Source: a bacterium
Lineage (GTDB): Bacteria > Vulcanimicrobiota > Xenobia > Xenobiales > JADMJV01
NCBI GenBank assembly: GCA_030149525.1
Contig: JASBRJ010000030.1
Span: 1-36,417 of the forward strand
Direction of reading: 5' to 3'
Length of the DNA stretch: 36,417 bases
The translations under genes were made by a program, and so were the position numbers. The notes beneath the pieces were generated by a model, which did not search any database, was not told where the DNA came from, and worked only from the letters and a program-made list of their open reading frames with translations. Positions 1 to 36,417 of the stretch are shown piece by piece; the stretch's first letter is position 1, and every line of letters starts with the position of its first letter.

Positions 1-2
1 AA

Positions 3-180
3 ATCGAACGCCAAACCGATGGAAGTCTCCTCTTCCTCGACCAGGAAGGGCGTCGGTTAGATCACCAGGTGGATCTGGAGATGGCCTACTGGCTGGACTA
101 CGAAATCGGGTGGACCGGTGGAGAGCAGGACTCTTACAAGGTTCGTTGCGGGGTAGATTGGGTGGTGTTCGCTTCGTGAG
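3..180 (+). CDS. C-terminal end of an unrecognised protein (5' end outside window)
   Basis: The frame starting at base 3 is open for 58 codons and ends in TGA at 178-180. It reads like a real protein end, with acidic and aromatic residues (QVDLEMAYWLDYEIGW, then VRCGVDWVVFAS at the terminus). The main support is that the same reading frame recurs, without any indel, as a decayed copy at 709-822, so this frame was coding. Synonymous differences between the two copies (for example GAG/GAA and TAC/TAT) also fit past protein coding. I do not recognise the family and most of the gene lies outside the window, so no function is assigned. Confidence 0.6.
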
Positions 181-433
181 GAAGCCCCTGTCGGGCGGGA
201 AATGCTGAGGTGAAGCGCTTCGTAGGTTCGCTTGTGGAAATCGGCGTTGGCAAGACGCGTTACAGGCGCGGAACAGGGCTCTTGAGCAGAACGTTTCGCC
301 ACCCCGAGCCTCGTGCTAGAGGTGTGACAACTTCTGAATTCGACTTGAGGTGTGTCGCTGCGTCACAGTCGGAATGTGTCTCTGCGAGGCGAAGACCCAT
401 TTAGAGACTCGGCGGAGTCTTAAACCAGACGGC

Positions 434-697
434 TGGACCCGGGTCGAGTCATCTCGAACGGGAACTTTGCTCTTGGAAATACTGACGGGCATTGATGCGG
501 GAAGATGTTGACTTGTTAGGGTTTAGGGATGCTTGGCGGCGAAGTGGTGGAAGGGCGTTGTGGACTTTTTTTGGACCCGGGCCGGGTCGGCTCCACCGGG
601 GACTTTACTCAGGGAAATGCTGACGGGCATCGTTGCGGGAAGATGTTGACTGGTTAGGGTTGAGAGATGCTTGGCGGCGAAGTGGTGGAAAGGCGGC
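434..697. repeat. Two-copy tandem repeat, 138-bp period
   Basis: The stretch beginning TGGACCCGGG at 434 recurs at 572. The shared landmarks CTGACGGGCAT, GCGGGAAGATGTTGAC and GATGCTTGGCGGCGAAGTGG keep the same 138-bp offset. The second copy runs directly into the decayed gene copy at 709-822. The copies differ at several positions, so the duplication is not recent. No convincing reading frame spans it. Confidence 0.75.
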
Positions 698-708
698 GAA
701 TACACCAA

Positions 709-822
709 CAAGTGGATCTGGAAATGGCGTATTGGTTGGACTTTGAGGTCGGATAGGCTGATGGGGAGCAGGATTCTTATAAGGCTCGATGTGGGATTGA
801 TCGGAGGGTGTTCGCTTCCTAG
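709..822 (+). pseudogene. Decayed duplicate of the C-terminus encoded at 3-180
   Basis: This stretch aligns codon for codon with the end of the gene at 3-180. QVDLEMAYWLD is identical, followed by FEVG for YEIG, and GEQDSYK and VFAS are also kept. A TGG codon of the intact copy is TAG here (754-756), which breaks the frame. The copy ends in TAG at 820-822, at the same position as the TGA of the intact copy. No start codon or upstream domain remains. It is a remnant of a partial gene duplication. Confidence 0.75.
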
Positions 823-1467
823 GGTAGCTCTGTCGAACAAGAAGCATCGGAGTGGACCGTGTCGTCCTTCGCGTGTGGCACCGTGCTTAGGTGAGCTACG
901 TCACAAGCATGGGGCAGGGCTATTGAGCAGGTCAGAGTTAGGCTTCGAGCTTGATCGTGGACGCGCCCGGGTCTGGCAGGTGAAGCCTCCACGCCCGATA
1001 CAGACAACAATCCAGTCCCCAAGATACGCAACAATACCGTCACAGGGAACAGGTTCGCAGCCGTTACCTTTAGCTACGGTGGCAACCGGAGGCGGCAGCA
1101 CGTTCCCGGCCGCGGAAGTTGCCAACGGCACCTGTGGCTTCTAAAAAGCGACAGTTCAGCAGATATCGAGAAGAAGAGCAGCCCAGTCTCACCGGCGCAC
1201 CGATATGTTCACTGCACTATCGCAAGAAAGGATTCTTCACCCGATACACCTGCCGAACACCGCGACGCGTTGGTAGGTCAACAAGGTTTGAAGACTCCGA
1301 ACTGAAAGCGATAAACTCTCCATCATCAGAGATGAGGGGCTCGGATGACACACCGTTTGACAGTGTTCCGTCCTGGGCAAGACCCGCCAAAGTGACGATT
1401 GAAACCTGATTGATGACCTAAGGGTTAGCGCTTCCTGAAGCCTCCCCCAGCCTCCAGAGACCTCACT
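823..1467. other. Gene-poor stretch; possible beta-helix gene remnant near 982-1092
   Basis: No convincing intact gene was found here. In the + frame starting at 982 a short run reads DTDNNPVPKIRNNTVTGNRF, which resembles one coil of a right-handed parallel beta-helix (N-N-x-V-x-G-N pattern). The resemblance fades after about 35 codons and no start codon or further coils are visible. The rest, up to the end of the TPR gene on the minus strand, shows no RNA gene or strong hairpin. It is best read as degraded sequence. Confidence 0.3.
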
Positions 1468-2550
1468 TTAAGCCTTACGCCGCCGACGCTTCTCTAGAGC
1501 AACCAGGAGAGCTACGAGACCGATAACTCCCACCCAGGGTGTCCAGTCAGGGCGTTGCAACCGAGGCTTCGGAACCACTTGATTGGCCTGAGCGATGTTC
1601 TTTTCCAGGTCGGGATTCTCGCCTCGCGCCAGGGCCTCGGATTCAGCCTTTTGGAAAGCTTGGAGCCACTGTTCGGCGTTCTGTTGAGTGAGCTCGAAAT
1701 CGACGCGGTGAGGCGGGTTTCCATAGCCTGCCTCTTTCCAGTGATGCTCAATAGCTTCGATAGACTCTTTGATCTGATCCCGGGCGGGATGTTCTTTCTC
1801 GACGGCCTTCATGTAGAAGTACCAGGCTAAATTGAGGTCCATTTCGCCCAGGCAGATATCGCCAAGAGCCCGATACAGCTCCGGTCCTTCCAGACCTCCG
1901 AACCGCAGCATTCCGGCAGTGGCTTGAAAGGCTTCCGCCGCCGTATCGTTGATGTTCGACTCCTTATAGCCCTTGAAACTTCCCTGACCCACCGGTGAAT
2001 GACAGAATCCAGAATCGTAACCGGCATAAGCCAGAAAATTATACTCGCTCCACAACGCCGGATTCTGCTTCGCAGCCGCCACATACTTGATCAGGTCAAG
2101 CTGATACCGCTCACGCCCAAAATGCGCATCAGGATTGATCTCAATCGCCTTCTCCAAGGCGGTGACAGCTTCGTCATACAGTCCGGAGTGAGCGAGAATC
2201 GTGCCCTTGTTAGCGTAGTATCGATAAAGATGATCCTCGTCCGGGGTCTTCTCCAACTGAGCCCTTTTCCGTTCCAACACAGCCAGAGCTTCGTCTCGCC
2301 GCTTCAACCGCTCGTAGGCCACCGCGAGATCGTCGTACTCATCTGAAGTGAGTTCGCTCTTGTCACCCAACTTATTCACTCGGTCTTGATAATAAGCGGT
2401 CCCATGCCGAAACCATCGCCCGGTAACAAGAATCGCCGCCTCGGGAATTCCACGAAGTTCGTCGTCAATGGTATCGGTGTCCCAAATGCAGGCAAGCGCG
2501 GGCGCCACAACAAGAAGCAGAAGAAAGACAGTGCAACTTGCGAATCTCAT
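1468..2550 (-). CDS. Secreted TPR protein with C-terminal membrane anchor
   Basis: The 360-residue protein has an N-terminal signal peptide (hydrophobic residues 6-20, then ALA-C, which fits signal peptidase I better than a lipobox). TPR-like helices follow at about residues 70-150 (LAVAYERLKRRDEAL, and YANKGTILAHSGLYDEAVTA followed by LEKAIEINPDA). A less regular middle precedes another helical pair near 225-260. The end has one membrane segment (WVGVIGLVALLVALE) followed by a basic tail, so most of the chain should lie outside the cytoplasm and be held by its C-terminus. TPRs normally bind proteins; the partner is unknown. A purine-rich AAGAGA lies just upstream of the ATG. No operon partner is evident; the next minus-strand gene ends 90 bp upstream of its start. 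Confidence 0.85.
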   Translation of the reverse strand: MRFASCTVFLLLLVVAPALACIWDTDTIDDELRGIPEAAILVTGRWFRHGTAYYQDRVNKLGDKSELTSDEYDDLAVAYERLKRRDEALAVLERKRAQLEKTPDEDHLYRYYANKGTILAHSGLYDEAVTALEKAIEINPDAHFGRERYQLDLIKYVAAAKQNPALWSEYNFLAYAGYDSGFCHSPVGQGSFKGYKESNINDTAAEAFQATAGMLRFGGLEGPELYRALGDICLGEMDLNLAWYFYMKAVEKEHPARDQIKESIEAIEHHWKEAGYGNPPHRVDFELTQQNAEQWLQAFQKAESEALARGENPDLEKNIAQANQVVPKPRLQRPDWTPWVGVIGLVALLVALEKRRRRKA

Positions 2551-2640
2551 TGTGGTCTCTTCGGGATGAATCGGTAAATGCTTCTCCGATCCCGACAGGC
2601 ACCAGTGCTTTGACTAATGTTCGTCAGCCAAAGCACAGGA

Positions 2641-3177
2641 CTAACTCAAATCGGCAAAAGCCTCACCAAACTCCACCTGAATCTCACACTCGTCATTCAA
2701 TACCAGAGTTTGACAATCAGCCTGCTCGTAACGACCATCCGCGAGAGACAACAGATCCAGGCTCTCTTTCTCCGGGTCAACGATGAGGTAGTAGCGGACG
2801 CCGAGTTGTAAATAGCATTCACGCTTGTAGACGAGATCGCGTTGTCGAGTGGACTCCGACAGAATCTCAGCAATGAAGACGGGGGTGGTTTCCAGGTAGC
2901 GGGATGGAGTGTCATCACAGACGATGAGGAGATCCGGTCGAAAGATATTCTCCTCGGAAGCCACCCAATCCAACTCGAAATAGACTTCGCATTTTGTGCA
3001 TCTTGATTGTTTGAGGGCACTCTTGAGAAGAAAGTGGAGAGCGCTTGCAAGCCTTTGATGCCTTTTGTCTGCCGAAGGACTCATCGCCACCGGCACCCCG
3101 GACCAAAGTTCCCAGGAACCTTCCCATTTGAGGTAGTCATCCAGAGTGTAGTGAGGGATGTATCTGGGGAGCGCCAT
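2641..3177 (-). CDS. Uma2 family (DUF820) PD-(D/E)XK nuclease-like protein
   Basis: At 178 residues this has normal length for the Uma2/DUF820 family, common in Cyanobacteria and other expanded genomes. The order of motifs fits: the N-terminal YTLDDYLKWEG segment where the family has its E-[LI]-x-G, then FRPDLLIVCDD (the PD motif), then VFIAEILSEST with its acidic residue, then YKRECYLQLGVRYYLIVD holding the Lys and the conserved strand. The family fold is a restriction-endonuclease-like core, but the biological role is not established. No neighbour suggests a restriction or toxin-antitoxin system. It may be cotranscribed with the downstream TPR gene, but the 90-bp gap makes this uncertain. 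Confidence 0.88.
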   Translation of the reverse strand: MALPRYIPHYTLDDYLKWEGSWELWSGVPVAMSPSADKRHQRLASALHFLLKSALKQSRCTKCEVYFELDWVASEENIFRPDLLIVCDDTPSRYLETTPVFIAEILSESTRQRDLVYKRECYLQLGVRYYLIVDPEKESLDLLSLADGRYEQADCQTLVLNDECEIQVEFGEAFADLS

Positions 3178-3267
3178 AATCGTATGCTAACAAGGAAAGC
3201 CTAAGCTGTACAGCCTACCGGGAATCCCTCACCGACAACCTGGACCCATCCGAGCTACCCTCAACGT

Positions 3268-3594
3268 ATGTCAATCGATACCTACCACCATGACGGCTAT
3301 CTCCTTTGGACTTCCCTTCACCGCGCTGCCAGGCTCAACGACGTGGCAACGGCCGCCCGTCTTCTCAAGCAGGGAGCCGATCCCAACCTGAAAGTACGAC
3401 TGGTAGAAGACCCGGTCATCGACTCCCACGGCGCTCACGATGAATGGCTTCAGTCGGGTTGTTATTACGGGAAAACATGTCTTGACCTCGCCTGCAATAT
3501 CTTCGACAGGAACTGGGACCGCAGTGAAATGAGAAAACTTCTCCTCTCCTACGGTGCATTGCCTGCCGACCGCATCAAAGAAATCTTATCCTGA
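3268..3594 (+). CDS. Small ankyrin-repeat protein
   Basis: This 108-residue protein has a clear ankyrin repeat near its start (TSLHRAARLNDVATAARLL then KQGADPNLKV). A second, degenerate repeat follows a loop (KTCLDLACNIFDR, then MRKLLLSYGALPA). There is no signal peptide or membrane segment, so it should be a cytoplasmic protein-binding module. The gene ends about 65 bp before the M48 peptidase gene on the same strand and may share its transcript. No strong ribosome binding site is visible before the ATG. Specific partners are unknown. Confidence 0.75.
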   Translation: MSIDTYHHDGYLLWTSLHRAARLNDVATAARLLKQGADPNLKVRLVEDPVIDSHGAHDEWLQSGCYYGKTCLDLACNIFDRNWDRSEMRKLLLSYGALPADRIKEILS

Positions 3595-3658
3595 AGATAG
3601 GGTGCAAACTATCCGATTGGACCCACAGAACCGTCTGTGTCTGTGTTCCAATAGGTCA

Positions 3659-4495
3659 ATGATTCGAGCCCTCGCCGCTTTATTTATCGCCATCGCGTCC
3701 ATCTTTACTTACTGTACCGGAACCGCGGAAAACCCGGTCACGGGCGAGAAGCAAAGGGTGGGCCTGACCGTCCAACAAGAAGTGGCTGTGGGGCAACAGG
3801 CTATCGGTCCACTGATGAAAGCTCATGGAGGACTTCTGCCCAACCAGAAGGTCCAGGATAAGGTGGATGAGATCGGGGCAAAACTGGTGGCAGCCCTCGG
3901 CACCGCCCTACCCTACCAATTCAGTTTTCACGCCCTCAACGACCCCGAAACGGTCAACGCCTTCGCTCTGCCCGGCGGCCAGATCTGCATCACCCGGGCT
4001 CTGCTTCTCAAACTAGAGAGCGAAAGTCAATTGGCAGCTATACTGGCCCACGAGACCTCTCATGTGGTGGCTCGTCATTCTTCGGAGCAGGTGGCCAGAC
4101 GAAAGCTCTCCCAGGGACTTTCCGGGGCCGCCGTCATCGCAACCTACGATCCCCGGAATCCTCAGAGCCGGGCCCAAATGGCCATTCTTGTGTCCGAACT
4201 TGCCAACATGAAGTTTAGTCGCTCCGACGAACTTGAGGCCGACAGCCTAGGAGTGAAACTGCTTTCAGACGCAGGCTATCGTCCCGAAGCTATGCTTGAA
4301 GTGATTCAGATCCTAGAGGAGTCCAGCAACGGTAGCCCTCCAGAGTTCCTGAGCACTCACCCCACCTCGGAAAATCGTGAGCAGAAAATTCTGGAGGCCT
4401 TGGACAACCTCAGAGCGTCAAGAGCAGAGCTTCATCTGGTTATGAATACACCCTGGGAATCGAGGCCGGAATCCGTGTTACCATCTCATAATTGA
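3659..4495 (+). CDS. M48 family zinc metalloprotease (BepA/LoiP-like), exported
   Basis: The start is placed at the ATG at 3659, giving 278 residues that begin directly with a hydrophobic export signal (MIRALAALFIAIASIF). An upstream in-frame ATG would add a polar leader and is less likely. The mature N-terminus ENPVTGEKQRVGLT is typical of the BepA/LoiP group. The zinc motif is HETSH (131-135), and the third ligand is Glu191 in the ELEAD motif. The conserved NAFALPGGQICITRALL strand precedes the zinc helix. Such proteins work in the periplasm on misfolded or outer-membrane proteins. There is a Cys at position 19 but not in a standard lipobox. The 3' end overlaps the convergent alr gene by 56 bp. 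Confidence 0.92.
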   Translation: MIRALAALFIAIASIFTYCTGTAENPVTGEKQRVGLTVQQEVAVGQQAIGPLMKAHGGLLPNQKVQDKVDEIGAKLVAALGTALPYQFSFHALNDPETVNAFALPGGQICITRALLLKLESESQLAAILAHETSHVVARHSSEQVARRKLSQGLSGAAVIATYDPRNPQSRAQMAILVSELANMKFSRSDELEADSLGVKLLSDAGYRPEAMLEVIQILEESSNGSPPEFLSTHPTSENREQKILEALDNLRASRAELHLVMNTPWESRPESVLPSHN

Positions 4496-5627
4496 TGGTA
4501 CCGACCTTGCCCGCTACTTCCTCAACCGGAAGGCTCCCGTTGTCCGAAGGCCCCCAAAGAGTCGCGATAGAGTTGCGCTCTACGTTGGGGATATCGGTCA
4601 CGTCCACTACAGTGAGGTTCATACAAACCCGACCGAGAACACGAGCGCGGCGCCCCTCGATCAGAACCTCTCCCTGATTGGAAAGGTGACGATCGTAGCC
4701 CTCGGCATACCCCACAGGGAGCACCGCAATTCTAGTTCTGCGCTGAGTCTCATAAGTGCAGCCGTAACCAACCTTGGCCCCCTGCTCCACCCACTTGGTT
4801 TGTACCACCCGACATCGATAGGCCAGAGCAGGCCGAAAGAGAGCTTCTATATGGGCCGTCTCCCGGTCCAAAAACTCATCCTGGAGCCGCTTGGAAAGAT
4901 TATTGCGAGCCCCGTAATGGAGAATCTTGGTCTCCGGTGAGGGCCAGTAGCCGTAAAGGGAGATGCCTACCCGCACCAGGTCGAGACGTGAGTGTTCCAG
5001 CAGCATGGCTGCGGCGGAAGCTCCGATGTGGCGGATCTTGGGCTTGAAACCCAACTCACCCAACTCTTCCAAACAGTTTTTGAATCGACGATACTGTTTG
5101 AGGGTGTAGGTTTGGTCCAAACCCTCGGCGTCGGCAAGATGGGAGTAGGCTCCCTCAAAATTAAGCCCCGGCAAGTCTTTCACCTCGGCATAAAAATCGC
5201 GAGCCTCGTCGGTAGTGATGGAGAGCCGAGACAGCCCGGTGTCCACCTTAAGATGAACCTTGGCAGCCTTACCCACCTTCACAGATGCGCGAGAGAGTTC
5301 TTTCGCCTGCTCCACATCGTAGACAGCCAGGGTCAGGTCGTTGTCAACCGCCTCTTCCATCTCTTCTTGAAAAGAGGCACCTACTATGAGGATAGGCTTC
5401 TTGAACCCGGCGGCTCTGAGACGCTTGCCTTCCGATGTTTCCACCACGCAAACGCCCCAGATGTCTTCCGACTCCAAAGCCATGGCCACGGGGATCAACC
5501 CGTGACCATACGCCTCGCTCTTGACCACCGCGCCCACCCGGGAGGGGGCTACCAACTTGGCAAGATTCCGGAGGTTGCTCCTCAGGACCTCAAGGTCCAC
5601 CTCTACCCAGGCGCGATGATGGTTCAC
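4440..5627 (-). CDS. alr: Alanine racemase
   Basis: This PLP enzyme interconverts L- and D-alanine for peptidoglycan synthesis. The 395-residue chain has the N-terminal barrel with the PLP lysine in AVVKSEAYGHG (Lys36) and the second catalytic Tyr at VGYGCTY (Tyr288). RVCMNLTVVDVTD and the C-terminal NYEMVTRIPASIPRVY are also typical. Between LYGYWPSPETK and the conserved PAL segment there are about 25 residues more than usual (rich in R, K, D, E), probably a surface loop. The start is GTG, overlapping the lysS stop as GTGA, so the two genes are probably translationally coupled. The 3' end overlaps the convergent M48 gene. Confidence 0.97.
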   Translation of the reverse strand: MNHHRAWVEVDLEVLRSNLRNLAKLVAPSRVGAVVKSEAYGHGLIPVAMALESEDIWGVCVVETSEGKRLRAAGFKKPILIVGASFQEEMEEAVDNDLTLAVYDVEQAKELSRASVKVGKAAKVHLKVDTGLSRLSITTDEARDFYAEVKDLPGLNFEGAYSHLADAEGLDQTYTLKQYRRFKNCLEELGELGFKPKIRHIGASAAAMLLEHSRLDLVRVGISLYGYWPSPETKILHYGARNNLSKRLQDEFLDRETAHIEALFRPALAYRCRVVQTKWVEQGAKVGYGCTYETQRRTRIAVLPVGYAEGYDRHLSNQGEVLIEGRRARVLGRVCMNLTVVDVTDIPNVERNSIATLWGPSDNGSLPVEEVAGKVGTINYEMVTRIPASIPRVYS

Positions 5628-7132
5628 TTCTGGGCGCGTGGTCGCAACAGCGGGAAGAGAATGACGTCGCGAATGGACGGGCTATTGGTGAGCAACATGA
5701 CCAGTCGGTCGATCCCCATTCCCATACCACCTGTGGGCGGCATTCCGTACTCCAGCGCCTGAACGTAATCGTCGTCGATGGGGTGAGCCTCGTCGTCGAT
5801 GTCTTTGTTGGCGGCTTGGGCCTCGAAGCGCCCTTTTTGATCCACGGGGTCGTTGAGCTCGCTGAAAGCGTTGGCGACCTCGTTATGAGCCACGAACAGT
5901 TCGAACCGCTCGGTGATATCCAGATCGTCGGGCTTGCGCTTGGCAAGAGGCGAAAGCTCGATGGGATATTCGGTCACCACAGTGGGCTGGATCAGGTGTG
6001 GCTCCACGTAGTGTTCGAAAAGCTTGTCGATGCAGTGAGCCAGGGTCGACTTGTTTGGATTCACATCCAAGCCCGCTTCTTTGGCCATGGCAAAGGCTGT
6101 TTCCCGATCGCGAATCTCATGGATACCCTTGCCGGCGTGCTCGCGGAACAGTTCGTCCATGGTGGCTCGTCGGTAAGGCGGCTCAAGATTCAGCTTGTAG
6201 TTTTCGAACTCCACTTCGTAGGTGCCGAGAACTTCTTTGCAGATCGTGCCGATGATGCCCTCGGTAAGTTTCACCATCCCTTCGAAGTCGGAATAGGCTT
6301 CATAGATCTCAAGCAAGGTGAACTCCGGGTTGTGACGGGTGGAAATCCCCTCGTTACGGAACACCCGACCGATCTCATAAACCTTATCCATTCCTCCAAC
6401 GATACAACGCTTGAGGTAAAGCTCTGTGGCGATACGCAGATAAAGTTCGAGATCCAGGGCGTTGTGATGGGTGGTGAACGGGCGAGCCGAAGCGCCACCT
6501 GCCAAAGTCGCCATGTTGGGAGTTTCCACTTCCAAAAAGCCTAAACTGTCGAGATACCGGCGCATGGCGCTTATGATCTTAGAACGCACCACGAAGGTCT
6601 TGCGAACCTCGGCATTGCTGAAGAGGTCGATATAACGCTGCCGATAGCGTGTCTCAGTGTCTTTCAGACCGTGAAACTTATCGGGAGGCGGCATAACGGC
6701 CTTGCTCAGAATCGTCCACTCCGAGACTTTAATGCTGATCTCACCACGCTTGGTGCGAAAAACCTGGCCCTTGACTCCTAGAAAGTCACCCAGGTCGACC
6801 CAGTCCAGCCTTTTGAAAGACTCTTCGCCCAGGTTGTTCAGGCGGAAATAGACCTGCAGAGAGCCGTCTCTGTCTCCCAGATCGAGGAAGGCGGCCTTTC
6901 CCATATCACGTCGGGTCATCAATCGACCGGCAAAAGAGACTTCTTCACCTTCTTCGCCGGCTTCCAGGCCCTCGTTTTCTTCGCGAATTTGAGACGCGGT
7001 ATGGGTCTTATGGTAGCCCTGGCCGTAGGGGTCAATCCCCGCTGCACGCCAGGATTCAAGATTCTTTTTCCGATTGGCTATCTGGTCGTCCAGTCCACCG
7101 GATTCGTTATCGATTTGATCGTTGTCGCTCAT
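5624..7132 (-). CDS. lysS: Lysyl-tRNA synthetase, class II
   Basis: It charges tRNA-Lys. The start is set at the ATG at 7132 (MSDNDQIDN), which has AGGGAG five bases upstream; a longer in-frame extension upstream looks untranslated. The 502-residue chain has the OB-fold anticodon-binding domain (about 60-170, with VSFAGRLMTRRDMGKAAFLD), the class II catalytic core with motif 2 (VYEIGRVFRNEG followed by TRHNPEFTLLE) and motif 3 near the end (GMGMGIDRLVMLLT). Length is normal for bacterial LysRS. It is the first gene of an operon with alr. The pairing links translation with cell-wall precursor synthesis only by position; a functional link is not shown. Confidence 0.97.
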   Translation of the reverse strand: MSDNDQIDNESGGLDDQIANRKKNLESWRAAGIDPYGQGYHKTHTASQIREENEGLEAGEEGEEVSFAGRLMTRRDMGKAAFLDLGDRDGSLQVYFRLNNLGEESFKRLDWVDLGDFLGVKGQVFRTKRGEISIKVSEWTILSKAVMPPPDKFHGLKDTETRYRQRYIDLFSNAEVRKTFVVRSKIISAMRRYLDSLGFLEVETPNMATLAGGASARPFTTHHNALDLELYLRIATELYLKRCIVGGMDKVYEIGRVFRNEGISTRHNPEFTLLEIYEAYSDFEGMVKLTEGIIGTICKEVLGTYEVEFENYKLNLEPPYRRATMDELFREHAGKGIHEIRDRETAFAMAKEAGLDVNPNKSTLAHCIDKLFEHYVEPHLIQPTVVTEYPIELSPLAKRKPDDLDITERFELFVAHNEVANAFSELNDPVDQKGRFEAQAANKDIDDEAHPIDDDYVQALEYGMPPTGGMGMGIDRLVMLLTNSPSIRDVILFPLLRPRAQK

Positions 7133-7202
7133 AGGTTCTCCCTGTCCGCCCCGCATATTGGGCTACAATACCCGGTTTTCAGGTGGGAACCTGCCCGCAA
7201 AT

Positions 7203-7511
7203 TTACTTTGTGGGGCCTGGGAAGCTCTCCACCCACTGAATGGTGAAATCAGGGAAACTATCCACAAACTGAATCTTATAATCGGGAAAGCTGTCCACTA
7301 TTTGCCATTCGCCGGGTGAGTCGGGAAAAGAGGTGACTTTCTTGACTTTCAGATCGGGAAAGCTATTGACTACCTTCACCTTGTAGTCGGGAAAAGAGTT
7401 CACCACCTGGATTTTGCCGAAGACTTTGCCTGCTTCGCCCGACTTCTTGCCGTCGGCGCTCGAGACTCCCGACAGTAACAATACAACTAAAAATGCCCCT
7501 ATGATTCTCAT
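7203..7511 (-). CDS. Small secreted protein made of SFPD-type 12-residue repeats
   Basis: This 102-residue protein has a signal peptide (MRIIGAFLVVLLLSGVSSA). The rest is built of short repeats around V-[VD]-S-F-P-D: VVNSFPDYKVK, VVNSFPDLKVK, KVTSFPDSPGEW, IVDSFPDYKIQ, FVDSFPDFTIQ and WVESFPG. Six SFP units are visible, with mostly 11-12 residue spacing and alternating hydrophobic residues, suggesting a small beta-rich repeat fold. I recall similar repeats in small secreted bacterial proteins (DUF6150-like), but cannot check this. Its role is unknown. There are no cysteines. It diverges from the Gly/Ser-rich gene at 7691 across a 179-bp gap that probably holds both promoters. Confidence 0.8.
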   Translation of the reverse strand: MRIIGAFLVVLLLSGVSSADGKKSGEAGKVFGKIQVVNSFPDYKVKVVNSFPDLKVKKVTSFPDSPGEWQIVDSFPDYKIQFVDSFPDFTIQWVESFPGPTK

Positions 7512-7690
7512 AGAAGCATTCTAAGTCAATTCTTATGACGGGGCATGACCCTTTCTGACAAGTTTCTCCAGCACTTTCTCCGCTTTCTACATCGAAGAAA
7601 TTTAACACCACCGTAACAATAATCTGTGATATTCAAGAATTCTCTGACGGTGCTCCCGATAGGTTAGAAAGAAATTGTGAGGGTATTCAT

Positions 7691-9163
7691 TTGCCGGTAG
7701 GTGGTTCGAGTGGAGTTGGCGGCTCTGGTTCAAAAAGTTCAAGCACAGGTAGTAGCGGTTCATCGAGCCGAGGAGGTGGCGTTGGTTCTAGTTCCAGTGG
7801 GAAAAGTCGAAGCCGAGATTCCCAAGGCCGCTCAGGAGGCGGGATCAACTCTGCCGATAAGGGCGGTCGTGTAGGTTCCCAAAGCCGCTCGGGAGGCGGG
7901 ATCAACTCTGCCGATAAGGGTGGTCGTGTAGGTTCTAGGAACAACGAAGGCGGTGTTACCTCTGGAGGCAAAGGGAGCCGGGTTGGACCATCGACGAACG
8001 ACAATGTGTCCCTTAGTCCGGAATCCCAGTCGGACCCAAAAACTCAGGAGAAGGCAGACAAAAAGGCCAAAGAGGTCGCCGATAACTTCGAATCCCGCTT
8101 TAACGCGAGCGCCGATGAGCCTCAAACCCCTCAGGACGGACTGGCAGATGCCTTGGAAGCCAAAGCCGACGAGATGCGTCAGACTGCCGACACTGCCCCC
8201 GAAGAAAAGACGCAACAAGTGGCAGATGCGCTTGATGACAAAGCCGATCAGGTTCGGACGGAGGGCATGGTTAACGATGCCGCTGCGGATACCAAAACCG
8301 TTGGACGTGCAGCAGGGGCAAATCTGGACAAATATAGTAGCCTCCAAGCGGCCGATAGCCTGGGACAGAGGGCCTCTCTGAGAGCCGGGAAATCTCTTGC
8401 GGCAAGCGGCCTTGCCGGGTCTGCGGTACAGGGAGTCAATTCCGCTCGAGCGGCGGTAGACCACTTCTCAAACGGTGACGTTCTTAACGGAGTAGCCCAA
8501 ACGACTTCCGCCATTTCAGACGCCACCGATATTGCAGCCGATTTCGACTCAACCACACCTGTGGGCGGCCGATTCAACACAGTTGGAGGGGCCATAACCA
8601 CCGCTGCACGGTCAGCCAACCGAGCGGGCAACGTGGCAAAACTTGCCGAAGCCGGAACAGAATTTGCCGAGGGCAAATATTTCGAAGCGGCGGGGACAGC
8701 CCTGGTCGCCGGTGGGGGTCTCGTTGCGGAGAATTCTAAAGCTCTGGCCAGCTTGGCAGGTAAAGCCGCTCCCGTTATAGGCGGCGTCGAGGCTGCAGCC
8801 ACCATCGCCGACCCAGAGCAGGCCTTCGCCGACAGATTTGCCGCGGGAATGAAGATCGGAGCCCTTGGCGTGACTGCGTTCGGCGCCGCCACCGGCATCG
8901 GTGCAGCGCCCGGCGCCCTCATAGGAGCCGGGCTGCAAACCGGGGCCATGGCGATAGAAAACCGCGCACTCATTGGTCAGGGAATACAAGCCGTCGGACA
9001 CGCCATGTTCGACGGCCTCGGAACCCGCGAGTTCGAAAACGCCTCCGCCCGGGAGATTCAAGAACATTCCATGCGAGAACTTCAGAGAACGGTGGCGCGC
9101 GAACAGTGGAGTGTCGACTTCACTCCCCAAGGGAGTCCGGTGGTCGATATTAGCCAATGGTGA
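7691..9163 (+). CDS. Large Gly/Ser/Ala-rich protein of unknown function with glycine-zipper-like C-terminal helices
   Basis: The start is TTG at 7691 with GAGGG about seven bases upstream, giving 490 residues. Residues 1-100 are almost entirely Gly and Ser with scattered Arg/Lys and contain a 19-residue tandem repeat. Residues 110-215 are charged and probably helical or coiled (EKADKKAKEVADNFESRFNA). Residues 215-460 are Ala/Gly-rich amphipathic helices with small-residue spacing (IGALGVTAFGAATGIGAAPG) that could pack or insert in a membrane. The C-terminus is polar (SPVVDISQW). No signal peptide is visible. The layout (disordered repeat head, glycine-zipper tail) resembles secreted effector or toxin-delivery proteins, but no catalytic domain is seen and no function is assigned. 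Confidence 0.85.
   Translation: MPVGGSSGVGGSGSKSSSTGSSGSSSRGGGVGSSSSGKSRSRDSQGRSGGGINSADKGGRVGSQSRSGGGINSADKGGRVGSRNNEGGVTSGGKGSRVGPSTNDNVSLSPESQSDPKTQEKADKKAKEVADNFESRFNASADEPQTPQDGLADALEAKADEMRQTADTAPEEKTQQVADALDDKADQVRTEGMVNDAAADTKTVGRAAGANLDKYSSLQAADSLGQRASLRAGKSLAASGLAGSAVQGVNSARAAVDHFSNGDVLNGVAQTTSAISDATDIAADFDSTTPVGGRFNTVGGAITTAARSANRAGNVAKLAEAGTEFAEGKYFEAAGTALVAGGGLVAENSKALASLAGKAAPVIGGVEAAATIADPEQAFADRFAAGMKIGALGVTAFGAATGIGAAPGALIGAGLQTGAMAIENRALIGQGIQAVGHAMFDGLGTREFENASAREIQEHSMRELQRTVAREQWSVDFTPQGSPVVDISQW
7821..7934 (+). repeat. 57-bp tandem repeat, two copies, inside the Gly/Ser-rich gene
   Basis: Copies lie at 7821-7877 and 7878-7934 and differ at only about three bases. Each encodes 19 residues containing RSGGGINSADKGGRVG. 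Because 57 is a multiple of 3, gain or loss of copies keeps the reading frame. The near identity suggests recent duplication or gene conversion, so copy number may vary between strains. Confidence 0.9.
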
Positions 9164-9199
9164 GGGCTCCCCGCAGTCGTTGGTTTCATGCTGACGCTG

Positions 9200-9383
9200 C
9201 TCTATCTGAATCTCACCTGTATGAGGGTCAGTCGGCTACGCCGTGGTCGACCACATCCTAAAATCCCTCGAACTCCCCACCGTCTCCCAGGCCTATACCA
9301 TGGTGGAGAAACAGGTGGAGGCCAAGGTGCCGCAGATCCGTGGGGCCGTAGCGGATTATCGTGGGGATTATCGGCATGAGTAG
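9200..9383 (+). pseudogene. 3' remnant of a broken gene, possibly caspase-like
   Basis: Two overlapping frames look like one disrupted protein end. One reads ADAALSESHLYEGQS near 9194-9236. The other reads VGYAVVDHILKSLELPTVSQ and continues VEKQVEAKVPQIRGAVADYR to a TAG at 9381-9383. Joining them needs one frameshift near 9230, and the second frame has a stop just upstream (9222-9224). A short YEG segment followed by a [G/A]-[Y/F]-x-[V/L]-[V/L]-x-x-[I/L]-L helix and a final Val/Gln-rich helix is the layout seen at the end of bacterial caspase-like (C14) domains, but the catalytic part is absent and this is only a suggestion. It lies between the Gly/Ser-rich gene and the pilin operon. Confidence 0.35.
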
Positions 9384-9414
9384 GCTAATTTCAACTTAGC
9401 CTCAATCCCAAAGT

Positions 9415-10035
9415 TTAATTCCTCAAATAAATTCGCCCTGAAATGCCCTTCTTTTCCTTATCGGTGGATTGATAGCGAGTCTTCTCCGTCTCAAATTCAA
9501 ATTTGAGCAAAGTGGAAGATTCGATCTCCCAGAGGCATCGAGAGACGTTGTGGGAGACAGGTTGTGGGTTGTTTTGTCCCACGAAGTCGGTGAGTGGGCC
9601 GCCGGAGTATTCTTCCAAGGTTCTAGCATCGGTCGGGGTGGCGGTAGCGTAGGCCTCTGTGAGCCTCATAACCGTTTGAGCGGAATTGTCATGGTAGTAC
9701 ACTATAAACTTCTGCCATTCCGGTCTTCCGTAGGCGTCCAGGTGAAAGGTGTCGGAGCTGTCGACCGCAGACAAGAACGAGAGCATCGTTCCGTCCGTCG
9801 ACGTCCCCATGCTGAAATAGTTGCTGTGACGGACTTCTTCGCTCACCTTGAGTGAGAGAAGTTGTAGCTCTCTGACCAACGTGCTCTGATTCTCGACCTT
9901 TCTTAGAGAGAGAATCCCCGACCGAAAAATTAGAAAAACCAAGGTCAACAGACCCGACAGAATAACGGCTGCAATGGCGATCTCGAGAAGTGAGACACCA
10001 GCTCTGTTTCGTCTGTCTTGAAAGGCTCTAATCAT
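9415..10035 (-). CDS. Minor pilin / pseudopilin (PilW or GspJ-like)
   Basis: The start is the ATG at 10035, which overlaps the upstream gene's stop as ATGA; an upstream in-frame start would lengthen the leader inside the previous gene. The 206-residue protein has a short basic leader and a class III signal (RAGVSLLEIAIAAVILSG): prepilin peptidase should cut after the Gly, with Glu at +5 of the mature chain. One hydrophobic helix follows, then a globular C-terminal domain with few cysteines. The size fits PilW/GspJ-class subunits. It is the last gene of the pilin operon and should act in the tip or priming complex of a type IV pilus or type II-like system. Confidence 0.88.
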   Translation of the reverse strand: MIRAFQDRRNRAGVSLLEIAIAAVILSGLLTLVFLIFRSGILSLRKVENQSTLVRELQLLSLKVSEEVRHSNYFSMGTSTDGTMLSFLSAVDSSDTFHLDAYGRPEWQKFIVYYHDNSAQTVMRLTEAYATATPTDARTLEEYSGGPLTDFVGQNNPQPVSHNVSRCLWEIESSTLLKFEFETEKTRYQSTDKEKKGISGRIYLRN

Positions 10036-10442
10036 AGATAAGTCTGAAGTTCCGCTCGCCCGGTCTCTTTCCAACGTACAACCACCGTTAGAACCTTCGC
10101 GTTGGTGGTCCCAGGGGCCGGTTCGACGGTCACAGAAACGGTATAGGTGATACCGTCTCGGACAACCTGTGGGTATGGCTCCGGAGGGAATCCCGTGGGC
10201 TCGGACGGTGTTGGAACGAAGCCGTCATAAGTGGTGTCGTTGGGTGGTGGAGCGTCTCGCCCCAAAAGCTTAGTCTGTTCAATAACCTCGCGGGCGATCT
10301 CGGTTCCCTCCGTCATCAAATCGGACCGATTGAGAGCCTTAAAAGCTCCCGTAAAAAGACCGATGACAGCGAGAACAGCGACCGCAATTAAGGTCATGGC
10401 GACAATGATTTCGGCCACGGAAAGGCCGGAGGGCCTTTTCAT
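10032..10442 (-). CDS. Minor pilin / pseudopilin (PilV or GspI-like)
   Basis: The start is the ATG at 10442, which shares one base with the stop of the preceding gene (TGATG), so the two are probably coupled. The 136-residue chain has leader MKRPSG and the N-methylation motif LSVAEIIVAMTLIAVAVLAV, with Glu at +5. A Pro-rich loop (DAPPPNDTTYDGF) and a C-terminal beta sheet ending TVVVRWKETGRAELQTYL follow; such a C-terminal V-x-V-x-W strand is usual in PilV/GspI proteins. Order PilX-like, PilV-like, PilW-like matches minor pilin operons, although gene order varies among phyla. Confidence 0.88.
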   Translation of the reverse strand: MKRPSGLSVAEIIVAMTLIAVAVLAVIGLFTGAFKALNRSDLMTEGTEIAREVIEQTKLLGRDAPPPNDTTYDGFVPTPSEPTGFPPEPYPQVVRDGITYTVSVTVEPAPGTTNAKVLTVVVRWKETGRAELQTYL

Positions 10443-12276
10443 CACTGGCGGGGAATCCAAGCGCTAACTCCCAGCTGACCGGTTCCGCCGACACCTCTGT
10501 TTCCTCGAAACTGGTCTCTGGGGAACACGATGCTGGCACCGTTCTCCAGATGGATATCTCCTGCTGCTGGGAAGCTAGCTCCACCAGGGTCGCCGTTGGC
10601 GATAATGCCGCCTACAATCTGCAAGTTCGTCTTCACTTGGAGCGACCCCTCAGTGTAGACGACACCCTGGAAGTAGGAGTGGCCCATACCCTTGAGATTG
10701 AGCTGCTGCACGTGGAGTGAGGCTATCTTGAAGGCATCGTCGAGGGGGTCCGGGGCTCCGTCGTAGTGGATGTCCAGAGCCGAATCCAATGCTCCTCTGA
10801 AGTCTCCTGAACCCAGGAAATTCTGAACAGCGACTCTTTTCGGACCCATGCCGCTTCCAGGATAAAAGGATGCGGCGGCATCGAAAGTATCGGCGGTCTC
10901 ATTGAGCTTCCTCAATAAAAAACGCTGTTCCGGACTGGAAGGCTGAGCAGCCACGGCGTCGGCCACGACTCTCAACTGCTCCTGTCCGGAAGCCCAAGAA
11001 GGGATAGCCCCCGGGTGGGCTATGTCCTGACCGAGCACTCGTCGATAGGAGTCAAAATTAGCTTTGTCTGTAGCGCTCATTCCATCCCATCTAGAAGTTT
11101 CCAGGATATTGTCCATGAGATCCAGAGCTTTCTTCGAGTCCTCCCACGCCTTTCTTACCGGGCTGGATACACCACCGAGGACATCATCTTCCAGGTACTG
11201 CTAGCCATCGTAGCCCTCAAGGCGAATGTCGCCGGCACTGAAAAGCCCAATGCCTTCGTCCGGGTCTATATCGCCCGTCGTTGCCTCCTCGAAGGAAGAA
11301 TATCGGAGATTGGAATCCCCACGAATTTTCGTGTCTCCACCGGCGTAGACCGAGCCAACCCCTCTGATGCCACCCTGGACGTCAAGTTTGCCTCGAACGT
11401 AGAGATTCGACCCATCGAGGTTAATTTCACCTACTATGGTCAGATCACCACTGTGGTAATAATCTCCCCCCGAAAGGGTTACGGTACCGGTCACGGGATC
11501 GACCGGTGGAACCGCGGCACCTGTGGAGTGTCTATTGATAATCCCTAAAACGTCGAAATCTTTAACGGGCCGCTTCGGCTGCCCCGTCAGAGAGTCTCCG
11601 TAGACGGAACCTGCGCCTGTGACCGTGATAGCCGACGGATTACTACTGACGGAAGTCAGATCTCCGTAAATACCTTTGGTCAAACTTGTACCGGCACCGT
11701 CATAGCGAATCACATCGGCTACGTTTGGCTCGTAGTTGGAGTGTATACCGGCATCAACTTTGGTGTAGTCATAGATATCTCTCACACCTAAAACACTGAC
11801 ATTTCCAATGGCTCGGATTCTGCCTCCGCCAAAGATAGCGTTATCAATATCGATCGAGCCACCCTCTTAATGATCACCTCTACCTTGCGTTCGGCAGCGC
11901 CGGAGCGTCCCGTCACAATAAGATCTACGGAATCAGCCGGTACGGTGGCGGAGCCTCGTGGGCCGCTTACAGAGGTGGACCCTCCGAGGTTATTGACCGA
12001 CGGCCCAAAGCCATACTGAAACCGGCTACGACCGTTTGGAAGGTCGACCTGGACATCTCCGGGAGTGTAGCTAGCGCCCTGAGCCTCTAGCTGCTCGAGT
12101 GCAAAAACAACTCCCGCTTCGGCTGCGTAAAAGGCCTCCATTCGGTCCTGGTAGGTCAGACTGGTAAAAGTTCCGTAGCCTACAAGCCTCAAGGCTGCCG
12201 TCAGCATCATGACTAAAGGAACGGTGAAAAGGAGAACAGTTATGAGGGCGAGTCCTCGTTTGCTTGAATGGTGCAT
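10442..12276 (-). pseudogene. PilX-like protein gene with bactofilin-like repeats, broken by a frameshift and an in-frame stop
   Basis: The start is the ATG at 12276 (MHHSSKRGLALITVLLF), with AGGAG a few bases upstream. The N-terminus is PilX-like: a basic segment, one long hydrophobic helix, then YQDRMEAFYAAEAGVVFALE. The frame is lost at the CCC run at 11862-11864. On the coding strand adding one G joins VEVIIKR to GGSIDIDNAIFGGGRIRAIG, which then stays open. A TAG at 11201-11203 interrupts this second frame, and the same frame continues past it (QYLEDDVLGG) to 10442. Residues after the pilin part contain repeated G-D-x-x-[IL]-x-G patterns (SGDLTIVGEINLDG, SAGDIRLEG) like a polymer-forming beta helix. 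The downstream part lacks an obvious own start. The gene may be inactive, or both lesions may be assembly errors. Confidence 0.75.
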
Positions 12277-12333
12277 CTTCTCTCCTAAAGGAGAGCACAG
12301 GACTCGTGCCGTCACAAACAAGTCAGAGACTTG

Positions 12334-13113
12334 TTAACATAGAGTCGCTCGTGGGAAGGGCCGGGCCAAGCCCACCAGGGCAATGTTATCCTGTCCACCT
12401 GGATTCCCCATAACTCCATCGAGAGCAAGTTGGGTGAGAAGCGCGGTAAACTTCTTTGTATCACCTTTGGCGTGCTTCCATAACTCCTGAATGTGAGAAT
12501 CCTGAATCGAGGTTTCGGGCTTTCTGTAGTGACACTCATTCACTCCATCTGTGAAAAGCAAGACGAGGTCGCCCGCCGCCAGCTGAAACTCGAAACGGCA
12601 CCACTCCTCTTCGGTGAGCGGACGCTGGAAATAGAAGAAACGATGATTGTGAGGCACATGATGCTTCAATCCTACCGAATCGATGGTCACAAGAGAACTG
12701 TCACCGGCGGAGAATCCGTACCCGCAGCCTGTCTCCAAGTCAACGACACTCACCACAAAGGTCGACCCGGCCCCGTGCAACAACTCCGGCTCCTGAATCT
12801 CCATGACGGTTTGAAGCAGTTCGTCGGCATCTGCTGGGAAAGCCGCCTGGGCCAACCGCTGTATCAAGACATGGCTTGCCTGGTTACCGAAATGAGAATC
12901 GGCCACGGCCAAAAGATACCGCAAACCATCCCTAGCAACGTAAAGAGCGTCCTCGTTGGGATGATCGGAGTTCCCTTTGAAACCAAGAGAGGGAGACTCG
13001 CTATCGCCGCCCGCTGAGATACAAGCGCTCGCCTTCCCTAGCGAGCTCTGAAAAAACGCGCCGTAATCGGAATAGTCCACCCCGAGCATTATCAGTTTGT
13101 TGTCATGGGCCAC
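12334..13113 (-). CDS. PP2C-type serine/threonine phosphatase
   Basis: The 259-residue protein has the PP2C metal-binding motifs in order: NEDA (53-56), AVADSHFGNQ in place of the usual DGHGG (69-78), GDSSLV (138-142), LLFTDGVNE (Asp189) and GGQDNIALV (Asp242). The Asp residues for two metals are present, though the DGHG motif is changed to DSHF, so activity needs testing. There is no membrane or sensor domain, so it is probably cytoplasmic. The start is taken as GTG at 13113; an ATG nine codons in (13089) is possible, and neither has a clear ribosome binding site. It ends 57 bp before the PilX-like gene and probably heads that operon. Confidence 0.85.
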   Translation of the reverse strand: MAHDNKLIMLGVDYSDYGAFFQSSLGKASACISAGGDSESPSLGFKGNSDHPNEDALYVARDGLRYLLAVADSHFGNQASHVLIQRLAQAAFPADADELLQTVMEIQEPELLHGAGSTFVVSVVDLETGCGYGFSAGDSSLVTIDSVGLKHHVPHNHRFFYFQRPLTEEEWCRFEFQLAAGDLVLLFTDGVNECHYRKPETSIQDSHIQELWKHAKGDTKKFTALLTQLALDGVMGNPGGQDNIALVGLARPFPRATLC

Positions 13114-13217
13114 GGTTCGTTCTTTCGGCCGATTTTTCGAAGCTCCTCACGTGTGCAGAAGGGTAAAAGGGGTCCCCGTTTCCAATATGTCTTCAGCAGC
13201 GATTTGAGGGAGACGGC

Positions 13218-15236
13218 ATGAACAACGACAGGCTAGTTCGCATCGAGGCAGAGCAGCTCCTTATTCTCAGAGAAGACCCGAATATTTCGTCGAAGGCCCT
13301 GCGAAGAGCGTTTGAGCTTGCCTTCCCCAGTCCGAGCAGCAGTGAGTGGCAGAGCTTTCTCACACGCCTCTTCTATTCGCTGGGCTCGGCACTCCTAATT
13401 TGCGGACTGCTTTTCTTCGCCAAACAGTTCTGGCCTGACATGAGCTTTCTTCAGAGAGCGGGCCTTTTTGGCTCCTCCACCCTCCTGGCCGCTCTGATAG
13501 CCTGGAAGCGCGGCTATAAAACCACGGCGGGGAAAATCTCTACCACCTGCGCCTCTATTTTGTTGGGCGGCTTCCTTCTCGTCGTCGGTGAGGGAGAGCC
13601 TGTTCACCTAACCCTGTCTCTGTGGAGCGCTCTGATTCTCCCCTGGTGCATCAGTGCCGAATTTGCGCCCCTCTGGCTTTTCGCCACATGCCTTTTCAAC
13701 ATCACTCTTTTTCAGGCTTGCAAGGCTCTCTTCGACCCCTGGTTCTTTCGGGCCCATCTTCACGACGTGGCATTGCTGCTGCTCAACGTCGCCTTGCTGG
13801 CCAGTTGGGAAGTCGGCTTCCGACAAGGAAGAACCTGGATGGGGCGCCGCTGGTTTCCGCCCTTTCTCACCCTGCTGGGGCTCACTCCCCTCACCTTCGC
13901 TACCTGCGGACTTATCTCAAGGGGTGAAGGATGGGTCATCCCCCTCACCGGTCTGATGTTATGCTGGACAGGCTTTCTGTTTTACTACAGCCAGGTGAGA
14001 AGAGATGTGAGTGTGCTTGCTATGACACTGGGAAGCTGCGTCACTGTGGGAACAAGCTCGCTCTTTAAATTTCTCAACGGTTTCGACCCCGCCCTCACTC
14101 AACTCTTGTTGGCCGTGGGGATCATCGCCCAGGTGAGCGCCGCTCTGGGCGCCTTGCGAAAGCTCGCCCCTCCGGTACCCTTAGAGGATCGAGACATCCC
14201 CGAAAGCTCACCTGATGTCAGCATTCTTTTGGGGCGCCTGGCAACAGAGAACTACCTCAATTCAGGTCAGGTAGAGTCCGTGGCCAAAGCCATGCGAGTC
14301 CAGAGCGAACCGGCCTTACCCTGGTTTGTGAGGGCTCTCACCGGTCTGGGAGCCTTAATGGCCTCCGTCTTTTTATTGGCCTACCTTTTTCTTACCGATA
14401 TCGTCTCCTTGGAAGACGGCGTTTTCTTTGGGTTCGTTCTTTGCAGCGCAGCCTGTATGGGAGCTCGAGTGAACAGCGACTTTGTGCGGCAGGCCAGTCT
14501 TTCTGTGAACTTGTGCGGTCAGTTGATGGTGTGGTTGTGTCAGACGTACACCTCCAACGACCCGCAAATCAACGCCCTTGTTCTGATGGGGCTTCACGCC
14601 GGACTTGTCATCTTTTATCCCGGGGTCTTCGGAAAATTTCTCTCTGTAAATTGCTTTGGCTTGCTGGGAGCACGTCTTGCCTATCTCGTCTTTGGCCCTG
14701 TAGCCGTGGACGGCTATATCCTCATTCTGGCGGCTTTCATGGTCTTCATCTGGTTGCGCCAAAGAGAGTTTCTGGCAAGCCCACTGTGCCATATCCACGG
14801 TCCGGCCTCACTGGGGTCCGCCTGTGTTCTTTTCACCCTTTTGCTCTCCACTCTATCCTCAAGTCATCACTACCCCGAAGCCGGAATCGTCACGGTGATC
14901 GGTTTAACTTCGCTGGTACTGTGGACAGCCAACCTTATGGGTGCCCAGCCCCAGATTCTCCTCGGCCTTGCTCTTATGGGAGCCATTAGCAGCAGCGCCC
15001 CCGGCGTCATGGCGGCCGTTCTGGTTCTCATGCTCGGATTCTACCGGCGCAACCAGAATCTCCAGACGTTGGCTATCCTCTTTCTTTTAGGCTTCGGCTC
15101 CTCTTACTACTACCATCTGCCACTCGGCCTTCTGAGCAAAGCCGGAATCCTCTCGGCCACCGGGCTAATCTGCCTCTACCTGGGCAAATTCGCCGATCTC
15201 CAGCGGCTCAAAGAGACCAGCTCTCAGGCAGACTAA
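13218..15236 (+). CDS. Polytopic membrane protein, DUF2157-like then DUF4401-like
   Basis: The 672-residue protein starts at an ATG with GAGGGAG about six bases upstream. A cytoplasmic head (about 1-50) precedes a first membrane bundle (LFYSLGSALLICGLLFFAKQ and onward to about 315), which resembles DUF2157. A polar linker (about 315-375) then leads to a second bundle starting PWFVRALTGLGALMASVFLL, which resembles the start of DUF4401. In many bacteria these two families are encoded by neighbouring separate genes, so this would be a fusion. Roughly 16-20 membrane segments can be counted. Function is unknown for both families. Its 3' end overlaps the convergent M23 gene by 29 bp. Confidence 0.8.
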   Translation: MNNDRLVRIEAEQLLILREDPNISSKALRRAFELAFPSPSSSEWQSFLTRLFYSLGSALLICGLLFFAKQFWPDMSFLQRAGLFGSSTLLAALIAWKRGYKTTAGKISTTCASILLGGFLLVVGEGEPVHLTLSLWSALILPWCISAEFAPLWLFATCLFNITLFQACKALFDPWFFRAHLHDVALLLLNVALLASWEVGFRQGRTWMGRRWFPPFLTLLGLTPLTFATCGLISRGEGWVIPLTGLMLCWTGFLFYYSQVRRDVSVLAMTLGSCVTVGTSSLFKFLNGFDPALTQLLLAVGIIAQVSAALGALRKLAPPVPLEDRDIPESSPDVSILLGRLATENYLNSGQVESVAKAMRVQSEPALPWFVRALTGLGALMASVFLLAYLFLTDIVSLEDGVFFGFVLCSAACMGARVNSDFVRQASLSVNLCGQLMVWLCQTYTSNDPQINALVLMGLHAGLVIFYPGVFGKFLSVNCFGLLGARLAYLVFGPVAVDGYILILAAFMVFIWLRQREFLASPLCHIHGPASLGSACVLFTLLLSTLSSSHHYPEAGIVTVIGLTSLVLWTANLMGAQPQILLGLALMGAISSSAPGVMAAVLVLMLGFYRRNQNLQTLAILFLLGFGSSYYYHLPLGLLSKAGILSATGLICLYLGKFADLQRLKETSSQAD

Positions 15237-16041
15237 AAAACAGCTTGGGGTTGACCGGAACCCCATGAACGCGCACTTCCCAATGAAGATGGGGAGAGAA
15301 CCCTCCCGTGCCGCCCACGGTGCCGATGACCTGGCCTCGTTGAACCTTTTGGCCTTCTCGCACCTGGATAGAGTTCAGATGCATATAGACGCTTCCCACA
15401 CCTGCCCCGTGACTCAAGACCACTGTGTTGCCGTTGACAATTCCGCGTGCCGTGTGAATGACCACCGCCTCCGACGGGCTTTTGATCGCCTCCCCCTCCC
15501 AACCGGCGAGATCGAGCCCTTTGTGCCAACCTTTTCGCCAACCGTTGTAGGTTCGCCGGAGGCCAAACCCGGTGCTCTCGCGCGCGTTGACCGGGAGGAG
15601 AAAATCCTTAGTGAAGAGCCGCTCCGTTCGGTCGGCTTCCAGGCAAGCCAGAATCGCTTCATCATCCGCCTTATTCTTTGGATCGTCGTAGGAGGCCAAA
15701 GTGGTGGGGTTGAGGGAGATGGATTGATGTCCGTAGTGGCGGCTTTTAACGCTGAAAGACCGGTTCCAGACCTTTTCACCGGCCCTAACCGTCAACGACT
15801 GAGGACCACCGCTGTCGATGCTCAGAGGTAAGACAGTCTCCCAACCGTGCTCGCCTTTCACAAAAGGATAAACGGTCTTGCTTAAGACGACCTCCGGTGG
15901 CTCCTCTCCCTCATAGTCGACCACCCGAAGAAAGAGCGAAGAACCTTCATAGGGAGTTCCCGTAACGGAGAGGGTCGGGTCGGACAGACCTTGAGAGCAA
16001 ACCAGAAAAGTGAGAACAAGAACTGTTGTTAGGTAGCGCAT
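15208..16041 (-). CDS. Secreted M23 family zinc endopeptidase
   Basis: The start is placed at the ATG at 16041, where a signal peptide begins at once (MRYLTTVLVLTFLVCSQGLS); a longer in-frame extension upstream has no coding character. The 277-residue protein has a beta-rich N-terminal part (about 20-130, immunoglobulin-like alternation) and a LytM/M23 domain with the ligands in HKGLDLAGWEGE and SPHLHWEVRV. The GFGLRRTYNG segment and QRGQVIGTVGGTG are also typical. Both metal-binding motifs are intact, so it should cut peptide cross-links of peptidoglycan in the periplasm. It diverges from the subtilase gene at 16177 across 135 bp. Confidence 0.93.
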   Translation of the reverse strand: MRYLTTVLVLTFLVCSQGLSDPTLSVTGTPYEGSSLFLRVVDYEGEEPPEVVLSKTVYPFVKGEHGWETVLPLSIDSGGPQSLTVRAGEKVWNRSFSVKSRHYGHQSISLNPTTLASYDDPKNKADDEAILACLEADRTERLFTKDFLLPVNARESTGFGLRRTYNGWRKGWHKGLDLAGWEGEAIKSPSEAVVIHTARGIVNGNTVVLSHGAGVGSVYMHLNSIQVREGQKVQRGQVIGTVGGTGGFSPHLHWEVRVHGVPVNPKLFFSLPESWSL

Positions 16042-16176
16042 GGTCTCATTTTCCCATGGAATCCAGCAAAAACCCCCCTGCGTCGCCTTTTCATGGTTGA
16101 CAGTTAATAATCGGGCAAAGACCTCAAGCCCTGGTTCACGGTAAATTTCGTCTGCTCGCTCACCTCGGAGATTAAT

Positions 16177-17784
16177 ATGCAAATAGGCAAGACTAACTTT
16201 ACCCCGACTGCCTCGACTCACTCTAAGACCACTCCGGTCATCATCATGCCCGCGGAGGCCGAGAACCTCGAAGCCGCGCGTGATAAAATGATGGAGTCCA
16301 AGGACTTCTTTGAGTCTGTCGGCATCAGCGAAAGCCGCGAGCTTATGAAGTCCGCCGCTCTGTCAGGAAAAATATCCGACTCTCAAAAAGAGCAACTGGA
16401 AGAAGCCGGGTTTCAAGTTATCGAGGACAAGATCGTCCAACGTTCGGCCACCGCTTACAAAAGCGTCAAGGATATGGGTCCGGGTTGGGCTCTCGACCTG
16501 TTTCCCCTCATCGGTCGCCCCTACGATCCTTTTGCACCGCTTCGCCCTGAGCGCCCCGCCCCTATGCCTCAACCTTCCCGGCAGGCTGTCCGACCCCAAG
16601 GTTTTGAAGGCCCCAGCGACTATGTGGGAGAGCTTTCCGCCACCGGCAAAGGTGTGACCATCGCTGTCCTCGACTCGGGAGTCACCCCACACCCGGACTT
16701 GGGTGATCGTCTTATCGCCAACGTGAGCGCCATTTCCAGTAACCGAGGATATTCCATCGGTACCGATCCTGTGGGGCACGGAACTCATGTGGCAGGCGAC
16801 GCCGCCGGAGACGGCACCATGTCCAACGGCCGTCTCCGTGGACCGGCCCCCGACGCGAATATCGTGGGCATTCAGGTTCTCTCCGAAGGAGCCGACCCGG
16901 CTCCTCTCTCGGTGGTGATGGAAGAGTTCACCAACGGTGTGGAATGGATGATTCAGAACAAGAATCGGTACGGCATCCGGATAGCTAATATGTCACTTGG
17001 ATTTCCTCTCCAGTTGGCTCGTGACCGCTACACTGGTGCAAGGTTTCTTTTCGACCCCATCGGAGCGGCTGTGAATCAGGCTGTCAAATCCGGCATCGTG
17101 GTCGTCGCCGCCGCCGGTAACGACGGACCCCGTGGTCAGATCGACGGAAGTCCCGGCATGTTGGAAGACGTGATCACCGTGGGAGCTTTGGACACCAACG
17201 GAACCCCTGAGTACAAGGGCGACGACCGGGTTGCCGACTTCTCTTCCCGCGGGCTCACACCGGAAGGTCTGCTGAAACCCGACATCATCGCTCCCGGCGT
17301 GAATATCCTGGCTGCGAACTCGCCCGGCAGCATGATCTCCGAGCAAAACAACGAACTCAAAGCCATGCGGCAGATGGTGGAGCAGGCACCGGACCGAGAG
17401 ATCGCCCGGATGGTTCATCAGATGGTAAGACGACGCCAACTTCCCCCCGACGCCCTCTACCTGAGCCCCGACGAATTCCGGCAATTCATGTTGTCGGGTC
17501 TTGAGGTGAAACCGAGCGCGGGCCATTTTCGTGGAGATTCGGCCTACCTGGCTATGGACGGCACCTCCATGGCTACTCCTATCGTAGCCGGTGTAATAGC
17601 TGCCATGTTGGAAGTCAACCCATCCTTGACTCCGGCCCAGGTGAAGATGATACTCCAGAAAACCGCCGACCCTCTGAGAGGCGAACCGCAGACCGCTCAA
17701 GGAGCCGGAGCCATCGACGCCTCCGAAGCTATCGAGGTATCTCGAGCCCTGGCCAATCGCCAGGCGCGCAGACGGTTTGCCTAA
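16177..17784 (+). CDS. S8 subtilisin-like serine protease (no obvious signal peptide)
   Basis: The 535-residue protein starts at an ATG with GGAG six bases upstream. The catalytic triad is Asp166 (AVLDSGVTPHPD), His201 (GHGTHVAG) and Ser464 (DGTSMATP); the oxyanion Asn is in AAAGNDG (315). Residues 1-140 form a helical, then Pro-rich prodomain-like segment with no hydrophobic export signal, so export, if any, uses another route. About 70 residues are inserted between NILAANSPGS and YLAMDGTS, mostly helical and basic (MVHQMVRRRQLPPDALYLS). No C-terminal anchor is seen. It resembles AprX-type subtilases. Its end overlaps the convergent RluA-type gene by 4 bp. Confidence 0.95.
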   Translation: MQIGKTNFTPTASTHSKTTPVIIMPAEAENLEAARDKMMESKDFFESVGISESRELMKSAALSGKISDSQKEQLEEAGFQVIEDKIVQRSATAYKSVKDMGPGWALDLFPLIGRPYDPFAPLRPERPAPMPQPSRQAVRPQGFEGPSDYVGELSATGKGVTIAVLDSGVTPHPDLGDRLIANVSAISSNRGYSIGTDPVGHGTHVAGDAAGDGTMSNGRLRGPAPDANIVGIQVLSEGADPAPLSVVMEEFTNGVEWMIQNKNRYGIRIANMSLGFPLQLARDRYTGARFLFDPIGAAVNQAVKSGIVVVAAAGNDGPRGQIDGSPGMLEDVITVGALDTNGTPEYKGDDRVADFSSRGLTPEGLLKPDIIAPGVNILAANSPGSMISEQNNELKAMRQMVEQAPDREIARMVHQMVRRRQLPPDALYLSPDEFRQFMLSGLEVKPSAGHFRGDSAYLAMDGTSMATPIVAGVIAAMLEVNPSLTPAQVKMILQKTADPLRGEPQTAQGAGAIDASEAIEVSRALANRQARRRFA

Positions 17785-19307
17785 AAAGGCACTTCACTCA
17801 CCAGATCCATCAACTCCCCGGTGACAGGGTGAGTGAAGACCAACCTCCTGGCGTGCAGCAGGAGTCGCCCTTGAGGCGGCTCCTCTTTTGCATAAAGCCG
17901 GTCCCCTTGGATGGGGCAGTCGAGACCCTGAGCGGCGTGAACCCTCAGTTGATGAGAGCGCCCGGTGTGGGGAAAGAAGTCTACCCGGCTGTTCTCTTTG
18001 TCGATCACCCGATACGCGGTGCGCGCCGGCTTTCCGTCCTCACAGATCCTATAACATCCGGCTCTCATGGGGTCGGGGCCAAGGGGATGCTCTAGGACAC
18101 CTTCGTCAGATTCCGGCCTTCCGGACAGAAGAGCCTGATAGCTTTTTTCGACCCGACGGGAGGCAAATATCTCGTGGAGCTTGGACTGCACGGCCTCGGT
18201 CTTGGCGAAAAGCACGATACCCGAGGTCTCAAGATCCAGTCTGTGAACGGTGAAGAGACGGCCACCTCCCCGCTGCAGACGAGTCAAAAGGCTGTCCTGG
18301 TTCCAATGCTGATGACCTGGAACAGTAAGGATGCCGGAGAATTTTTCCACCGCCATCAAATGCTGGTCTTCAAAGAGGATAGGGAGATCTTTTCTCACCC
18401 GGCAAAGCAACGGGCCCAGCAACGGTTGGCAACGCTCTTTGCAAGCTTCGTAAAAGTGACCGGGTTGTCTCTTGGCGGTGGCTTTGCCGTGCCAGAATTC
18501 TGCCAGAGCGATGGGCTGGAGAGCGTGCTGATTGGCGTGATGGAGGAGCTTCGGCGCACAGCAATCGCCCGTCCCAGTGGGAGGACCCGAGGGGAAAAGA
18601 GATGTGAGAGACCAGGGCTCATGAGACCACACTTTGTGATCAAATGTATCGTGCATCTCTTTCTGAAGCGTCCGGGATAGCTCTTTGCGCTCCCGTTTGA
18701 GCTTGGACACTCTGGCTTTCAGCTTTTTCTGACCCGATTGTTGGTCTTTCAAGGCTTCAAAACGAGCCTCTTTGAACTCTCTTTTTTCTCGGGTGTCGGC
18801 TCGACTCTCTTCGTCCAACAGGGCCGCCGACTCACCAGCCTCTCGTCGACGTTTCCGAGCGAGCTTGTTCGCCTTGAGTCGCGCTCTCAACTCGGCCTCT
18901 TTCTCAGTCCAAAGCTTATGGAGGGGTGAGTCATTGAGATGATCCAGGCGCCGACCAAGCTCCTGAAGCTCGGTCTTGATCTGGGCCAGGCGAACACGAG
19001 TGGTTCGCTCCAACTCCGACTCTTCAAGCTCTAACATCGGCGGAACCCAACCCTGGCGATGAAAACTGCCCTCGATTTTACCAGAGAACGCCTTCAGCAC
19101 GAATTTCATTCCGCGAGAATTGGAGACCAGAAGAAGACCCACCATCTTGGGCTCCGGGAGATCCAGTTGAGAAGCAAATTGAAGAGCGTAGCGTTCCAGG
19201 TCACGAGTTCGGGGGAGAGTCAGCTCCTCACCGGTGAGAGGACATGTCCCCTTGTAAAGAGCCGTGACTTCCTTGAGATTGTGCGGACCGGCCCAGGGAA
19301 TGAGCAA
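17781..19307 (-). CDS. RluA-family pseudouridine synthase with long coiled-coil N-terminal extension
   Basis: Residues 310-508 form a normal RluA catalytic domain with VHRLDLETSGIVLFAKT (catalytic Asp358), VEKSYQALL, TGRSHQLRVH and a terminal GRLLLHARRL. Before this lies a Cys-containing segment (TGTGDCCAPKLLHHANQ and PIALAEFWHG, about 245-275) and a highly charged coiled coil (about 95-220, many K, R, E). The first 90 residues look like a separate small domain. Most RluA proteins are about 220-320 residues; a longer class with this GDCCAPKLL segment occurs in some gammaproteobacteria, from memory. The protein should modify uridines in ribosomal or other RNA; the target is unknown. Confidence 0.9.
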   Translation of the reverse strand: MLIPWAGPHNLKEVTALYKGTCPLTGEELTLPRTRDLERYALQFASQLDLPEPKMVGLLLVSNSRGMKFVLKAFSGKIEGSFHRQGWVPPMLELEESELERTTRVRLAQIKTELQELGRRLDHLNDSPLHKLWTEKEAELRARLKANKLARKRRREAGESAALLDEESRADTREKREFKEARFEALKDQQSGQKKLKARVSKLKRERKELSRTLQKEMHDTFDHKVWSHEPWSLTSLFPSGPPTGTGDCCAPKLLHHANQHALQPIALAEFWHGKATAKRQPGHFYEACKERCQPLLGPLLCRVRKDLPILFEDQHLMAVEKFSGILTVPGHQHWNQDSLLTRLQRGGGRLFTVHRLDLETSGIVLFAKTEAVQSKLHEIFASRRVEKSYQALLSGRPESDEGVLEHPLGPDPMRAGCYRICEDGKPARTAYRVIDKENSRVDFFPHTGRSHQLRVHAAQGLDCPIQGDRLYAKEEPPQGRLLLHARRLVFTHPVTGELMDLVSEVPF

Positions 19308-19326
19308 AAGCGAACTCTTCCGAGAA

Positions 19327-20037
19327 TCAGACGTTCTCAGAGGGGAGCGAACGAGACAGGGCGTCCCGGCGTTGAACCTGGAGAATAAAAGCCGAAACCA
19401 TTTCCCGCTGTCTGACCGACATGGCGTTCTTGAACTTCACGGCCACGATCAGCCCGTCTTCGGTGCTTTTCACTCGCGAAATCTCAGCATCGATGTTGAC
19501 TGGATATTCCCAGCTCACCACCTGAAGATTCAGCTCCGCACCTTCTTCATAGTCTTCCGTGTCGCGACTATGGAAGCTCATCCCACCGCGGCTCAAATCC
19601 AGAAGCTGACCGGTTTTGAGGGGCGTCCCCGGCTTCTCGTTGAGATAGCGAATCTGAATCGGTACATCGACTTTGACGCGATAGTCGTGCCGACCGGTGG
19701 TAGGTGCCAGTTGAGATTCTTCTTGCTCGGTGAGGGAGGGGGCGGCAACCAGAATACAACCGTCCTGCCGCTCGGTCACCCGCGTGCGGTGCGTGAACAC
19801 ATACTGGTCGCGAAATTCGATCAGAAGCAACTCTTCATCCGGGGGAAACGGGATGCTCGGCATGTTCGGTTTCAACCATGCAGAATACCCATCGAGACGA
19901 TCGACCGAACCGGAACAGGGAGTGAAGTCCTGATGGAGATCGGCCGGAATAATCAGAAACCTGGCGTCCTTGACGTAGGGGCTGTCAGCAGTGTGCAGTG
20001 AAATCGATTTCTTTTGTTGGTCGCTCACCCTTGGCAT
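19327..20037 (-). CDS. PilZ domain c-di-GMP-binding protein (YcgR-like layout)
   Basis: The start is taken as the ATG at 20037 (MPRVSDQQKK), just after the arsM stop; this gives 236 residues. The N-terminal half (about 20-110) resembles the YcgR/PilZN split-barrel (FRDQYVFTHRTRVTERQDG). The PilZ domain follows with GRHDYRVKVDVPI (the RxxxR signature at 116-120) and LLDLSRGGMSFHS (the D/N-x-S-x-x-G signature at 147-152). Both c-di-GMP contacts are intact. Such proteins adjust motility or pilus and surface functions, which fits the nearby pilin operon. It lies 25 bp after arsM on the same strand and may share its arsenic-responsive transcript, an unusual arrangement. Confidence 0.9.
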   Translation of the reverse strand: MPRVSDQQKKSISLHTADSPYVKDARFLIIPADLHQDFTPCSGSVDRLDGYSAWLKPNMPSIPFPPDEELLLIEFRDQYVFTHRTRVTERQDGCILVAAPSLTEQEESQLAPTTGRHDYRVKVDVPIQIRYLNEKPGTPLKTGQLLDLSRGGMSFHSRDTEDYEEGAELNLQVVSWEYPVNIDAEISRVKSTEDGLIVAVKFKNAMSVRQREMVSAFILQVQRRDALSRSLPSENV

Positions 20038-20062
20038 TTCTAGGGAGGTTTGAAAGAAGCCT

Positions 20063-20905
20063 TTACTTTTTCGCCAAAACCTTGACCGAAGCAGCGTAGG
20101 CGTTGACATCGTATTTGCGAAGAATTTCACCCAGATCGACATGCATAGGCTTGGCGCTTGCCGGACTACAACAACTTCCCGGCGAACAGCAGGCCTGAGT
20201 GTCCTCCACAGCAGCATAGGCGGTCAGATCGGCGCCACTATCGATCACCGCCACGTCGGAAAACCCCGCCGCTCGAAGCCCGCTTTCATAATCTTGGATG
20301 AGGATAGCTCCGGCGATACACCCTACCAGGGCCGCGGCACTCTCAGCCAGTTCTTGAGGCAACACCTGCTTGAGTGCAATATCGGACACGGCAACCCTTC
20401 CGCCAGGCTTGAGGATGCGAAAAATCTCCTGGAACACTTTATTCTTATCGGGAGCGAGATTGATAACGCAGTTCGAGATCACGAGATCGGCACTCTCGTC
20501 CGGTAGAGGAATAGCATCGATCTTCCCCTCCAAGAACTGAACATTCTCGTAACCGTCTTTCCGGGCGTTTTTACGAGCCAACTCCAACATATCGGGAGTC
20601 ATGTCGATACCGATAGCGCGACCGGTCGGGCCTACCTGCTTGGCGGCGAGAAAGACATCCAACCCGCCTCCCGACCCCAGATCGACCACCGTCTCCCCTT
20701 CTTGGATGTGAGCAGTGGCCAGGGGATTCCCACAGGAGAGACCCATATTGGCCTCGGCCGGAATGGATGCCAGCTCTTCTGCGGTGTAGCCGAACGCTTC
20801 GGCCACCGCCTTGATGCCCGAATGATTGCTGGATAGGCCGCTGCGCGCCGTCTCGCCGTACTTTTCCTGAATAATGTTGGTTGTTTCTTGCATGTTTTTG
20901 GACAT
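20063..20905 (-). CDS. arsM: Arsenite S-adenosylmethionine methyltransferase
   Basis: ArsM methylates As(III) to methylated arsenicals in the cytoplasm. The 280-residue form starts at the ATG at 20905, two bases after the arsR stop; longer in-frame starts would overlap arsR. The SAM site is [16 protein letters not shown] (73-88) and [12 protein letters not shown]. The three conserved As-binding cysteines are present: Cys58 (LSCGNP), Cys146 ([11 protein letters not shown]) and Cys196 (GCIAGAI). A further Cys pair cluster lies near the C-terminus ([11 protein letters not shown]), as in many ArsM proteins. Position directly after arsR shows it is controlled by arsenic. No arsenite efflux gene or arsenate reductase is in the window. 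Confidence 0.95.
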
Positions 20906-20907
20906 CC

Positions 20908-21240
20908 TTAGAGTGAAGAGATCAGAGCGCGAAGACGCCTTAGGGTTCGTGGATTGAGGCAATAACAGACTCTCGGCCCGTCGATAGAGCCCTGCACGAT
21001 ATCCACCTCTTTCAACACTTTCAAGTGCTGGGAGACAGTGGATTGAGACAAGGGCAACTGGTCGACGATCTCTCCGCACACACAGGTGGAGCGGCGAGAC
21101 AAGAACCTCACAATTTGAACCCGCGCGGGATGGCCTAACGCCTTAGCCAAAGCGGCAAGCTCTTGCTCGGCGTCGGGGCCTTCCACCGGTCGCAGGTCGG
21201 ACTCGTTAGGTTCGTTTTCTGGGCAACAAAATTCTTTCAT
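20908..21240 (-). CDS. arsR: ArsR/SmtB family arsenic-responsive repressor
   Basis: The winged-helix protein (about 110 residues from the ATG at 21240) has [20 protein letters not shown], then [20 protein letters not shown] and [12 protein letters not shown], the recognition helix. The CVC pair (53, 55) at the start of the DNA-binding helix corresponds to the As(III) site of the ArsR class. There are extra cysteines at 5-6 and 92/94. A TTG start at 21267 would add nine residues; ATG at 21240 is preferred because an operator-like site and a -10-like TATCAT lie immediately upstream or over it. The gene is first in an operon with arsM. As(III) binding should release it from DNA. Confidence 0.93.
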
Positions 21241-21254
21241 CGCAAATCTACGAT
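21239..21254. promoter_or_regulatory. ArsR operator-like site 1
   Basis: ATCGCAAATCTACGAT is an imperfect palindrome (ATCG...CGAT ends, 12 of 16 positions symmetric). It shares 14 of 16 bases with the site at 21304-21319. It overlaps the arsR ATG at 21240 and touches a -10-like TATCAT (21253-21258, minus strand). Repression by blocking polymerase is likely. The identification rests on repetition and position, not on a known consensus. Confidence 0.6.
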
Positions 21255-21303
21255 GATACTTTTCCAAGAAAACAAATGAAGACCTTCTTAAAAAAGAAGA
21301 TTA

Positions 21304-21319
21304 ATCGCAATTTTACGAT
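21304..21319. promoter_or_regulatory. ArsR operator-like site 2
   Basis: ATCGCAATTTTACGAT repeats the site at 21239-21254 with two differences and lies 65 bp from it (start to start), upstream of arsR. The spacing is close to six helical turns, so two ArsR dimers could lie on the same face of the DNA. Between the two sites is a small AT-rich inverted repeat (CTTCTT...AAGAAG). Confidence 0.6.
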
Positions 21320-21348
21320 AAGACTAAAGTCGTGGGTGCCGGTGAGAA

Positions 21349-21735
21349 TTAGCCCTTGTCGATCGACTTGTCGTCGGTCTGCCAAGCCTTGATCCTTGGC
21401 TTTTCCAGGCGATCATTGGCCAGAAGAGTCTGATAAGAATCGATGTGAGTATTGCCCAGAAGATGGGTGGGCAGAGGCTCTTTCAGCCTCCCCACGCGGG
21501 GATCGTAATCCTGTGCAGAAGCACCCGGCTTGGGGGGAAGATTCACCGGAGGACCCATCTGAAGAGGCTTTTGCAGCATCTTCCCCTCGACCTTAGGCTC
21601 CTCACCTCCGGTGAGACGACGAGCCGCCTGCATGCCTTGATTAGCCTTCGTAGTGAACTCGGCCACCGGCCCCTCGGGGAGGACCACAACCTTGTTCTGC
21701 TTGATAGTTGGACCGATGTAATCTTTCTTAGACAC
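21349..21735 (-). CDS. Small hydrophilic protein of unknown function
   Basis: The 128-residue protein starts at GTG (MSKKDYIGPTIKQNKVVV). It has no signal peptide or membrane segment, is rich in Pro, Lys and Gln, and is probably largely disordered (PPVNLPPKPGASAQDYDPR). No known domain is recognised. It follows the secreted protein gene at 21751 by 15 bp on the same strand, so the two are probably cotranscribed. The start codon and the lack of a ribosome binding site leave some doubt, but the length, composition and tight spacing favour a real gene. Confidence 0.55.
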   Translation of the reverse strand: MSKKDYIGPTIKQNKVVVLPEGPVAEFTTKANQGMQAARRLTGGEEPKVEGKMLQKPLQMGPPVNLPPKPGASAQDYDPRVGRLKEPLPTHLLGNTHIDSYQTLLANDRLEKPRIKAWQTDDKSIDKG

Positions 21736-21750
21736 AGAGTGAGTATAACA

Positions 21751-22536
21751 CTACCACGATGGCTTGTTAACAACTTCCCAATAGCCACCACCCTCGCCCA
21801 TATTCTCCAGAATATTCATGGTGGTCAGATGTTGATTTCGACTGATCTGACTGAGAACCTGATACTGATCGGCCGACATGGTTGTCTGAGCCTGCTGTTG
21901 CTGAGCGAGTTGCTGACGGAACTGAGCTTGTCGTGCCGCCGACATGGACTGAAGTCGGCTCTGCAAAACTTGCGACATGAACTGACTGCATATTACGAAA
22001 GCCTTGCTACTGTCCGGCATACTGTCAAAACCTGCCACAATCTGCTGGGCCAACTGTTGGCGCTGAGCCTGACTCATGGCAGACCCTCCTTGACCCTGCT
22101 GAATCAGATCCAAAAAATCAACCGTGCCGACGAGATCGGCTTCCAGGAGCAGCACACCGGAACCGGGAGAATAAGCCATGGGGTTTGCTCGCTTGAGCAC
22201 GACGACAGAGGACGGACTCGCTTTACCCTGCTGGTATTCTTGATACATAGCCACCAGCGCCTGTTGCCGCACCTCAATCATCTGGAAGGGGTCGTTCATT
22301 TGAGAGAGTTGATTGCCAAGAACCTTGAGAGTCTGAAGGTCTTGAGCAGCCTGAGCCGGATTGGTTGCAAAGTCGTTCCTTGTGTCGGCGATGATAGTGG
22401 CCTGTTCCTGTTGGGTGAGAGGACTGCCGGCGAAGAACTGGCAGGCGGAAAGAACCACTCCAAGATCGGCTTGGGTTTGAGCTGCAAGCGGAATCGTCAA
22501 GAGCAACACGAATGTCAAAAGCTTTAACCTGAACAT
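21751..22536 (-). CDS. Secreted Gln-rich protein of unknown function
   Basis: The start is set at the ATG at 22536 so that the protein begins with a signal peptide (MFRLKLLTFVLLLTIPLAAQ). The 261-residue chain is helical and Gln-rich, with runs such as FRQQLAQQQQAQTTMS and MSQAQRQQLAQQIVAGFDSM. A more ordered centre reads SSVVVLKRANPMAYSPGSGVLLLEADLVG. There are two cysteines (in SACQFF and VICSQF). It should reside in the periplasm or outside. I do not recognise a family. It is transcribed divergently from the ABC operon at 22625 and is probably in an operon with the small gene downstream. Confidence 0.75.
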   Translation of the reverse strand: MFRLKLLTFVLLLTIPLAAQTQADLGVVLSACQFFAGSPLTQQEQATIIADTRNDFATNPAQAAQDLQTLKVLGNQLSQMNDPFQMIEVRQQALVAMYQEYQQGKASPSSVVVLKRANPMAYSPGSGVLLLEADLVGTVDFLDLIQQGQGGSAMSQAQRQQLAQQIVAGFDSMPDSSKAFVICSQFMSQVLQSRLQSMSAARQAQFRQQLAQQQQAQTTMSADQYQVLSQISRNQHLTTMNILENMGEGGGYWEVVNKPSW

Positions 22537-22624
22537 ACCGTCAAATTTTCTCCCACGCCCCAAATGCCTTCAGCACCGGCAGGCCTTCTTTTATCGCGTT
22601 GGGAAAACTAAACAGTGAAAAACC

Positions 22625-23551
22625 ATGAGTACCGCCGCTGTAAAATTTGAATCGGTTAAGAAGACGTACAAGTCACGCCAGGGGAGGATCGAAGCCCTGA
22701 AAGGCCTCGACCTGGTTATTCCCGAGGGGCAAATTTTCGGGTTCGCAGGGCCTAACGGTGCCGGCAAATCCACCTCCATCAAAATTCTGGTAGGTCTAAT
22801 CCGCCCCGATGAAGGCGCGGTCACTGTCTTCGGCCACCCCAGCGGAAGTAAAGCGGCAAAGAGTCTCATCGGCTTTCTTCCCGAAGTGACACTCTACCAC
22901 GAATTTATGAGCGCCAAAGAATTGTTGGCCATCCACGCCACTCTGTCCGGGATTCCCGCCAACGAGATCGCCGGGAAATGCGAAGAGGCTCTGGAGAGGG
23001 TCGGTCTTTCCGACCGGGTCAACTACCGCCTCAAAGAGTTCTCCAAAGGGATGAAACAACGCTTCGGTATCGCCCAGGCTATCGTGGGCAACCCCAAACT
23101 CCTCGTGCTTGACGAACTCACCTCGGGGCTCGATCCTAAAGCCCAGGCCGAACTTCTCACCTTGCTCACAGAGCTGAAAGCCCAGGGCCTCACAATATTC
23201 TTCTCCTCTCATCATCTTCGAGAGATCGAAAAGATTTGTGACTCCGTGGCCATCATTCATCAGGGCACTCTGCGCACCTCGGGAACGCTGGACGAGGTGC
23301 TGGGCGAAGATGTTACGGTGAGTCTTAAGGTCATGACCAAAGACGGCCAAGAACCCAAGGGCGAACTCGCCCAATGGAGGCGAGACTCCGACGGCGGCTT
23401 CCTCACCATCATCAAGAAGTCGGAGACTCTTGCCCTCATTCAGTCTCTAGAAGGCCAGGTGGAGAGGATCCACAACCTGGAGACACGGCGTCAGAGCCTG
23501 GAAGAGATCTTCCATCGAATGACCCCGAAAGAGGAAGCGGAGAAATCGTGA
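22625..23551 (+). CDS. ABC transporter ATP-binding protein
   Basis: The 308-residue protein has Walker A GPNGAGKST (42-50), signature FSKGMKQR (139-146), Walker B LLVLDELTSGLD (159-170) and an H-loop in FFSSHHLREI. The signature departs from LSGGQ as is common in export-type ATPases of the CcmA/NatA class. A C-terminal extension of about 80 residues (dimerisation or regulatory type) follows. It drives the permease encoded next, whose GTG start overlaps its stop (GTGA). The substrate is not evident. It is the first gene of a five-gene operon. Confidence 0.95.
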   Translation: MSTAAVKFESVKKTYKSRQGRIEALKGLDLVIPEGQIFGFAGPNGAGKSTSIKILVGLIRPDEGAVTVFGHPSGSKAAKSLIGFLPEVTLYHEFMSAKELLAIHATLSGIPANEIAGKCEEALERVGLSDRVNYRLKEFSKGMKQRFGIAQAIVGNPKLLVLDELTSGLDPKAQAELLTLLTELKAQGLTIFFSSHHLREIEKICDSVAIIHQGTLRTSGTLDEVLGEDVTVSLKVMTKDGQEPKGELAQWRRDSDGGFLTIIKKSETLALIQSLEGQVERIHNLETRRQSLEEIFHRMTPKEEAEKS

Positions 23552-24324
23552 CGGCTGTTTTGCGATTATCGCGGCTCTACTTTCTGGGGAAGGTGAGGCA
23601 GCAGGTCCATCTCGCCACCCTCTTTCTAGGCGTGATCCTCTTTATGTTACCGGCTTACGTCAACGCCTTTAGCCTGGGGGTGAACGCCTTCGAGAAAATT
23701 TCCAAAGACTTCGGATTGACTCTGATCCATTACTTTGGGATCGGCCTGTCCATTCTGCTGGCCTCTTCCAGCATCCCCAACGACATCGAAAAGCGTAGCG
23801 TCTACCCGATCCTGGCCCGGCCTCTCAACCGGTCCCAGTATATTACGGCCCACTATCTGGCAACAGTGGCCATATCGGCAATGAGCTTTTTCTTCCTAGC
23901 CGGTTGCCTTTGTCTTTCCATGTCAGCGCTGACGAAGGCTTGGGAACTCAACGTCTTCACGGTTGTCTTCGCCAGCTTTCTTCAAGCTGCTATCGTGTCG
24001 GCCATCTGCATCGCTTTTTCCACTTTCGCGGGAAGCTCACTTGCCGCAACTCTCGGGACGGTGGTCTTCCTGCTGGGAAGCCTGCCGGGTGCTCTCATGA
24101 GATTCTTTCTCGCCGGCAAGGGTGGAAGCAACCTGATGCTGATCGTCGCCACCCTGCTCAAAGCCACCCTCCCGAATCTCTCGATATTTGCGCTCAAAGA
24201 GCCGATACTTTCCGGCCAAGCGCTTCCTTCCAACTACCTGGGGTCGCTCTCGGCATACGCGATCGGATGGATAGCCTTCTCCATTCTCTTTGCCACAGTT
24301 CTTTTTAACAGGAGAGATCTGTGA
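23548..24324 (+). CDS. ABC-2 type transporter permease
   Basis: The start is GTG at 23548, overlapping the ATPase stop; a longer in-frame reading inside the ATPase gene is a shadow. The 258-residue protein has six likely membrane segments (for example HLATLFLGVILFMLPAYV, GIGLSILLASSSI and the final IGWIAFSILFATVLF). The loop PNDIEKRSVYPILARPLNRS, between segments, is characteristic of ABC-2 permeases of the NatB/YhaP kind, where it meets the ATPase. It forms the membrane half of the transporter. The downstream gene starts within its stop codon. Confidence 0.9.
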   Translation: MTAVLRLSRLYFLGKVRQQVHLATLFLGVILFMLPAYVNAFSLGVNAFEKISKDFGLTLIHYFGIGLSILLASSSIPNDIEKRSVYPILARPLNRSQYITAHYLATVAISAMSFFFLAGCLCLSMSALTKAWELNVFTVVFASFLQAAIVSAICIAFSTFAGSSLAATLGTVVFLLGSLPGALMRFFLAGKGGSNLMLIVATLLKATLPNLSIFALKEPILSGQALPSNYLGSLSAYAIGWIAFSILFATVLFNRRDL

Positions 24325-24989
24325 AGACGAAAGTTATGGCCTGTGTCTTGTATGTGGTGATTGTGGCCGGGGGCATGCTCTTAGACGGCTGGCATGAAAT
24401 GAAATATATGCCTCCGGCAGAAATGCGACAATCGCAGGATCTTCTGGTGGATATGGTTGGGGATATCAGAACCGTCCTGGCTCGCTACCTCTGGTTCCGG
24501 ATGGATCTCTTCCATGAAGTTCTCGACGAGCAAGGGGTCAGCCCCGAAGAACAAACGGAAGTTCTTCCACTTTTGAGGATGGTGACTGTCCTTGACCCCT
24601 CCATGACGGAATCCTACGATCAGATCGTATGGGACCTATACAAGGGCCAAGGGGACAAAGAGACGGCACTGGCCGTCTTGAAAGAAGGTCTCTCCAGAAA
24701 CCCCAACGACTACCAACTCAATTTCCGGCGCGCTCTCCTGGCCTATCTGGATGAGGATTATAAAACGGCCAGGGAATTCGCGGCTTTTTCGATGAGCCTG
24801 ACATCCGACAAAGTGAGCCAGGCCGACTGCCTTCGCATCATCTATCACTCGGCCGAAAAAGAGAAAAATCTTTCCCTTCAGGAGCGAGCTCTCAGCGATC
24901 TTCTCTATCTGCGTCCCAACGACGCTCTTTGGCTTCGGGAAAAAGAGAAACTCGAGAAGAGAAAGAAAGAACAGAAGAAGGACTCCTGA
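24321..24989 (+). CDS. Membrane-anchored TPR protein of the ABC operon
   Basis: The start is GTG at 24321, with AGGAGA upstream and a GTGA overlap with the permease stop. The 222-residue protein has one N-terminal membrane segment (VMACVLYVVIVAGGMLLDGW), then RTVLARYLWFRMDLFHEVLD, VTVLDPSMTESYDQIVWDLY and TPR-like helices (ALAVLKEGLSRNPNDYQLN and onward). The tail is strongly basic/acidic (KLEKRKKEQKKDS). Similar small TPR proteins sit beside ABC-2 exporters in other phyla, from memory. Topology suggests a TPR domain in the periplasm, unless the segment is a reversed anchor. Confidence 0.85.
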   Translation: MKTKVMACVLYVVIVAGGMLLDGWHEMKYMPPAEMRQSQDLLVDMVGDIRTVLARYLWFRMDLFHEVLDEQGVSPEEQTEVLPLLRMVTVLDPSMTESYDQIVWDLYKGQGDKETALAVLKEGLSRNPNDYQLNFRRALLAYLDEDYKTAREFAAFSMSLTSDKVSQADCLRIIYHSAEKEKNLSLQERALSDLLYLRPNDALWLREKEKLEKRKKEQKKDS

Positions 24990-24999
24990 ACGGTAATCT

Positions 25000-26811
25000 G
25001 TGGAACTGATCGGCGCTTTCGCACTCGGCTACTTTGGCTCGCTGTACTGGACGAGACTCCAACGAGCCGTTGTGGAGGGCGGATTCTTAGCCCATCAGGG
25101 GCATAACGCTCGAGCTCGCCACATCCTCAAAATGGCGCTGGTACTTCCACCCAGGAAAAGTGAGATACCGTTGTGGGGCCTGGCCACAAACCTGCTCTGT
25201 TACCTTGAACTAAAGCTCAATCATGAAACAGAAGCCCAACACCTGTTCTCTAAGCTGGAAAGAACTCAACTTCCTAAACCGCTTAACTTCCTAACCGATT
25301 TACGAAGAGCCGATCTGGCTGCACGTTCCGGCTTGATCTCCGAAGCCAAGAAGGTTCGCGCAGCGGCCAGAGAGCTCTTCGACCAACACAAGCAAGAGGT
25401 CGGCAGTGACTGGAAGTCTCTGGCTTTCTTCGCCTATGGGAGTGACGAGTACGACCTTGCCACCTACAGCTTTGATCGTCTGGTTGAGAAGAATCCCACG
25501 CCCCAATGGTTCTATTTCCGCTCTCTTGCCTGCGAACTCTCCGGTTCCAGCCCCGCTCGTATTCTTCAATACGTGGAGGATGCTCTGGCGGCAGAGCCGG
25601 AACGCCATATCAAATTCTATCTCCTCCTCAACGCATGCGAACTCAATCTGACCTTGGGCAACTTCGAAGCTGTAAGCGAGACTCTAAAAGAGTGCAAACT
25701 TAGCCTCAATCTCTCGTCTCGCAGTCAGAGGCATTTTTACCTCTCCACCATGACCCGATTGGCCCGAAAGCTCAATTGCCAGGATCGAGGTCTCCTGGCC
25801 CTTCAGGCTCGATGTGAAGTGGTGGAACGTGCCAACGACTCCGACATCATAGAATTGCGGTACAAACTGACTCTCTTTCGTGATGAAGGATCGTTCGACC
25901 AGTGTGCCCGCTTGCTGGAAAAGGCTCCAAATCATCCGAATCTCCGGTACGCTCGAGGATTTCATTCTTATCTGACGGGGCGCCCCTCCGACGCCATCAA
26001 GCAGCTTGAGCCGCTCTGTGACAGAGATGTGGAACCCGCTTTCCGACCCGGGCCCGCTCTCTTGAGTGCCCGCGCGGCCGCAGAGGCCTTTCAGTGGGAA
26101 GACGCTGTGCAGCGGTACGAGCTGTTTCGCCATCAAGAGTCCAGAGGCTTTCGGCTGTTGAGAGCCGATTGGGCCTACTTGTGGGAAGGCAATCCGGAAC
26201 TGGGCCGGTCTCTACTCCAGGACGACTGCTCCTCCGCCCGTTATCTCTACGAGGGGAATTTTGAGGAGTGGCTGGGTCATATCGAGGGTTACTTAGCGAC
26301 GGCAAACTTTCGCCCCAAAGGCTATAGCCGGGGACTGCTCCACTACTATCTAGGAATAATCAAGCATTGGCAGGGTGATTTTCGCACAGCTCTTGAGCAC
26401 TACCAAAATTCACTCGAACTCCTGGAAGACGACAACGTGCGCCGCGGCCAGGCGGTTCTTTTCGCTCTGGAATGTCGAGCCTATCTGGGAGAGGACGTAG
26501 CCCTCAAGCACCAGGCCCAGCAGGTTCGCCTGGGCGATCTGTTTCCTCAGGCACTGGCTATCCAGGCCGACGCGAGACTTTCGGCGGTGGATTGTCGATA
26601 TGCCTGCCGCCAATACCAGGAAGCCCTCAATCTGGCAGGCAGCGCCCTGGAGAGAGAACCTCGAGCCTTCGCCAGAGCGCGCCTGGCCGAACTGAGGGGA
26701 TATTGTTTCGAGGGTCTCGATCGACAAGAAGAGGCACGAGAGGCTTTCCGCTCCATTCAAACCCTCGTCCCCGGCTCACTGCTGGACTCCCGGAGCCGTC
26801 ACAAGTGTTGA
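25000..26811 (+). CDS. Large TPR-rich protein
   Basis: The start is GTG at 25000, ten bases after the previous stop, giving 603 residues. A weakly hydrophobic N-terminus (MELIGAFALGYFGSLYWTRL) may anchor it. The rest is helix-turn-helix repeat throughout, with TPR features such as HYYLGIIKHWQGDFRTALEH, the YARGFHSYLTGRPSDAIKQL repeat and LRGYCFEGLDRQEEAREAFR at the end. There are no catalytic motifs. It probably acts as a scaffold for the transporter or its cargo. The stop shares one base with the next start (TGATG), so the genes are coupled. Confidence 0.85.
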   Translation: MELIGAFALGYFGSLYWTRLQRAVVEGGFLAHQGHNARARHILKMALVLPPRKSEIPLWGLATNLLCYLELKLNHETEAQHLFSKLERTQLPKPLNFLTDLRRADLAARSGLISEAKKVRAAARELFDQHKQEVGSDWKSLAFFAYGSDEYDLATYSFDRLVEKNPTPQWFYFRSLACELSGSSPARILQYVEDALAAEPERHIKFYLLLNACELNLTLGNFEAVSETLKECKLSLNLSSRSQRHFYLSTMTRLARKLNCQDRGLLALQARCEVVERANDSDIIELRYKLTLFRDEGSFDQCARLLEKAPNHPNLRYARGFHSYLTGRPSDAIKQLEPLCDRDVEPAFRPGPALLSARAAAEAFQWEDAVQRYELFRHQESRGFRLLRADWAYLWEGNPELGRSLLQDDCSSARYLYEGNFEEWLGHIEGYLATANFRPKGYSRGLLHYYLGIIKHWQGDFRTALEHYQNSLELLEDDNVRRGQAVLFALECRAYLGEDVALKHQAQQVRLGDLFPQALAIQADARLSAVDCRYACRQYQEALNLAGSALEREPRAFARARLAELRGYCFEGLDRQEEAREAFRSIQTLVPGSLLDSRSRHKC

Positions 26812-27335
26812 TGCATCGCCTGGCCGTCTGGGCCCTGGTCCTCGCGCTCCTACTCGGGCAGCCTGCTCAAGCCGAACCTGAGGATCTTCTCAAAGCCTGT
26901 CAGGTCAATCTTACGAACTCAGCCCAAGCGCTGGAAGCTTACGCTCGGGATCACAATGGACGTCTGCCGCAGGACCTGAGGGAGCTGACCCCTACCTACA
27001 GCCCCGGACTCAGAGTTTGCCCAGTGAGCCTCGTTCCTTATCGCTATCGAAAGTCGGAGGAAGGAAAATTTGAATTGATCTGCGCCGGTGATATTCACTC
27101 CGATCTATCGAAACCCGGCCGTGGAGACATCGCTTATCAGCGAAATACCGGGATCATCTGGCCCTATTCCGCTTCTCCTTTGTCGCCTCGACACCAGAAA
27201 AACTGGCGTAAACGACAGAAGAACTTGAGCCAAAAAAGGCTCTACGAAACCTACCTACCAGGGGTAACAGCAGTTCTGGTCCTGATTGGCCTAGTTCTTG
27301 GCCTGGCCTTACTCTTTTTCAGAAAATCTCGATAA
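26811..27335 (+). CDS. Secreted pilin-head-like protein with C-terminal membrane anchor
   Basis: The ATG at 26811 gives 174 residues with a signal peptide (MHRLAVWALVLALLLGQPAQA). The mature part has CQVNLTNSAQALEAYARDH, then GRLPQDLRELTPTYSPGLRV and CPVSLVPYRYR. This C-x-x-N-L / Y-x-x-D-x-x-G-x-L-P / L-x-P-x-Y / C-P pattern is usual in the head of pilin-like (type II secretion G-like) proteins, but the usual N-terminal pilin helix is replaced by a cleavable signal. A second membrane segment lies at the end (AVLVLIGLVLGLALLFFRKSR). It is the last gene of the ABC operon. Confidence 0.8.
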   Translation: MHRLAVWALVLALLLGQPAQAEPEDLLKACQVNLTNSAQALEAYARDHNGRLPQDLRELTPTYSPGLRVCPVSLVPYRYRKSEEGKFELICAGDIHSDLSKPGRGDIAYQRNTGIIWPYSASPLSPRHQKNWRKRQKNLSQKRLYETYLPGVTAVLVLIGLVLGLALLFFRKSR

Positions 27336-27360
27336 TCGAGGAGCCGGGTTCAATCCTCGA
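27336..27360. terminator. Weak hairpin at a convergent gene junction
   Basis: TCGAGGA (27336-27342) pairs with TCCTCGA (27354-27360) around an 11-base loop. It lies directly after the stop of the plus-strand operon and covers the last bases of the minus-strand gene. No clear T run follows on either strand, so it is at most a weak or factor-aided terminator. Confidence 0.35.
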
Positions 27361-28030
27361 ACTTGCGGAATTCCTGAGTGATCATCGTGGACGTCGTGAA
27401 AGTAATCTGTCCGATCTGAGGTGAGGTGATGGTTTCGACTTCCATCCGAGCAAGAATCCCCTCCTCGGGGGCAAACAACATGGAACCCTGGGAGCCCATT
27501 AAGACCCGAGCCACACCGGAGCCGTCGGGCATGGGCATGTCGAACTCGAACTCATCGACGACACAGTCGATGTTGACACACTTCAACCCGGCAAAGGTGG
27601 TCTCCCCGGAGACGATATACTCGGTCACACATCGCACCGGTTGCGCCGTCTGGGGAAGAGGAAGAATCACCTCGCCTCGCCAGCTGGAGTCGACCTTGAC
27701 CTTATCCTTGGGCAGGGCGAATGAGTTGGTCGGGTTCATCCCGGAAACATCGAGCACGTTTCCTCGTCCGTCCAGTCGCTGGTAAACGATCTGACGATCA
27801 TTCCCAGGATTTTCCACTGGCGGCGTCGTTACGGTGACGATATGCCCGCTCCCGTCTTCGTCGGCAGCCAAGACGCGCTGGCGAAGATAGGCCTCAAAGC
27901 TCGTTTCGTTCTCATTAAGAACTTGCTCACCCCGCTGAACAGTCTGTTCAAGTTGAGTATCCAGGGTGTAGAACAGTCTACGCCCAGGAACGAACTTCAG
28001 CCTTAATTCGATACCTTTACTTAAGTCCAC
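27350..28030 (-). CDS. Unknown beta-rich protein (DUF6263-like appearance)
   Basis: The 226-residue protein starts at GTG (MDLSKGIELRLKFVPGRRLF) with GGGGAG about ten bases upstream. There is no signal peptide. The chain alternates short strands (HIVTVTTPPVENPG, EVILPLPQTAQPVRCVTEYI, ITFTTSTMITQEFRKFED) and resembles uncharacterised bacterial proteins that begin with a strand such as LRLKFVPG followed by Y-x-x-x-T-x-x-x-Q. Two Cys lie in LKCVNIDCVVDEF. No catalytic motif is recognised. It is a single gene, convergent with the ABC operon and divergent from the ECF gene. Confidence 0.75.
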   Translation of the reverse strand: MDLSKGIELRLKFVPGRRLFYTLDTQLEQTVQRGEQVLNENETSFEAYLRQRVLAADEDGSGHIVTVTTPPVENPGNDRQIVYQRLDGRGNVLDVSGMNPTNSFALPKDKVKVDSSWRGEVILPLPQTAQPVRCVTEYIVSGETTFAGLKCVNIDCVVDEFEFDMPMPDGSGVARVLMGSQGSMLFAPEEGILARMEVETITSPQIGQITFTTSTMITQEFRKFED

Positions 28031-28142
28031 GTAAAAAAAGCTCCCCGGTGGTTTGCCAAGTCGTTCCCCGGGTCACCTTGGCGTTCCTCCCGCAAAGGCA
28101 TCCACCAGGAATGGCTCCCCTGCTCTCAAACCCTTGATCGTT

Positions 28143-28652
28143 GTGAAAAGTCTGGTAAACACCGCGCTACTCCTCGCCGCCACACTTATTCTGGGGCTGA
28201 GTCCGCTCGGCTTCCTGACAGTGCCAGGCTCGGGGAAAGCGATCACGGTCATGCATGTCCCGGTCATTCTTGCCGCCACGCTGGTGTCGCCGCTGGCTGC
28301 AGGCTTGGTAGGGGCAACCTTCGGACTTTTAGCAGGGCTGAAGTTTCAAGCCCCTCCTCTCATCTATCATGTGGTCACCAGAGCGCTTGCCGGAATTGTG
28401 GGCGGCCTCACTTTCCAGGCTATCAGTCGGACCGCCGAGGAGGGGTCCAAGGTGACCAAAGCCTCTCTGGCCACAGCGGTGACGACGACCGCGGCCAACA
28501 CTCTCTTTATGAGCGCCGCCATTTTCATTCTTCATCTAGCCGATCCGGCGGAACTCTTCTCCGTGGCCTACGTCCACGGGGTGATAGAGTTGACAATCGC
28601 TGTCGTCATTACGACTCCCGTTACTATCGCCCTGAAAGCGAGAACTCCATGA
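28143..28652 (+). CDS. ECF transporter S component, probably for pantothenate
   Basis: The protein has five or six membrane segments and the S-component signature: LTVPGSGKAITVMHVPVILA followed by a G-rich helix ATLVSPLAAGLVGATFGLLA. The start is uncertain. GTG at 28143 gives 169 residues beginning with a membrane segment, typical for the family; a TTG at 28053 would add 30 polar residues. The stop overlaps the coaX start as ATGA. In Firmicutes the S component PanT imports pantothenate, and coupling to pantothenate kinase here makes pantothenate the best guess for the substrate. The energising EcfA/EcfT subunits are not in the window and are presumably shared. Confidence 0.8.
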   Translation: MKSLVNTALLLAATLILGLSPLGFLTVPGSGKAITVMHVPVILAATLVSPLAAGLVGATFGLLAGLKFQAPPLIYHVVTRALAGIVGGLTFQAISRTAEEGSKVTKASLATAVTTTAANTLFMSAAIFILHLADPAELFSVAYVHGVIELTIAVVITTPVTIALKARTP

Positions 28653-29431
28653 ACCACCTGACCGTAGATGCCGGAAACTCGCAGCTGGCTTTCGTCCTCT
28701 ACCGGGGTCAAGAGCGGCTTGGCTCACTTCGGATTCGTACCAAGCCTCAATTTGCACCGGAAGAGATTCGAACAGCCTGGCAGCAACTGCTGCAAGAATT
28801 TCAATTCTCCGAAGAGCAGTGTCGACTGACTATAAGTAGCGTCGTGCCCAGATTAGAAAACAATCTTCGGAGCGCCGCCGACATTTCGGAGTGCTCATCC
28901 TTTCATTGGGTCGGCTGGAATTCACCCCATGGTTTCACCGCTTCGGAATCGGCCGGGCGAGAAATAGGAGCCGACATCATCTCCGGGCTGGTTGGAGCCT
29001 CCGAGTTCGCCCAACCGCCTTTTGTGGTGGTGGACTCCGGCACCGCCACAACTCTGACCTTAGTCGATCAGTCTTCTCACATTATGGGCGTCGCTATTCT
29101 TCCTGGATTGGTCACTCAAATGCTGAGCCTCACCCGCTCAGCGCCCCATCTGCCCCAGGAAGTGAGTCTGCATCCACCTCCGAACGCCTACGGCAACAAC
29201 ACCGAGGAGTCGCTCCAGAGCGGCATCCTCTACGGCCACGCAGGCTCTATTGAGGCCATACTGGCCCGATACCGAGGTCACTTCAACGGTCAGAAGCTTT
29301 CTGCTCTGGCCTGCGGAGGACTGTTTCATCGAATCTCTTCTCTCTGTCCGACTATCGATATTGAGGAAACGGAATTAGTCAATATCGGGTGTCGAATTCT
29401 GTCTACCCGAATAGGGCAGGAGGGCCTTTAA
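28649..29431 (+). CDS. coaX: Type III pantothenate kinase
   Basis: CoaX phosphorylates pantothenate, the first step of coenzyme A synthesis. The 260-residue chain has the ASKHA phosphate loop LTVDAGNSQLAFVLY near the start, the substrate-side GREIGADIISGLVGA, the second phosphate motif VVVDSGTATTLTLVD, ILPGLVTQMLSL and the adenosine-side GNNTEESLQSGILYGHAG. Length and motif order are normal. Type III kinases are not inhibited by CoA and need a monovalent cation. It overlaps the S-component gene by four bases and so forms an uptake-plus-trapping pair for the vitamin. The next gene starts 31 bp on and may be in the same transcript. Confidence 0.95.
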   Translation: MNHLTVDAGNSQLAFVLYRGQERLGSLRIRTKPQFAPEEIRTAWQQLLQEFQFSEEQCRLTISSVVPRLENNLRSAADISECSSFHWVGWNSPHGFTASESAGREIGADIISGLVGASEFAQPPFVVVDSGTATTLTLVDQSSHIMGVAILPGLVTQMLSLTRSAPHLPQEVSLHPPPNAYGNNTEESLQSGILYGHAGSIEAILARYRGHFNGQKLSALACGGLFHRISSLCPTIDIEETELVNIGCRILSTRIGQEGL

Positions 29432-29462
29432 ACCCCGTCGAAACGCAGCGGGCTTTTATGCC

Positions 29463-30746
29463 ATGACCGTCGTAACCACAAACATACTCGAGTTCGATGA
29501 GCCTACTCTGGCTCAAGTTACGAGCTGGTATAAGGATCATATCTCACCCGATCTAGCCAGACTCCTTCGCCTTACAGGCTTCGGCGCCCTGGAGACGCGC
29601 GCAGAGGGGAGTTGGGTGATTGATCAGACCGGTCGACGTTATCTGGACTTCTCCGGTGGTTACGGAGTGTTCTCTTTAGGGCACCGCCATCCGGCCGTAG
29701 TGGCGGCCGTCAAGGACCAACTGGACAAAGTGGCCATGAGTTCCCGGGTTTTCATGAACCCTTTGCAAGCTCAACTGGCCGCAAAACTCGCCGAAATATC
29801 CCCCGAGGGCCTCCAGTATAGCTTCATCTCAAACTCTGGAACCGAGGCCATTGAAGCCGCCCTCAAAATGGCCAGACTAGCCACCGGACGGGAAAAGTTT
29901 GTCTCCACCGAGGGCTCCTATCACGGCAAGACCATGGGCAGCCTCTCCGTTTCCGGGCGCGCTAAGTACCAAGATCCTTTTCGCCCTCTACTCTCCGGCT
30001 GTGAAACCGTGAAATTTAACGACATCCAGGCCCTGGAAGACGCTCTCACCGAAGAGGTTGCCGGCTTTCTGCTGGAACCGGTCCAGGGCGAAGGCGGCAT
30101 TCATGTTGCCACACCCGAATATCTCCAAACCGCGAGACGCCTCTGTACCGAGCGAGGCATCCTCTTCATAGTCGATGAGGTACAAAGCGGCTTATGTCGT
30201 ACCGGCAAGTGGTTTGCCGTCGATCACGCGGGGGTGGCACCCGACATCATGACCCTTGCTAAATCTCTGGGAGGTGGAGTCATGCCGATAGGCGCTACCA
30301 TCTCTAACGCTAAAGCGGCCCAAGCTTACAAAGGCCGCCCTCTGTTGCACACCAGCACCTTCGGCGGTAATCCTTTGGCCAGTAGGGCAGCTTTGGCCAG
30401 TCTGCAGGTCATGGAAAACGAGTCACTTGCGCGTCAAGCTGAGTTATCTGGAGAAATCCTCAAGAGAGGCCTCACCGAATTAGCTAAAGAATTCCCGGAT
30501 CTGGTAAGAGAAATTCGAGGTCTGGGCTTAATGCTCGGGATGGAGTTTCATGAGGATAAATTCGGCGGTTCTCTCATCTTTGAAATGGTGAAACGGAACG
30601 TGATCGCTGTTTATACTCTCAACCAACCCAAGGTAATTCGGTTTGAGCCACCCCTGAATGTGGAAAAGGGGGAGATCGAGCAAGCCTTAAAAGCAGTTCG
30701 AGAATCTCTCGGCGAAACACGCCGACGACTAGGGAGTAACAAGTAG
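29463..30746 (+). CDS. Class III PLP-dependent aminotransferase
   Basis: The 427-residue protein matches the acetylornithine/putrescine aminotransferase group. Key segments are YLDFSGGYGVFSLGHRHP, the phosphate-binding SNSGTEAIEAALKMAR, GSYHGKTMGSLS, the EPVQGEGG glutamate segment, IVDEVQSGLCRTGKWFA (Asp238 for the PLP nitrogen) and TLAKSLGGGVMPIGA with the PLP lysine (Lys267). The amino donor and acceptor cannot be read from sequence. It leads a tight operon with a SRPBCC protein and an acyl-ACP-reductase-like protein, so a fatty aldehyde or other acyl-derived aldehyde is a possible acceptor (inference). Start by ATG; ribosome binding site is weak. Confidence 0.93.
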   Translation: MTVVTTNILEFDEPTLAQVTSWYKDHISPDLARLLRLTGFGALETRAEGSWVIDQTGRRYLDFSGGYGVFSLGHRHPAVVAAVKDQLDKVAMSSRVFMNPLQAQLAAKLAEISPEGLQYSFISNSGTEAIEAALKMARLATGREKFVSTEGSYHGKTMGSLSVSGRAKYQDPFRPLLSGCETVKFNDIQALEDALTEEVAGFLLEPVQGEGGIHVATPEYLQTARRLCTERGILFIVDEVQSGLCRTGKWFAVDHAGVAPDIMTLAKSLGGGVMPIGATISNAKAAQAYKGRPLLHTSTFGGNPLASRAALASLQVMENESLARQAELSGEILKRGLTELAKEFPDLVREIRGLGLMLGMEFHEDKFGGSLIFEMVKRNVIAVYTLNQPKVIRFEPPLNVEKGEIEQALKAVRESLGETRRRLGSNK

Positions 30747-30751
30747 AGTTC

Positions 30752-31192
30752 ATGCCTCAGGTTGAAAGGAAGATAGTCATCGACGGAGACCCGGAAAAGG
30801 TCTACGAGTTGGCCAAGGATATGGAAAACTATCCGAACTTCATGCCTGATGTGGAGAGCGTGAAAGTGGTCTCCCGTGAAGCCAATACCACGGTGACGGA
30901 ATGGGTCACCAACGTAGACGGCACGCCCTTTCTCTGGACTGAAAAAGACAATTTTGACGATTCGAAGCTACGGATCGACTACGCTCTTATCGAGGGCGAC
31001 CTGGAGAAATTTGAGGGTTCTTGGAGCTTTGAGGGGGTCGACGGAAAGACACAGGTGGTTCTCCTTGTGGACTACGACTTCGGCTTGCCGGAGCTAACCG
31101 ATCTCATCGGACCGACTCTGCATGAAAAAGTCGGCGAGAACAGCGAGATGATGTTGGCTGGGATGAAACGTTTGGTGGAGGAGAAAAGTTGA
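30752..31192 (+). CDS. SRPBCC (polyketide cyclase / START-like) protein
   Basis: The 146-residue protein begins PQVERKIVIDGDPEKVYELA, then DMENYPNFMPDVESVKVVSR, the usual start of the polyketide-cyclase/CoQ-binding SRPBCC family. A long C-terminal helix (GENSEMMLAGMKRLVEEK) closes the hydrophobic pocket of this helix-grip fold. Such proteins bind lipids, quinones or polyketides, or catalyse cyclisation. No catalytic residues can be assigned. It lies five bases after the aminotransferase gene, and its stop overlaps the next gene's TTG start (TTGA). A carrier role for a hydrophobic intermediate is plausible (inference). Confidence 0.88.
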   Translation: MPQVERKIVIDGDPEKVYELAKDMENYPNFMPDVESVKVVSREANTTVTEWVTNVDGTPFLWTEKDNFDDSKLRIDYALIEGDLEKFEGSWSFEGVDGKTQVVLLVDYDFGLPELTDLIGPTLHEKVGENSEMMLAGMKRLVEEKS

Positions 31193-32283
31193 ATCAATTT
31201 GCCTTTTTAACCCATCCACTGAGCATGAAGGACGTGGTGCGGTATGCCCCCAAAGCGGCGGGTAAACGCGAGCCTATCGTTCTCAAGTTGCTGGAGTGGA
31301 TGCCGCCTTACGAGGCCTCGGACATCAGAGGCGTACGAACGCCCATGGGTAAGGAAATCGCCGGCAATTTTGTCATGGTGCCCCTCATGCCCAGTCAATT
31401 TCTCAATCTGGAACGACCCACCGTTATCGATCGGGTGAAACGAGCGGCCCTTCTGGGACAGGAACTGGGCGCTCAGATGATCGGGCTGGGAGGCTACAAC
31501 TCCGTGGTCGGTCGGGCCGGTAAAGACGTGGCCGACGTCCTCGATGTGGCCGTGACCAGCGGAAACTCTTACACTGTTGCCACAGCCCTTCAAGGAGCCC
31601 TTAAAGCCGCCGAGGTTTTGGATGTGGATCTCTCCCGTTCTACGGTAGCTGTGATTGGCGCTACGGGATCGATCGGCAGTGTCTGTTCAAGATTTCTGGC
31701 CAAGAGAGTGCCTCGACTCGTGCTCTCCGCCCGTTCCAAATCACGGCTGAAGGTTCTCGCCGAGACCATCCAGCGTGAGAGCAGCACGGCGCTGAAAGTG
31801 GAAATGGATCTGGGGCGAGCCCTGTCGGAGGCCGATATCGTTATCACTGCCACCTCTTCCGGTGGCAGTATCATCCAGGCAGAACACCTGAAGACCGGCG
31901 CTATCGTTTGCGATGTGGCCGTACCCCATGATGTCTGCCGAGAAGTGGCCCAGCTTCGCCCCGATGTTCTGGTCATCGAAGGAGGGTTGGTGGAAGTTCC
32001 AGGCGATGTCGACTTCGGTCTGGACTTTGGATACCCGCCCGGATTGTGTCTGGCCTGTATGGCCGAAACCATGATCCTGACCCTGGAAGGCCGCTTTGAG
32101 AACTTCTCGATCGGTCGGGGCCTGGACTACGATAGAGTTCAAGAGATCGAACGACTGGCCGAGCGCAACGGCTTTCGATTGGCCGGTTTTCGAGCCTTCG
32201 ACGAGCCCGTTACTCAGCAGAAGATCGAGCAAGTGGCGAGCTTTATCCAAGACTCCCGCAAGCGTCTCAGGGTCATCTCTTGA
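31189..32283 (+). CDS. Long-chain acyl-[acyl-carrier-protein] reductase-like protein (AAR/COG5322 type)
   Basis: The 364-residue protein follows the layout of cyanobacterial aldehyde-forming acyl-ACP reductase: an N-terminal FAFLTHPLSMKDV segment, GAQMIGLGGYNSVVG (cf. LGGFSSIIF), TSGNSYTVATAL (cf. TTGNTHTAY), an NADPH fold VAVIGATGSIGSVCSRFLAK (153-172), and GLCLACMAETMILTLEG followed by NFSIGRG. The Cys at 290 in ACMAE matches the nucleophilic Cys that forms the acyl-enzyme in AAR. GGLVEVPGDVDFGLDFGYP also fits. It starts with TTG, overlapping the previous stop, and its stop overlaps the next TTG (TTGA). No aldehyde deformylating oxygenase is in the window. Databases often label such proteins shikimate dehydrogenase-like. 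Confidence 0.85.
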   Translation: MNQFAFLTHPLSMKDVVRYAPKAAGKREPIVLKLLEWMPPYEASDIRGVRTPMGKEIAGNFVMVPLMPSQFLNLERPTVIDRVKRAALLGQELGAQMIGLGGYNSVVGRAGKDVADVLDVAVTSGNSYTVATALQGALKAAEVLDVDLSRSTVAVIGATGSIGSVCSRFLAKRVPRLVLSARSKSRLKVLAETIQRESSTALKVEMDLGRALSEADIVITATSSGGSIIQAEHLKTGAIVCDVAVPHDVCREVAQLRPDVLVIEGGLVEVPGDVDFGLDFGYPPGLCLACMAETMILTLEGRFENFSIGRGLDYDRVQEIERLAERNGFRLAGFRAFDEPVTQQKIEQVASFIQDSRKRLRVIS

Positions 32284-33188
32284 AGACCGTCGTCTCGGTA
32301 TCTCTGGGCACGTCCAAACGCGACCACGAGACCCAGACGACCATTCTAGGCGAGACCATCCATCTTTCTCGCAGGGGCGTCGACGGGCAGTTCAAGAACG
32401 CCCTTGCCATGCTGCAGGAGTTGGACGGACAAGTTGATGCTATCGGCCTGGGCGGCATCGATATCTTTCTGAAGTCCCGAAATCAGACGTTCGAACTGCG
32501 TGACGGCAAGCGATTGCGAGAGGCGGTCAAGCAGACCCCTGTTGTGGACGGCAGCGGCCTCAAAAATACCCTGGAGCGGGAGACGGTTCATCATCTTCAG
32601 CGCTCGGGCCAGATCGAGTTGAAGGGCAAAAAGGTCTTGATGGTATGCGCCATGGACCGTTTTGGAATGGCCGAGGCGCTGCACGAAGTGGGTGCCAACA
32701 CTGTCTACGGGGACATGATCTTCAGTCTCAATCTGGACAAACCGATCCTGACTCTCGAAGAGCTGGAAGAGCGTGCCACCAAGCTGTTGCCGGAGATCTG
32801 TAAACTTCCCATTTCCATGGTTTATCCCACCGGCAAAAAGCAGGAAGTGATCGAACCCGACACCCTCACAGCCCCCTACTTTGAGGAGGCCGAAGTGATC
32901 GCCGGTGACTTCCACATTATCCGTCGCAAGCTGCCCGATAGCCTGGAAGGCAAAGGGATCCTCACCAACACCGTGACTTCTCAAGACCTGGAAGAATTGA
33001 AGAAGCGTGGTGTGGCCTGGCTTGTCACCACCACTCCGGAACTTGAGGGGCGGAGCTTCGGGACCAACGTGTTGGAAGCTGCGCTCCTGGCCATGCTCGG
33101 AAAGAGCTGGGAAGAGGTCACGGCCGAGGATTACCTCGGCTTGATTCGCGAGGCCAACCTCTTGCCCCGGGTTGTTTCCTTCAACTAG
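32280..33188 (+). CDS. Conserved dehydrogenase-like protein of unknown function (quinate dehydrogenase-like label)
   Basis: The 302-residue protein starts at TTG in a TTGA overlap with the AAR-like gene. It begins MKTVVSVSLGTSKRDHET and has GLGGIDIFL, a Rossmann-like turn (KGKKVLMVCAMDRFGMAEAL, about 115-135), then EVIAGDFHIIRRKLPDSLEG and WLVTTTPELEGRSFGTNVLE. I recall such proteins annotated as quinate 5-dehydrogenase-like beside AAR-like genes in other bacteria, but the label is not supported by a known reaction. There is no membrane segment. Close coupling suggests it acts on the same pathway as the other three genes. Confidence 0.75.
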   Translation: MKTVVSVSLGTSKRDHETQTTILGETIHLSRRGVDGQFKNALAMLQELDGQVDAIGLGGIDIFLKSRNQTFELRDGKRLREAVKQTPVVDGSGLKNTLERETVHHLQRSGQIELKGKKVLMVCAMDRFGMAEALHEVGANTVYGDMIFSLNLDKPILTLEELEERATKLLPEICKLPISMVYPTGKKQEVIEPDTLTAPYFEEAEVIAGDFHIIRRKLPDSLEGKGILTNTVTSQDLEELKKRGVAWLVTTTPELEGRSFGTNVLEAALLAMLGKSWEEVTAEDYLGLIREANLLPRVVSFN

Positions 33189-33190
33189 AC

Positions 33191-33685
33191 GTGGTGGAAA
33201 AAAGCGCCCCCAATAACAAACTCCTCAAAGGTGTCGGAATCTTTCTGCTCCTCTTCGGGTTTGCCATGGCGGGTTTTGGAGTGTGGTTTATTCGCGAGGC
33301 CGGGCAGGCGCAATCGTGGCCGGAAGTGACCGGCAAGGTGATCAACGTTTCCATCAAAAGCCGTCGCAGCCGGTCCAGCAATACACGCCAGTATCACGCC
33401 GTGGTCACTTACAGTTATAACGTTGAGGGCAAGAGCTTCACCTCCAGCCGCTACCGCCTGGGCGACGGCCCCAATACCGGTAACTTCAACAGCCGGGAGA
33501 AGGCGCGCAAACACAGCGAGCAGTGGAAAGCCGGCGACGCGGTGAAAGTCTATTACAACCCCGAAAGTCCGGATTCTGCCGTTCTTGCAGCCGAAGCCTC
33601 CTGGGGTGTCTACGTACCCTCCGTCTTGGGTGCGCTCTCGGCCATTTTAGGAATTGTCTTGTTAAGGCTCAAGAACCCCGCTTAG
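33191..33685 (+). CDS. DUF3592 membrane protein
   Basis: The 164-residue protein starts at GTG (tandem GTG GTG), two bases after the preceding stop. It has one membrane segment near the start (GIFLLLFGFAMAGFGVWFI), an extracytoplasmic beta domain (SWPEVTGKVINVSIKSRRS, then YHAVVTYSYNVEGKSFTSSR and VKVYYNPESPDSAVL) and a final membrane segment (YVPSVLGALSAILGIVLLRL). This WPxxxGxI / Y-x-Y-x-V-x-G / V-x-Y-[ND]-P layout is DUF3592. Function is unknown. It may belong to the preceding operon or merely be read with it. Confidence 0.88.
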   Translation: MVEKSAPNNKLLKGVGIFLLLFGFAMAGFGVWFIREAGQAQSWPEVTGKVINVSIKSRRSRSSNTRQYHAVVTYSYNVEGKSFTSSRYRLGDGPNTGNFNSREKARKHSEQWKAGDAVKVYYNPESPDSAVLAAEASWGVYVPSVLGALSAILGIVLLRLKNPA

Positions 33686-33690
33686 CCAAC

Positions 33691-34641
33691 TCACTTTTGA
33701 AGATCTAGCAAGATTCGGTAGTTTTTGCCGTTGCGTTCTACCAACCATTCGGGGGTTGTTCTCAGAGGTTTGTTGTAGAAATCTGGGAGGATATCGCCTG
33801 GTTTTAGGCCCAGGAGGTGGAGTGGGCCTTGGCAGGTGGGCTCGCAATTGACAGTTTCAGGAGGATCACGAAGAAGCTCACAGGTTGGTGGGGCCATCCC
33901 TAAATCTTCAAGAGACACCCTAACCTCGATGATCTTTCGATCAAGCTCCTGGGCGTAGAGAAGGGCCTCGTCTACTTCCGGTAACGGCCCATCGAGTAGC
34001 AGTTCATTGGAGTTCACTTGGATTGCTAGCTGGGGGAAGCGCGACTTGAGGGCGGTCTCAAGCTCTTTTGGTTTCAGCCATTGGACGGAATGGCGGCGAT
34101 AACGATCCGGGAGGAGGGGGATGGGATTATGATCCACCTCCATCACCACCCGCTTAATCTCCAGCAAATCGTCTTTGCCACCGCTGGCATAAAAAGCGTT
34201 CAAGGTGGGATGCTGCGTCAAGCGTGTATTGGGGAACGCCCTTTGCAGAAAAGGAAGTAGAACGCCTGCCGGGGCCTCCTCCAACAGATATTCCATCCGC
34301 ATCCCGCAGCCCACGTATTCTGAATATTCAGGAATGACCAGCAGAACATCATCGAGCAGTTTCCACTCGCCATAGGCACTATTCAGCACCTCCTCCACCG
34401 GCGCGTCCACAAACTCGTAATCTTGCCGATACGGCCGGCTCTCGGCGGGTTCAGGAGGACAACCTACCATCTTGAGCTTCAACTCCTTGGCCACCTTGTC
34501 AATCAACTCATGGCTCGTAGCCTGGGTCAACTTAAAAGTCAGGGGAGAATAAGTCCTTGGAGTGTCCCGCAACGAGGCCACGGCAACAGTCGCCGCCACC
34601 AGGGCGAGAATAGCGACCTCTTTCAGTCGACGAAGTTTCAT
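33691..34641 (-). CDS. Membrane-anchored protein with secretin-like N domains and a short PDZ-like end
   Basis: The 316-residue protein has an N-terminal membrane anchor or uncleaved signal (EVAILALVAATVAVAS). Residues 35-105 resemble a secretin/TonB short N-terminal domain (SHELIDKVAKELKLK and FVDAPVEEVLNSAYGEWKLL). Residues 115-172 resemble a secretin N1 domain (AGVLLPFLQRAFPNTRL, LNAFYASGGKDDLLEIKRVV, MEVDHNP), and a second such unit follows (WLKPKELETALKSRFPQLAI, NELLLDGPLPEVDEALLYAQ). The end has LGLKPGDIL and NGKNYRILLDL, like a short PDZ domain. The outer-membrane channel domain of true secretins is absent. It may assist the pilus or secretion machine. Confidence 0.7.
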   Translation of the reverse strand: MKLRRLKEVAILALVAATVAVASLRDTPRTYSPLTFKLTQATSHELIDKVAKELKLKMVGCPPEPAESRPYRQDYEFVDAPVEEVLNSAYGEWKLLDDVLLVIPEYSEYVGCGMRMEYLLEEAPAGVLLPFLQRAFPNTRLTQHPTLNAFYASGGKDDLLEIKRVVMEVDHNPIPLLPDRYRRHSVQWLKPKELETALKSRFPQLAIQVNSNELLLDGPLPEVDEALLYAQELDRKIIEVRVSLEDLGMAPPTCELLRDPPETVNCEPTCQGPLHLLGLKPGDILPDFYNKPLRTTPEWLVERNGKNYRILLDLQK

Positions 34642-34724
34642 CTGACTAGACTTCTTGATCGGCCATTGCAGTCCCGCTTAGAGCCCGTCACAACCGGCTC
34701 GGTTGATTCATCAATCCTCTTGCC

Positions 34725-35014
34725 GCCAACTCCAACCCGCAGCAGACCTGAAAAGTCAGACAATTCCACGCGATCCTGCATGATCATGCCGGTCGGTGTG
34801 GAATTGTCTGGACGCCACCAACCCGCCGCTTCGCCTCGCAGCCTGATGCAGCTTCAACCCGCCGTTTAAGCCAATTCCAACCCGCAGCAGACCGGCAAAG
34901 TCAGACAATTCCACGCGCTCCTGCACGATCATGCCAGTCGGTGTGGAATTGTCTGGACGCCACCAACCCACCGCTTCGCCCCGCAGCCTGATGCAGCTTC
35001 AACCCGCCGTTTAC
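34725..35014. repeat. Two tandem 145-bp units, each with a perfect 13-bp inverted repeat
   Basis: Unit 1 is 34725-34869 and unit 2 is 34870-35014, differing at few positions. Each has arms CAGACAATTCCAC and GTGGAATTGTCTG (34757-34769 with 34798-34810; 34902-34914 with 34943-34955) around a 28-base loop. The arms are identical between units while the loops and flanks differ, so the stem is conserved. The loop of unit 1 holds GCATGATCATGC, itself a perfect palindrome. A partial third unit begins at 35015. It resembles REP/BIME-type intergenic repeats rather than a gene. Confidence 0.85.
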
Positions 35015-35232
35015 GCCAACTCCAACCGTCCACTCCGCCCCGCAGCCTGGCGCAACTCAACCCCCCCCCTAACGCAACTCCAACCCGCCGCAACCCCGCA
35101 AAGCCAGCCAATTAGAAGACGAGACGCCGCTCTGACTTGGAGACTTTCACGTTACAAGGGGTGGAAGCAGGCGGGGCTAATGAACTTGGAGACCCTGGAA
35201 GAAGCTGCGCTCTTGCCTGTAGACACGAGCGA

Positions 35233-35261
35233 GCAGCGCTACCTGAGTCTGGTAGCGCTGC
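35233..35261. other. Perfect 11-bp hairpin without T run
   Basis: GCAGCGCTACC (35233-35243) pairs with GGTAGCGCTGC (35251-35261) around a 7-base loop. There is no T run on either side, so it is not a simple intrinsic terminator. It lies 28 bp past the end of the minus-strand gene at 35289 and could protect that transcript's 3' end or act in termination with a factor. Confidence 0.45.
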
Positions 35262-35288
35262 CGAGGTATGGGAAAAGACTCTCAGGCC

Positions 35289-36170
35289 TTAAGCCCTGGC
35301 ATCAGACCCCTTAGCCGCTTCACCACCAGATTTCTTATCAGCCTCCTGGGCTCTCTCTACCGAAGACTTTCCTGCTCCCGCTCTTTCAGAGACAGCCTTT
35401 TGAGCTTTCGCCTCATCACCGGCTCCGCTCAATTCCGCCCCCTTCTTCTTGGCCTCGTCGGCACGTAGTGGATCCACTCCGTCACGGGGGCCACCCTTGT
35501 TCAGTTTGTCAACGGTCTCTTCAATCTCTTTGGCCTTGGACAATCGTTCATTACCGAGAGCGGCGCGGGTCTGCGCGCCCACGATGCCGTCGACTTTGAG
35601 AGCGTTGTCGGGATTCTCCGCCTTGGCTGCCTGGTCTCTCTGAAAGGCCTCCACGGCCGCTTTGGTCTTGGGCCCGAACTTTCCATCAACCCCCGAAGGA
35701 CCAAGGTCGTAGCCTTCGGCTTTTAGCATTTCCTGGAGAGCCTCTACTTCCGGCCCCGAGGAACCTCGTGATAACAACCCGTCTCCAGTCGCTCTCATCT
35801 GGTCGAGCACAGCCGAACTGGCCGATGCGGGTGCTTCGAACGCGGTGGCGGGAGCGGCGGTATCCACACCCGGGGCAGCCGCGTCGGGGGTCGGTGAGGC
35901 AAGCTGCGAAAGGGCCGCGTCACCCGCTCCGTTGAAATCCATATTCTGGACTCTCTCCTTGGCCGTATCCATCAAACCGCCAAAGAAATCAGAAAGACTT
36001 GAACCGGCAAAGTCGGCAAAAGCGCCGATTCTGGAGGCCGACTCTCGACCCAGATTGACGAGGTCGCCCAGGCCACTGGGGGCCGGAGCCTGAACGGGCG
36101 GCTGCTCCGCGGCCCGCAGCATCTGAGTAATATGAGATGGGAAAATGCTGCTTTTCTGAATTGCTGTCAT
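35289..36170 (-). CDS. Protein with peptidoglycan-binding domain (PG_binding_1)
   Basis: The 293-residue protein starts at an ATG with GGAGGA six bases upstream. Residues 132-206 form a PG_binding_1 domain: LLSRGSSGPEVEALQEMLKA, then VDGKFGPKTKAAVEAFQRDQ and VDGIVGAQTRAAL, with the usual G-x-x-G-x-x-V start. The N-terminal part is Ala/Pro-rich (PPVQAPAPSGLGDLVNLGRE) and the C-terminal part is charged and probably coiled (KAQKAVSERAGAGKSSVERA). No classical signal peptide is visible, so how it would reach the cell wall is unclear. It has no catalytic domain. It stands alone on the minus strand. Confidence 0.88.
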   Translation of the reverse strand: MTAIQKSSIFPSHITQMLRAAEQPPVQAPAPSGLGDLVNLGRESASRIGAFADFAGSSLSDFFGGLMDTAKERVQNMDFNGAGDAALSQLASPTPDAAAPGVDTAAPATAFEAPASASSAVLDQMRATGDGLLSRGSSGPEVEALQEMLKAEGYDLGPSGVDGKFGPKTKAAVEAFQRDQAAKAENPDNALKVDGIVGAQTRAALGNERLSKAKEIEETVDKLNKGGPRDGVDPLRADEAKKKGAELSGAGDEAKAQKAVSERAGAGKSSVERAQEADKKSGGEAAKGSDARA

Positions 36171-36308
36171 TGTAGTCCTCCGAAGCGTTTTTATCTTGCC
36201 TCAAGAATACGCTCGTAAGCGACGGAAAACCGACGATCGCCTACCCACAAGCCTCTCCTGCTGTAAACATGTCGTGAACTAGTGGTTTGTCACATAAAGA
36301 TTTTGGAG

Positions 36309-36417
36309 TCGAGGGCGTTCCAGAGGTGGTTGTGGGCTCACCGGTTTTTCCGCGGCGTGCCTGGCCGCACGTGAGGAAAAATCGGTGAGGCTACGGCCGC
36401 CTCTGGGGCGGTCTCGG
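36309..36417 (+). ncRNA. Long imperfect hairpin, RNA-like, running to the window edge
   Basis: Bases 36309-36351 pair with 36375-36417: of 43 pairs, 32 are Watson-Crick, 9 are G-U when read as + strand RNA, and 2 are G-G. The inner 32-bp arm (CCAGAGG...TTTTTCC with GGAAAAA...CCTCTGG) has one G-G only. The loop (36352-36374) can form a further GCGGC/GCCGC hairpin. On the minus strand the nine wobbles would be A-C mismatches, so the structure favours a + strand RNA. No protein gene overlaps it. The identity is unknown; the stem may extend beyond the window. Confidence 0.5.

Follow-up and report, generated by a model that had tools for sequence, protein, structure and literature searches.

The window, by which we mean the whole stretch of 36,417 nucleotides analyzed here, comes from an 8.27 Mb genome assembly of the phylum Eremiobacterota (WPS-2). 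It contains an operon encoding a class III aminotransferase (AT), an SRPBCC (START-type) protein, an acyl-thioester (acyl-ACP/CoA) reductase-like enzyme (AAR), and a protein of an unnamed family, here called G4 (Table 1). The first two genes are separated by 5 bp (30747-30751), and each of the other two junctions is a TTGA overlap, in which the TTG start of the next gene is combined with the TGA stop of the previous gene. The earlier note had described positions 29463-33188 as four coupled genes, and the common strand, the 5-bp gap, and the two overlaps were all confirmed. The start codons are in accord with the homologs, which align with the operon proteins from the same Met onward, and for genes 3 and 4 the TTG start is backed by homologs beginning at the same residue. 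An ECF-transporter S-component-like gene and a type III pantothenate kinase gene (coaX) are located directly 5′ of the operon (window 28053-29431); coaX also occurs close to AAR or G4 in numerous other genomes, some of them Bacillota-type.

Table 1 Genes and junctions of the operon, in window coordinates.
Feature	Position	Strand	Details
Gene 1, class III aminotransferase (AT)	29463-30746	+	427 aa, ATG start
Gene 2, SRPBCC (START-type) protein	30752-31192	+	146 aa, ATG start
Gene 3, acyl-thioester (acyl-ACP/CoA) reductase-like enzyme (AAR)	31189-32283	+	364 aa, TTG start, predicted catalytic Cys290
Gene 4, G4, unnamed family	32280-33188	+	302 aa, TTG start, AAR-like predicted fold
Stop/start overlap, genes 2/3	31186-31195	+	TTGA = 31189-31192
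Stop/start overlap, genes 3/4	32277-32286	+	TTGA = 32280-32283

In NCBIfam, the best match of the gene 3 product is the reductase N-half of PigE (8.9e-65), with an alignment to positions 48-361 of the profile NF053554, and the next is the cyanobacterial acyl-ACP reductase TIGR04058 (1.2e-33). Because its score of 116.9 bits is far below the TIGR04058 equivalog cut-off (449.7 bits), homology does not tell which acyl substrate it uses. Its sequence matches in the PDB are 4ppm and 6jzq. As the earlier note had proposed, the predicted structure of the product starting at 31189 was compared with AAR: the seven best Foldseek matches of the AlphaFold model (pLDDT 89) are AAR crystal structures, far ahead of the rest, and Cys290 pairs with the catalytic Cys294 of SeAAR in the alignment. 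Cys290 lies in the motif LACMAET, which is followed by NFSIGRG, and the claim that this cysteine and its flanking context are kept was borne out. Both Cys290 and Glu293 are invariant among 37 sequences, including SeAAR and one PigE. The GxxGxxG loop is also retained (G157, G160, and G163), and R182, R186, and R310 are aligned with R189, R193, and R314, the NADPH-phosphate arginines of SeAAR (PMC7089970). The cyanobacterial AAR (TIGR04058, PDB 6JZQ/6JZY) and gene 3 have the fold, the catalytic Cys, the glycine motif, and the three arginines in common, whereas their identity is about 28%, gene 3 has no ADO partner, and Tyr247 of SeAAR is replaced by Val or Leu in the operon AARs. AAR-family matches below the cut-off were also seen in the control genomes of Thermus composti, Deinobacterium chartae, and Methanocaldococcus jannaschii.

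The AAR homology of gene 3 would fit a cyanobacterial style of alkane synthesis from a fatty aldehyde. The earlier note had found no aldehyde deformylating oxygenase (ADO, PF11266) in the window; its absence was confirmed and extends to the whole genome assembly, and 148 of the 149 Eremiobacterota genomes searched also have none. With ADO in only one genome of the phylum, alkane synthesis is extremely improbable and was rejected. The lone exception (G118:C230:30633-31253) has an ADO-family match above the cut-off as well as an AAR, and is a possible alkane maker.

Gene 1 scores 369 bits against PF00202 (gathering cut-off 30.5), which places it among the class III aminotransferases. Its best NCBIfam matches, both of which score under the equivalog cut-off, are the putrescine aminotransferase PRK11522 (1.5e-132) and the C-half of PigE (6.7e-127, positions 376-733 of NF053554). 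The PLP-binding lysine is K267 in MTLAKSLGGG, and it is invariant among 18 sequences.

Genes 3 and 1 thus match the two halves of PigE. The fusion proteins PigE (prodigiosin), TamH (tambjamine), and KecF (koreenceine) combine the same two families, a catalytic-Cys acyl-thioester reductase and a class III aminotransferase. Coupled reductase-aminotransferase chemistry has been shown by experiment for PigE and TamH; TamH makes amines from fatty thioesters, and its transaminase domain works with glutamate and C7-C14 aldehydes (PMC8341465, PMC9594044). AAR is likewise combined with a class III transaminase in PP_2782 and the transaminase-AAR fusions from Thermaerobacter and Thermincola, and the transaminase of these fusions is active on aliphatic aldehydes (PMC10829540). 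AAR homologs on plasmids are also mostly fused to AT: 12 records were listed, 10 of them were annotated under the match, and all 10 were class III aminotransferases. Unlike PigE, TamH, and KecF, which are single polypeptides from scattered natural-product clusters, the operon encodes AT and AAR separately, together with SRPBCC and G4, and is vertically kept across a phylum. The PP_2782, Thermaerobacter, and Thermincola proteins differ from it in being fused, with AT at the N-terminus, and in belonging to NRPS/PKS-type clusters. The AAR and AT of PigE branch apart from the operon clade, in trees whose deep forks are weak; in the AT tree the own-genome paralogs form long branches, so that the operon AT can be placed only tentatively with respect to the fusions.

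Three independent lines, namely the operon linkage here, the fusion of the two families elsewhere, and the published biochemistry of PigE and TamH, indicate that AT and AAR catalyze successive steps. Reductive amination of an acyl thioester by these two enzymes is well supported. The proposal in the earlier note of a conversion from thioester via aldehyde to amine agrees with the PigE matches, the PigE/TamH experiments, and the plasmid fusions. In this scheme, Cys290 of the AAR-like enzyme would accept the acyl group of an ACP or CoA thioester, NADPH would serve to release it as an aldehyde, and the aminotransferase would then form a primary amine from this aldehyde, with an amino acid as the donor. 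The most likely task of the SRPBCC protein is to shield the hydrophobic intermediate or to pass it on, while that of G4 is most likely to bind to AAR or to work on the substrate or product of AAR, in a capacity other than that of a Cys/NADPH reductase. We consider it probable, with some reservation, that the operon as a whole is a reductive-amination module with SRPBCC as the handler and G4 as a non-Cys/NADPH partner; the reaction direction, substrate, chain length, and product, as well as the roles of SRPBCC and G4, are what we infer here from the families, residues, operon linkage, and conservation established by sequence comparison.

Putrescine aminotransferase, which gene 1 matches best in NCBIfam, is a catabolic enzyme, and thioester reduction is reversible in principle; AT might instead produce an aldehyde by deaminating a primary amine or diamine, and the AAR-like enzyme would oxidize this aldehyde to an acyl thioester. 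However, AAR, PigE, and TamH all operate reductively, and both near-universal vertical conservation and a housekeeping-gene setting (see below) are unusual for amine catabolism. We regard this reverse direction as improbable and retain reductive amination as the preferred reading.

Gene 2 is assigned to the SRPBCC superfamily by its match to PF03364 (1.7e-20, 74 bits; gathering cut-off 23.4), and its nearest solved relative is TTHA0849 from Thermus (2d4r). It has its fold family in common with SRPBCC/START proteins such as TTHA0849, RatA/Coq10-like proteins, and polyketide cyclases, and its hydrophobic ligand is putative. RatA toxin was rejected as its identity, since gene 2 scores far below the RatA cut-off in NCBIfam (37 versus 258). 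The gene is kept between AT and AAR across Eremiobacterota. In some families (L050, L052-L054), other genes lie between SRPBCC and AAR; they are variable and look like insertions, and were rejected as a fifth member of the operon.

G4 has no match in Pfam, NCBIfam, or PDB sequences. A profile-profile comparison with AAR gave a probability of 0.5% and a PDB profile search was empty, so G4 as a sequence-detectable AAR paralog was rejected; its link to AAR comes from structure alone. In a VIA-align search with the predicted model (pLDDT 92.7), AAR (6jzq_D) ranked top with a Z of 13.6 over 245 residues (rmsd 4.3), followed by the carmabin TAD domain (Z 13.3) and glutamate dehydrogenases (10.6); the Foldseek result was less clear. 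We therefore regard G4 as AAR-like in its predicted fold and as a probable, though not proven, homolog of AAR. Across 132 sequences from at least three lineages, D126, R127, S259, and N263 are invariant, no conserved Cys column was found, and the glycine-rich motif is absent, with D126-R127 in the dinucleotide loop where AAR has glycines. In the predicted models, the AAR helix that carries Cys290 (289-299) corresponds by order to residues 262-273 of G4, and in a secondary-structure register set by hand, Asn263 takes the place of the Cys and Glu266 that of Glu293. G4 is more conserved than AAR (mean column identity of 68% versus 58%). The earlier note had called the fourth protein dehydrogenase-like and had it adding a redox step. 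The first description holds insofar as the predicted fold is nearest to AAR, but not for the Asp-Arg in the dinucleotide loop and the Asn at the Cys position; the second is unsupported, because without the glycine motif and a conserved Cys a redox step by G4 is not to be assumed. A partner, regulator, or non-redox enzyme is a better reading of G4 than a redox enzyme.

Within Eremiobacterota, G4 was detected in 135 of 149 genomes and AAR in 138, and each is present in more than 95% of the good-quality genomes (81/85 and 83/85, respectively). G4 is present in a genome of the same family as the window's (G138) and in another of the same order (G145). The order AT-SRPBCC-AAR-G4 is found in every family sampled in which the contig extends far enough; in a single family (L046/L077), no SRPBCC was detected. 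Phylum membership of the Eremiobacterota-type loci was judged from record annotation and kinship; 29 of them reach 6 kb or more upstream of G4, and of these, 27 have the four genes in this order, one lacks SRPBCC, and one lacks both AT and SRPBCC. This linkage is far beyond chance. Such near-universality within the phylum speaks for a core constituent of the cell, perhaps an amine-containing lipid, and against a dispensable natural product.

Conserved linkage in other phyla, which the earlier note had suggested looking for, was also found. In Oleimmundimicrobium (L109), the gene order is G4-AT-SRPBCC-AAR, and an Actinomycetes MAG (L122) has the same order as far as the contig end. In Aquicultor, G4 and AAR adjoin, and AT and SRPBCC are located at another site (L172:1447-3803), where the next gene after the pair resembles a CDP-alcohol phosphatidyltransferase gene (pgsA). 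The Bacillota-type phylum of Desulfovirgula has G4 in 187 and AAR in 160 of the 249 genomes sampled (both in 157, AAR only in 3, G4 only in 30, and neither in 59), corresponding to an odds ratio of 103 (Fisher p 1e-30, with phylogeny ignored). G4 is followed by AAR at a distance of 12-184 bp in 94 of the 106 genomes with both coordinates listed. The typical neighborhood is coaX, dusB-like, a helix-turn-helix protein, G4, AAR, greA-like, and lysS-like; the names of unsearched neighbor genes were read from their sequences.

In the Bacillota-type genomes examined, the AAR locus contains neither AT nor SRPBCC, and in most Bacillota genomes AT is unlinked to AAR. Together with the adjacency of AAR and G4, this would suit a reading in which these two form the real unit, delivering an aldehyde or another product to a core process, with AT and SRPBCC as lineage-specific add-ons. 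On the other hand, the AT-SRPBCC linkage recurs in Oleimmundimicrobium, Aquicultor, and the Actinomycetes MAG, and AT relatives above 470 bits are present in 14 of the 15 G4 genomes examined outside Eremiobacterota; we therefore consider the two-gene unit unlikely and keep the module of all four genes as the preferred reading. Some genomes without AAR beside G4 carry an AT-AAR fusion elsewhere (L201 and L205, from one genome). As 30 of the 249 Bacillota-type genomes have G4 without a detected AAR, G4 may serve a separate function.

Pairs of acyl-thioester reductase and transaminase are known from scattered natural-product clusters, and their coupled chemistry is not new. Here nearly all genomes of one phylum have such a pair, and in another phylum AAR and G4 are located among housekeeping genes, which suggests a core cell component. 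In the open-licence PMC papers, we found no description of such an operon in Eremiobacterota, of its SRPBCC and G4 partners, or of the G4 family. A more tentative and rather speculative reading is that the operon represents an undescribed core pathway of Eremiobacterota, with parts in Bacillota- and Aquicultor-type lineages, in which a membrane amine or aminolipid would be made by reductive amination; G4 would then be an obligate AAR-fold partner rebuilt around Asn263 and Asp126-Arg127, controlling or channeling the reaction or catalyzing a further non-redox step. G4 represents a family of about 300 residues without a Pfam or NCBIfam name, present in hundreds of genomes from three or more lineages, and its confident predicted fold and fixed candidate active-site residues make its role directly testable. 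Twelve polar lipids of the cultured Vulcanimicrobium alpinus were reported as unidentified (PMC9758169), and they are a candidate place to seek the product of the predicted pathway.

Several neighboring genes were also observed. In some G4-positive, AAR-negative genomes, a protein of about 288 aa with no Pfam, NCBIfam, or PDB match directly follows G4 in the usual place of AAR (L193:5655-6518, L194:6280-7146, and L195:6904-7770). A conserved protein of about 180 aa with a weak N-terminal helix-turn-helix match, possibly a regulator, precedes G4/AAR in Bacillota-type loci (L160-L170 and L193-L211). Several Desulfotomaculia (L095, L108, L112, and L117) have genes for an SCP2-domain protein and an amino-acid-permease-like protein 3′ of G4, with AAR in the coaX-greA locus; SCP2 is another lipid-binding-type protein beside G4. 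No G4 was found on plasmids. A Leisingera plasmid (L216:3594-7781) encodes an aminotransferase-AAR fusion of about 1395 aa with a long C-terminus, which adjoins an outer-membrane lipoprotein-sorting protein and an MMPL transporter, suggesting an exported product.
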